A stretch of DNA of 64,000 nucleotides. It comes from Polytrichum commune (taxonomy: Eukaryota; Streptophyta; Polytrichopsida; Polytrichales; Polytrichaceae). The position numbers and the translations under genes are program-made. Shown one piece after another: positions 1 to 64,000 of the stretch (position 1 is the stretch's first letter; every line of letters starts with the position of its first letter). The stretch covers positions 29,733,666 through 29,797,665 of the forward strand of contig OX485807.1 in assembly GCA_950295325.1 (NCBI GenBank). The letters are read 5' to 3'. The notes beneath the pieces were generated by a model that was not told the origin of the DNA, made no database searches, and was given only the letters and a program-made list of their open reading frames with translations.

Positions 1-900
1 TGGAATTTTTTGACAACTTTATTACTAATTTAAACTTTTGATATGTATAACTGTGGATTTTCAATCTAAAAATATAGTCTTTGTACATGTTTCCACCGCT
101 TTGGTTTAGGGTGTAGGGTTCATCACAATTTCCATGCATCAATTAGGGCTGACGTCATGATGAGGTCAAAGTTCAAGAGCCGCGCATCGGCCTTCACTTA
201 TCTATCTCAATATCTTTTATCCATTTTCCTTTTAAGAATCGAAATTTATGTGATTGTTCATTTGTCACTAATCTCTTTTGTTTATTCACTAAATGGTTAA
301 CATCCATGCCCAATCAATCTTAAATTATTTTTTATTAACATTAAAGACTTCTCAAAGACTTATTATCTTCTATGTTCAATTTCTTTTTATTAACATTCTT
401 TTTAATTTATCCCTTATAGAATCCTAATTCTTTTGGTTGTTCAATTGTGAATCATCCCTTCTATTCATCAACAATTTTGTTAACATTTATGCCCTACCAT
501 CTTTAATTTTAATTTTCCTCACTTCTCAGTCTTAAAGACTTGTTACCTTCAATTTTTTTTTCTTATTGTTTTTTTTTTCATTTTCCATTTCTAATTTTTT
601 AAAATTTTAATCCATTGTCCATTGTTTATTTTTATTTTTACATTCTTGATTTTTGTTCTATTTTTTTTCCTTTTGAGAAAACTCATTTTTGGGTTGTTTA
701 TTTGCCAACGATCTCTTCTAATGATTAACTCTTTGGATAACATCAATGCCCTATCTATCTTAGTTTTCATTTTTCTCTCTTATGATATCTCAAAGACTTC
801 TACTCTTCAATTCTTTGTAGCTTATTTTCATTTTTATAGCCATACTAACTTTTTCTAATTTCTCTCAAAAACATATAACTCATGCATGTTTCATGCGAGG
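1..900. repeat. AT-rich degenerate tandem repeat
   Basis: Three diverged copies of a roughly 200-base segment can be followed by shared landmarks: 'gttaacatccatgccc' near 296, 'gttaacatttatgccc' near 480 and 'gataacatcaatgccc' near 737. Each is followed by an 'aaagactt' motif and a T-rich tract. The small open frame at 622-858 is low-complexity Phe/Leu/Ile and is not credible as a gene. Nothing is seen from 900 to 1057. Confidence 0.5.
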
Positions 901-1057
901 GTTTAGGGTATGGATGTACCATAGGCAAAGATTGATTATAGTTGTAATTCAGTGGTAAAAATAAGATTAACACAGTTTGAAAACATAAAAGTAGCCATTA
1001 CAATGGCTCTCCAAATTGGAGATATGATTGACTGGTTGAGAAAAACAAAACTGAGGT

Positions 1058-3389
1058 CTATTCACTAATAGCCTCATCATCCACATAAATCAAACCGTTA
1101 CCAACAAAGCTGGTGGATAGAGAAATAGAACCACCAACACAATCACTAGGGCTGGCTTGAATGTCAGTCAAGCCAATCTCAAAATCAACATCTGCATCAA
1201 CATCTAAGAATTTCAAAACACGAGGGTTATACTTCGGAGAGGCATTTGACTGGAGAGATGGAGATGCTTGTAGTGCTTGTAGCTTAGCAATTTCTTCTGC
1301 ATATGAAGGGAGTCTCCAACTCTTAGTTGGACTAGGATAGTCTCTGCAATATTGCAACATTTTAAAGAGTTTAGGCACAAGTGATATCATGGTTCTAAAA
1401 AAACTATGAATATTGACCAATAAAATAGAAAGAGTAAGCGGTACTTACTTACTCAGAGTCCTCAACACGACGCCGCTTCACTGCAGCGACCTTCTTTGGT
1501 TTCTTTGCAACTGGCACATGGGCTTGAGGAGGTGGAGGAGGTGGAGGTGGTGGAGCAATAGACATCATAGGCTGAAGAACAGCCCCAAACAACTTCTTGT
1601 CACTCTCCAGGCCCAGTACGTGCCTGCCAGTACTCTTGCAAGCACGAATAGAATTGCCTACAAAGAAATCAACAATTTGTAATAAGCAGGGTATTTTGGA
1701 AACCTGAGGTCCTTTCGAACAGTTTCTGAACTTTTCCACCACTTGAGCCAACGCACTTTGTACTTGGGCTCAACCGCTGCAGTTGCCACCATCTGCAGTT
1801 TTTCTAGTGACATCTCAACTTTGGCAGCAACGTGTGCACTATAATGCGCAATAACCTGTATGTCCAAGGAAGTAATGCATCAGCAGAGGCAAAGCTAAGG
1901 TCTTGAGTCGAAATCAAAATCCAAGTAAAATTCACTCACCTCTTCCATGAAGCCCTCCCCTACGGCTGGATTAGCAACTGATTGGGCTTTGTTGAAGTAG
2001 GTAAATAGCTCCTCCTTCTTCTTAGCAATAGCCTTGTCAACATATTCCTGGAGTCCTGAATCGCTATGCATGCTTTCATCCACCTCTTCCAAGTATAACT
2101 GCCCAGCCTCACTACCCACTTGGACTATGTCATCCTAAAGAATGAAGCACAAAATCAAAACTAAACTCTCAAATCAAGTGATTGCGGATAAGGGAGAAAC
2201 CAAAAGGAATTGAGATCCTTACACTGAAGATGAAGTTGACCATCAAATCTCTAGTAAGTGGGTACCACGTCTTCTTTGACTTCGTGAGGCATGATTTGAT
2301 TTGCTCCGGAGTAAGCATGGGCTTGAAGTACTCAATGTCATACGATCCGTATTTCCGAATACGGTGAAGAGTATGAACTAAGCTAGTCTTCACATGTGCC
2401 GTTTGATTGGACCTACACAATTGGCATGTCAGATTGCATAAATTGTGAAACGCCAAATAAGAGGATAAAAAACAATATGAGATCAATAATAAAGTACCTG
2501 TTAATATCGTGCATGGCAGTGAGGATATCTCCACGACCTCCAGCGGTATCAAGTACAACGCATTCGGGATTACCATTTTTTGAAACCCAATGTTGATCTT
2601 CAGCATAAAGAGTTTCAATCACCTCTTTCCAAGCTAAGAGCCTATGGTTACCATCATAAACAAAGAACATTGAGCCACTTAAGCCCACGAGGTCAGGATC
2701 TGATTTCAAGCAGTTTTCGAATGTATCATTTTCTTGAATCCAGCAAGGGCTCCATTGTTGTACATCCTCTTGAGAGACAACCATGATATGACCCTCGTCA
2801 TCCGTCATAGATACATAAATAACACCTGAATAGGGCTTGTACCCATACCGAAACGCTCTCATAACTTAACAACATCACATCGAAGTGTAGGTCTAACCAT
2901 AGGCATGTGAACCATCCTACACAATGGAATTCGAAGGACTGCTTTTGAGACGGGCTTCCGCCTCATACTTTCGATTACCTCATACATATTGCCATGGAGC
3001 AATGTGGCTTGCACATTGTTCCCAACCTTCGTCAGGCCCTTAACTTGCCTTCGAGCACGCTCCATAGGTGATTCAAAATGGCCTCCATCACCACTACTCT
3101 GGCCTTGACTAGAACTAGCAGGAAGATGGTGACTATGATCCCCTACCGAATCCATCCCAAGCGAAGGCTACGACTCATCACCGTTGTCGCGATCTCCACT
3201 CTCACTGGCCTCAGACTGAGAAATACGCCATACCCTTCCCTTTCCCTTCCATGGTGCAATGCCTACATCAGGCCACCCGTGCATAACCTCCAAGTCCATG
3301 GCTCCTCTACAAAGACTCCCCAAAACGCTTGTTGATGATCCACTAGTTGCAACCTCCACACCTTCACTCACAATTGACATCATACCAAT
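1058..3389 (-). pseudogene. Broken multi-exon gene with ParB-like GNHR motif
   Basis: Coding-like blocks with plausible splice sites run right to left. Block 3389-2498 starts after a 'ttttgtgcag' acceptor and ends at a GTACTT donor. Blocks 2412-2223, 2134-1940 and 1855-1704 follow, with phases that join. Less certain blocks lie near 1660-1449 (a run of nine prolines, then a basic PKKVAAVKRRR-like nuclear signal) and 1370-1058. The first block has an in-frame TAG at 3168-3170 and needs a one-base frameshift near 2860, so I call a pseudogene. The phrase VYDGNHRLLAW (about 2630-2660) resembles the GxHRxxA motif of ParB/sulfiredoxin-type folds. No function is claimed. The family is not recognised; the breaks could instead be unseen introns. 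Confidence 0.5.
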
Positions 3390-3569
3390 CTGCACAAAAT
3401 AAACTCTAAGCGGCCCCAGTCTAGGTAACAAGCAAACATCACCCCTCAAAACAGAAATCAAACAAATGCAACTCAAACACTAAACTCAACCTCTCCAACA
3501 CCCTTTAGAAACCCTCCATTAGACTAAAACTTTGTGGCCTCATGTTGCAATTTTTTTTTTAAAAATGAT

Positions 3570-4530
3570 CTTGAGGTGGTAGTCTGTCGCGCACCTCTCA
3601 CGGACTACGAAGCTTTCAACAAGGATGACTTCCTCAATACTTGCCTGAATGAAGCAAGTGAGGTGTCCATCCTGATCTACGTGAAACGTACATGCCGATA
3701 GAGTGGTCACATGTGCACATCAGACATAAAACCTGAAAGTTATACACGTCTAAAGCTGTTGGGGCTTCTAGCTCTACATCCGGATGTGGTAGTCCAACCC
3801 GACCACCACCTTTCACCACCCTCTAGAAACACTCCCTAGACTCATATTCAGAGGCCTCACATCGCAAGAACATCAAAACAAAAGAGAATCCAAAGGTGGA
3901 GGTCTGTCACGCACCTCTCCCGGACTGCAAAGCTTTCAACAAGGATAACTTCCTCAATACTTGCCTGAATGGGGCAAGTGAGGTATCCATCCTAATCTAC
4001 GTCAGACGTACATGCCAATAGAGTGGTCATGTGTGAGCATCAGACATCAAACCTGAAAGTTATGGACGTCTAAAGTTGCTGGGACTTCTAGCTCTGCATC
4101 CGGATGTGGTGGTCGGACCCGACCACCTCTTTTCACCACCCTCTAGAAACACTCCCTAGACTTATATTCAGAGGCCTCACATACCAAGACCATCAAAACA
4201 AAAGAGAATCCAAAGGTGGAGGTCTGTCACGTACCTCTCCCAGACTACGAAGCTTTCAACAAGGATAACTTCCTCAATACTTGCCTGAATGAAGCAAGCG
4301 AGGTGTCCATCCTGATCTACGTGAAACGTACATGCCGATAGAGTGGTCACATGTGCACATCAGACATCAAACCTGAAAGTTATGGACGTCTAAAGTTGCT
4401 GGGGGCTTCTAGCTCTGCATCCGGATGTGGTAGTCGGACCCGACCACCACCTTTCACCACCCTCTAGAAACACTCCCTAGACTCATATTCAGAGGCCTCA
4501 CACCACAAAGACTTCCAAAAAAAAATATCA
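3570..4530. repeat. Tandem repeat A, three units of about 319 bases
   Basis: Three consecutive units begin near 3575, 3893 and 4213. Each carries the phrase 'acctctc..gact', a block 'tcaacaaggat', and ends in a GTGGTCGGACCCGACCACC-like palindrome followed by 'ctctagaaacactccctaga'. Identity between units is high by eye. The palindrome is the same one that sits in every unit of the adjacent repeat B, so the two arrays are related. Open frames inside are repeat artefacts. Confidence 0.85.
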
Positions 4531-6235
4531 AGAGGTGGTGGTCGGATCCGATCACTAGTGTCCACACCCTCTACGAACAGCGAATTTGATTTCCAGTGAT
4601 GGCCTCACATTGCAAACACTTAAAAAAATAAAAATCAAGAGGTGGTGGTCGGATCTGACCACCACCATCCACACCCTTTATGAACTGTGAATTTGACTTC
4701 AACTTGGTGCCTCACTCGCAAACACTTTAAATAAAAAATCCAGAGGTAGTGGTCGGACCCGACCACCACCATCACATATTTTACAAACCGTGAACTTGAC
4801 TTCAACTCGGTGGCCTAAGTTTACAAACACTTCAAAAAAAATCCAGAGATGGTGGTCGGACCCGACAACCACCATCCACACCCTTTACGAACCTTGAAAT
4901 TCATATCCATATGATGGCCTCACATTGCAAGCACTTCAAGAAAAAAAAATCCTAGAGGTGGTGGTCGGACCCGACCACCACCACCACACCCTTTACGAAC
5001 CGAGAAATTGATTTAGACTTGATGGCCTCACTTCGCAAACACTTCAAAAGAAAGGATCCAGAGGTGGTGGTCGGACCCCACCACCACCATCACACCCTTT
5101 ACGAACCGATAAATTGACTCCCACTTGGTGGCCTCACTTCGCAAACACTTCAAAAGAAAGGATCCAGAGGTGGTGGTTGGACCCGACCACCACCATCACA
5201 GCCTTTACGAACCGAGAAATTGACTCCCACTTGGTGGCCTCACTTCGCAAACACTTCAAAATAAATGATCCAAAGGTAGTGGTCGGACCCGACCACCATC
5301 ATCACACCCTTTACGAACCGTGAAATTGACTTTTATTTGGTGGCCTCACATTACAAATACTTCAAAAAAATAATGATCCAAAGGTGTTGGTCGGACCCGA
5401 TACCACCATCACACCTTTTACGAACCGTGAAATTGACCTCCACGTGGTGGCCTGACATCGCAAACACTTTAAAAAAGAAGATCCAGAGGTGGTGGTCGGA
5501 CATGACCACCACCATCACTCCCTTTACTAACCGTGAAATTGATTTAGACTTGATAGCCACTCTTCGCAAATACTTCAAAAGAAAAGATCCAGAGGTGGTG
5601 GTCGGACCCGACCACCACCATCACACCCTTTACGAACTGTGAAATTGACTCCCACTTGGTGGCCTCACATTGCAAACACTTCAAAAAAATAATGATCCAG
5701 AGGTGTTGGTCGGACCCGACCACCACTATCCGCACCTTTTTCAAACCGTGAAATTGACTCAAATTCGGTAGCCTCACTTCGCAAACACTTCAAAAAAATG
5801 ATCCAGAGGTGGTGGTCGGACCCGACCACCACCATCTACACCCTTTACGAACCTTGAACTTGACTCCGATTTGGTGGTCTCACTTCGCAAACACTTCAAA
5901 AAAAAGATCCAGAGATGGTGGTCGAACCCGAGCACCATCATCCACACCTTTTAATTACGAACCGTGAAATTGACTCCAATTTGGTGCCTCACTTTGCAAA
6001 CACTACCAAAAAAAAATCCAAAGTTGGTTGTCGGACCCGACCGCCACCATCCACATCTTTTACGGACCGTGAAATTGATTCCAACTTTGTGGCCTCACTT
6101 CGCAAACACTTCAAAAAAAAATCCAGAGGTGGTGGTTGGACCTGACCACCACCATCCAATACCCTTCACAAACTCTGAACATGATTCAGACTCGGTGGCC
6201 TCACTTTGCAAACACTTCCTGAAAAAATATCAATA
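4510..6235. repeat. Tandem repeat B, sixteen units of about 106 bases
   Basis: Sixteen units can be counted from their palindrome starts at about 4534, 4641, 4745, 4848, 4957, 5062, 5169, 5275, 5383, 5487, 5594, 5702, 5808, 5914, 6024 and 6127. The consensus order is: 'tggcctcacttcgcaaacacttcaa', an A-run, 'gatccagag', the palindrome (12-base arms GGTGGTGGTCGG and its complement, two-base centre), 'atcacaccctttacgaacc', then 'gtgaaattgac'. The array behaves like a satellite. Long open frames on both strands follow from the unit length and carry no conserved domain. Confidence 0.9.
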
Positions 6236-6431
6236 ACAAAATCTTACACCTCAGGTTCAGACAACATACCCTGGCTCGGTTTGAATTGCTTGGTTGTTGT
6301 CGTTGCGAGCAGCTCCTTTTTCTGCCGGCTTCCTGGGACAGCAATGGATGGACTCTAGTTGATTGGTTTGACTAGCAATACATATGGCTCCAACCTAACC
6401 TAATTGGAAATTTATAATATCAAAAACAATA

Positions 6432-6785
6432 TTAATTAATGATTGGACAATCAAATACCTGATTCTCTTCGACAATACTAAAGTCCATCGATAGTTGGAG
6501 CTCGGTCTCACACTTTGAGTGGGAAAGTAAAGTAACCTCTTGTTTGACAACTTGATTTTGTACAATCTCGACTGGAAGCTTGGCAAATTGGCTCGTTAAC
6601 GACTTGACGGTACCGTCCAAGTTTGCAAACCGCATTCTATTAGTCTCTGCATTTTTCATCCTAGCACGCCTAATCTGCTTTAAACTAGAGAATAGGGGTT
6701 TTCTCCTTCTCCTTCGCTTTGCGATCGAAGGTGTCACACCGTCCAATGGATACACGGCATGCATCTGAGATACTACCTCATTCAC
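6432..6785 (-). other. Possible exon with basic patch
   Basis: An open stretch ends at a good donor (CAG|GTATTT, about 6460) and includes a run of arginines (AKRRRRRKP) and a helical, polar tail. The apparent start is GTG, so this would be an internal exon. It lies upstream, in the minus sense, of the broken gene at 1058-3389, with the satellite arrays between, so it could be a 5' exon of the same locus. No family is recognised. The rest of 6240-7291 shows nothing else supportable. Confidence 0.25.
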
Positions 6786-7291
6786 AAACTCAGCTCATCT
6801 TTCTGCAATCTGAGAGGACTTTTATGGTGTTTTACAGCTTGTCTAAATCTCCACTACATTCCAATTTAATGTACCCCTTCAATGATTTACTTAGAATATC
6901 GCATAATTGTTATTTTCATCCTTCAAATTGCGGCCGAGGACAATCGACTTACATCTAAAACTCTTATTCTAAATTGGATAGATATTTAATTGATCCATTA
7001 AATGACGTCGGTTGTGCCTAAATTCAGTTGCCACACATTCCACACAGCTATTTATGCGTTGACATACCTTCCATCATCCTTGCCCATGAATTTTACAGCT
7101 GCTATAATAATTTTAGCAAACAGCCAATTATCCTACAAGCTTCCAAATTATCGAATTCCATTCTCATCAGCTGGTGATGCTCTAGAGTAGGCCATTATCA
7201 ATTCAATAAATGCATTGGCACGCGCCTCTCTTGATTGCCTTTCTACATAGCAATATCAATCCAGTTGAGTTGGTCTCAGTCTCTACTCGCC

Positions 7292-8826
7292 ATGGCGGAT
7301 TCAGTCTCAACCGCTGCGTTGGCTGTGCTCCGCGCCCATGGCATGGGCATTCCTCTTACCTTTCGCGTGGATGAGAACGGACATGCTTCAGTATCTAGTC
7401 AGCGTTTGAGTCTTAGATTCATTTTTCTAGAAGACACTATTAGTATTGAGGAGGAGGTTTTCGATGACCTCACGTCTGAACTAACTCACACAATTGGCCA
7501 GTTATCAATTCGTGATGAGAATGACTGTAAGATGTGGAGACTTGCTCCCGGCAGGTATAGGGTCTATGGATTGACAGATTCCCAGATGGCAGCATCTACG
7601 GAAATTCTTACCCCTAGCCGTTCATCTACGTGCACTATGCATACCCCTCTTCCTACTGATGTAAAGGTCAAGGTAGAGCCAAGACCAAAGACTCCTCTTC
7701 TTGCAAAAGTTAAGGTTGAACCGGGCACTTTTAATTCAGTCATCACCCTTTCATCAGACGACGATGACAGTCCTCACAGATCCACGCCTTTCGTTCCTAG
7801 TCCACCCAACCATTCTGGTCAGTCGAAGTCTCCTGTAGTTGTTTCAGATAAGTGTCTTCCATTGCAACCGCCTTCTTCATGTGTGTGCGTCAGTATCGTA
7901 GACTGTTTGAAAAAACTGGCTACTAGGCCAGGGAAGAAGAATCTCCTAAAGAAGCTTGACTACAGTTCCATTAGACATGAGAGAGTTGAATACTTGCCTA
8001 CAATATTTAACGGTGATGTCATGTTTGAGTTGCCTCTTGCCGGTACTTCAGCCTCGCAGACGCAAGCAAAATCTATGCAGGGCATGGATAAACGATACGA
8101 TGGTCATGTCTGGACCAAAACCATCACGACCAACATCACTAATGATATGGGTCTCTCTTTTCGGTTCTCAAGTTGTGTCGGTCACCTGCGGTGTGAGAAT
8201 AAGGAGTGCGTCTACCTGACCCGTGAGCATCGCATCTTCGAAGTGAACGAGACAGAGTTTGACGGATGTACCTTGCAAGCATTTGTTGTTGGCCAGGGTC
8301 CTCCCAAAGATTCGACTCTGGTTTGCAAGGTGTGTAAGGAACCTCCCGCTTGTCTTGCCACTTGTAGAGCTAAGATCTATTATGTATCGGGTAAGCGTAA
8401 CAACACCCGTGTTTGCATCCACCTTGGAACCCATGAGCATCCTGTTAAAGTTGGCGACTATAGAGATACGAAGGTCAAAATTAGTAGCCTCATCAAAGAT
8501 CAGATCGAGAAGACTCCACATGCCACGAAGAATGCAGTTGTGTTGGAAGCAAGTAAGATGCTTGTTGGCAACTACTTGTTGATGTCCGAGGACGATCCGC
8601 CAAAGACGCTTACTTTTGAGGAACTCGTTCCGGTGCTTGACCGATGCAAGGACATGGCCTCGCCCAACATCCGGAATAAGGTCGTCACCTTTAGATACTT
8701 GAGGAGGTATGGTGTGATGGATAGCATTACCAATTTGCGGGGTCTCAGCAACTGGGCTTTTGTGCAAAAGAACATGTTTCCCGGTCAAGGTGCAGAGCTT
8801 GACAAGGTCTTCATGTTCAAGATGTC
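7292..8826 (+). CDS. SWIM-type MULE-like transposase gene, 5' part, split by insertion
   Basis: This is the first part of one gene, continued at 19157-19785 and 19885-21369. ATG at 7292 is chosen because it sits in a strong plant context (cgccATGGcg); an in-frame TTG further up is not a credible start. The piece has an acidic, Ser/Pro-rich region with two VKVEP motifs and a VITLSSDDDD stretch (residues about 125-155). A Cys/His-rich DNA-binding-like region follows (about residues 290-390, with CENKEC, CKVCKEPP and THEHP). The frame stays open into the retrotransposon, but gene sequence stops at the target duplication (8822-8826). The family is inferred from the DDE-like and SWIM parts in the downstream exons. 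It may be a transposon itself or a domesticated gene; no terminal inverted repeats were found. Confidence 0.7.
8822..8826. repeat. Left target-site duplication ATGTC
   Basis: The five bases ATGTC precede the element's first TG and recur at 19156-19160 on the right. If the right end is taken as the canonical CA, the duplication is four bases, TGTC. Removing the insertion and one copy restores the transposase frame without a shift (…Lys-Met-Ser-Glu-Val…). Confidence 0.85.
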
Positions 8827-9159
8827 TGTCACGGTATGCGGCATCGAAGGCCGCACCGTATCCGTTGGGTTTCATCCATCTAGATTTGGATGGATGAATC
8901 TAGATGTGGAGAGGAAGGCTCCTAAGTGAGGAGCCTCCTCCTTGGCTTGGCATTCTTGCCAAGTCAAGTCTTGTGAGTTAGTGTGTGGAGAGAGCTTGTG
9001 TGAGGTGTAGATTGCATGATTTTGCAATAAATCTTGAGTTCTTCTTCCCCTACTTACACTCTTGGATTCTCCCTTGGTGGAGTGAGAGATAGCTTGACTA
9101 ATTGGTGTGCATTTGAAGAGATTTAGAGCTATTGTGAGTGTTCTACTCTCTTCCTTCTC
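8827..9159 (+). repeat. Left-end repeat X of the retrotransposon
   Basis: 333 bases starting TGTCACGG, found again at 18718-19050 with two visible substitutions (ggatgg/ggattg and gtgagt/gtgaat). It contains a short inverted pair around the first 100 bases ('catccatctagat' / 'atctagatgt'). It begins directly at the host junction, as an LTR should. What follows (9160 on) is not matched in the right end. Confidence 0.9.
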
Positions 9160-9469
9160 ACTTGGCAAGAATTGCTTCATTTTTTTTGTTTTCTTCTACA
9201 TTTTTGATATATAACACACAAGAAAAGGCGTGAGGACAAGGAGTGATGAAGTTGCGAAGTTCTGGAGAGAGAACACCGCGGATTTGCGGCGCAACAAGAT
9301 GAAGAATGCTTGTTTTTGAAGGCCACATCAAGGTGAATTGTGGTGATGAATTATTGAATTTATTACGGAATTCCTTGTTATTTTTCCGCTTGCAAGCTTG
9401 AATTCGTATCATTGAGCTTGTGTAGAGCATTCTTCATTCCAATTTGAGTTCAAGTTCATTTAAAAACAA

Positions 9470-9504
<35 letters not shown>

Positions 9505-9505
9505 A
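9470..9505. repeat. T15/A21 homopolymer junction
   Basis: Fifteen T are followed at once by twenty-one A, a perfect fold-back of about 15 base pairs. It marks the abrupt border between normal-composition DNA and the very GC-rich block that follows. Confidence 0.95.
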
Positions 9506-9910
9506 GAGGAGCCGACTCTTGGAGCCGGAGCTCCTGGTCGGTCCCGGAGTGCAGAGCTGCGGCGGCCATCCGGGCGGCACGCGGCGGCCGGCGGCCCGGG
9601 CCCGCGGCTCCCCCCCTCCTCCTTCTCCTCCCCCCCCTCGGTAACCCCCTCCCCCGGTACTTCCCTCCCGTACCTTCCTCTCTTCCCCCCCGTACCTCCC
9701 CTCTCACCTTCCTCCCTCCTTCCTCTCACCCTTCCCCCCCCTACACCTAAGCCCCTTTCCCCCCCCCCCTACACCTAAGCCCCCCCCCCAAGCCTACACC
9801 TAACCTCCCCCCCCCCAGCCTACCTGCGCCAAGCCCAGCTCCCTCCCCTCCTCTGCTGCGGTAGCAGTAGCAGCAGCAGCAGCAGAACTGCTGCAGGGGG
9901 GCAGGGGGTC
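9506..9910. repeat. CpG- and C-rich low-complexity block in the leader
   Basis: The first about 100 bases are CpG-dense (cggcggccggcggcccggg). Then a long pyrimidine tract of C-runs, T and A extends to about 9850, including three copies of 'cctacacctaa' (9741-9805). It closes with a CAG-type triplet run (cagcagcag…ctgctgc) able to fold. Composition is extreme against the surroundings. Translated open frames here (9444-9977, both strands) are Pro- or Gly/Arg-rich noise. Confidence 0.85.
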
Positions 9911-10414
9911 GATTTTTATTTTTATTTTTATATTTAAAAAAATCATTGTGTAGGTAGAGAGAGATATATATATACATGTTTATTTGTATTTTTTAATACA
10001 AATATATATGTATATGTATATATAGACAATCAACTAAGATACCAATTCTTTGGATCTAAGAGAGGTGTATCTTGACGGAGACATTCTCCATGGGTGTTGG
10101 GGGCATTCAAAATTTCAAGAGCGTGCAATTCTTGGGTTTATGAATAACAAACTTTAAGGATGGATTGAGAGCACCTTCTTGAGTTTCTTGGGGATTGTCG
10201 GAGGTTTGGTACGGAATCATTTTGTTGGGAAAGGTGGAGCATTGCGGGAGAGGTTCGCGGGGGCGTCCGGCAACACGCGGAGGGCGTGGGATTGCGGCGA
10301 ATTTGCGGCTAGCTTCATTTTCTCTTGCAACAACTTGATAGAGGTACTTGGCATAAGCGGGGGTTTGCCATTTTCTTTTGTTTACAAGAAAATTAAGGGC
10401 ATTGTTATTTATTT

Positions 10415-10550
10415 GGGGAATAGGTGTAGGATTTATTGGGGATAGGTGTAGAATTTATTTGGGGATCAATTTATTAGATTGTTGGGGATAGGTGTAGGAT
10501 TTGTTGGGGATAGGTGTAGAATTATTTGGGGATAGGTTTATATATTGTTG
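10415..10550 (+). repeat. Short tandem repeat GGGGATAGGTGTAGRATTT
   Basis: Four to five copies of a 19-20-base unit lie at about 10418, 10438, 10482, 10503 and a partial at 10525. The core TAGGTGTAG is the reverse complement of the CTACACCTA core at 9741-9805. Nothing gene-like is seen between 9910 and 11073 beyond this; the open frame at 10179-10445 has no recognisable domain. Confidence 0.8.
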
Positions 10551-11073
10551 AGAAATTGCTTAAGGGTAGAACAAATTGTGTTGAGAAATACAAATTCTGG
10601 GGACTACAAGGAGGAGAGAATTTTATGATGTAGTACTAGATGAGGGATGTGCTTATGCTATTTATTTACTTGAGCAACAGGGGCTCTATATTTTGACCAC
10701 CAACCGCAGGCGGGTGCCGGTTGGTCACAATCGCTTTGAATTTTTGCTTAAGTGTTGTGTTGGAGAAGAGGATCCAATGTTGTTCTTGCATTGTTCCTTG
10801 TATTTTGTTGTGGTACCTTCCCCCTGTGGTGGGCTTGTTGTGTTGGAGTCTTCCAACATTGCCCCAATTTGTTTGTCCTAGATTGTGATAGGGTATTGTG
10901 GGGGTGAGGTCGGATTAATGACCGACGAGACCCTTGTGTGTGCACCAAGTGGGCGGTGCTTGTTTTCCTTATGGTGAGGTGGGTTGATGACCAGCAGACC
11001 ATAAGTTTGGTGGTGTTTGCAGGTGCAGGTTGCCTTTTACCCTTCACCTTTACACCACATTAGTTTAGATTGT

Positions 11074-11093
11074 TGGCTCCAGTGACCGAACCC
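11074..11093 (+). promoter_or_regulatory. Candidate tRNA primer binding site
   Basis: TGGCTCCAGTGACCGAACCC begins with the TGG expected to pair with a tRNA CCA end and lies 11 bases before ORF1. It resembles in layout the TGGCGCC… sites of some plant gypsy elements but matches no tRNA I can name with certainty. Just upstream, 'tttacaccaca' (11050-11060) resembles the 'tttacacgaca' that ends the right terminus, which would place the end of a 5' LTR near 11060. Confidence 0.5.
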
Positions 11094-11104
11094 ATTGCGG
11101 GTTT

Positions 11105-14100
11105 ATGGTTACAACGAGGAGCCAACATTATCGTTCGCCGTCTCCAGCATCATCACAAGGTCGATCCTCAGACCTTTTGGACAGTGAACCAGTAGTAGCA
11201 CCCGACGAGGCTTTTAAGCCTACTTCGGCGTGGGGGACTGCCACTCGTTCTTACATCCATTGGGTGGGATCCTTCGACGAGATGGAGGAGGAGTCAAGAG
11301 GCGGCATTCGAGACCGATTTTCTGGTCGAGCAGGGACCATTTCCTTGCAAGATTGGAAAATCCGGTTCAGGACATGGATGAGGGAGAAACGTCAACGCAA
11401 TACCAACTTCAACGATTGGTATGCGTTCGAGCTTCTACCACAACATTTAGAGCACGAAGCTCTCCAGACCTATGAGCAATGGACGGATGCTCATTGGATG
11501 GAGCTGCGCCAAGTGGAGTGGTACTGGGAGACTCGGGTTGAGTTGGTATCCGCATTGAAGGAAGGCGCAGCTTCCAGTTTGATGGCCGTTCCGGAGGTTA
11601 AGACGGAGGTACAGGAGGGAGTATACGAGGTGGATGTGGAGGGAGCTTTTCCCATCAATCCCACGGCTCAGGGCCAAGCTCCCGCAGCAGCGAGTACCTC
11701 GAGCCCCATTCTTCCACTGTCACGTTATGCCCAGGCTACCCAGGCGGCATTAGCTTCTTTAGGAGCTCCGCCGGGTTTTGATCCTCTACAGGAATTCCAA
11801 CTCCATTTGGAGGCGGAATATGGAGGCTTCCGCCGCGATCAAATGCAGCGTATCCAGGACTTTCGACGGGAGAAAGATGACACACCTCGTACCATGTACA
11901 CGAGGTTGGCGAGGTTTGCCAGAGAATCTGGAGGTGTTTTCGCCGAAAGCCAGTTGGTAAAGGTGTTTTTGTCAAAGCTTGACAAACGCCTCATTGACTT
12001 AGCTTTACCCAGGATCATCATGGATCATGGTGGCCGAGCGACACTTGCGGAAGCTTTCGCCATTGTTGAGCAGTGTGATCGTGCCTTGTGTCAGCACGAC
12101 GCCACTGACTTGGTGTCCATGCTAGTGGATTCTAGCAAATCCCGGAAGGTTCCGGTTGCGGCTGCGGGGTTGGCGGAGGCAGAGGTGGACAAGATCTTGC
12201 ATTGTTGGTCTTGTGGACAGGCGGGCCATGCTAAGAAGGATTGTCCTTCGAAGCATAGGCAAGCCCAGACCGCCACTACTCCGAAGCGGAAACCATTTGT
12301 TCCCGCTAAGGGCTCGACGAAGGGGACGGGTAATCAGTTACCCAAACAATTGAAGTGTTCTCATTGTGGGCGAAACAATCACGCGGTGGAGAACTGCTTC
12401 GCTCTCCATCCTGAGAAACGTCCTTCTTCCGACCGGGAGAAGACGTTGGAGGCGAAGATTGGAGCCATGGAGGAGAGGTTCAAAAGCTTGGCTTCATCCG
12501 GCCAAATTTTGGCCTCACCGTCTTCCTCCGCAGCTCAGGCTAGTTCTTCCACTCCGGATTACTATATGTTCGGAGCCTTGGGCGAGGTGGTGAGTTCTGC
12601 AGCTGTGACACGTGCTCAAACCGTGTCACGAGCCACGCCTTCGACCACAAGAGAGTCTGTGGACAGCTTACGAGCTCGGCACAATGGTCCCGCGGATCAG
12701 ATTGGTCAGGCACGCCTTCCATTGTCTTTTGGATTGGCTGATGCTGCCCAATCTGTCAGTGGTCGCAATTCGAGCTTGGAGGCTTCGAGTCCGTCGACCG
12801 ACGTGCTGCACACTTTGGCATCCAAAGTGTTGCACACGCCTTTGTTCACAGCAATGGATTGGTCGTCATCCGATATCCAACCAGCTAAGGTTTTTTACGT
12901 AGCAGGTAGGATATTGGAGGGGAAGGCAACCCCGTCTTCTCTTACTGTGGCTCAAGCAACCGCAGACCTTCCTACCACGGAGGATCCTGAGGAAGCCGCC
13001 AAACGGCGAGCGAGGCTTGCGGAGGAGGCCATTGCGTCTTTTGACGCACACACCTTGGATGGCCAGGAGCCAACCACATCTTATCATTCACCAGCCTCTG
13101 CAGGCGCAGCTTATCTATCCGATGTAGCTGCTCGACCTGCTCGCGAGCGTCGAGGCATTCGACCTGGCGTTGTACGGATGGTGAATGATACCGGCATTTT
13201 GGTGGTCAGTCGTACTGGGAGCAATGCTACCCGGGTTGCTCCCCGTTGTGTGATGATGGATTCAGGGGCACAACCGGTTATGCTCGGCAAGAGGCTTGCC
13301 CAAGAGTTGGGGTTGAAGGCCGAGGATTTGGCTCCCTGTCCATTCACCATTGTCACATCCATTGGTCACGTGGAGCGGGCCATGGGTTATACTCGGGAGC
13401 CATTAGATCTTAGCTTCCGAGTGAAGCCTGGAGATTCACCCGCACCTCTTCTTCTTAGGTGTGCGGTGACGGATGCGACCAACTATGACATTTTAGTTGG
13501 TCAGCAAGCACTTTACCCTCTTGGTTTTGGTTTGGACAACTGGACTGAGGAGGCGTGGATCCGACCAGGTTGGTCGGCTGGGGATGGCCGCAGAGAACTT
13601 ATTCCCGTGGCTTTTGCGGCGGCCGCGACCATAGCACCATTATCTATGGTTTTTGGATGTGGTGCTATGGTGGACACATTGCCTTATGGTTCTGCATTGT
13701 TGGAGGAGTCATTGGCATTCATGGGGAGTACAAACGATCAACGGGATATGGCACCTAAGGGTGCACTGGTGCGCCATCCCAAGGATCCCCTTCCTCCTTG
13801 GCGTGATTCCGCCGAGCTATTTCGGAAGTGCGAGGATATTATTCACTCTCTCACTCCTAGGACACCGGTCATACCCGGTGTCCTCTCGGCATTGGCACAT
13901 CCCATTTTATGGCAGCCGCCAGACACGGGAATTACTTTGGTGGAACTGTTTGGAGGCATCGGCACAGGCTTAGCGGCCGTATTGGAGGCTGGCCTCACGG
14001 TTAGACGGTATGTCTATGTGGACAACTCTCAAGTGTCCACCCGTGTGGCTCGTCACCATCTTCACCAATTGATGGTATTGTACCCCCAACAGTTACCTCC

Positions 14101-15187
14101 AACTGCCATTCGTGGGTGTTTTTCACGTCTCCCTCGTGATGTCACACTCATCAGTGAGGCCGATTTACGACATTTAGGTCCGGTGGATATGGTGATTGCG
14201 GGATGGCCATGCCAGGGCCATTCACGTGCTGGAGCTGGCCAAGGTCTAGGGGATCCCAGGTCTAATTTGTTTTGGGACCTCATCCGCCTCATGCAGTGGT
14301 GGTTTTCCCACCAACATACTCCTTCAGGGTATATATTCGAGAATGTACCATTGTTGGGCGACTCCCGGGATAAGGTGTTGGAAGGTGATCATTATGTTCG
14401 TCAACACCTTGGAGATCCCATTTTTGTGGATGCCGCGAGCATTGGTTCTTATGCCCACCGGCCTCGGTGGATTTGGACCAACCTCGCACCGTCATCTACT
14501 TTAGCTGCAGCATTTTCTGCAGTACCTCTACCTTTGGATCAGAAGGTGGATGACATCTTGGATGCAAACCGGACCTCTTTGCCGGTTGTTCGAGATGATT
14601 TACCCCCGTTGGCATTGGTCAACAAAGTGGGGACACCACGGAAAGCATTTCCTACCTTTATGACGTTTCCACAGTCATTCGCCTTCCGCGATCGGGGGCC
14701 GGGTATGGTGTGGGATGTTCACACCAAAACCCACACCGAACCATTGGCTGACGAACGGGAACGTGCCATGGGATTCCGCACTGGCACCACCGCAGCTCCC
14801 GGCCTTTCTGAGGGCCAGCGACGATTCGTGTTGGGCCAAGCTATGGATCTTCATACTATGGTGTGGACTGTTGCTTTATGCCTTTCATTGCAAAGGCATC
14901 GTGGTGACCAGTGCTTGTCTCTGGGGGCAGAGGACTCTGGTCAGGGGGCACAGTGGTCCACACCCATGGAGGAGGGAATTCACGCCATGGTTGGAGAAGC
15001 CGAACGAATTTTTCAATTCGAGCAGTATGTGATGGAGGAGCTTCGAGCTCAACATTTTTACACTGCTTCGGTTTCTTCGCCTCCGGTGGTGGCTTCATCA
15101 TCACATATTGGTGGTGATGAAGAAATGTCAGACTCTAGTACTAGCACCGAGACTGGGGGCATGGTTAATGCCCCCTCCTCTCATTAG
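11105..15187 (+). CDS. Retrotransposon ORF1: Gag, CCHC knuckles, protease, cytosine methyltransferase
   Basis: 1360 residues. Gag-like helical region at about 60-340. Two zinc knuckles: CWSCGQAGHAKKDC (from about 367) and CSHCGRNNHAVENC (about 418). The aspartic protease has MMDSGAQP with the catalytic Asp near 719. Residues about 940-1260 form a C5 DNA methyltransferase: motif I LFGGIGTGLAAVLEAG (about 946-961), motif II-like YVYVDNS, motif IV AGWPCQGHSRAG with catalytic Cys1036, motif VI FENV with Glu1079, motif VIII HRPRW (about 1117-1121), and motif X-like VLGQAMDLHTMVW (about 1241). The target-recognition part is short. The GIGTGL phrase and the motif X tail look DNMT3/DRM-like. Known function of the family: transfers methyl from S-adenosylmethionine to carbon 5 of cytosine. 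All key residues are present, so activity is plausible. It ends at a UAG that is probably leaky; the methyltransferase would be made at Gag abundance. Confidence 0.93.
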   Translation: MVTTRSQHYRSPSPASSQGRSSDLLDSEPVVAPDEAFKPTSAWGTATRSYIHWVGSFDEMEEESRGGIRDRFSGRAGTISLQDWKIRFRTWMREKRQRNTNFNDWYAFELLPQHLEHEALQTYEQWTDAHWMELRQVEWYWETRVELVSALKEGAASSLMAVPEVKTEVQEGVYEVDVEGAFPINPTAQGQAPAAASTSSPILPLSRYAQATQAALASLGAPPGFDPLQEFQLHLEAEYGGFRRDQMQRIQDFRREKDDTPRTMYTRLARFARESGGVFAESQLVKVFLSKLDKRLIDLALPRIIMDHGGRATLAEAFAIVEQCDRALCQHDATDLVSMLVDSSKSRKVPVAAAGLAEAEVDKILHCWSCGQAGHAKKDCPSKHRQAQTATTPKRKPFVPAKGSTKGTGNQLPKQLKCSHCGRNNHAVENCFALHPEKRPSSDREKTLEAKIGAMEERFKSLASSGQILASPSSSAAQASSSTPDYYMFGALGEVVSSAAVTRAQTVSRATPSTTRESVDSLRARHNGPADQIGQARLPLSFGLADAAQSVSGRNSSLEASSPSTDVLHTLASKVLHTPLFTAMDWSSSDIQPAKVFYVAGRILEGKATPSSLTVAQATADLPTTEDPEEAAKRRARLAEEAIASFDAHTLDGQEPTTSYHSPASAGAAYLSDVAARPARERRGIRPGVVRMVNDTGILVVSRTGSNATRVAPRCVMMDSGAQPVMLGKRLAQELGLKAEDLAPCPFTIVTSIGHVERAMGYTREPLDLSFRVKPGDSPAPLLLRCAVTDATNYDILVGQQALYPLGFGLDNWTEEAWIRPGWSAGDGRRELIPVAFAAAATIAPLSMVFGCGAMVDTLPYGSALLEESLAFMGSTNDQRDMAPKGALVRHPKDPLPPWRDSAELFRKCEDIIHSLTPRTPVIPGVLSALAHPILWQPPDTGITLVELFGGIGTGLAAVLEAGLTVRRYVYVDNSQVSTRVARHHLHQLMVLYPQQLPPTAIRGCFSRLPRDVTLISEADLRHLGPVDMVIAGWPCQGHSRAGAGQGLGDPRSNLFWDLIRLMQWWFSHQHTPSGYIFENVPLLGDSRDKVLEGDHYVRQHLGDPIFVDAASIGSYAHRPRWIWTNLAPSSTLAAAFSAVPLPLDQKVDDILDANRTSLPVVRDDLPPLALVNKVGTPRKAFPTFMTFPQSFAFRDRGPGMVWDVHTKTHTEPLADERERAMGFRTGTTAAPGLSEGQRRFVLGQAMDLHTMVWTVALCLSLQRHRGDQCLSLGAEDSGQGAQWSTPMEEGIHAMVGEAERIFQFEQYVMEELRAQHFYTASVSSPPVVASSSHIGGDEEMSDSSTSTETGGMVNAPSSH

Positions 15188-15193
15188 CAATTA
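15185..15193 (+). promoter_or_regulatory. Leaky stop UAG CAA UUA (readthrough signal)
   Basis: ORF1 ends in TAG, followed directly by CAA TTA, and the frame then stays open for over 1000 codons into reverse transcriptase. UAG-CAR-YYA is the type I readthrough context known from tobacco mosaic virus replicase. There is no ATG near the start of ORF2, which supports suppression of the stop rather than fresh initiation. Confidence 0.85.
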
Positions 15194-18100
15194 GAGTCTG
15201 TGCCAGCATCAGGTGGTTCTCCTTTGGTGGAGAGGGAGACTACAGAGTTTGATGATTGGCCACTTGAATTAGGCCCTCGTCTCACTGGTGCTGAGGCACG
15301 GAAGGTACGAGCATTTATTCGCTCGTACCGTAGATGTTTTGCTTTTAGCCTTCAAGATCTTGAAGGTTATAAAGGAAAACCCATCCACATACAGTTGGAG
15401 GACGACCATCCCATTTTTCGGAGACCTTACAGGCTCAGTGTTTCCGAGCGGATTGGCGTTCAGGCTCGTTGCCGAGAGCTCTTGGCAGCAGGGCTAATCG
15501 AACTTTCCAACGGGGAGTATGCTTGTGCTACGGTTATGCCATCGAAGAAGGATATCTTTGGCAATTGGACGGAGAAGCGGATGTGTGGGGATTACCGTCC
15601 AGTTAATCGGAAGACCAAGTCGGATCGGTATCCCATGCCGATCCCGGAGGAGTTGTTCGATGCCATCGGATTTTCTCGGGTCTTTAGCACCTTGGACTTG
15701 AGATCCGGATATCACCAACTTCCATTACTTACGGGAGATCGGGTGAAGACCGCATTTTGGGGAGTTGATCAAGATGGGAAAGATCAACTTTATCATTGGA
15801 AGTTTCTTCCATTTGGCCTGAAGAATGCACCCGCTGAGTTTCAGCGGGTGATGGATCAAGTTCTCTCTGGCTTGCCCTTTGCTCGGTGTTACATAGACGA
15901 TGTGATCATCTTCAGCACAACACCACAGGAGCATGTGAGGCATCTGCAATCCGTTTTTGAACGGTTGCAGCGGTGGGGATTGCGCTTGCACCACGGAAAA
16001 TGCAAGTTTTTCCATGACCGGTTGGCATATTTGGGGCATATGATTGTTCCAGGAGGTCTTGGGGTACAACAAGCTAAGGTGGACGCATTGCAGAAGATTC
16101 CGGCACCGGTAGATGTGCCGAGACTTCGTGCTTTCTTAGGCTTGGCGAATTACTATCGGCGATTCGTCAAGAACTTTAGCTTGATTGCCAAGCCGCTCAC
16201 CATTCTCACGAGCAAGGACCAACCTTGGACTTGGGGTCGTGAGCAACAACAGGCATTTGAGACATTGAAGCAGAAACTGGGTACGGCTCCAGTGCTTCGA
16301 CGTCCAGATGTCTCCAAATCTTTCCAGTTGCATACAGACTGGAGCTCATTGGGTTTGGGAGCAGTTCTTACTCAGAAAGATGACGTTGGCCGGGAGTATG
16401 TTGTTGCTTACGCGTCGCGAAGCAACAACACGGCGGAGGCCAATTATTCGTCCTATGAGGGAGAAGCATTGGCGGCGGTATGGGCTATTGCCCATTTTCG
16501 GCCGTATCTTTATGGTCAGCACTTTACTTTGGTGACTGACCATCAGCCGTTACGGTGGCTCATGGAGTCGGATAAGCTTACTGGCAAGCTTGCCAGGTGG
16601 GCTTTGTTGCTCCAGGAGTATGACTTTGAGGTGGTACACCGTGCTGGGATTACCAACATGGATGCAGATGGACTCTCACGCAATCCAAGTCCTTCGGATG
16701 AGGACTTGACCGGGGCCAGGTGGCATGGAGATTGTGATCGAGAGGCGGTTCCAGGTTGGCACGCGGCTGCCTACCTCACTTTATTTGCTGGTGCATCTGT
16801 TGAGATTCCGATACAAGGCTCGGATGATGAGACTGATCGGCCTCAAGCTATTGCGGATATATGGGAGGATCTTCCCGTATTGCATAAGCTTCAACAAGGT
16901 ACCTTTCCTTTGTCTATTTCGGCAATGAAAAGGGATAGGATTGGACATCGAATAACAAGGTTCCGTTGGGAAAACGGTTTGTTATTCCGATTGTGGCCGG
17001 ATGGGACAAGGCGTATTGTTCCTAGGCCGGATCAGAGGGCCTCCTTGGTGCGACAAGTGCACGAGGAACTTGGCCATTTTGGCATACGCAGGACACATTC
17101 GATGTTGCGTGGCCAATATTGGTGGACTGGCATGTATCAGCAGGTGGCTGCATATGTCGGGAGGTGTGAAGTTTGTGACCGGGTCAGGTCTAGCTTTAAC
17201 ACCTTATCACCTCAGTTACAGCCCTTACCTATCATGGGATTAGGCTACCGTTGGTCGCTGGACTTTGCAGGGCTGTTGGTGGTTACACCACGTGGAGCAA
17301 AGTACGTTTTGGTGCTGGTCGAGCATTTTAGCAAATGGATTGAGCTTGTTGCTCTACCCCAGAACTCTGCAGAGTTGGCCGCGGCCGCCTTTTTGGATCG
17401 TATGTTAGCACGTTTTGGAGCACCAGCTGAGGTGTTGACGGACCAAGGGAGGGAGTTCCTTGGTGTTTTTGAGGAGTTGTGCACTAAGGCTCTCATAGAT
17501 CACCGCACCACCTCTCGGGATCATCCGGAGGCAGATGGCTTGGCTGAACGGGTTGTTCAGACCACCAAGCGTGGCTTGAGGAAGTATGGATTACTTCGGG
17601 GAAGCCACCGAGATTGGGACCTTATGTTGCCATGGATTGCTATGGGCTATCGATTTAGTAGGCAGGCCTCTTTAGCATCCTACAGCCCGTATCAATTATT
17701 GTATGGACGTGAGCCTATACTCCCGAGTTCTATTCGGGAAAAACTAGCTCCTGTTGTGAACTTGGATGACCCAGACCTTTGGGCAGAGTGTTTGCAGGAG
17801 CGGGCTCAATTCTTCCAGAGGGCCATGCCTATGGCCATAGAGAATTTGTCCATTGCTCAGCACCGTGACACATTGCGTTATGCACGCATTCGTAGTGGTG
17901 CTTACCGGCCTCAGTTGCAGAGATTTCGGCAAGGGGATTATGTTTATCTTCAACGTGAGGCGCCTACGACATTGGATGTCAGGGCGGGGCGCACTATCCT
18001 TCGGGTGAAGGAGGTGTTGCCAAGTGGTTTGGAAGGCAAGGATGGTAGGGAATGTCGCGAGCATTCCAAAAACTGTGCCCCATGTCATCTACCTATTGAG

Positions 18101-18325
18101 GGTACAGTTCATCCTGAACTGGCCGTCGTACCAGAGGGTCTTCCATGTTTTGTGTGTGAAGACAAGAAGGGAGCGGCTACTATGCTCTTGTGTGATCAGT
18201 GTCAACGCGGTTGGTACATGGCATGCTTGCGGCCACCCTTGACTTCTCTACCATCTGGACAGTGGAGTTGTCCTCGCTGTCGAGCATCTTCGGTACTTGG
18301 TGCTTCCACCAATCGTACTCAATGA
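15188..18325 (+). CDS. Retrotransposon ORF2: RT, RNase H, integrase, PHD finger
   Basis: In phase with ORF1 after the UAG. Residues counted from the GTG at 15200: reverse transcriptase with LDLRSGYHQL, FGLKNAPAEFQ and catalytic YIDD (231-234); RNase H starting at HTDWSSLGLGAVL (about 378) with TDHQPLRWL; integrase zinc region (HEELGHFGIRR … CEVC, about 619-660); catalytic triad Asp688, Asp748, Glu783 (34 residues between the last two, one fewer than the usual 35). A basic linker follows, then a PHD-type zinc finger at 983-1027 (CFVC…LLCDQCQRGW…CLRPPL…WSCPRC). The usual zinc-binding His of the C4HC3 pattern is Tyr1006 (TAC for CAC). Chromoviruses carry a chromodomain at this place. Integrase copies the element into DNA; the PHD finger may read histone tails and steer it (inference). 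No internal stop or shift. Confidence 0.93.
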   Translation, partial: QLESVPASGGSPLVERETTEFDDWPLELGPRLTGAEARKVRAFIRSYRRCFAFSLQDLEGYKGKPIHIQLEDDHPIFRRPYRLSVSERIGVQARCRELLAAGLIELSNGEYACATVMPSKKDIFGNWTEKRMCGDYRPVNRKTKSDRYPMPIPEELFDAIGFSRVFSTLDLRSGYHQLPLLTGDRVKTAFWGVDQDGKDQLYHWKFLPFGLKNAPAEFQRVMDQVLSGLPFARCYIDDVIIFSTTPQEHVRHLQSVFERLQRWGLRLHHGKCKFFHDRLAYLGHMIVPGGLGVQQAKVDALQKIPAPVDVPRLRAFLGLANYYRRFVKNFSLIAKPLTILTSKDQPWTWGREQQQAFETLKQKLGTAPVLRRPDVSKSFQLHTDWSSLGLGAVLTQKDDVGREYVVAYASRSNNTAEANYSSYEGEALAAVWAIAHFRPYLYGQHFTLVTDHQPLRWLMESDKLTGKLARWALLLQEYDFEVVHRAGITNMDADGLSRNPSPSDEDLTGARWHGDCDREAVPGWHAAAYLTLFAGASVEIPIQGSDDETDRPQAIADIWEDLPVLHKLQQGTFPLSISAMKRDRIGHRITRFRWENGLLFRLWPDGTRRIVPRPDQRASLVRQVHEELGHFGIRRTHSMLRGQYWWTGMYQQVAAYVGRCEVCDRVRSSFNTLSPQLQPLPIMGLGYRWSLDFAGLLVVTPRGAKYVLVLVEHFSKWIELVALPQNSAELAAAAFLDRMLARFGAPAEVLTDQGREFLGVFEELCTKALIDHRTTSRDHPEADGLAERVVQTTKRGLRKYGLLRGSHRDWDLMLPWIAMGYRFSRQASLASYSPYQLLYGREPILPSSIREKLAPVVNLDDPDLWAECLQERAQFFQRAMPMAIENLSIAQHRDTLRYARIRSGAYRPQLQRFRQGDYVYLQREAPTTLDVRAGRTILRVKEVLPSGLEGKDGRECREHSKNCAPCHLPIEGTVHPELAVVPEGLPCFVCEDKKGAATMLLCDQCQRGWYMACLRPPLTSLPSGQWSCPRCRASSVLGASTNRTQ

Positions 18326-18596
18326 TCCTGTGTGGTTTTCATCATCTTGTGCTTGTCCAAATGGAAAATGAAGAGTTATGGCTTAGAGACGCAACCAACG
18401 TGAGGCGGTGGATTTAATTCTTTGGGATCTGATGGCCAAACATCAGAGGCGATTAAGGATGGGGCTCACCTTGCACCCAGCCTACAGTTCCTTGGAATAA
18501 CGTTTACCACACTAGTTAGTTGCGGAGCAATCTTTCATGATCCATGCCCTTTAGATTGGCATTGGTCCTAGCTGCTTGGCGGGACTCCATAGTCAG
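18326..18596 (+). other. Retrotransposon 3' non-coding stretch
   Basis: About 270 bases between the ORF2 stop and the polypurine tract. No open frame or repeat of note. Confidence 0.7.
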
Positions 18597-18609
18597 CTGA
18601 GGGGGGGCA
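18597..18609 (+). promoter_or_regulatory. Polypurine tract
   Basis: CTGAGGGGGGGCA directly before TGTCGAGG, the plus-strand priming site expected just before a 3' LTR. Its position says the 3' terminal repeat begins at 18610. Confidence 0.8.
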
Positions 18610-18715
18610 TGTCGAGGTGTGTTGTCTATGTGTGACTTTGCTATGTTTTAGTTTTGTTTGTTAGTGGTGGTTGGTACTCGAGCTGCAGTGACACACGATC
18701 GTTATTTACACGACA
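18610..18715 (+). repeat. Terminal repeat L, first copy
   Basis: 106 bases beginning TGTCGAGG and ending ACACGACA, so the outer five bases are inverted (TGTCG/CGACA). It recurs at 19051-19156 with two visible substitutions. It starts directly after the polypurine tract. Confidence 0.9.
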
Positions 18716-18717
18716 GC

Positions 18718-19050
18718 TGTCACGGTATGCGGCATCGAAGGCCGCACCGTATCCGTTGGGTTTCATCCATCTAGATTTGGATTGATGAATCTAGATGTGG
18801 AGAGGAAGGCTCCTAAGTGAGGAGCCTCCTCCTTGGCTTGGCATTCTTGCCAAGTCAAGTCTTGTGAATTAGTGTGTGGAGAGAGCTTGTGTGAGGTGTA
18901 GATTGCATGATTTTGCAATAAATCTTGAGTTCTTCTTCCCCTACTTACACTCTTGGATTCTCCCTTGGTGGAGTGAGAGATAGCTTGACTAATTGGTGTG
19001 CATTTGAAGAGATTTAGAGCTATTGTGAGTGTTCTACTCTCTTCCTTCTC
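18718..19050 (+). repeat. Repeat X, right copy
   Basis: Copy of the element's left end (8827-9159), 333 bases in both places, lying between the two 106-base L repeats. Joined to the first L copy by 'gc'. The shared sequence extends one base further left in both places (CTGTCACGG). Confidence 0.92.
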
Positions 19051-19156
19051 TGTCGAGGTGTGTTGTTTATGTGTGACTTTGCTATGTTTTAGTTTTGTTT
19101 GTTAGTGGTGGTTGGTACTCGAGCTACAGTGACACACGATCGTTATTTACACGACA
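19051..19156 (+). repeat. Terminal repeat L, second copy, at the right junction
   Basis: Second 106-base copy of L. Its last bases ACACGACA abut host sequence TGTCGGAGG, so this is the true right boundary of the insertion. No copy of L is present at the left end of the element. Confidence 0.9.
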
Positions 19157-21369
19157 TGTCGGAGGTGGGGCCTGGAAGTGGGGTGGACTTGGTGAAGCGA
19201 ATGCAGCCCAAGGGGGACCTCGAGAATGCTTGGATAATGTTCGACCACGTCAAACGGGTGAGGCAGTGGACCACCATGGCTTGTCATGTTTACGACTCGA
19301 CTTATTGCCGTGTGATGACCATCGCATGTTGCGACATGCAATCCGAGGATATTGATGCGCAGATGGTGTTCTGGAAAAACCTCAACGCAGTGATGGAGAG
19401 ACATGGCGTCGAAAGGCCTTACTTCAAAGGATTCATGGCGGATAATGCGCAGGCAAACTGGAATGCCGTCTGGGTCGTATACGGGAACGGCAAGAAGGAG
19501 GATCACATGGACGATCGAGAGAGGACTTGTCAGTTTCACTGGACCCAGTCCATGTTGAAATACACGGACAAACACATCGCTGAAAACATGAGGGAACAAC
19601 ACATGAAGATGTGCCACCAGTATAGGACGGCACAGACGCTAGCCGAGGCCGAGAGTCTTTACCATGGGCTGAGGGCCTGGTGGGTATCTGCTGGGGCCGT
19701 GACTGAAAAAACGTTGAGTAAATTGGAGTTGTGGCTTGCCTTTTGGCACTTCCGCTATCGCCAATGGGGTGGATTTATGACAGGGGTAAGCTCATTCGAT
19801 TTTTGCCATGAACATCAATCTAGACTTTGAAGGGTTATATAGTTCTGAATTTTACGCTAACTTGACCTTGCATGCGATGCCCAGAAATTCACGGAGGTAG
19901 AACTTGCTGAGATGCCGTTTTGCAACCTTGCGGAGACTGTCCACAACAAGTGGCTTCAAGCATCCGGCAGCAACGGCGGTGATCTTTATGTCGCCACGGT
20001 GGATGACTATATCCGGGCATTCCTACAGGTCATCAATTACTACCAGTACTTGAAGGGCGACGTGGGCGGGACTGGACCGAGCAAGAAAGAGCTAAGGCTG
20101 CGGATGGCGAAACGTAGGGCCCAGAAAACAGGTGACCCTAAGGTCCTCCAGGACCCCATGCTAGACATGCCCGGAGCCGACGAGTTCTGTACACGCGACC
20201 CTCACATGGCGGGAGAGGAAGTGTTTGGCTCGATGAAGCGGAAGCTAGACCTGCCCCTTGGAGCTGATGAAGAGTCGCACAGGCCTGATAAGGTCAACTT
20301 CTCGCATCCCCGTGGCATTGGTAGGGCTGTCAGGACTCGTTCCATTCACATGCCAATAATTCTTGAAGAGGAAGATTCCGATGTCCAGAAAATTGCACCC
20401 ACAGCGCCACATGCCAACGATGTCATCCCGTCCCCCACCCCCAAGGGACGGATCCGGCACGTCTTTGTTGTCGAGGAGACTAGGGTGAACGTGAAGGAGT
20501 GGCACATCGCTCGGTTGCCAAAGACTTCTGCCAAATATTGTTGGGCCCAGAGAGCTGTCACCAAAAAGAAGTGTACTGAGATAATCGTAAGGGGTGTGAA
20601 ATCAACCCCCGCCCCTACGTACACCGGTCTATGGCACAACACTAGGAGGAATGTGAAAGAGTCCATAGAGTTCTTCTTCTGCTCAGATGATATCGAGAGG
20701 TGCGTCAAGGGTAGGAGGCGCAAATGGGTCATTCAATACTCTGCGCAGCAGGAGAGACCAAGCATTCCGGATGTTTGGCCAGTGAAACTTGGTACAAACC
20801 TCAAGCAATGTGAGATCTTGGCCCTCGAAGCAGCCGGATTCCAACTGCCGCAGAAAATGCCGGTCTCGCCCAGAAGGCTCTTTTCCACAGCCTCGTCCCC
20901 GGCAAATCTAGACTCCGTGCCGGTGCCCGCGGATGCAGACAGGTATCCTAGCAAGAGAGAAGGGAAGATTGTCAAGCGCACCGCAACCCGTCCAAACCCT
21001 CAGCAGAGGCTATCCATGGGCTCTTCGGATTCCCTCAAAGCTCGACTCCGCTCGGTCACGATGATTCCTCACCCTGGCCATGGTTGCATCATTGCGCTAG
21101 ACTCGATGACGCCACCCGACGTGACACAATACCAGATCACCATCAGCTCCCTTCCAGGTTGCACCTGCCCCGCATTCAAGAAGACAATGACCAACTTTCG
21201 GGGGAGGAGTCAGTTCTCGTATTGCAAACATGTCTACTTCATCCTTTTAAAGGTCTGCCATCGCAATCCAGATGTAGACATTTTCATCCACGCGCCAACC
21301 TTCAGCTTCAACGAGGTCAAAGTAGTCCTCGAGAATGGAATCTTAACTCACCCTTTGGGTCGGACCTAG
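19157..21369 (+). CDS. SWIM-type MULE-like transposase gene, 3' part
   Basis: Continuation of 7292-8826 after the insertion. Exon 19157-19785, intron 19786-19884 (GTAAGC…CCCAG, phase 0), exon 19885-21369. The first exon carries a DDE-transposase-like core: HVYDSTYCRVMTIACCD, FMADNAQANWNAVW and the following CQFHW. After the intron comes EVELAEMPFCNLAETVHNKW, a Lys/Arg-rich spacer, and a SWIM zinc finger near the C terminus (GCTCPAF … YCKH, about 21160-21225). SWIM after the catalytic core is the usual MULE order. Both halves are free of stops and shifts, so the gene was open when the element landed. The 5' half cannot now be joined in one transcript unless 10 kb is spliced out. Whether it is a mobile MULE or a domesticated gene is open. 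Confidence 0.75.
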
Positions 21370-22863
21370 GAATTAGTCTAGGAGTGTCCCTTTCTAAAAT
21401 CAACCTGGTCGATGAAGTAGTGCCTATTTATCCATGTTTCTAATTGAGTCCGGCATTGACTAAGTAATATAAGATTTGCACTCAGTAATATAAGATTGTC
21501 AGTTTGTCTCCACCCTAGTCAGATTGAGCATGTAAATCTTGGTAGCAGTTCAATATATGTTGTGTATTCTCAAATCAACTATACCATCCATATCATGCTT
21601 TATACAATTTGCTATAATAAATATAATCTCATGGATTATTTTTATTCCTTTCAAAATGTTGTATTACAATACTCAATTGTGCCATGTGTCTCTCTCCCGG
21701 TTGAACACTACATGTTCAATTTGGAGGTGCTTCCTATGTCTATCAACTCTACTTCCGTGTTGCCAATCTCCTAGATGATTCGGACTTCAATTATACCAAT
21801 CTCGAAAAAATCATTTTCATATATTATTTCTTGGGATCATCCTTGGTTTTAATCATTTACTTATCTATTATATCACAATTTTTCTATCATTTTAGCACTT
21901 CCCGGTTTCCAATTTTAATGAGACCATTTCAAATTCAGGGCCTTTTTGTTTTTTTTTTACCTATGCATTCCACGGAAATAGGTCATATTTTTTACTATTC
22001 TTGGAATATATTCGAATATGTTTTAATATGCCTAAATTTAGTCAAAGAACTTTGCTATTTTTACATCCTTTCCGCTCTCTGCTCACCGCTCACATACAAG
22101 TCTCGTCCCGTTCTTAGCCTCCATGTGAAATCACAAGAGCACCTCTTGTGCGCGATCCATCATCAGCTCCTTCACCGATTTTTAAGGACATTCTCGTGAC
22201 GGTTAGGCCTGAAAGGTAAAAACTCGAAAACCAACGATCGTAATCAGTTTCCTATACAACCTAATCGTCAGCTTCTTACTCAGTGTGCCCCGATGTCTGA
22301 AAAACTCCTCTTAAACACTAGACAAAATCCTGTGTGCGAAATGCAATGGTGGTCAACCAAACCTTCAGCCATGCCCAGCCTGTCGCACCCGTTGCAACCC
22401 ACAACACACACTAACATTGTGCACATGCAAATTCAGCTTTATCATACTGATCCATCTACCTCGGTGAAGACGGCAGATCTACTAACAAATGAAAGGAATC
22501 TACAAAACACTTAATAGCATGAAATTGCGTCTGCCATATGCTACCTAAAATGCTGCAGTCCCCTCCCAACGACTCAACCCACAATGGTATATCATCTGGC
22601 AGCGCCTGCTTTGGAAGTCCCTCCCAGACATATCCAAGGAAGGCAGCCTAACGTGCTTCCTCCCGCCCCGCTGACGAGCATTCTAGACTGAAGATGGCGT
22701 GTTGGTTTGAGTACAGTTGCGAAGTGGTGATGATTAAGATGGGGTGTTCACGGTCGCAACTTGCAAGAAGCGCAAAAGGTGCCGATGAAACCATTCAACA
22801 CCATTAAATGCGAGAGAATGCAAGGATGCCTTCCTGACAGCCCCACGGCCACTCATTGCAGTA
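21370..22863. other. Intergenic, nothing recognised
   Basis: AT-rich DNA with short open frames lacking domains. It includes the 3' flank of the transposase gene. Confidence 0.6.
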
Positions 22864-24713
22864 CACCCTAACCTTGATAATGTCACACCCTCCGTTTCAC
22901 CAAAAAGTGTGATATAAACAAGGTGTGACATACTTGATAATGTCACATTTTGTGCATAATGTGATATTATCAAAAAATATGTAGAAAATCAAAATATAAT
23001 TACAATTTTTTTAAAAATAACAAATACGAGACTTCAATGTTTTTGAATGTAAAATCTAATTCAAAATTGTGAATAACAACAAGAGCACATCATAATGTGT
23101 CATTGAGATCAGGTAAAGACCTCTCACTAGAGACAAAGAAGCTTCTAATGCATGTTACATTGTTTTGTTGATGTTAAATGTGCAACACCAATTCTAATGA
23201 GTTTGTCATGGATTTTTTCCATTTCTAACAACTCATGAGTGCTAAAAATCTGAGAACCTTGGCTAGCCATAAATTTCAAAACATCTTTAGCATATTTTTG
23301 TGCATCGCTTAGCTTCACTACTTTTAGACTCATCATCACTGCTATCAACAATCAATGGATCCACTTCCATGGAATCAAGGGAAAAGGTGAGTTTGATTAG
23401 AAGTGCACATGTGGAAGATGGCAATGCACTGATGTTTTACCTCTGTGGCGGAGAACACACGTCCACTCTCATAAAAAGGATCGTAGTTGCCGAGCTCAAT
23501 CTGTCAAATTATGATACAGGAAAACACTCATTCTTAATGCTACTTCTGAGAGGAAGGAAGGTTAAATGAGCACTAAATCAGAAACAATAGGGGAATGGTA
23601 GAGGGGTGGATCACAAGTAGGACTTCTTCAAGTCCCGGGTGGCAACTCTCCCCTTTACAATATTTGTTTCTAAATTACTCCTCGTGAATTGATGCTTCAT
23701 TGGTACTACACAAAGAGGAACGTATCTTCATAGATTTTTAGTGCTACATATGCTTGGAAATAAGGCGTGGAGAGGAACCCATTGATATCATCTGTGTCTG
23801 AGATGGAGAAGCTTCAGACTTACAAATGTCAGTGTCTACAGAACCAAGATAAATCAAATTTTCTACAGCAGGGTTCACCATCTTCCAAACCCATAGGTAT
23901 TCTTCACTTTTAAGAGTATCATGAAACTTCTTAGAATTTACAATCTTGAAGGTGTGTCTAATGCGAAAGCATGCAGCTCCAGCAAATTGCTTCTCGGAAA
24001 TGTTTTACCAGCTCTAAATCTTCAAGGTTAAGAGGCATTTATCGACATTGGAAATGGCTACTGAAGGAATGCAACTAAGGTGCTTACCATGTGTGCGCCA
24101 TCTTCAATGGCAACCACAAAATCCTCAGGAACCACCGATTGATCAACTTCCACCTCACAATGCAATTCTCTGAAAATGCCACAGAATGAATGCCAGCAGT
24201 CTAAGTTTGAAACAGAGAAATCAATTACAAGGTCTTCAACACCGAACTGATTCAACAAGCCTCAAAGCTTCAAAAGTACCATTTAGGAAGAAACCTTGTG
24301 GATGCAGCAGTTTGTTGAGGAGAGCGGCAAGAAGATGAGGGGCAGAGCGGTGTGTGGAGCGGCGAGAGGAGAGAGCATACGATGCAGGCGGAGCTACGAG
24401 AAGTTGATCTGCGAGAGAAACCGTTGCTTCTTCGGCATATGAGATTCAAGATTCAAGAACCCAAGATTCAAGCGGAAGCAGGTAAAGATGCTGACATCAT
24501 CCATAGAATTTGTTGTCCATCCGGCCTTTTTTCATCCATGTTACTTGTTATTATCACACTTACACTACAAATTTTGAAAAAAAAATGTGACATTATCAAG
24601 GGTGATAGTGATAATTACGAGGGAGTTTTACACTATGGAAATCGGTTTCAAACTTTTAGGTGACAATATCAAGGTGTTCTATTAACAAATGTGATATTAT
24701 CAAGGTTAGGGTG
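22864..24713. mobile_element. DNA transposon with TA target duplication, probably non-autonomous
   Basis: Terminal inverted repeats start CACCCTAACCTTGATAAT on the left and are matched in reverse at the right end (…ATTATCAAGGTTAGGGTG), about 25 bases with one mismatch. TA lies outside each end (22862-22863 and 24714-24715), as for Tc1/mariner-like elements. The GTGACATTATCAAG motif recurs just inside both ends as subterminal repeats. The 1.85 kb interior has only short open frames (for example 23145-23351 and 24058-24258, minus) with no recognisable transposase motif. The superfamily is inferred from the TA only. Confidence 0.75.
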
Positions 24714-24771
24714 TACCGTGTTATTCATTGGATAAACAAATGACACAACAGTGTCGGATAGAGGTACAGTA

Positions 24772-25200
24772 CGGCATACATTAAACACCCCCCTACGAAC
24801 TTTGGGGGGTGTCAGATCCGGGCGGTGGCAGCTCTCCCGGGAAATTTTTGAACCCGACTGAAAATTGTTCCCCGTCTCGCTCAACTTCGAAAAAAGATTG
24901 CCCTTGCATTCTTAAAGGCCGCTTGGCTACAAATCCCATAGAGTGCACTTCACCTTCAAGGTTCAAAATCCAATATATATGTTCACTTTCATTGAGTAAA
25001 TAAGCAATTGACTGGGATTTCATTATCAAAGTGAAACCGTCAATAAAGCATGTAATTGGCTTGGAAGTCAAAAATATTACAAAACCCTCACTACCAGTGA
25101 GGTTACAATTTTTGTGACTTAAAATTTGAATTTGTCTTTGTCATTCTAAAACGACACTTGAATCAGTGTGTTGATTTCATATGAATCAATCAATTAAAAA
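24772..25200. mobile_element. Truncated single arm of the foldback element
   Basis: Starts CGGCATACATTAA and stays similar to the left arm of the complete element at 43671 for over 400 bases: 'gggtgtcagatccgggcgg', 'cttgcattctt.aaggccgctt', 'cacttcaccttcaaggt'. The second arm is absent. More diverged than the arms of the complete copy. Confidence 0.75.
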
Positions 25201-27954
25201 TTGAATCAGTCTTTGAAACACCATCATATGGTTCTAGGCTGCAATTATTTAAGCCCCTTTGGATCCACCTACATTATCAGTTAGTCCAGGATTTGCAAAA
25301 ACACGCACTATTGAATTCGGAATTAGGTCTCAGCTAATTGTGTTAAACTGTTTCCCGGAGATTGGCTGCAACTTTAGACCTCAAAGAGAGTCAGATGCAT
25401 CTGTGCTTATAATGTTCTCTAATCCTTGAATCGATTATTTTAAAAAACGGTGAATCCAAGCCTCATTTGCACCCAGGGCCAACTTGGAAGCATCTGCCAT
25501 CTATGGTTGAAATTTGCAGCAGCCTCATGAGCTTTGTCATGTAAAGGGAATTTTGCACCCAAAGTGCTCTTGAACACCGTTGCCGATCCATGCTATCTGT
25601 CAATGTATCTGGACTCTTGTTAATCTACACACTTCCCAAAATCAGGGATTCAACTTTATGCTCGATTTCATCATTCCAGTTCATGCTGCACTAAATAAAC
25701 ATATTTCATGTCATATGGTATTTTATGTCACTGTGGAAACTTTTCTGATGACACTTCTTATGAATTGTTTACGAATATTGTGAGCTTGATTTGATCTTAG
25801 AAGCTGTGCGGGAGGAATTGGTTGGAGTTCGGGATCGTGAGTAGGTCGGAGCCTTGCCTTCTCTCTCTTTGCCCAGAGTCCAAGAAGCAGCGGAGGGCTT
25901 GCATTCAACATGGGCTCTTTGGTGTTGGAGAATCGTCATGAGCTGTGCTGTTAGAGGTGACCGAAAAGCAAATCCCCATCCTGTATCCATCGCAGAGATT
26001 TGAACAAGTCTTGATGAAGAATCAGAATGTGGGACTTCTGAGGATTATTCTGCTCAAAATTCGCTAGCAAAACATGAACAAGTATTGACTGATTTTAAGG
26101 ATTTGACGGAAAACATTGCTCGCTGACAGGGCTGTAACCAGCAAAGAAACTGAGTTTTTAACTATTCAATTTCAATTCGCATTCATTAAGGAAACATGAG
26201 GTCAATAGGAACCAGCATTCCATGCCTTGCATTGCATTGCAGGCTGTGATTGCTGAGCAAATCAGTAGAGTGCATTACATTTATCCACTAAATTTGCGAA
26301 CTGTCAGCTGAGAAGTAATGATATGTCTACACCAATGGCAGTCATGCATCAGAGATTTGTTGCATTTCCACTCACAAGTATCAGGTCTTACAAGAGCAGT
26401 TCCTGCCTTGCTACACAAAGACTACAAAGAGAGAGAGCTTTGATTATTATCAGAATACAGGAAAGATACTCACAATGAGCAGAAGACTTCAGATCAAGAG
26501 ATGCCTCTTTGATACACTCACCACCTACAAAAACAAAGGCGTTTAAAGATGTACTGTCCTAACAGATGTAAAGTCTGAATTAGAGAATTGGTTGAAAGCT
26601 GTGCGGGAGGAATTGTTTCTTGGACTCTTCAATTTATGACACTCTTTAAGAGGAGATTAGTAAGATGATAATGCAATCTTATCATTGTGTCATCACCTTT
26701 GATGTTGGGCTAGCTCATGACAGGCGGCAAGCCACTGAACTTGTTATGTTAGTAGAGTAAATAAATAAAAATGTGGCCTTCATAATAAATAAATAAATGC
26801 TTGGTGCACTTCATGGCCTTCTATTTCTACCAGTGAGTTTCCAACCTTGGTAGGCGCTTTGAATTGCAGGGTGTCGTTGCTTGTTGCACTCTCATTCATG
26901 ACTCCAAAACAAGCCGCCAACGAGGAAACTGTGGCTCATTGTGCAATTAGGTTGGCTTTGTGGATGGGTTGCCTATTTACCCTTGCAAATTATACTTGGA
27001 GTACTCCATTGATGTATCCGCAAAATGCTGATAATAGTGTAGGTAGGTGTCAGTCTTGTTTCGCCATTACTTGGAGATACATGTCCGTTTTTTGGTTGCT
27101 TTCATTTGATTATGTCGCAGGCGTCTATTGTGTTTTAAAGTGAATTCACGCTGAGCTTTGAGTTATGTCATGTATCCGCTCAAACACATAACTTTTTACT
27201 AGTCAGTGTTTGTAATTTGTCTTAGAGGTATGGCATTTCTTTGAATATATGTCTTGACGATAGTCTTGTTTCTGTTTCCTTGATATTGCATAATCAGATT
27301 AAAGGGAGGTCTTAGTGAGTTTTGGTAGGCTTATACATCATTGTTATCCATCTGACTTCTACCATGACTCTAAATACCCATCAATTGCAAATCTGAAACT
27401 GCAAAGGGACCGGAAAGAAGCTTTTCGGCATTTCAATAACATTTGAAAGTAGTTACTGCGCAATTTGCATAAATAAGCAGGGATGTCAATTCTATTACGG
27501 TTCATTAGGAAATTGACTTGGTTAGCTTTTTGCAAAATCTAATTGCTATCAAGTAACTAGGTATCTGATTGATCTCACTCCCTCAACTGCTCTTGACAAG
27601 GCAATCTAATCTAGTCGTTCTGTGCAGTGTGGCTAATCTTGGGACTAAATTGCTGTTTGAAGTGAATACAATTTGAACATGGCTGTATTTCTATATCTCT
27701 TGATGCAAGTGGGGGACATTAAGCGACTGAATGGATTAACTGTAAATAATACTCTTCATCACCTGCAAGCTATCATTGCACCCAGTACATCTAGATAGCT
27801 TATTTGGCTGTGTAATCTATGTGTACCATCATCTATTTCCACCACCTAACATTTGTGCTCGCAAATGAATGGAACATGTCTTGTTGACAGTAGCCAGTCC
27901 TTGATCTCTGGCGATATTCCTTAGCTCGACTACCACTTCAACGACGAGGCCATA
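25201..27954. other. Intergenic, nothing recognised
   Basis: No credible gene. A 20-base phrase 'agctgtgcgggaggaattg' occurs twice (near 25802 and 26598). Confidence 0.55.
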
Positions 27955-30870
27955 GTGAAGGACATAAGGATGGAGGGTGATGGAGACCATACGAAGGATG
28001 ATAATTTCTACCCTTCCGATTTTGACGATGATTTAAATGAGTTGGTGGGGGTGGAGGAATTTCTTCAAGGTATGCATGAAAGAAGTAATACAAATATTGG
28101 AAGTTCAACAATCCAAGAAACTTACTTCTTATTATCGAATGGGGAATCAGATATGGATGAGGAGAAAGATCTTGAGGAGATTTTGGAGCCTTGGGAAGAC
28201 TTGTTCGTAGAAGGTATTGAACATATGAACATTGGAACTCCAACACCTCATGAGTTCACTTTATCATCCTTTGAGGATATTCCTATTGAAACTTTTTCAA
28301 AGTATGAATATTTCACCCTTCAATCCGAAGCACTTTTGATTGATTGCATAAGGGGGGAATATTTTCCTTCATTTCACCAAATTCATGAAGAAAACACTTC
28401 TTTTTGTTCCCTCTCAAACTTTTATGGCCGTTCTACAATTAACAACATGGAAATCCATACAATTAAGAGGTGGAAAAAAATTCAAGGAAAATTAAAAATT
28501 GTACAAGTTTTTGGTGTTTTTGCATTGTATCATTTAAGAGAGACAAATGATAGACAAATCCCACCAATCAAGCATTGGCGTTCGATTGTGCACAAATGAC
28601 ATGTTGATAAAAATGGGAAACATTTGTCAATATCTTCGACAACAAATGAAATTCGTACTCAATGAAATACGGATATCAATGTGGGAGGTATTAATTCTTT
28701 ATTCATATAAGATTGTGTGAATTTATGTGAAGTGTATCAAGAAAAAAAAATGTGGGATGAAGTAGTAACGGTTTCATTGGAGGAACTAAATGCATCCCTT
28801 AATACACTTTGTACAAAATACATTGTGTTGAGGAGGCGTTATAAATGTCGTGTGTGGAAAACAAAAACGGTGACTTATTATCGTTGTTACCGAGATAGAA
28901 ACAAAGAGCGTCCTCGTAGAAAAGGGAGTGATGTGAAACCCATAGATCGAACAGAATCTAGACGACATAGGACTTCTAGATTATGTGATTATGAGACAAA
29001 TAATAGTAGTGGAACATAAAATATCGAGTTATTCAAGCAGTTTGGTCCATGTCACTATATATATTCATAGCAAACATAGTGGTCATAACCCAAGATCCAA
29101 TGCGGATCTTTTTTTTCTACCGGTTCACCCTCACGTGATAGCATGGGTTATGGAGAATTTAAAATACATGCATTCACCGCGAATCATGGAAGCGGCATCG
29201 GAGAGGGCGCAAGACTTCTTTTCCGAAAGGGTGACAGATTTAAAGCGTGCTACATATAGGTTCTTCATCATCAAAAAAGAAGTGCACATTCTTGCATATT
29301 TCTTGAGAATCAATAGTATGATTTTTCTTCCTATGACTTTATTTTTTCCTTATGATTGTAATCACCATTTTAAATTTAAATATTTTTTTTACACAAGTTT
29401 TTTCATAACATGTGCTTTAGAGTTTCTAAATTTATAAGTTTTTTATCTTCTAATTTGCTTATGACTATTGATTTTTTTCATGTAGATTCACTTCGTAAGG
29501 ATGATTGGGATGCGACACAAATTGAGATCACTAGACTTCAAGCCCAAGGAAAACTTCTTTACTACCAATCATATGCACCTACGGACGAGGATCCACGGAA
29601 AAAACCATTTGTGGTTATCATTCGAGATGAGTTCATGAAAACTTTGGCTCAAAGGTTTTCCGCTACTAACTCTTGGGCTTTGGACTCTACTTTCAAAACT
29701 AATCAATATGAATTGCCGCTTTATGCGGCAATTGTCTCAAATCAAGATGGAATAGGTATTCTCGTCTTCTACATGTTTTGTAGCAATGACATAAAATAAG
29801 GGCACGAGGGTCTTGTTATAGAAATAGCTTTAACACATGTTTTTGAGTCGTTGGGAAAAATTAGGCCTTTCGCCATTGTAATTGATAAATATAAGACATC
29901 ATTAAATGCAATTCAAAATATTGTAAACAATGATGTCTATTGTTGGACTTATGAAAGGGATACAAAATTACAGACCGGTGGAAGGGTGTTTTTATGTTAT
30001 TTTCATATCATGAAAGCATGAAATGAGAATTTATTCACCCGGGTTTCTAACGAGGACAAAAACCGTGTATAGAGAGTTTTACACGTCTTGATGTTTTGTT
30101 CTAGTGAGATCCACTTTGATGAGAATTTGAGACGATTTTGTATTGAATTTCAATACATTCAGAATTTGCTACATAGATTAATTCCAGATGGACCGGAATT
30201 AATATGTCTTGGAGAAGATTGTGATCTTGGTTTGGAAGGTTTTTTTCCATATAGTAGCATGGACACGACGAACCATGTTGAACGATATTGAGAATTGATA
30301 AAATATATTTTCCTCCAAAGGAAGGTCAACCGGTCTCTTAAAAACCTAATTGTAGCAATTATCGGAAGTGCCAAAGATGACACCCGTTTGGGCCAACCTA
30401 CATTATTGAGTCAATTCAAAATCACTTAACGAATAAGTAAGTTTTTTAATTGTTTTGTTATTTGGGTTTAGATCATTTTTTATTTTAATTGTTATAATTT
30501 ACAAATGTATATCGTATATAATATTAATTTGAATATTACTTGTTTAACGTATAGGTGATTCGAAACGATTCATAAGAAGGAGAAATGACAAAGCTCATCG
30601 ACATCGATTGAAAGGAGGAGAGAGGATTTTTAAAGCTTATCAATCATCTCCAATGGATGTTTTGGAGGTGGTTGACAAAGAACATCTTTTATTTCAATAT
30701 AAAAAATGAGACAAATCCTACCCTTTGGTATAGTGTGTATCTAAAAACACACTATTGTAGTTGCCTGGATAGGGTTTCTACGTGCAAGCATATATTTGGG
30801 ATGCAATCTATAGTCAATGAATTCTTTGAAAAAGCTAAAGACGAAGCCATAATGGGTAGGTGAGAGCCAT
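27955..30870 (+). pseudogene. Decayed MULE transposase with SWIM finger
   Basis: Successive plus-strand fragments form a MULE-like order. An acidic N-terminal part (27955-28599) is followed by a Cys/Arg-rich DNA-binding-like part (28717-29019) and a helical part (29120-29290). The catalytic part (29480-29800) has WALDSTFKTNQYELPLYA, typical of the first catalytic Asp of MULEs. Further fragments contain AIVIDKYKTSLNAI and CYFHIMKA. A SWIM-like CSCLDRVSTCKHI lies at 30757-30795. In-frame stops interrupt it after NDIK (29799), after HIMKA (about 30020), near 30070 and near 30290. It is clearly dead. It is a different lineage from the transposase gene at 7292-21369. Confidence 0.75.
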
Positions 30871-33800
30871 TTATTGCCTGATGACATAAAATATATCTTT
30901 TATTGCTTCAAACTCGGTAGATATTGTCTTTGTTTTTTCAAAAGTCATTTTTTAAAATTATTATAGACAAGAAATGATATTTGGTAGTCTTGCAACATTC
31001 TTAAACAATAACTGACGTAGTATTCTAAATTATAACATATAACTCTCCTATCATAGACAATGTGTTACCAGTAGCCAGCCTAGCAAGGGTAACAACAACT
31101 ATTATTTCAACGTCAATACTTGTAGTCATTAGAATATTAGAAATCTTCATACTAGGCCTCAAAGTCTCACACAAGAGGCAAAATAGTTGTTTTAATTACT
31201 CTCATTCGATTTGAAAACATTTTATTTGAGTAGTTTTCCAACAATTAATTGCGTAAAAATCCTTGTTGTCTTTTAAACCTCCAAACATATCATTTTCAAG
31301 GTATTGAATTTTTTTCTTAAAATAAACAAATATTAAAAAATAAACAAATTGTTAGAAAGCATGGAGGATTGCATGAGGATCAATATAACATTAGAGACCA
31401 TCTTAGGAGCAATGAAAAATACTAATAAAATTACAACGTTGTCCCTACTAATGGTGGCCATGGTGCAAAAAAATGATAATAAGAGAGCTTCATACATTGA
31501 CATAATCTTTTATATATACTTCTAAACCTTAGAAATGCCCATTATGTGTCTAAAATAATCAAAAAATATGTAGGTATTAAAGGAAATACTACTTGACTTT
31601 CCCTTAATACTTTTGACTTTGAATTTTTGAACTCAGTCTAAAAAGAAGCAAAATATTGTTTCCAGGTGCAACTAATACAAGTCAAAAGTTGACACACACT
31701 TATGACCTTACAATAAGATCTATTTATGTAAAAGTAAAAATATCTTTAATTTTTAAAATAAGGTGTATCATTTGTAAAGATCAAATTAACTTAGGTTTTA
31801 GGAATATTGATCAAGATTCTTGAAAGAATTATAGATATATGAAATAACTTTGTTCATGCGCATTAGTTCTTAAAGTTTCATATTCATCCATATACATTCA
31901 TTTAGGGTAAACTTATCCGTGACAAAAAAACAAACAATGAAATTGTTCTTATGCACCCACTACGTTCATCCTTGCACACCATTTTATGGCCAAAAGTGAT
32001 CACTATCTTTAATGTTTTTATAAGTGTGATTTAACATTTAAAGTTTTTCATAGCTATAACTTTATACAAACATTCTCCGTTTCATCATGACACAAAAATT
32101 ATGTTTTTTAATGTACATAAGTCTATATATTTATGTAGCTTGAATAAAAAATGCCCATGAACATGTTAGCGCAATGCATAATTACAATCGGTAACCCACA
32201 CCACTATATATATTCAATGTCATCATTGTCCCCAACAGGATGAAATCAATGAATATCTATAAATATAAACTATTTTATAATGAATACATAAAGTAATTTT
32301 GTACTCTAGTTTTTGTTTACAAACAAACTCAGGATAACACTCATGGAAGATTTGAAAAATGACTTAAATATCATTTAGGTGTGAAGGTCTAATTTTTTTT
32401 TTTAATCAAATTGACCTAGTATTAGTGGTATTATTAAATAGATGGTAAATATTATGTCGGTTGGATAAGTTGGGAGTTAGGATTTAGCTTAGCAAATAAA
32501 TCATAATAAAATAAGCGGCAACGGATTATTATAAGACTATTTTGGAATTAAGTTAGTTAAAAACAATAATCGAGTGGTTGTAAGGTTAAATGTTTAAGAT
32601 ACTCTAAATCCAAATTAATTACGCGACAAAACAATTAAAGGAGTGAAGTAAAACAATATTGACTAGTAAGGATACTCTTTTAATTTAGCCGATTCGCCAC
32701 TCATTTAAACATGCTGCCAAAAACAACAAAGAAACCCAACTCCTAGCCTTAACATGCAAAAGAGTGATTTGTAAAATAGGACAGACTGTATAAAATCAAT
32801 TTCAAGTCTAGAGCTTATTGTGACACAAGGGTTAAAACAAAACCATGATTATGAATCACTTACAACATAAATACAAAACACGATGCAAAAACAATAAAAA
32901 AAACCTAGCCTCAAATATCAACATGTAGTGTAGCACCCAAACAAATTAAAAGGAAGAAAGAAAAATATCAGATATAATTTACAACTTCTCTAAGAATATG
33001 TCACCTGCTCAATGGTTCAACAAGTATCATTGTCTTACTCAAAATGCATAATAACCATTGAGAGTCAATACATTTCAACTTTGTCAAAATGGTTGTGAAG
33101 TGCAGGAACTTAAGATTTGGGCAAGCCAACCCATACACTTGCTTCTTTTTGGATGCCTAAACCCTTGCCTCCAAGGAACTAGTGTATAGATCGGTTCGCC
33201 CCAACCACGAACTTACGCATCGTGATAGTTATCTTGATATGATGCCATATTGTAAGTAACTATACTACATATCGCAATCAATGTTTTGAGGTTTTTTCTT
33301 CATATCATATGCATCTTTTGATAATCAAATATCATCAATGTTATAAATGGTTCTCAACTTATCAAAACATGAGGTCAATGAGACGTGATAGGTTACATTA
33401 GATGATAGACACTCAAAGAAAACAAGCACTATATGTTCTATCACAAAGCTGCATTGTTAACCTAGTCACGAGTAAAAGACAAAGAGATTCTTTTTAAAAT
33501 CCACAACTATAAAAAGTTGATTTGACCCAAAACCGACGTGGCCTATGATGTTGAGAAAAGTGCTATAACAAACTGGTAGATGATCATACTTGATATCAGC
33601 CTTGCCGAACAACTGTTTTCATTATGATGTAAGTTATCTAACCAAGTCCACTAGCATGTGGGCCTTCTTACACATCAGGGTCATGAGTCCTTTGTTCATT
33701 GGTTGCTTGCAAAATATTCATGGGCATCAACCAATGAGCAAAGGCCCCAGGGGGTGGACTCTTTATTGGAAACCTAAATGAAGTGCATGGGACACTATGA

Positions 33801-34867
33801 AATTAAACCCTTTATAGACGGCAACTTTAAGAAGAAAAATAAATGTATACGTACTAAAGGCATGCTAGAAAATGAAGTCATGCATGTATATTAAGCTTTT
33901 TGATTGAATATGATTATGACTTCGTTACATTTACAAAATTAAATGTTGATTTAAGTAGGCCCTTATTACATATGAAATCCACTGCCAATGAGAAAGTCAA
34001 TGAACATGTAACTCAATAATTGCATCAAACAAACAAAGACTATGGCATAACAACTTAGCCACAATTAAGAGAGCAAAACCCAAGGGAGCTTAGAAGCCCT
34101 CCAAGAGCCTTCAATTTGTGCAAACTTAGAACCCAAATGCAAACCCTAACAAGAATGGACATGGTATTCATTGAGGACTATTACCATATGACAACATGGA
34201 TGAAAACATGAATCAAGCAAAGGGCAATTAGAAATTAGAAAGGTAAGAGACAAGGCTAGGAGAATTGGAGTAGAAACTAAAGTTTAAGTGATTGATGCAT
34301 GACATTTGGACATAATGACATCCTATACATGCACTTCCATCAGCAAGCCCTATGATAGAAATGGCAAAAACTAATTCTAATTGCGTCTCCCATTCTAGAC
34401 ACGTCTCTTGTTGCAACAATTTTTGAGTCACAAGATGTTGCAACGAACACTATTTCTTCTAGTGTATATAACGTGTCGTAAAATTACAAAGCACAGTAAT
34501 GATACCTCGCTAGTTTGAATGAGGAGCTTCATGTGTTTTTTTTAAATTTTTTAAATTTTAAATTTAACTTGTATTTATTTTAATTATTCTTAATTTGGTC
34601 ACCCTACATGAAAATATGCTCAAGAACACGAGTGATACATTTCCATCATGACAAAGAACTTGGTGATCCTAACCCCAGATGATGGATTTCCATGCATTTG
34701 TTTTTCAAATGCCGTGGTATTAAAAACGTGGTCATTAAGTCTTCAAGTGGTTACAGCCTTCGGGCTCTTGGCCCCATCTATTTGCAAAAGCAAAATTCAG
34801 TTTGCAAGGTATCAGTACTCAAACAAAGCCTCCACAATTGAAGGACCACATTTATAACTTATGGGTT
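30871..34867. other. Long AT-rich intergenic region
   Basis: About 4 kb of AT-rich DNA with stops in all frames. No domain, tandem array or terminal repeat that I can see. Confidence 0.6.
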
Positions 34868-34870
34868 TTA

Positions 34871-35369
34871 GGGCCACTTCACACATGAGCCAAGAGCCAT
34901 GACCATGAAATTGTGAGAGCCCAAAAGAAAGTGTCCAAAGGCCGTCCCAACACACCTCCATAATAATGCAGTGTGGTCATGAGCCCTCAAGTGTAGTTTG
35001 AAGTCATATGTGACCGGCCCTCAACCAAATGCCATTTCAACGAATCTCTATTCATGCGGGCTCCTCACACATGATAAAATATAATAAATCAACGGTTATA
35101 AGATTTCGGAGTGCCATGGTCACCCGGTTTTGTATTAGGCCTACCTCCAAGAGATGGTTTTTGAAAACCGTCCAAGTGACCATGAAACTTGATCCATTTG
35201 ATGCCATGTAGGAATCCATGCAGAGTTTACATCCATCTTGCATTCACATACTCCGATGGTCCCTCAAGCGTAATGTGAAGCAAACTTGGACCGGCTCCGC
35301 CTTTTCCACCAATGAGAGTGCTTGAAGTGCAATGCTCACGGGTGCTCAGTCTCATGTGTGAAGTGGCCC
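34871..35369. mobile_element. Harbinger/Tourist-type MITE, copy 1
   Basis: 499 bases with terminal inverted repeats GGGCCACTTCACACATGAG / CTCATGTGTGAAGTGGCCC. Flanked by TTA on both sides (34868-34870 and 35370-35372), the TWA duplication typical of PIF/Harbinger. About 85 percent similar by eye to the copy at 45086. No transposase. A minus-strand open frame of about 60 codons is shared by both copies but has no domain. Confidence 0.88.
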
Positions 35370-35372
35370 TTA

Positions 35373-38300
35373 GTAGAATGATAGAGTAGGTTTATAGTGC
35401 CAAAGTTTCATAGTTACTAGCAACTAGGTGGTTTAGTGGCCACATGGAAACCCTAGTGGGGTGTGGACATGGGGTGCCGGGTATATGGCCATGTGTGGAT
35501 GGCCTACCCTCTCCAAACCCGGAGTCACCACATGAGGTCCGGTTTGGAGGGTTGGGCAACATGGGTGTTTAGAGAGGAGGCCACTATGTGAGGCGGGTGA
35601 CTGAGCAGTGCACACTTCCAACTTTGGGTAGTGGAAGGATAATGGGCTTGAATGTGGGTTGGCGATCACCCTGCCTGTGTATATGTTCTCACAAAACATC
35701 TTCCCTTTTGCATTAAGAAATGACGAGTTTAATTTTTTTCTCCATTCTTTTGTAACAAAGGAGGCGCGTGGTCACCTTGCTACACTGATTATCCCAATTA
35801 GTGAAGGTTATACTAAATTTCTTTATGTTATGGAAATTAATGTCACCAAAAGATTTGGGAAGCATTGTTCATCTCACCATTATCCACTGAAATTATCCGC
35901 ACAATTCATTGACAAGCATGTGGTTGCATTTTTTTTTAGCAATCTACAAGCACCTTAGAGCATGCTCCAATTTTCTTGAAATGTATGAATAATGAGCATG
36001 TAGTCATGAATTTATTATCACTCGGTAAAAAGTCCACCCCTCACTAATTTTGAGACTTGATAAAATAGTGTGTGTTTTGGGAATTAATACCACACGCACT
36101 AATTGGGATAATCAATGTGATTTTTCCAACAAGTAGAGAGAAGATTTCATAACCATGAATCGAATTGCCAACCACTCCATCCGGTTTGGGTACCTCTCCA
36201 CAATAATTCAGGGTCATCTTGATCATCTTAGGACTAGTTCAAGTTCAAAACGTTAGACAAGTCACCAATCATTTTAGAAGAATCTCTAAAATATTCCTTA
36301 AACGGATAAAGGAAAAAATTAAAAAATATAAATATGTAATAAGTTGGACTTGGAAACACTTAGATATGGACATTAAAGCTTGGTAATAATTTTCATATAT
36401 TTTCATGATTATTGTTAGATATCAAATTGAGGTCATACCATAGCTCTTTAGCAGCTTGGGCACCTTTTTGCCTAATAATTAATTAAAGTGTGAAAGTAAG
36501 TTAGATAACCCAAAAAATAATATTCTATAATTGGGTAGATTAAAAATTTTAATTTAAAAAAAGTTAGACATTCATCCAAGTCATTTCTATAATTCATGGA
36601 TGGTTATCTTAATTTCATCTATGATGGCTATGATTAACCTAAACACATTCCTTACCCAAAAGTTTGTCTCTTACTTGTATGTCATGGTTTTGCTTGGCAA
36701 GGATTTTGGTTTGATTTGATACTACTATGTTGGATTCTAGTGAATGTCACTTGCATTGTTGTGATTTTAGGCACTCTTTGAATGTTATTTCTTTTTTGGG
36801 GGGACACTCGACAAAATGAATTTCCCATAAAATTATGCACCTTTATAAAATTATTTATTTTCAGCCCAAACTGCTAGAGAGTTACGGTATATACGTGTTA
36901 GATTTTTTTTGATTAGCATGTTTTGTTGTCGTTGAGCACTTGAGTCATTCTATTCCCATCTCATTCTTACCCCCTTAGATTAGGAAAGCGGCACATAGTA
37001 GGGGATAGCAACCACCAAGAGGGAACTCTACAAGGCCGCAAAAAAACGTTTGGCTTTCATCTCGGTAGCCTCGCCAATCGCTTCCCAACAAAGGAATTGA
37101 CTTGAGGCCTTCTTCCAAGACCAAGACGATTACCTTGTAACAATGATTTGGGCTTTTTGAACTGAATCCTAGGCATTATCACCAACCTCCCTTTCTTCCC
37201 AGCCTTTCATGTTTCTTAATGTTGTAACACTTGTAGGATAAACAAAAAAAACATGTAGGCACATTTTTATTGTTAAAGCATGCTCCAGTCAAGTTCCTAT
37301 TTGGTTTGTTTTCTTTTGTATTATTTTTTTTTTGCAACTTTAACCAATTCTTCCTCCCCAAAGTTCAAGATGGAAATCCCCATTTCATGTTTTTGCAGCT
37401 CATCAATAATTCTTCCACTTTGTAAACTTGCATACAAATAATCTAATAGCCTTACATTGTATCCAAACAAAGAGATGTAAGTGCATAGGATTTATGTGCA
37501 GACTCCTAGAAAATGAACCATCCAAGTATAGAAATGTGTGTTACTACAATGAAAATGTGGATGTTGGTTTGTGAACTTCAAGAAGTCTCTTTGTGGGGTT
37601 TTGGGTACAAAAGTGGCAAATTACATAATAAATCAAAATACTTTGAACTTGAGTTGTGTGTGTGGTAGAAGGCACCTAAACACAATCTCTTTAAAAGAGG
37701 TACTCAATTCCATGCACATTGTATCCCTTGAGCCAATTTGATATGTGTTTCTTATTTCATGCCATAATAACTTGAAATTCAATATCTCCTCATGTTTGCA
37801 TTCAAACATCATGAAATCAAGCTGGTGAACCCCTCCTCTCCAAGGACTCTCCAATAATACAAAGCATGCCCATGTAGGTGCTACGGTTTCTGAGATTTCA
37901 ACATAACAAATCAAACAAGAAACAAACCACGAATTTTGATATATGCATGAGAATTATTATAGATTTCAAAGCTCAAATTCATTAAAGCATGGCTCCCTTT
38001 GTATCACAAGGGAGAGTACAACTTCCTATTGTCTAGATGTTATATTTTCAATTGTTTCCAACAATTTCGAGTTTCAAAACCGTACAGAGATGAACAAATT
38101 CATGAGAGTCCAAAGTGAGATTCTCTTACTCTTAAAGCACTCATCTAGGCTCTTCCAATTGTAATTTGTATTGAACCTAGAACTGGAGTATATATGAAGT
38201 TAGCATAAGCTTCAATCTCACCATAACACGTTTTTTTCTTTGTTTTTTTCTTTGTTTTTTTCCTGTGGTGTGTCAACCTTGCCATACACAATTCAACTCC

Positions 38301-38920
38301 ACCTACAATTGCCCTAAACATTTTAGCACAATTACTTGATTAGACTATCTCAATGCATGTTGGGTCTTGTTGATACTTGAAAGAAGATTCCATCGCAGCT
38401 TTGAACATGTAACTTTGAACACCGTTTTGAATGTACCTGGAACTTTCAGTGTGTTGAATGTTTCATATGCAGAACCAACCCTAGGCTCTCATGTTCCACG
38501 TAAGGTCCACACACCTTATACATGTAACTTACTCATCATCAAAAGCAGCAGCTAACTACTGTATGCACTTTGTCGTTAACCTATTTCTTATTCTGTCGAT
38601 GGAAGTTTCGACGCCTCCCAACTCGAGCTGTTGGGACCTACCTTATCACATAGCTAGCGCGGACCACAAATTCTCACTCTGCACACTGGTGCAGGCAGGG
38701 AGCCTGCGAAAGCAGCGTAAAGAATGGGTTTCAAGGCTTTTGACAACAATTGGTTTGACATCTGGATTCTGGAAGAATGTGTCAGGACTCAGGAAGCAAG
38801 GATGGAACCCAAGCAAAGTCACGAGTACTGCAACGAGTCCACACCTTTGACTGCCCATTCCCAATCCGTTAAGCTAAGCTACCCCCAAGCTCCAACCGAC
38901 CCAGACACGATGCGGTGGAT
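35373..38920. other. Intergenic, nothing recognised
   Basis: AT-rich, short open frames only. A 20-odd-base inverted pair lies at about 35786-35808 and 36095-36118 ('gattatcccaattagtg' and its complement). A T-rich microsatellite lies at 38228-38262. Confidence 0.55.
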
Positions 38921-38925
38921 CGGGG

Positions 38926-38936
38926 ACATAAATACC
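38926..38936 (+). promoter_or_regulatory. Possible TATA box of the chitinase gene
   Basis: ACATAAATACC in otherwise GC-richer DNA about 180 bases before the chitinase ATG. Position and sequence fit a TATA element; no cap-site evidence. Confidence 0.4.
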
Positions 38937-39113
38937 CGAGGAGCACTTAATAATTCTTCAAACATAGACTCACAGTCTATACAAGTTTTCGGACTCGCAA
39001 TAGTGCTGGATCCTGCTCCTCCGAGGAGTAAGCAGCTAATTGCTGCCTCAATCGGTCAGAGTCTTGTAGCCGGGAAGCACTGCACAGCTTGTGTGAGTTT
39101 GGATTTGCCTGAA

Positions 39114-41388
39114 ATGGGGCGCTCAGAGTCTTGGGTGGGAATTAGGCTGTTGTTTGCTGTTATGGTGGTAACAGTGTTGTGTGTGTTGGCCCAAGTTTCA
39201 GTAGCCCAGCAGCAATATGCGAGTTCCGGAGTAGGAGCTATTGTGACAAGGGCAATGTTCGACGATCTGTGGCCCAACCGAAACGCCTCCTTCTACACTT
39301 ACGCTGCGTTCATTGCTGCTGCCAAGTGCTACCCTAAATTCGGAACCGAAGGCACGCAAGCTCAGAAGCTCAGGGAGATTGCTGCTTTTGCTGCTCATGT
39401 TCAACAGGAAACAGCTGGTAATCAATACATTCACTTTGCCCTCAATGCACTGTGTATACATACTGATTCAATCTCTTGAGCCACGCATTTATGCGGTTCT
39501 TCTCCCAAATGAACAAGGAGGCAGTAGTACTTGGCCCATAGTCTAGCTTTGTAAAATTAACAATAATATGCATGTATAGATCAATGTAATTTCTTGAATA
39601 GATTATGAAATTATGTGGATATCTTCTCAAAATGGATTACTTTTGACATGAGGTAGAAGCACTTGGCCCATAGTCTAGCTTTGTAAAATTGAGTCAGGTT
39701 TATGTCATGTTTACATATGAGATGGTCTATGTCCGTCCTGGACTAGGTTCAAGACCCAAAAAATGGTCAATTGCAACTCAATTTAATTCAAATCTTTATG
39801 AACGGATCTATAAGATTATAGATGTCAAGTGCATAAATATTAATGTTGATGGCCATGCCCCGGCCATGCATCCTATTATCTTATTATGTTGTAAGAATTT
39901 TCTTGGAACAGGGTTGTATTATATCAATGAGATCGATCAAAGCAACTCCTATTGTGATTCCACCAACACTCAGTACCCTTGTGCCCCTGGACAAAAGTAT
40001 TTTGGACGGGGCCCTCTTCAACTCTCATGGTAATGACATTGATCTTGGCATTCATCTCGATTTGCATTGACTCAAAACATTTCTATCACTTATGGTATTC
40101 ACCTAGTGTTCCTACATAATTTTCTCCAAGTTCAAGGTTAATGGATCACATGCATTTTAATAAGATAACATAGTATTCCTAGTGGATCATTAGCAATCTA
40201 TAGGTATCTTTGAGGTTTGAGTACCACCCAATAGCACAAAATTATTGATCTAGAGGGTTGGATGTGTTTTGGTGTAACAATAGCCATGCATTTCATGGTT
40301 ATTGTTTTGTAAGTGCTGCAAAGAACACCCCTCCCTCTTCGCCTGCCAATTCCTTGGGTTGTTATCTTTTACAACCTTCTAGTTTTACTGTCTCCCTATT
40401 GCTCGCCTTCTACCTACCCAACGTTTATAACATAAAAATATCATATGAGGTTAATCCTTGGCAAATACAATATGTGCTATACTAGTTAGTGTGGGTTAAT
40501 TTCACCTTACTATGCACTATAATGTTGACTTTGCGACATTCTAAACTTACGTTGAGAGAGAGAGAGAGTCACATTTGTGACATTATAATGTGCTCACTAC
40601 AAGCATACGAATCTTAGACAATTGACCTATGTCATTGGAAACTTGTCCTATAAACCTGTAGAAATTGCAAATCTAACATAGTGATAAATTTGCATTGTCC
40701 TTTCATTGACGTGAAACGATTTACGTAGGACTCATAGACTAGTAGTGGCAGAAGATGACAATCAACTCAGTCAAAACCCATTTAGCATATGTCATGTAAA
40801 AACCTTAAAACAGGACGGCATGCATGCCATAGCCGCTGTTTAAATTTGTTGTTGTAAACCCTACCCGCTTTGCCCCGTAGGGTGTGCATGATAGGTCTCA
40901 AGTGACCTCTTTCCCTTGAAAGTAAGGGAAGAGAGGATTGGGACCCTTTGCATCACTCTACCTGATGTGTTCAAATGCTAGTCTAACAATTGACGAGGGA
41001 GATTTTGTTCACTTGATTGTGCAGGAATTTCAACTATGGAGCAGCAAGCAGGCCTGTAGGCTATAATATTCTTGCCGACCCAGGCCAAGTTGCAAAGGAC
41101 CCCATTCTTGCTTTCAAGTCATCGCTTTGGTTCTGGAATACTGCATCCGGCAGCGAACCATCGATCCACAATGTTTTAGTAGGAAAGTGGATCCCCTCAG
41201 CTGCAGACATCAGTGCAAATAGAACCGTAGGGTTTGGGGTGACTATTGACATCATCAATGGATATCTCGAGTGCGGGAAAACAACTGCTCAAGCATCAAA
41301 CCGAGTCAAGTACTTCAAGCAATTTGCATCTCAATTGGGTGTGGATCCAGGCCAAAACCTGGACTGTGCAAACATGAAGCCTTTCTGA
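39114..41388 (+). CDS. GH19 chitinase, class IV/II-like, secreted
   Basis: Three exons, 39114-39417, 39912-40029 and 41025-41388, give 261 residues with GT-AG introns and matching phases. The N terminus has a signal peptide (hydrophobic [15 protein letters not shown], cleavage near SVAQ). There is no Cys-rich chitin-binding domain: the mature protein goes straight into the catalytic domain ([10 protein letters not shown]…FYTYAAF). The first catalytic Glu lies in HVQQETAG (usual HETTGG), and the second acid in [23 protein letters not shown] and the ending [11 protein letters not shown] are GH19 hallmarks. The enzyme hydrolyses beta-1,4-linked N-acetylglucosamine in chitin, usually for defence in the apoplast. 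The frame continues open upstream of the ATG, but the start shown is the one that puts the signal peptide first. A short direct repeat lies in intron 1 (39520-39555 and 39651-39691). Confidence 0.92.
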
Positions 41389-43662
41389 TCATCAGAAATT
41401 CGAAACAATTTTTGTCACTGTGGAGCTTCCAAAAAACCTTCATCCAACACATCAACATTTTACACCTGGGCAAACCACTACAGGAGTACATTTGTAGTGA
41501 GATCTATGACAAAGCCACTTTGTTTTGGGTTGCAAAGCAGCTGGCGATTTAAGAATTGGTGGATTGGTGGCAATTTAACAAATGAGCATGGTCCAGGCTA
41601 TCTACGCTTTGTTATGGATGAAGGACACTTTGTCTCTTTTGTGAAGAGGAGATCCAGTCATGTATAAGTTTTTTGACTTTTTAGGTTTGGTCACCTCTTT
41701 AATTGAGTGAGATTGACTCGGTATACTGTATGATGCTGTATGATGTGATTTTTGATTAGTCTCATGCAATATAAATATAACATGAGATTATCTTTTCTTC
41801 TTCCAAAGCATTCTCTAGATGAAGAGGGAGCTTGGTTAGGGTTGTGAGTATGTCAGATGAGGTCGAGGAACTGTATTTTGCAGATGCTTCACTTAACAAA
41901 TTTGACATGATAAATTATGACAATGATGAAGATATTTCATTTTAGAATGGAACGGGCTCATCAAGCTAAACAATGTAGAGTATGCGGGTGGAATATCTCA
42001 CTTCTCAACTAATATAACATAAGGAAATCATTTCTAGCATTCGAGTCTCATAGCAAATAACAATCGTCTCGCTTATCATTATTCAACGATGGAGTTGACT
42101 TCTATGAGCTTAAGAATATTCATAGTATAACTTGAATATTTCTTATCAAATACTAATAAGCCTTCAAATTCAGCCCATGCAAGAAATTGGTGGTTGTACA
42201 TGTTTGAAGGATTTGTGATGTTGTATCACATGCAATGTACCTTGTATAAGTGCCCATGCTTCTCAATTGTCCAACAAAATTTCAAAAGCAAAAATCAACC
42301 TCACCATCACCATCATCGCATGTGCTACATATGGACAAAAACAATAAAGTGGATTGTTGAAGCAGGGCAACCATTGGAAGAGGCTTCTTTGTGTCGGGGG
42401 GGGGGGGGGGGGAAGTAATATCTAGGCAACCTACCTAAATCTCAGTTGTTGATAATTGGCATCTCAACTGTTAATTAATGAGCTTCTAGAAGCCTCAAAA
42501 CCCTAATCTACATCTACGACTTAGGTGCCCTAATGGAGATCTAATGGCAAGAAAAACCATAGTGGTTTTATGCAAGATAATACCCTCCGGGGGGACCATT
42601 ATGCGCACATGGATCCCACATCCCCTGATCATTATGAATAAACATTTGTACATGCACGGGGTAGACGTTGTGGACCACCTTTGTGGATTATAATCTTCCC
42701 AAGTTCACACATGTAAATCGTGGCACCAATTATTTTTCTTCTTACTAGATGCCTCCATAGTCAGCATGCATGTGGACACTTCATCAAGAGGATTGGAAGA
42801 AGAGGGGGAAGCCTGCAAAGAAGCATTTATGCTTTCAATTGACCATAGCTAAGGTTTTGGCATTAAAATGGATATGTAGGACTTGGTGCACATCCGTGTA
42901 TTCTCCATCTACCATGCAAGTGCATGTACCCATACAAACACAAATTGAAAGAGATGTTGCATGCAATTTGAGATGCACAGTCATGTGCCCTAATGCGGCA
43001 AACACTTCATATACATACGAGGAGATTGTTGGTCAAAATACCATTGGCCATGTTCAAAATGAACATGGTTAAAAGTTGGATAGCAAGTCTAGCTGTCTTG
43101 GTTTGTAGCAAATATCAACAATAGTTGGGATGCGTAGGAGTTAGCTATGTGTAATTTATGAGATTACCTCTCATGCATCCAACATAATATATGAGATTAA
43201 CTCTCTTATGTCCAAGTCATGCGCCCTTTTGAATTTGTGGGTGATTCATCATTTATGATTACATTTGAAGTTATTCCATGCTAACATACCATGAATGAGA
43301 GATAAGTATGTATGTCTCACTTGCCTTTGGCTCTATCCCTTTTATGGTATTGAGTGACAATTACTATTTGGAATCACATAATGTAATAAATTATTTTTGA
43401 ATAATTCAAAGTATTTTGATTAGGTTCTTTGACATCATAGGACATAATTCACTTTATTTGGAGTAACTTGTCATAGCATCAAGAAACTCCATATAGTAAG
43501 TGAGACTACATACCATAAACGGTGTAGAGTTACTACGGGTAGTTGCAGTTAGTAGTGCATGGAAAGTAGGGTCCTAGAGAGCTAGGTGAGAGGTGGGTGA
43601 GAGGCTAGAGACTTGACATCTCCCCCCCCCCCCAAAAAAAATGGTCAAAATTAGGCCGGGCA
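41389..43662. other. Intergenic, nothing recognised
   Basis: No credible gene. A 17-base G run lies at 42396-42412 and a C12/A7 run at 43622-43640. Confidence 0.55.
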
Positions 43663-43670
43663 GAAGTTTT

Positions 43671-44808
43671 CGGCAGACATTAAGTCCCCCCATACGAACT
43701 ATGGGGGGTGTCAGATCCGGGCGGGGGCAGCCTCCTCAGAAATTTCTGAACCCGACCGAAAACTGCTGCCCACCTCGCCCAACTTTGAAAAAAATATTGC
43801 TCTTGCATTCTTGAAGGCCGCTTGACTACAAATCCCATATTGAGTGCACTTCACCTTCAAGGTCTAAAATCCAATATATATGTGCACGTCCCACTAGTAA
43901 ATAACAATTCATTGGGATATCATTCCGGAAGTGAAACCATCAATGAAGCATGTAATTAACTTGGAGGTCAAATAAAATTACAAAATCCTCATTAACATTG
44001 AGGTTATAATTTTTATGACTTACCATTTGAAATTGTCTTTGTCATTCTAAAGTGAAACCTAAATTTAGTGTGCTGATTTAGTATGTATATTTTACAATTA
44101 ATTTAGTAATGCCATCTACTTTCACAAGTATTCATACACACTCAAATCAATTAATGTAATTACTGGAATTAATTAATTATAATTCATTCATTCATAATTA
44201 CGTGTGATTTAATGTAATTATTTGAAAGTGTCTTACTTAATTTGGTAAGCATACTTTCTGATTTATTTGGGCTTAATTATAATTAATCAAAATAAATTAG
44301 ACTTAATTACATTAAATCACACTTAATTGGTTTGAATGTGTATGAATACTTGTGAAAGTATTCGGCATTACTAAAATATTATAAAATGTACATACTAAAT
44401 CAGCACACTAAATTTAGGTTTCACTTTAGAATGACAAAGACAATTTCAAATGGTAAGTCATAAAAATTATAACCTCAATGTTAATGAGGATTTTGTAATT
44501 TTATTTGACCTCCAAGTTAATTACATGCTTCATTGATGGTTTCACTTCCGGAATGATATCCCAATGAATTGTTATTTACTAGTGGGACGTGCACATATAT
44601 ATTGGATTTTAGACCTTGAAGGTGAAGTGCACTCAATATGGGATTTGTAGTCAAGCGGCCTTCAAGAATGCAAGAGCAATATTTTTTTCAAAGTTGGGCA
44701 AGGTGGGTAGCAGTTTTCGGTCGGGTTCAGAAATTTCTGAGGAGGCTGCCCCCGCCCGGATCTGACACCCCCCATATATAGTTCGTATGGGGGGACTTAA
44801 TGTCTGCC
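43671..44808. mobile_element. Foldback-type transposon, about 1.14 kb
   Basis: Two long inverted arms run from both ends almost to a centre near 44240. The left arm starts CGGCAGACATTAAGTCC and the right ends GGACTTAATGTCTGCC. Arms stay highly similar for at least 430 bases, then diverge toward the AT-rich loop. GAAGTTTT flanks both sides (43663-43670 and 44809-44816), an eight-base target duplication. No coding capacity. Half copy at 24772. Confidence 0.88.
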
Positions 44809-44816
44809 GAAGTTTT

Positions 44817-45085
44817 CCAACATGTTTGAGATGTGTGATCCCCCATGTTCAACACTCCATGCTTATAACCTCCATGAAGAATGGATGGATTTCCTCCTTT
44901 TTTTAGGAGGGTCATTTGATCCTATTATCTTTGCATCCATATTTGTTGGATTTCCATTTCCAATCCCCAATAGCTTCCAACCTTAATTTTGGAGAACTGG
45001 TCTATATTTAGCTATGGGACCTCTCCTTTGCTTAGGGGTTGAATTTACCTCCATGTGTGAACCTGACCTTGGTAACTTAACTTAA
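44817..45085. other. Intergenic spacer
   Basis: Short stretch between two transposons with nothing recognisable. Confidence 0.5.
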
Positions 45086-45585
45086 GGGCCACTTCACACA
45101 CGAGCCAAGAGTCGTGACCATGACATTGTGAGAGCCCAAAAAAAAGTGTCCAAAGGTTGTTCCAAGACACCCCCAAAATCATGTAGTGTGGTCACGGATC
45201 CTCAAGTGTTGTGTGAAGTCGTATGTGACCGGGCCGTCAACCAAATGCTATTTCAATGAATTTCTATTCATGCGGGTTCTCCCACATGATAAAATAGAAT
45301 AAATCAATGGTTGTGAGCATTCGAAGTGCTATGGTCTCCCGGTTTTGTGTTAGGCCTACCTCGAAGAGGTGGTTTTTGAAAATAGTCCAAGTGACCATGA
45401 AACATGATCCACTTGATGCCATGGAGGAATCCATGTAGACTTTACATCCATCTTGCATTCACATACTCCGTTGGTCCTTCAAGCTTACTGTGAAGCAAAG
45501 TTGGACCAGCTCCGTATTTTTCCACCAATGAGAGTGCTTGAAGTGTAATGGTCACGGGCTCTCAGTCTCGTGTGTGAAGTGGCCC
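45086..45585. mobile_element. Harbinger/Tourist-type MITE, copy 2
   Basis: 500 bases with the same terminal inverted repeats as the copy at 34871 (GGGCCACTTCACACACGAG at the left, its complement at the right). Flanked by TAA on both sides (45083-45085 and 45586-45588). It ends only about 180 bases before the heat-shock elements of the HSP70 gene. Confidence 0.9.
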
Positions 45586-45767
45586 TAAGCTGAGCCCAGT
45601 TGGGGTTTTGGGTGCGGGTCAGTGTGTTTATATTTATTCTTATCAAAGGAGAACGCCAATTTTCGGGAAATGATTTTTCAAAGAACAAAACCAAAACCCT
45701 CCATTCTGGCCTTTTGCTTCACGTACCGAGTGGAGATTCTGGGAACCAAAGGGCGGTGACGGACGTA

Positions 45768-45815
45768 TCTGGAATGTTCCAGAGTTCCCAAGGCTCCCAA
45801 TGGGGCGGTTCCCTA
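45768..45815 (+). promoter_or_regulatory. Heat-shock elements upstream of mitochondrial HSP70
   Basis: CTGGAATGTTCCAGAGTTCCC (split: CTGGAATGTTCC, then AGAGTTCCC) gives GAAnnTTC plus a half-matching third unit, the core bound by heat-shock factors. Further gTTCc and aGAAg half-sites lie in correct five-base register at about 45808-45823. They lie just before a TATA box. Confidence 0.7.
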
Positions 45816-45835
45816 CAAGAAGCCCATTTGTAATG

Positions 45836-45844
45836 TGTATAAGC
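45836..45844 (+). promoter_or_regulatory. TATA box of the HSP70 gene
   Basis: TGTATAAGC about 260 bases before the ATG and about 50 bases after the heat-shock elements. The leader between has a pyrimidine-rich tract near 46020-46050. Confidence 0.6.
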
Positions 45845-46100
45845 CCCTAAAACCCTTACGTCGCCTTTTCGTTGCATCGCCAGCCAGTTGTGCGTCGCAC
45901 ACTCAAAACATCGCCGCACCACCTCTTCTGGCTGCGCAGCCTCCTCCCCCACAATTCCAACTCATTGCTTTTAACTTATTGTTCCTCATCCCCTTCGCAT
46001 CTCAGGGTTTACGAAATCCAACAATTTCCTTTTCCTTCCCCTTCCCTTCCCTTTCTTTTGGTTCTGGGGTAAGCGGAGGGAGTAACTTAGTGCTGCAGCA

Positions 46101-49100
46101 ATGGCGGTGGTGGGTATGCTGGCGGCTCGGTTGTTGAAGTCCAAAGCCTCATATGCATCCCAAGTGGTCGGCCATGTGAGCCATGTAAGTTACAACCTCT
46201 CTTTTTGTCATTAAACCTACATGCATGGAGCCACTCAGGGTTTTGGCATGAGTGTATTATTGGCGGCCGATTTGTGTTTCTTCATACTCAGCCTGGGTTC
46301 GGGGTTTTGATGTATGTGTTTTTGCGATCGGCTGTTTAGGGTGGTTAGGGTTGTCTGGTAGATTTGGATGTAGACCAAAAGGAAGTGGGTGAAGCTTACA
46401 AGGTTTTGGGTCAAGAGCGTATCTGATTTGTAGGTTAACCTCGATGGAGGCAGAACGGTTTGACACCATTCTCTTGGTGTGAAACTTTTTAGGTCTCTCT
46501 TGTGGTCGGTGGCTATAATGCGTGTTCTTGGACTTGGGCAGTAGCCCTCGAAATCATTTCTGCCTAAGATGCTACGAAGTTGTTATATTGAGTCCTGTAG
46601 CCATAAACCCTCAATACTAAAGACTAAATTGACCAACTTTCTATCAAAATCTGTTGGTGCATATTCTTGAAGTGCATACCAAAATGTATGAATAATGTTT
46701 AATGGTGCTTATCCCCTAATTGATATGGGATTAACTTGGATCCATCAAAATTATTAGTTCCAAGCCTTAGATTTGGATGTCAACCAAAAGACAGTGGTGA
46801 AGTTTTCAAGGTTTTGGGGCTCAGGAGTGTTGGGTTTGGAGGTTAGTCTGAGAAAACAGGATAAATCACTGGATAGAGGTGGTTGTGAGTGATCAACCTG
46901 CCTCTTGGTCCATAACTTTAGGTCTCTCTTGCGGTTTGGTGGCAAAAATGTGCATTCTTAGGCTTAGACAGAGACACTCAGAATCTTTTTTCCCCAGATA
47001 TGCTTTTCAAGGTGAGCCAATGAGGTACTTAATGTTCTAGTGGGTTCTGTAGCTATAAACCCCTAGTACTAACCTGTCCAACTTTCTATCGCAGTAAATA
47101 TACGGATTAGTGGTAAGTATTGCTTAACCCCTAATTGATGTATTTAATTTGGATTCATCAAAAGCAGTCGTTCCAATGCTCAAATATTGTTTCTCATGAT
47201 AACAAAGCGTTGAGAGAGGGACTTCATGTACATCCAGGCAGTTGTTTTCGATGCCTACCTTGCAGGATCTGTATGAAATCAAAAAATTCAATGTTAAGCT
47301 TCTAGCATAGTGGTCACTTCATATTATTTTAAGCAATAGTTGAAACTGGGTGACAAATGGTTGAAACTAGGTTAGAGAATATTTTCTCATTCTGACAAGT
47401 ATTGGCATCCATATGGAGACTCTCGACTGGGTGTTAGGGTGTTTATTGCTTATAGGTGGGTATAGACTTCAGTATAGGTGCACTGATTTTTTTGGTTTGG
47501 ATTTGGATTTGTATCTTACTGAGGGAAAACATGATAAGTTTTGAATATCTGGAAAACATATTCAGCTGTCGTGAGAAAGTGTGTATGGTGTTGGGTTGAG
47601 CTTGCAATTTTTTTTGTGTATCTTTCATTGGTTGCAGATAAATGTGAACTTATTATTTCCTATTGTGATTCAGGTCACACAGCAGAAACCAGCATCAGTG
47701 CTGGCGTCATCTATGTTGCACAGGATGATAAATCCAGTGAGAGCTTACAGGTACATATGTCCTCCTTGCCTGAAGTTTTATAATCCCCAAACCCATTATT
47801 TTTGATGACTGGGACTGCCATGTGACTCTCGGAGGTTTTTGCTGTCAGTGTTTATAGTGGTTGTAACGAAGGTTGAACTTAGATGTGGAGGTGGTGTGTG
47901 TACAGCTCAAAAGGAGCAGGGAGTGATGTTATTGGTATCGATTTGGGAACTACAAACTCATGCGTAGCTGTGATGGAAGGCAAGGTGAGCAGCTGTCTGT
48001 TTTGCACATTCTGAACCTGTGTGATTGGAAAGAGAGCTGTTTCATCTTATTCTCTGCTTTTTCTACAGTTATTTCAGTTGCAAAATGTTGGTCACATCTG
48101 GTCTGTGATGGTTATGCTGGCAAACATAATTTTTTGGTGTAATGCTCTACATTTTGGAGTGATTGTACAGGCTAAATAAGCAGATTGGATAACTTTTTAT
48201 GTCTAATTATAACTTTTCTGTCTTTGTTACAGATGCCACGCGTGATTGAGAATTCTGAAGGTGCACGGACAACTCCATCAGTTGTTGCTTTTACTCCGAA
48301 GGGTGAGCGACTTGTGGGTACACCAGCCAAGAGACAAGCTGTTACAAACCCAACAAATACTCTTTTTGGTACAAAGCGTCTGATTGGTCGCCCATTTGAT
48401 GATCCTCAGACTCAGAAGGAAGCTAAGATGGTGCCGTACAAAATAGTTCGAGCACCTAATGGTGATGCTTGGGTTGAAGCTGGTGGACAAAAGTACTCAC
48501 CAAGTCAGGTGGGGGCTTTCATCCTTGGAAAGATGAAGGAAACTGCAGAGTCTTATCTGGGTCGCCCAGTGTCAAAGGCAGTCATCACCGTGCCTGCTTA
48601 CTTCAATGATGCACAAAGGCAAGCTACAAAAGATGCAGGGCGAATTGCTGGACTTGATGTGTTGAGGATCATTAATGAACCGACGGCTGCGTCCCTGTCA
48701 TATGGTATGGATCGGAAGGAAGGCTTGGTTGCTGTTTTCGATTTGGGAGGTGGAACTTTTGATATCTCCATTTTGGAAATTTCCGGTGGTGTGTTCGAGG
48801 TATGCATTTTCATCTTTGCTTGGATGTTGGTTATATTTTTAACCATTTTGATCTACCAATCTTTGTGTTTATCTTAGAGTTTAAATACACCTTTTCAGTA
48901 GAAAATTTCTAGGCTCCAATGTGCATAATCTTCATATGGACCTTGAATTGCAGGTGAAGGCCACGAATGGAGATACATTTCTTGGTGGAGAAGATTTTGA
49001 CAATGCCCTACTGCAACACTTGGTTGATGACTTCAAGAAAGAGCAAGCAATTGATCTTTCCTCTGACCGCATGGCACTTCAGCGACTCCGGGAGGCTGCT

Positions 49101-50213
49101 GAGAAGGCGAAAGTGGAGCTGTCTTCCACTCCTCAAACAGATCTCAACCTGCCCTTCATTACGGCCGATGCCTCAGGAGCAAAACATTTGAATGTGACGT
49201 TGACACGTTCCAAGTACGAGCAGCTGGTAAACCATTTGGTTGAACGAACAAAACAGCCCTGCAAGGACTGTCTGAAAGATGCAGGCGTAACTGCCAAGGA
49301 GATCGATGAAGTTCTTTTGGTTGGTGGTATGACACGTATGCCCAAGGTTCAAGAAATTGTAAGCAGCATTTTCAGCAAGGAACCAAGCAAGGGTGTCAAT
49401 CCTGACGAGTGTGTGGCTATGGGTGCCGCTATTCAGGGAGGAGTATTGCGTGGTGATGTGAAAGACATTTTGCTATTGGATGTGACACCTCTTTCTTTGG
49501 GAATTGAGACTTTGGGAGGCGTGTTCACTCGCTTGATTACTCGCAACACGACGATTCCCACCAAGAAAAGCCAGGTTTTCTCAACAGCAGCAGACGGACA
49601 AACTCAAGTGGGTGTGAAAGTGTTGCAAGGAGAGCGTGAGATGGCGGCCGATAACAAAGTTTTAGGTCAATTTGACCTAGTGGGCATTCCTCCATCACCT
49701 CGAGGAGTACCTCAAATTGAGGTCACTTTTGATATTGATGCAAATGGTATCGTCAATGTGTCGGCACGTGATAAAGCTACAGGGAAGGAACAGGCGATTA
49801 CAATTCAATCCTCGGGAGGCCTCTCAGAAGCTGATATTCAAAAGATGGTCAAGGATGCAGAACTATATGCACAAAAGGATCAAGAAAGAAAGCAGCTCAT
49901 TGACACAAAGAACGATGCGGACACGACTCTCTACTCAGTTGAGAAGAGCTTGAATGAACATAAGGATAAGTTGCCACAAGATGTAGTTGATGGAATTAAT
50001 TCAGCACTAACTGACTTGAAGGCTGCCTTGGAGACTGAGAATGTAGAGGATATCAAGCAAAAGATATCAGCTGCACAGACAGCGTCCATGAAGATTGGAG
50101 AAACTTTGATGAAGAATCAATCAGGAGGCTCAACAGGCACTCCTGGAGCTGGGGCAGCAGGCGGACAAGCAGCTGAAGCCGAGTATGAGGACGTGAAGGA
50201 GGGAAAGAAGTAA
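46101..50213 (+). CDS. mtHSC70: Mitochondrial HSP70 (DnaK-type chaperone)
   Basis: Five exons, 46101-46184, 47674-47750, 47906-47984, 48233-48799 and 48954-50213, with GT-AG introns and matching phases, give 688 residues, the normal length. Residues 1 to about 53 form a Ser/Arg/Leu-rich presequence without acids, ending near PVRAYRSS, as expected for mitochondrial import. Then come the three HSP70 signatures: [27 protein letters not shown] and [15 protein letters not shown]. The block [15 protein letters not shown] and the ending [11 protein letters not shown] fit the mitochondrial, DnaK-like branch and not the cytosolic one (no EEVD) or the ER one (no HDEL). It is an ATP-driven chaperone that pulls imported proteins into the matrix and helps them fold; partners in the family are Tim44 and the GrpE- and DnaJ-type cofactors. 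The upstream heat-shock elements suggest heat induction. Confidence 0.96.
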
Positions 50214-51646
50214 ATTGAGGCAAGTTTTGTTGAGTAGGCAGGTAGGTAGTTTCATAAGGTATAAGTTATGGCAGTTTATAGAGGTATAGAAGTCACAAGT
50301 AGGAAGGAGGCAACATGTTTTTGGCGGAACGAGTTCCTACCCTTATGGTTTATTGAGAACTCCAGCACACAAATAGAGTTAAGATTTGAGATTGGCCCAG
50401 AAATCATATGTGAATAATCACGGCACATCTTGGCATTTTTTCTGGTGAGTATGATGATGACCTGGCTGCAATTTGTACCTGACTCTTTCTTCCTACCATC
50501 TGGAAGTTTACAAGCTCAATTTTGGTGAAGGAGTGGGTGCCAATCCATTCCATCTTTCTGTACATGGCTTGACCAGAGGAGCACAGGTTAGCTGATTCAT
50601 ATGGTCCAATGGTGACTTCAACCTAAACTCCTTTGGGAGGTGTCATTTGTAATCTGATAATTTCTGGTGGATCTTGCTGTGCTGCAATTTTGGAATGCTT
50701 GAAAATTATCATACTTCTGAAACATGCATCCTCGAATTGATGATGATCACATGGAACTGGGATTGTGCTCTACAAGTCTACGATTAGTGTAATGTAGCAG
50801 TGATCAACCTATGGAATGCACTATGCTTAGCAGAAGTTTCAACCTTAGACTATTTAGCCTCTTAAGCTACTGGTTTTATTCACTACAAGACTAGGATCTC
50901 GTCAACTTGCATTTGCAACCGGCGATTTAGACAAATATTGCCCAACTTCAGCTGCTGTAAGTGACCTAATTAATAGTGGACCTATAGCTAATTCTGACAT
51001 CTATATAAACATCCAAGTCTAAGATGTACGTTGTGAAAGAAAAAGCTGTTATGAGGTCACCTTTCAGTACCACTTCTAGAGTCGAAAAGATATTCATATA
51101 TCAACTTCAAATACAGCTACCAGAAACTCTCATGTTCCAATATAGATTTGCTAAGCACATGAACTTCAGAAGCATTGCTTGTGAGTCGAACACCTTAATG
51201 AACCAAAGCAGATATTCTATCACCATACTGGAGAATTCAACACAATGAAATCATAGTAACAAACAGTGTGACCCTAAAAGAAATCTATGCAAATAGTGTA
51301 CTGTTATATCACAATGTCAATGTGCTAATTCAAGTCCCACTCCATGTGTCCCTTTGGCATACATCCAACAAGGTTCAATTATCTGGTGGTGGGGATCAGA
51401 CTACCACATTGATAGCTCAAAGGTAGTGCATAGCTCAATGGAATAGTGATAATTTTATACAAATACAAGAGTTCCCTACAGATTCAGGTTGCTTGGGTAG
51501 TGCACCGCAGCAGTTAACCTAAGTTTTTTTGTCCTGTATGGTGGTTTGCCAGTAAACACTACCCTCAAGGCGATTTATGGCCATCCTGTAACTTTATGGA
51601 ATTGCTGGTGAGAATTACCTTCTTAAATCTTGCGTACAGTGTGCCC
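50214..51646. other. 3' flank of HSP70 and intergenic
   Basis: Holds the presumed 3' untranslated region of HSP70, then nothing recognisable up to the ACBP-like stop codon. Confidence 0.55.
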
Positions 51647-52405
51647 CTACAATCTGGAGGCAAGAACAGAAGTTCCGGACGTCAGTTTTTTTCTAAATGC
51701 TTTCAAAAGCCTGTCTGCCTCACTCTCGTGCTCTTCTTCCCCGTTCAAGTTACTTGGAGCATGCTCTTTGCACCAGTCCTTCCACTCTGGAAGTACTTCC
51801 GTTAGAAGATCAACCAAACCCTTCTTTGCTTCCTCCTGGGGCATCCCATCTAGCGCTTTCCATGCTTCCTGTGTAAGTGCAAAAACAAGGTGACATGTAG
51901 GGATATATCCCTTATGAGTGTCTGGCTATTTGAATTAAGTTCCAAATTATTTGCAAACAAAAAAATCTGGAACCGAGGAATATTGTCATATGTGAGGATG
52001 CCTGAACTTCGTGTCTCCAAAACCCAAAAATTAGAGCTCAAATAAGTGCCTAAGAGATGATGCTAGTCTCAGTATATATAAGGTACGTGGGCCTTATGTG
52101 GTCACTCTTCTTTCTTAAACACCTATCTTTGTGTGGTTTATGGGCAAGGCTTGTAGTTCAGAAACGGACACCAAAAAGACATGTAGAAGTATGAGATTGG
52201 ACTATGTGCTCATATAGACATCATCCTAGGTTAAATTTATAATATCGCAATTGGGAGGGCCTAAGCGATCACTTAAAGAGCAAGAGAATCCACTTCGACC
52301 TCCTATAACTTATGCATCTCAACTCCAATTCCAAAACTTGAAATGACAACTGAATGAGACAATTCCTGATTCAATCCAGGACCGCAGACCTATATATATA
52401 TATAT

Positions 52406-52446
<41 letters not shown>

Positions 52447-52864
52447 ATCTTCAAATTTAAATATATCCATGTGGACACTGACAAGATAAGTAGTAGCTAG
52501 GGCAAATGTGGAGGATGGAAATCTGCATTCTGAGATTTTTATTTGCATAGGCTGAGGAAAAAGGGCTACCGACTTTGCAAAACCTTTCGTTGCAAACAAA
52601 CGACTCATGTTCAAAGTGTTGGAATAAAAGATGAGCTGAGGTGGCTTGAGAAATGGAGCAAACCTGTCTCTTCCTTAGTGAAGGATCCGTGGCGAGGGAG
52701 CCATCTTGGCCAGGCGGGCAGTTGCCATCGAGGGCTTGTGTCTTTAAGGCAAACAGATGTGCTCTGGCGCCCTCTGCTAAGAACTGCAACGTTGCCGAAG
52801 GTCCCTTGGCCAAGAAATAGGAAGCTGCTCGCCACTCCCCCTCCAAGTCCCCGCTACTCATCAT
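51647..52864 (-). CDS. Acyl-CoA-binding-protein-like small protein
   Basis: Two exons, 52864-52664 and 51868-51647, join in phase (…ACAG|GTTTGC donor, TTACACAG acceptor) to give 140 residues. The order fits an ACBP domain: a first helix (WRAASYFLAKG), then LFALKTQALDGNCPPGQ in place of the usual LYxLYKQAtxGD, then the strong match EAWKALDGMPQEEAKKGLVDLLTEVLPEW to the KWdAW…eeAm…Y…l helix. The C terminus adds an acidic stretch and a basic tail (LLKAFRKKL). ACBPs bind and carry long-chain acyl-CoA esters in the cytosol. The middle motif is diverged (Tyr before Lys replaced by Leu), so ligand binding is uncertain. Two adjacent ATGs start the frame. No targeting signal is seen. Confidence 0.65.
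52115..52200. repeat. Dispersed repeat family, member 1
   Basis: 'aacacctat…ggacaccaaaaagacatg' in the ACBP-like intron is shared with 58340-58620 and 61710-62030. Only the first part of the family is preserved here. Confidence 0.5.
52391..52442. repeat. (TA)n(GA)n microsatellite
   Basis: About eight TA followed by about eighteen GA dinucleotides, inside the intron of the ACBP-like gene. Confidence 0.95.
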
Positions 52865-52972
52865 CTTCCCCAACCCTTCAACACCCAATTCGCACCACAA
52901 ATCATTACAACTCATTACACACAATGCAGGATCGTCAAAGCCTAATAAAACCAAATCAAACCAAATCATCAC

Positions 52973-53305
52973 CACCCATAAGGCAATTCCCTAGATAACC
53001 CCCAAATTTAGATGAGAAAATTCGAGCTACCAAATTAAACGGCCAACAGAACAGAACATGGTTGTTACAAGGTGCATCTCTTGCAATTTCCCGTTTCTCA
53101 CGACACAGAGAGAAACATACAATACCCAAGGCTTAAAAACAATCGCATGATCTGGCACCCATAAGGCAACTTCCCTACATCACCCCCAGATTTAGATGAT
53201 AATATTTTGAGCTACCCAAATCAAACGGCGAACAGAACAGCACACCAGATGGTTGTCACAAGATGGGTCTCTTGAAATTACCATTTCTCACGAAACAGAG
53301 GGAAA
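52973..53305. repeat. Tandem duplication upstream of the ACBP-like gene
   Basis: Two copies with a period of about 183 bases. Each starts 'cacccataaggcaa' (52973 and 53156) and ends 'tttctcacga.acagag' (53094 and 53283). Located 110 to 440 bases before the ATG, so it may duplicate leader or promoter sequence. Confidence 0.75.
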
Positions 53306-56300
53306 GGGAAAAGTCCCGGACATACGAGGTGAAAGATCCATCATACATTCTCAACGAAATAACTTTAAGTAGAGGATAAGGGAAATGGTGAGCAAGAAAT
53401 ACATGTGAAGATACCTGAGAGAAGACGGAAGGCTTGGCGATGGAAACTGTCTAAGGAGTGAGATGCAACAACAATAGCGGAAGAAGAAGGAGAAGAAGGG
53501 AAATGGAAAGGTCTGCATTCCTACCTACCTGCATACACTGCCTTCTTGTGGCCTTGCTTTTTATGTCTAAAGCATACCTAATAACTTAGTTAACCCAAGC
53601 TATGGTAGGAGGCTTGCATGTATCTTTGGTGTGTTTTCAGCCATCCCATGATTTGCAAAGACACATGCAGGCCTCCTAACATATCTAACATAATCTCGTC
53701 AACACGCTCCTCTCCTTGCTTTAGGCAATGAGTTTGTGTTAGATATGTCAACCCAACATAACAATCATGCATGTATTTTTGGTTTGTGGTGTTTGGTGTT
53801 CTTTTGATGTATTTTATGCAGTTCTATGGTTTGCAAAGACAAGAAAAATGTCAACAATCTCCTCTCCTTGCTTTTGGGAAATGAGATTATGTTAGATATG
53901 TCAACCCGCAAAGTTTTTCTCTTTCTGTCTTTAGTAAAACCTACCGCTTCCCTCCTTATACTTCAAATTCAAGTTAAATGGCTCGGAGATTCTAACATCA
54001 AGCTACACTAAATAAGATGTTTAGTGTCGTATGGTATTTAATGTCGCTATGTAACTTTACGGGTGACACTTCTTATGAATATCTGAACAAATATTGTCAT
54101 GAACAATGGATGAGTGTATCCATTGGCCAAACCCTACCTTCTCTTGTCAACAACTTGCGATGAAATATTGTCATGGCTGATTGAAATTGGATGAAAATTC
54201 ACTAGGTAAGTGACACTAATTTCAACACTGTAAATCTATAATCCCACTCCCAAAATAAAAAATAAAATAAAAATTACAAGGAATGGGTTAACATTTAGTG
54301 TTGGTGACACTATACAATGGTTTACAATTAGTATTGAGCAGACAATTAGAGTTGGTGACACTAAAATATCATATATAATGTAACACTTTGGTTTTAACAT
54401 CTAGGTATGTTGATTTTCTAGGAAGCTAATATGAGGATATGACTGAACAATGTTATGATGCTTATTTATTGTGCTCATATTTGGAGTAATTGCAATGCAA
54501 ATGCAAAATTCTACTAGGATTGATTAAATCACACAAAAAAATAACCAAAAATCAAAACAACATGTGATACATTAGATTACTTTGAATTTGACATGATCCA
54601 TTGAAACCATGAGCTAACGAGCCACTCCGGATCGAGGCCCCACCGTTGGTGGGAGGAGGAGGCCTTGCTAGGAGAGGTGGTATTGCAATATCGTGGATCG
54701 CTTGGCACACGGGCACTGAACCCGGAACCTGAGGCTTCCAACAATTTGCTTATACCAAGTTCATATGAAGGCTGACATGAAAATACAGGATTGAACTTAT
54801 GACCAAACTCAATCATTTTTTCATCCCCAAACACTAAACAATGTCCACTCTCCCAAGCATTGCAATTGAGCCCAAATTATGTGCTTTTATCATTGCCCAC
54901 TCCACTTCTAGGCTTTGGAATGAAGAGGAGCTTAGCAAACAAGAATCTTCTCAAGAATGATTTATCGTAGGTGATGGTTTCGTTTGTTATTGTTTATAGC
55001 ATTGAATTGAGCTATAGAATTTTGCTTCACGTGTGGTTGTTTAGGATTGAAATTTATTTGTGGTGGTGGTGGTAGAGTTCCTCCATAGGCAAAAACGTGG
55101 GCATAATGAAAAGAAAATTTACACACGTAGTTCCAATCTTTGTAGAGATTCTTGATGAGCTTTAAGGCTCAGAAATCTACCCACGTAGATCTTGCAAACC
55201 GCAAGTGACTTGACAGGTGAATCATCATGGCATATTTTCTTCAACCTCTAAGAGTTGGTTCATCAAACAAAGTATAATTGCATGTAAATAATTAAAACAC
55301 ACGACAAGATTGACGATGGTGCGTTGTAAGTCCAACACTATGGAGCATGTGTTTCCTAAATTTTGGAGCTAGCCACTTCATATGGATAAAAACTTTGATT
55401 ATGGAATACAATCATTTAGTGATTGATATAGAGGCAATGCAATATTGCACAAGAATTCACATGAGGGATGAAAATATAAACACAAGCTCTAGAAAATGCC
55501 AGCTTAGCCACATGTTACATGAAAATACTTTTGCGCGTGTTCAATATTGATATTCAAGATATCGAGGACACGTTGCTTGCATAAAAAATTAAATCCATTT
55601 TGAAGGAAAATGTAACATGTGATCTTGCACCCTTTCAATTTTTTGTTTTTATAATGATTTTGGTGTCAAGCACACCTCTATATGAGATGACTTGTTGTTT
55701 GACGAAGCCGAGGAGCTATTGAAAACCATGGTTGCTAGCAAAGACATTGGCACCTCATCCTTCTCCTCTGTAGACTTCACAATCCCAACCATATCGTCTG
55801 CACCTCCAATTCAACAAGCTTCCACTCTTTCGATGTCTCTTTCAAAAAATGTCAGGCGATCATAAGTGTCTACACATTCACATGTAGGTAAGTAGACACA
55901 ATATTCACCTTCTTCAGAATAAATTGTTTGGTTTTTTCGTGTTCCCATATTCATTGACATTCGTTCTTTGCATAGACAATGGACGTGTATATGTCGGACA
56001 ATCCTTCACCTTAGAGGCATGTGCATGCTTACTTTTGCTAATCACATGGTTTATGCAATTAGCACAATTCCATAATTAGCATGATTCCGCAAGTAGCATG
56101 GTTTTATGTTATTGAGTTGCAAGGCAACTAAGTGTTACAAGTTGTGCACAAGGCTTTAAATGGCAACCCGATAGAGTTCCTCTACGGGCAAAAACCGGCG
56201 CATAATGGAATGGAACTTCACACATGTTGTTCCAATCTTTGTAGAGAGGACAACGCGTAATTTCAATGTGCTCACAGTAATTCGAGATGACAATCACAGC

Positions 56301-58193
56301 GGTGTGACAAGTGAATCAAATCGTATAAATTTTGCACACATTCAAGTGCAGGTAGATAAATAGATCTAATGAACAAATATACACTATGTTTGATAGCTGA
56401 GCGAGGTCTGTGAAGCAAATTGCTCCGCATTAGAATACAATTGATAGTGTTGTCCTCTAGGAGTTCCTAACAAGTTGCCTTAACAAGTGACGTGGCCAAC
56501 TTAGTGGGCTGCATTTTTGGAAAGGACTATAAGCCTCCTCCTCGATAAGAGCCAGTACCAAACAAACTATATGATCCATAGCTCCAGACATTTTCTTTTT
56601 ATAACTACCCACGTGATTTATGGAAATACTGCGAAACTTGCTATTAAATTTTAGTATATGTCAATTGTGTTCAAGCTTCATTTAAGCTTGGTTATGAACT
56701 TAGACAACTCTAAGTTGAGCTAACATCTAAGTTAAGGCTAATTTATGTGAAGTTTGAACTAAACTAAACCCTCCTTGGAATAAATGTTAATTTTTTGTTT
56801 AAAATAAATAAAATAAAAATTCTTTGTTATGAGATATATGTCACATTTGTACATGTTAGTGGTTTGTACATTCTTCTCATTGCATAAAATCAAAAGTTAT
56901 AATTATTATAACAATGAACTTGATTTTCCCTGAGAGCCTGAACTCAAAATAGTTCCATGAAATCTATGTGTTCAAAAATCACACAATTTCATTATACTAT
57001 TGTAGTGCACTAAAATATGAAGTGATTCAAAGTGCACATGACTTGGGTTCACTAGTAAATAATCAATGAAGTATTTACCCAACAAATTCTAACATGTATA
57101 GTTATACATGTTCATGTACATCAATCAAATTCATGTACATCTAATGATAAAATGCTTTACTATTCTCTAGGTTTGCTGGTCCTTCAAGTATTCTTCATGT
57201 CTATGTTAAATTGACTTGAATAGCATAGACCAGTTAAGAATTGAGTGCACATGTTGCATGGAGTATCAACACAATACCATCTATGTTGTATTCAGAACTT
57301 ATGCCTAGGTTAAGTAGGGTCATTTACATTATGAATGGTCATTTAAAAAATTGGTTGTGGTTGTGGTTGTGCTCATGGTATCATTCTTTGGTTCTATTTA
57401 CATGGAAAAGGTATGATAAATGCTAACCACCCCGCCATCACCTTTTGTATCAAGCCCCCAACTCCGTGGTTGATCACCCTTGGGGTGGTTGTTCATGCTC
57501 ATGTGGCATCGTTAGAAAGCTTCAAGTTCAAGATCTGGGGAGAAAGTTGAGGAGGCAACCAATTTAGCATTGTAATTAAAAGCCAGTAAGGATTATAATC
57601 ACTTTAATTTCCTCTTGAACCCAAGACCTACAACAATGATAGATTGCAATTTGGAAGACTGAACCCACCATTAACCACAACCACAAGGACTTGCACAAAA
57701 TAAATATGAATGAAAGGAATCACACTTGTGGTTGATTGTGGTCATTCACCACAACGTCGACCACCTTTGTAGTGTAAACGACCCTCAAGTTGTCTTTGGA
57801 CTATGACTAACAATAATGTTATTGTAGAAACAAGGTACCATAAATAAGTAGCAACATCATCAAACACAATTTTTATTTCAGGATTGACATTAATGTACCG
57901 ACTTGATGCTTGAACTCTTATCATACTACACTTGCAGTACAGAACATGAGTTACTTGACACGTTCCTCTTCTGGCTAGAATATTGTGGTGAATACAATGT
58001 TCAAGTGTCCTGATCGTTTTGTTAGTCCGAGGCCTTGAAGGTTGATACAACAAACTCACAATTAACCCCTGATCCACTTAAGCACAACAGGGGCTATGTC
58101 ATTGTGACCTGGCAGCGATGCAATTTCTTCAGTAAACCAATTTGGTCACACCAGACATGTTCTTCAAACATATGCTTTATCACTGATGTCAAA
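53306..58193. other. Intergenic with small direct repeats
   Basis: No gene seen. Two direct repeats are visible. In 53605-53770 and 53785-53915 both copies carry 'tttgcaaagaca' and 'ctcctctccttgctt…gttagatatgtcaaccc'. In 55075-55160 and 56175-56250 both carry 'gagttcctc.a..ggcaaaaac' and 'gttccaatctttgtagaga'. Otherwise AT-rich DNA. Confidence 0.55.
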
Positions 58194-61100
58194 TTAATCT
58201 GCGTCTTCTGGATTTGCATCATGCCAGCCTTTGGTGCATGGAGGTATCTCCAAAAACTCGTCAAAATCCTTCACATACACATCACAACATTTCCACTGCA
58301 GAAGCAATAAGACCAGTGTTAATCCAACACAGCAGTAATCTGGACACCTATATTTAAGTGGTATGGTTAGTTCTAAAATCTCAAACCGGACACCAAAAAG
58401 AAACGTGTTTAAAAGAGATTGAACTACGTGATAAAAACATGCTAACCATTCTAGGCAACAGTCAACAAATTGAGCACTCGATGACCATGAGTTTTTTGAC
58501 TTTGATATTGAATAAGATACTCATATGAGCTCCAAAAATTATGAAGCGAAAGGCTATGAGCACAATTTGGATTTGCTAACCATCTCACACTAATTGCATG
58601 TTTCATATCCTAAAAGAAGTCGGTGCAGAGCTAAAAGAGCCTGAATATCACTCTTGTTGAGAGTTTGTGCCCTATGATTTTCCATTGGTTTTTTACATAT
58701 TATATCAATAATTTCTTTCCACTTGTGGTGCACGCATGGAGGTAGTGTTTGAATTTGAAAAAAGATCCTATTTCAGTTTGTTGAGGGCCAAAATGAGTTT
58801 GACCTTCAAATGAACTGATATAGAATGTTCTTCTTTCAAACCTCCACACTACCTCCAAGCATGGGCGGAAGACTTACCGAACATGGAAGGTGTTCTATGC
58901 AAAACAGCCAACTCACGACCAAAAGTCATTTTGAGTTAGAGATAACTCTTATATGCCAGAAAAGCCTACCCCTCTCTGTCGATCATGAAAGATGGCTGGG
59001 CCCGGATGATAGTTGCAGGCAGTGTCATGATTTTCCATCTCTGTGAAAATGTTCCCACAGCCCTTGTGTTTACAGGTTTGCTTCGCAGTAATATCCATAA
59101 CTTTCAGAGGTGAAATCTTCTTCACAGATTCCACTGGTTTGGCAGTAGGGGCTTTTGCAGGTGGTGAAGGCTTGGCCGCTGAAACAGATGTTGGTTGCTT
59201 AGCATCTACACATGTAACAATCTCACTTCATGAATAATGATGGAGATATAAGTGCATGACAGTGTCCATTACTGTGACACAAGAAAAATCACCATATGAG
59301 AGTTATCCTTTAATTCAACTAGAGTTTTGGTTGCGAGTTGGTCATACAAAACTTTCCACAAAATGTAAATTTTTGGTGCATGATTTATCTCAGTGTGGAG
59401 GTTTGAACAAAGGACTTCCTATATTGGCTCACTGACTGCCAACCTCATTTTAGCATGCTAAAAGAAGTTTGGCACTCAGTGAGCCAACATAGAAAATTCT
59501 TCATTCAAACCCCTACACCAACTCCAACCATGCACCAAAAGCTTACCTTTCATGAAAAGTTTTGTATGAAAAACAGCCAACTCCCAACCAAAACCCTGGT
59601 CGAAATAAAGGATAACTCTATTAGGTCCAGGTTGAAGTCGAGTAAAATGTGCAACCAGATCAACACTTTACCTGTACACAAATTGCAAGGTACAGAAACT
59701 AAGATAAGTCAAAATATGTAGAAGTACTGACTATGTTCTGAGCAGAAAAACCCTTGTCGACATCGCCCACATGCAGCTTTGGCTGCGTCAAGAGCAGGAT
59801 CGCCAGTTTTTGTGTTGATCTGCATTGGTCTGTTATTAGGACTTGGAGCTGCTTTAGTTTGGGGCTTCTCAGATGAATGCTTTCCTGTTTTGCATCTATG
59901 TGAACCCCACACATGATCTAATTAGGAAATTGTTCAATAAAGCTTATTATTTTCGCTACACAAAAAATCATCAATGAAATTCAGGGTCAAAAGTGGTCTC
60001 TTCCCTCTTTACTACACTCATTCAGATGTGTTTTGTTGGAAAAAAGTCAATTGCAAAGTCTTAAGAGAGATTATGAGGCTACAGATTCCATGAGCACTAT
60101 TCCAGAAAGCTTAAAAAACATGCAAAAAAACCCTGACATTGTTAATGACAATCAGGTGGAATAAGAGCCAATGTTGGTTGTGTATAGGTGAATGCATGGT
60201 ATCAATAATCAACATCAAGAATGGTATAAAAGAACTTACCCGTAGGTATCAAAATTGTAATACCAGTCAAATATTGATATTTGGTGGGTATGTGAAGGTG
60301 AGGGAATCTTTGTATACCCGAGCTAGTATTTGGGTCACTACCATTCTAAGCCATATTGATAGTAGAGCAATTTAGCCTAAGAATGAAGATTCTTGCATGG
60401 TAAATAGACCCAAATGGTATCAAGTACAAAAATTTCATCAAATACCCATACCTTACTGGTATCAAAAAATGTGAAATCCTCATTATAGATACCCGGAAGA
60501 TATCAAAAAAGACGGCACCAGTCCAACACTGATAAGAACCTACCCAGGCAGGCTTAAGAAAGTGCTGAAGTCATGGCTACGCTGTTTACAGCAACTCCAC
60601 TCCTTTCCTCCATCATGGAACAAAGGCTGAATTTCAACAAACAAACAAGTTGAACAATGAACAATCTTAGAACCTCCACTCTCAATCCGTAACATTGGAA
60701 CTGATCTCCAAATTCCTCTGGCCATTTTTCATCTGACTCATGGAAAAGACACCGCCTTTGGAAAGAACTACCAATAATAAATACATATATAGATAAAATT
60801 CAGTACCTATCAACACTTAGTTTCGAAAAATCAAACCTGAAAATCTCACAGAACAAGGACAAAGTGAAAGTAATCTTACCGGCTGTATGGTGTGAAGCAG
60901 CCCCACAGAAGCATCCAACCAGACACAACAGAACACAACAACAGATTCAGTTAGTTCTAATACCGTTCAATATTCACGTTTCTTGACATTTCTGGATCCA
61001 CTTCAACAGGGAACCAGACCTAAATTATAGATGAGGTAGCAAATGATAGTATCATTTAGGTCCAAAAACGTTCATAAGTCACGGTGGTTGTTTTTCCAAA

Positions 61101-61329
61101 TTCTGCTGACAAATGTTGGTGTGTTTTAGTTGAGAAAGCGTCCAAAATCCATGCTCCCCTCTGATCACTCGTATCCTAGAAGAGAAAAAGAGAACGGAAA
61201 AGGAAGAGAAGAAAAGAAATTGGTCACCCCCGGGTGGTAAGTGCAAGAGTCTTCGGGGTTGTCGGTAAGAGCGAACATAACATCGCAGCCAATCCGTTGA
61301 CACCGGATCGCACCCTCCTTCGCAGCCAT
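58194..61329 (-). CDS. RAR1: RAR1, CHORD-domain co-chaperone of plant immunity
   Basis: Five exons on the minus strand, 61329-61228, 60626-60544, 59895-59732, 59205-58970 and 58295-58194, join in phase to 228 residues, the usual RAR1 length. CHORD-I spans about 10-69 (RCQRIGC, EDSCTYHPG, FHDGGKEWSCCKQRSHDF, LPGCKTGKH). The plant-specific CCCH motif follows (ACGRCRQGFFCSEH, about 101-115), and CHORD-II is at about 161-221 (CKHKGCGNIF, ACNYHPGPAIFHDRQRGWKCC, FDEFLEIPPCTKGWH). Each CHORD keeps its Cys/His zinc ligands. Known role: RAR1 binds HSP90 and SGT1 and stabilises NLR immune receptors. The donor of exon 3 is a weak GTCAGT, chosen because it alone keeps the phase. Introns are 0.2 to 0.7 kb. 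No break is seen, so the gene should be functional. Confidence 0.95.
58340..58620. repeat. Dispersed repeat family, member 2
   Basis: Lies within RAR1 intron 4. Shares with 61710-62030 the order: 'acacctatattt', 'ggacaccaaaaag', 'gtcaaca', 'catatgagct', 'aatttggatttgcta' and 'gtttcatat'. About 75 percent similar by eye; probably an old transposon. Confidence 0.65.
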
Positions 61330-64000
61330 GACTTGAATCTTTCCGTGGTCACGCAAATGCAAATGTGCAAAAATAATTTTTATTTTTGGTTCAGTTCAGA
61401 TCATCGAGCAACAAGTTTCGACACGCCGGTGTTGAAGGCTTCTTGTTCGCCATAGCCACTTCTCCGACATCGAATCAGGACATAGCAGCTAGGTTCCTCC
61501 CAATCGGAAACCCTAACTCTGGGCCTAGAGGTTCCTAGATGTTTCTAGAAGAGGAGCCACCCCCATATGATTCCATCCATCATTACTCCAACATTCCAAC
61601 TAACATCCGTTGATGGAATATGGTCCACTATTCATGTCATTATGTATGCTCCTCGGAAGTTAGTTTTATACGGACTAAGGTAGATGTGCCTAATTCCAAC
61701 ATAGCAATAATTTCAACACCTATATTTGATTGGTATGTGGTTATATGTGTGGATTTAAGAATGGACACCAAAAAGACATGTATTCAAAAAGTGATTGGAT
61801 TACATGATACTTGGACCTTCAATATGATAACCAATCTAATAGTCAACATAATTTGGGGGATCAATATATTATCATTTAATAAGCATAAGAATCTTCACTT
61901 TGATAACGAATCAGATATTCATATGAGCTTCACAAATTGTGAGGAAAGTGGTTAAGGCCTCAATTTGGATTTGCTAATCATTTCATCCTAATAGTGAGTT
62001 TCATATCTCAAGAGAAACAACCTAGTGGGAAAAGTAACCATTTGAGACCCATCAACCTTACGTCGGGAAGATCAAACTAAATTATGTCCGATTTACAAAG
62101 GCAATTAAATGGACATGTAGAAAGAGATGACCTCAACCTAGAGTTGGTATTAAGTAATGAGATACACTTCATCCTTAGGCATAGACTGAGCTCATATGTG
62201 AACATGACACATGTTTACAAAGCTACACTAAATAGTCCTATTAGCATGGAAATGGGCCACACTAGTTTTCTAATCAAGGTGGAATTAACATGGGTCCAAG
62301 ACCCTAGGTCTTCCCCTAAGTCTTCATGAAGATTTTTTGACCAATGCATTATAGAACAAAAGTAACACAAGATAAAATAATCACCCATATTCATTTTCTA
62401 GAAAAAATAATAATTGTGGCTCATGCTAATTTTCCACTAGAAATTGGTCAGATTTGTGGCCTTGCTTTTGAATGCCTAAATACTAGTCAAGGTTTTGGCC
62501 TTGCTTTTCATCATGGGTCTGGAACAATGGCTGATGTTTTGTTTTTATGCCTATAGGATCCAACCCCGCTCTTTTTAGATGGTTCGTACAAGTCGGGGAT
62601 AATGATTATTCATTGAAATTAGAATGTGATTGTGCGGTATCGTTTGTCTTTCAAGTAGTACTTAATTGAAGGAGTAAAAAAAGGGGGGCAAAACAAAGTT
62701 GGCCAAAATATTAACTACCAAGACTTGGTAGTTAGGATGGCCTATAAGATGCGCCGCAAAATTGGCAAAAGATGAATTGAGTATCAACAACCAATTGACC
62801 TCTTAGACCAATCTTCTAATATGAAAATAGGGCTATGTTGGTATCAAAATGAGAATGGATCAATGAGGGCTTACAGTTTGACAAATCATTTGATGGTGGA
62901 GTCAAAATCCATCATTGCATTTGCTACAATGACTTATACTGCAAAAACAAATTTGTATGAGTTACATTCAATGAATGAATGAAGTGTTTAATGATTTCAT
63001 TAATGATAAACAAATGTGTCTTGCTCACAATACTCTAGCCATATTTTCCACATGCTCTTTTTGACGTATACATATGATTGGGGTCTTTATAATTTATTTA
63101 TTTGTCACTTGTGTATGTATTCAAAGGGATATTTGTAGCTACAAGTTTGTATGTTTATCATTTTTAGGAGGATGAAATTCTTGTATATTTGGGGTATTAA
63201 TTTCAGGGTCATTCACGCACATGGTTCCTAGTTCTAACAATGAGTCCACCCCCTGTGTGCATGCCTCATTGTGTTGGTGCTCACTCAAAGCATTCCTCAC
63301 GTCTAAATCATTATCTAGTCCACCAAATATGATGGCTTTTACACACAATCATGGTTGAGCACAAGTGATGTTTTTTGGACACCCTCCTCTTGAAGGCTCC
63401 ACATGAAGAACACATGCTCTACGAATCCTAGAGCATGTGGATTGAGGGTACCCAACAATTTTGACACTTCATGTGTGTTATGCCCATGATGTAACAAGGC
63501 TAAAGCATTCAACCTCTTCTCCTTTGATAATGCTCTCATGAGCATAGAAAATCCTCACAACTCTAAGAGTAAATGTCCTAAGAGACCACACTACTAACCA
63601 AAAATGAGAGGAAGAACCCTAGGCAACATTATGAACATTTTTTTCACAATTGAAGGTGAGTGATGAAATTAATTCCAAAACTGAGTTTATAGGCCTAAGT
63701 TCATTCAAAATGCAACTTCTCTCTTGTTGCTATAGTACCTAAGCTAAAATTTGGAAGGATGATAGCCAACTTGGTTGCGCATGTGACCCAATTTATGATT
63801 TGGCAAAAAGATCAATACTCTTCTAGATATGGCTTCCCAAAATTTGTTGCTTTGCTAATTGACTCGGTTTTGAGTGTTAGTGTAAGTGATGAATTGATTT
63901 TCTCGAGGGCCTCCATTTCATTAGCAATGAATCATGCATCTTTAAGCTACACTAAATTGTCCCATAAGTGTGGGCCACAATAATTATCTAGAACCCACAT
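61330..64000. other. RAR1 upstream region and intergenic, with dispersed repeat member 3
   Basis: The RAR1 promoter lies at the left of this stretch; no clear TATA is seen. Member 3 of the dispersed family occupies about 61710-62030. From 62030 to 64000 only short open frames without domains are seen. Confidence 0.55.

Follow-up and report, generated by a model that had tools for sequence, protein, structure and literature searches.

A Ty3/Gypsy-type retrotransposon of Polytrichum commune with a DNMT3-type methyltransferase on its Gag side and DIRS-like split repeats

Gypsy retrotransposons carrying a DNMT3-type cytosine methyltransferase (DNMT) are already known. The published precedent is KnitGypsy-Dnmt3 of the charophyte Klebsormidium nitens (de Mendoza 2018, PMC5890265), which, in the portion of that account used here, has Gypsy domains, a DNMT3-type enzyme and repeats described as DIRS-like, and which gave no clear activity in the one assay published, in yeast. 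The same portion describes SymbioDIRS-Dnmt3 of Symbiodinium, with a DNMT3-type enzyme that produced CG methylation in yeast, A-coding-B-A-B repeats, a tyrosine recombinase and a DIRS reverse transcriptase (RT). A 2019 paper (PMC6338049) stated that land plants lack transposons encoding a methylase. Two further systems bear on the mechanism. The chromodomain chromoviruses Tf1/Sushi and Tcn1 have a primer-binding site (PBS) complementary to their own RNA rather than to a tRNA, and self-priming is also reported for Tcn1 chromoviruses of mosses (excerpts of Neumann 2019, PMC6317226). In the tobamovirus replicase, readthrough of an in-frame UAG follows a nine-base rule, UAG CARYYA (PMC3542737, consulted in part).

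The element described here lies in a 64,000-nucleotide stretch of contig OX485807.1 of the moss Polytrichum commune, hereafter the window (Table 1). It shares Gypsy domains, a DNMT3-type enzyme and DIRS-like repeats with KnitGypsy-Dnmt3, but resides in a land-plant genome, and its DNMT sits in ORF1, on the Gag side, whereas the DNMT-bearing ORF of KnitGypsy-Dnmt3 was named Pol. The portion of the KnitGypsy-Dnmt3 account used here mentions no readthrough signal, self-priming or repeat mechanism, and the term ‘PHD’ is absent from the main text of PMC5890265. From SymbioDIRS-Dnmt3 the element differs in having a DDE integrase, 4-bp target duplications and a Gypsy RT. The less expected part is the anatomy: DIRS-like split repeats, yet a DDE integrase.

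Table 1 Features of the element in the window
Feature	Position	Strand	Remark
Left target-site duplication copy, TGTC	8823..8826	.	A MULE-like frame reappears when the flanks are joined with a single copy
Repeat A1, element left end	8827..9159	+	333 nt; starts TGTCACGG
Putative primer ATTCTTGCCAAGT	8952..8964	+	Within A1, presumed RNA 5′ end; exact complement of 9160-9172
Self-primer binding site (PBS) ACTTGGCAAGAAT	9160..9172	+	Directly after A1
ORF1, Gag - CCHC - protease - DNMT	11105..15187	+	1360 aa
Gag CCHC zinc knuckle	12200..12250	+	Pfam PF00098, below cut-off
Retropepsin-like aspartyl protease	13238..13501	+	Profile match across relatives; Pfam match weak
DNMT3-type C5 cytosine methyltransferase domain	13940..14884	+	Catalytic Cys codon 14210-14212
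Tobamovirus-type readthrough motif UAG CAA UUA	15185..15193	+	ORF1/ORF2 junction
ORF2, RT - RNase H - DDE integrase - PHD finger	15188..18325	+	In frame with ORF1
Reverse transcriptase	15389..16045	+
RNase H	16307..16627	+
H2C2 + rve (DDE) integrase	17018..17584	+
PHD finger, integrase C-terminus	18143..18283	+	PF00628, 2.1e-8
Polypurine tract GAGGGGGGG	18599..18607	+	Followed by CA, then B1
Repeat B1	18610..18715	+	106 nt; TGTCGAGG...CACGACA
Palindrome GACA-GC-TGTC	18712..18721	.	B1/A2 join
Repeat A2	18718..19050	+	332/334 identical to A1, preceding C counted
Repeat B2, element right end	19051..19156	+	104/106 identical to B1
Right target-site duplication copy, TGTC	19157..19160	.	4 bp

The first-pass annotation had proposed a C5 methyltransferase in a Gypsy element, in one frame with Gag and protease, and both parts of this proposal hold. 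Its further idea, that the enzyme methylates the DNA of the element or of its target and so evades or exploits silencing, stands as a possible role only. The readthrough signal, the probable self-priming, the split direct repeats and the PHD finger had escaped it. In the I-X motif numbering of C5 methyltransferases, the domain shows the non-permuted order I-IV-VI-VIII-IX-X expected of DNMT3; its closest match in structure and in sequence is DNMT3A/B, with a DNMT3 fold matched at high confidence. The ordered motifs and this fold rule against a chance match. Origin from a permuted DRM was likewise rejected, as the DRM-like exon of the host (L094) has motif X before motif I. Motif IV as PCN marks DNMT3 and DRM enzymes, and the element departs from it, with GWPCQGHS against GGSPCNDLS in DNMT3A; given the overall match to DNMT3, we read this as a sequence variant only.

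The domain belongs to a repeated family. A DNMT3A fragment searched against the same genome gave at least 150 scored matches, one of them L094; read for a host DNMT3 gene, the matches listed were filled by retroelement copies. Two element families were sampled in the genome; with A 70% identical over 270 columns and B 65% over 103, their repeats share an origin, and the families are not fully independent witnesses. Relatives are named in Marchantia polymorpha, M. paleacea, Calypogeia fissa, Sphagnum fallax, Closterium and Klebsormidium; an IMG/VR scan for relatives found none. A chance single capture, named beforehand as one of two outcomes that would overturn the first-pass annotation, is thus rejected by the genomic matches and the named relatives. 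The suggested kinship to the charophyte case is supported by K. nitens KFL_017580010 (P0112), retrieved by the DNMT profile and sharing 33% identity with the window DNMT across 314 aa, which we infer to be one of the KnitGypsy-Dnmt3 copies of de Mendoza 2018; the window element thus has a DNMT3 in a Gypsy polyprotein homologous to that of K. nitens. Among the relatives of P0112, P0053 reads PR-DNMT and P0059 reads GAG-PR-DNMT. P0112 terminates directly after the DNMT, as does P0059, so other elements probably share the Gag-side position. The DNMT tree is unrooted, and its sole non-retroelement sequence is the DNMT3A fragment, on a long branch.

Selection on the DNMT was estimated from pairwise dN/dS, excluding pairs with dS ≤0.02 or saturated dS and leaving out three rows in which no single match covered 90% of the DNMT (L028, L056, L064). 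L070, with one stop, was kept outside the group medians, and L014, also with one stop, was retained. The median was 0.24 within family 1 (46 of 55 pairs used) and 0.12 between families (47 of 66 pairs); within family 2 it was 0.59 at low dS (14 of 15 pairs). In family 1 the DNMT is less constrained than the RT (0.08) or the integrase (0.10).

ORF2 completes the PR-RT-RH-IN order with an rve (DDE) integrase that characterises Ty3/Gypsy elements. The PHD finger has a His-to-Tyr change at a zinc ligand in the window copy only, His being present in all 14 matching copies (17 others were searched). ORF1 ends in TAG in 23 of 23 distinct copies, counted from 28 readable rows of 29 (L008 yielded none) after merging five repeat readings, and CARYYA follows in 22 of them, the exception being L028 with CGA TTA. 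The Y positions vary between the families (CAA TTA; CAA TCA, CAA CCA), and L001 has CAG TTA. The motif thus obeys the tobamovirus rule, but here it separates Gag-protease-DNMT from Pol in a retrotransposon. Lying in frame behind this signal, Pol would be a minor product of predicted UAG readthrough, and the major frame would yield Gag-protease-DNMT3, with the DNMT made at the level of Gag.

The termini combine features of two kinds of element. Ty3/Gypsy target-site duplications span 4-6 bp, and 4-bp duplications were found at 15 of 18 end pairs; the ends of the element, however, are not identical LTRs, the left being A and the right B. The split direct repeats, A-coding-B-A-B, are those of DIRS/PAT elements. 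Elements of that kind use a tyrosine recombinase and make no target duplication, in contrast to the rve integrase and 4-bp duplications found here. This layout occurs in 11 of 11 family-1 elements and in four family-2 elements, and B was absent upstream of A1 at all 28 family-1 left ends examined (11 + 17). Ten further copies were fetched whole, with both ends visible in five; in the other five (L051/52, L053/54, L055/56, L063/64, L069/70) the retrieved sequence contained no matching left and right repeats. A1 and A2 are identical at 332 of 334 positions (preceding C included); across 11 elements the two show 0-4 differences in about 334 positions, which indicates recent activity. A1 is strongly structured (fold z -5.28). 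In an Rfam scan of A and B no match reached its gathering score, and a known ribozyme or RNA family was rejected on this basis.

The sequence at the B1/A2 join equals that of the two element ends abutted across a 2-nt spacer, and the arrangement of polypurine tract, CA and B1 is repeated in 10 other elements. The end sequences TGTCACG/CACGACA are common to both families, whereas the ends on the polypurine-tract and PBS sides are not. The position of the A2/B2 join is constant in 13 of 14 family-1 copies (L048 has one extra base) and in 15 of 17 family-2 copies; in the other two, L062 and L066, the cut falls at a CTTGA microhomology, which is what joined ends would be expected to give.

The sequence directly after A1 is exactly complementary to a site within A, from which we conclude that the element RNA probably primes itself in the manner of Tf1. 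Among 9428 internal 13-mers of the family-1 element, the PBS is the only one with its complement in A; in family 2 (L057/58), the single such 13-mer of 9003 is again the one directly after A1. Two of the 13 PBS bases differ between the families, and each difference is matched by a compensating base in the family's own A that the A of the other family lacks. Pairing reaches at least 12 nt in 25 of 26 other family-1 copies (8 nt in L046), and in family 2 it is exact in three of four copies and 12/13 in L065. tRNA-type sites begin with TGG, and a tRNA primer was rejected for family 2, whose PBS, ACTTGACAACAAT, lacks it. The Tf1-type arrangement, a PBS beside the left repeat and complementary to the element's own RNA, is therefore present, taking the RNA 5′ end at its deduced position. 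Tf1/Sushi and Tcn1 are chromodomain elements, whereas the window element has split repeats and encodes a DNMT and a PHD finger; the likeness drawn here is one of priming.

Considering all of the above, we think it fairly probable that this is an autonomous-looking Ty3/Gypsy-type element of the streptophyte Gypsy-Dnmt3 lineage that employs readthrough, self-priming, joined-end cDNA and cDNA methylation. Reverse transcription from the PBS and polypurine tract would give LTRs of the form B+A. Integration ends that lie inside an LTR so defined imply a circular or tail-joined cDNA step: once the cDNA ends are joined, in a 2-LTR circle or its equivalent, the integrase would cut the palindromic B/A join within the B+A LTR. 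The two B/A joins of a 2-LTR circle are equivalent, but the layout observed is A-coding-B-A-B and never A-B-A-coding-B, an asymmetry that a simple circle model does not account for. The DNMT, which would outnumber RT in the particle, would methylate (circular) cDNA de novo ahead of integration, its most likely target being the element's own cDNA in the particle, and the integrase PHD finger would help in the choice of chromatin.

Two alternatives concern the architecture itself. The B-A-B end could be an artefact of a small element nested in an ordinary LTR, A being about 330 nt and able to pass for a separate solo element. We rejected this as highly improbable: the layout recurs in both families despite their diverged repeats, the target duplications surround the whole unit, their joined flanks restore an intact frame, and the layout has been published for KnitGypsy and SymbioDIRS (PMC5890265, in the portion used). 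The UAG, for its part, might be a mutation that simply inactivates the element, or no more than an ORF boundary, with Pol expressed by reinitiation or from a spliced RNA, and in some relatives the DNMT and RT do share a single uninterrupted ORF. The constant UAG and near-constant CARYYA in two families whose codons flanking the motif differ, together with an intact ORF2 in the same frame, make this quite unlikely, and predicted readthrough is preferred.

Two others concern the role of the DNMT. The enzyme may act in trans, on host or target chromatin (the insertion neighbourhood, rival elements), or damp the element's own copies to limit harm. Insertion-site chromatin and damping are both offered as options in the consulted part of de Mendoza 2018 (PMC5890265), and the PHD finger on the integrase is of a type that reads chromatin. 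In the window lineage, however, the DNMT lies within the Gag ORF and not on the integrase, which favours action confined to the particle, and we regard a role in trans as a lesser though serious possibility. We consider it unlikely, though slightly less so than a plain UAG, that the domain is kept as a binding or structural module (binding RNA or DNA in the particle, or assembling Gag) with catalysis dispensable. Glu replaces the Pro of PCQ in 4 of 11 aligned DNMTs, so not all of them need be active, and family-1 dN/dS for the DNMT is about three times the RT value and over twice the integrase value. Against this, the catalytic Cys, the ENV Glu and the AHRxR Arg are unchanged in all 11, and the DNMT3 fold is matched with high confidence. 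Methylation of the element's own cDNA remains our preferred reading.

Cytosine methylation usually silences retrotransposons, and a methyltransferase kept under purifying selection by such an element is therefore a paradox, one with a published precedent that is still unsolved. The relatives place DNMT-Gypsy elements in land plants, contrary to the 2019 statement (PMC6338049). We found no earlier report of this in the literature, judged mostly by titles and largely outside subscription journals, and no land-plant element in the titles of papers carrying the de Mendoza 2018 title phrase. With Marchantia polymorpha among the hosts, the paradox can be put to the test in a model plant that is easy to work with; the readthrough and self-priming signals each make a simple prediction open to experiment, and split repeats beside a DDE integrase raise the question of whether end-joined cDNA is a true integration intermediate. 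It is a tentative and, taken whole, rather doubtful proposition that one streptophyte-wide Gypsy lineage, land plants included, has kept joined-end cDNA, self-priming, a readthrough-packed DNMT3, a CG-methylated circle and a PHD-reader DDE integrase since before the move to land. If true, the life cycle of this lineage would be a hybrid of Gypsy and DIRS-like modes, with methylation as one of its steps.

The complete retroelement of the window carries, as the first-pass annotation had observed, a C5 cytosine methyltransferase domain (DNMT) in its Gag-side ORF, together with Gag and protease; the domain is of DNMT3 type. The kind is already known, Gypsy-Dnmt3 elements having been published (KnitGypsy-Dnmt3 of Klebsormidium nitens, de Mendoza et al.). 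In the published yeast assay the K. nitens enzyme showed no activity, which need not mean that it is inactive. The insertion lies inside a MULE-like gene, whose flanks with one copy of TGTC (the 4-bp duplication) give an uninterrupted frame across the join. In the PHD finger of this copy (18143–18283), Tyr replaces the zinc-ligand His; the His is kept in eight other copies of the element's own family (family 1) and six of a second family sampled from the same genome (family 2), 14 of the 17 copies given being matched.

Features of the retroelement and its insertion site (window positions)
Feature	Position	Strand	Remark
Complete retroelement, 10,330 bp	8827–19156	+	One such element in window
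ORF1, 1360 aa: Gag region, CCHC knuckle, aspartyl protease, methyltransferase domain	11105–15187	+	
ORF2: RT, RNase H, H2C2/rve integrase, PHD finger	ends 18325	+	
Single TAG between ORF1 and ORF2	15185–15187	+	Both ORFs in one frame
MULE-like transposase gene, flanks around element	7801–8826 and 19157–21369		Weak SWIM zinc-finger match, below cut-off

A chance single capture, which the first-pass annotation had named as the alternative, is contradicted by the sampling of two families and by the genome-wide counts: at least 123 PF00145 matches and at least 150 matches to a DNMT3A fragment in 408 Mb, both lower bounds from the top candidates scored, not checked individually and including at least one host DRM-like exon. 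The methyltransferase-bearing element is a family, not an accident. The host exon (L094, C2:4703300–4704100) encodes a DRM-like methyltransferase with permuted motifs and SPCNNLS.

Family 2 ORF2 is about 83–87% identical (tblastn) to that of family 1, and the split repeats of the two families have diverged (A, 70% over 270 columns; B, 65% over 103). Median dN/dS of the DNMT was 0.24 within family 1 (46 pairs) and 0.12 between families (47 pairs, dS ~2.4), against 0.08 and 0.03 for RT and 0.10 and 0.02 for integrase. These medians indicate that the DNMT is under purifying selection, though weaker than that on Pol; within family 2 its median was 0.59 at low dS. When family-1 copies are compared, divergence and mosaicism are greater in ORF1 than in ORF2. 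The Gag and DNMT segments (11500–15000) show mosaic identity of 76–99%, while ORF2 is mostly at 95–100%, down to 90–93% in parts of three elements (L013/14, L027/28, L059/60), a pattern that suggests recombination between ORF1 lineages; in L069/70, identity falls off past 17250.

The junction between the ORFs was read in 28 of 29 rows (L008 gave none), which after removal of five duplicates left 23 distinct copies, 15 from family 1 and eight from family 2. All 23 have TAG as their stop codon, and CAR YYA follows directly in 22 (CAA TTA or CAG TTA in family 1, CAA TCA or CAA CCA in family 2; L028 has CGA TTA), matching UAG_CAR_YYA, described as the tobamovirus readthrough consensus (PMC3542737). 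Simple base odds give about 1/512 for CARYYA after a stop, copies inside one family not being independent. From this stop context we infer that the DNMT would be produced at Gag level, with Pol as a minor readthrough extension. The related proteins P0001–P0018 likewise end shortly past the DNMT.

The element is bounded by A1 on the left and B1-A2-B2 on the right, a layout found in all 11 family-1 elements of one end survey, in four family-2 elements and in L059/L060; five other fetched copies showed no left/right repeat pair within the fetched stretch. The same A-coding-B-A-B arrangement is described for SymbioDIRS, and a figure legend terms the repeats of KnitGypsy-Dnmt3 DIRS-like (de Mendoza et al., PMC5890265); the integrase question for such repeats is not discussed in the available portions of that text. 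Of 18 end pairs read by eye, 15 have matching 4-bp target duplications (10/11, 1/2 and 4/5 in three sets). Two exceptions, L027/28 and L059/60, differ by one base each, and the ends of the third, L036/48, are separated by 13.8 kb and could belong to different elements. Both families share the ends TGTCACG and CACGACA, and the B1/A2 join is the palindrome GACA-GC-TGTC, equivalent to both element ends meeting with two bases between.

Because a polypurine tract and then CA precede B, and the primer binding site (PBS) directly follows A on its 3' side, ordinary reverse transcription should yield an LTR of B+A, running from the first base of B to the last base of A. Since the A2/B2 join is the fusion of these expected ends, the integrated form is the expected cDNA circularly permuted. 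Of 14 family-1 copies, 13 share the fusion point; L048 has an extra base, and L024 and L028 carry base substitutions. In family 2 the point is shared by 15 of 17 copies, L062 and L066 being cut at a microhomology, and L093 has an extra B. The latter copy thus ends in B twice in tandem, and the two meet at a GCT that the B/A join has in common with the start of B. The permuted form looks as though the cDNA ends had been joined first, with integrase cutting afterwards at a B/A join. The left ends count against the simplest circle model: its 2-LTR circle would offer two equivalent B/A joins, but B stands upstream of A1 in none of the 28 family-1 left ends examined (11 and 17 in two sets).

In family 1, just one of the 9428 internal 13-mers has its complement in A, and it is the one that directly follows A1; in family 2 (L057/58) the only such 13-mer, of 9003, is again at the first position. 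The PBS sequences, ACTTGGCAAGAAT in family 1 and ACTTGACAACAAT in family 2, differ at two positions, and both differences are compensated in the family's own A by changes without counterpart in the other's. Pairing of at least 12 nt is kept in 25 of 26 further family-1 copies (L046 keeps 8), and in family 2 it is exact in L057, L061 and L067 and 12/13 in L065. Tf1-type self-priming predicts a PBS complementary to the element's own RNA; the match of each PBS to its own A repeat, with covariation, is consistent with this prediction. A folds far better than shuffled sequence (z −5.28 in family 1, 8827–9159; −5.37 in family 2, L057 1626–2057). Although its sequence has diverged between the families, in both it consists of successive near-perfect hairpins lying upstream of where the RNA presumably starts.

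Searched against 5.8 billion proteins, the ORF1 DNMT region had 70 matches, among them named proteins from Marchantia polymorpha, Sphagnum fallax and Closterium. With a DNMT profile there were 194, and the 120 listed include Calypogeia fissa, Marchantia paleacea and Klebsormidium nitens KFL_017580010. As three M. polymorpha matches (P0017, P0018, P0025) sit on 21–27 Mb contigs in the protein database, at least this land plant has such elements. According to a 2019 hypothesis paper (PMC6338049), land plants, ‘such as tracheophytes’, lack transposons that encode a methylase. A ‘Candidatus Obscuribacterales’ MAG protein (P0072), 71% identical to the window DNMT, is probably plant retroelement contamination in a bacterial bin.

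The GAG-PR-DNMT order that the first-pass annotation had proposed seeking elsewhere does recur, with RT-RH-IN following in the same ORF or the ORF stopping soon past the DNMT, but a second order, RT-RH-DNMT-IN-PHD, also exists. The latter is one clade in both the DNMT tree (16/69 rows, support 100/100) and the RT-RH tree (13/29 rows, 100/98), the root being unsure in each, and because of this single clade the domain probably moved, or was captured, once more within the lineage. Metagenome elements among P0038–P0064 with RT or RNase H ahead of the DNMT, which in them is flanked by RNase H and integrase, form a clade of their own.

As far as the literature searched shows, the new points are the occurrence of DNMT-Gypsy elements in land plants, the readthrough and self-priming signals and their covariation, the PHD finger and, with target duplications, an end anatomy resolved to single bases. 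Given its place in the Gag ORF, its intact catalytic residues and the purifying selection on it, our best guess is that the DNMT acts inside the particle, where it would methylate the element's own cDNA, as proposed for the DIRS element of a dinoflagellate, with a DNMT that is active in yeast (de Mendoza et al., PMC5890265).
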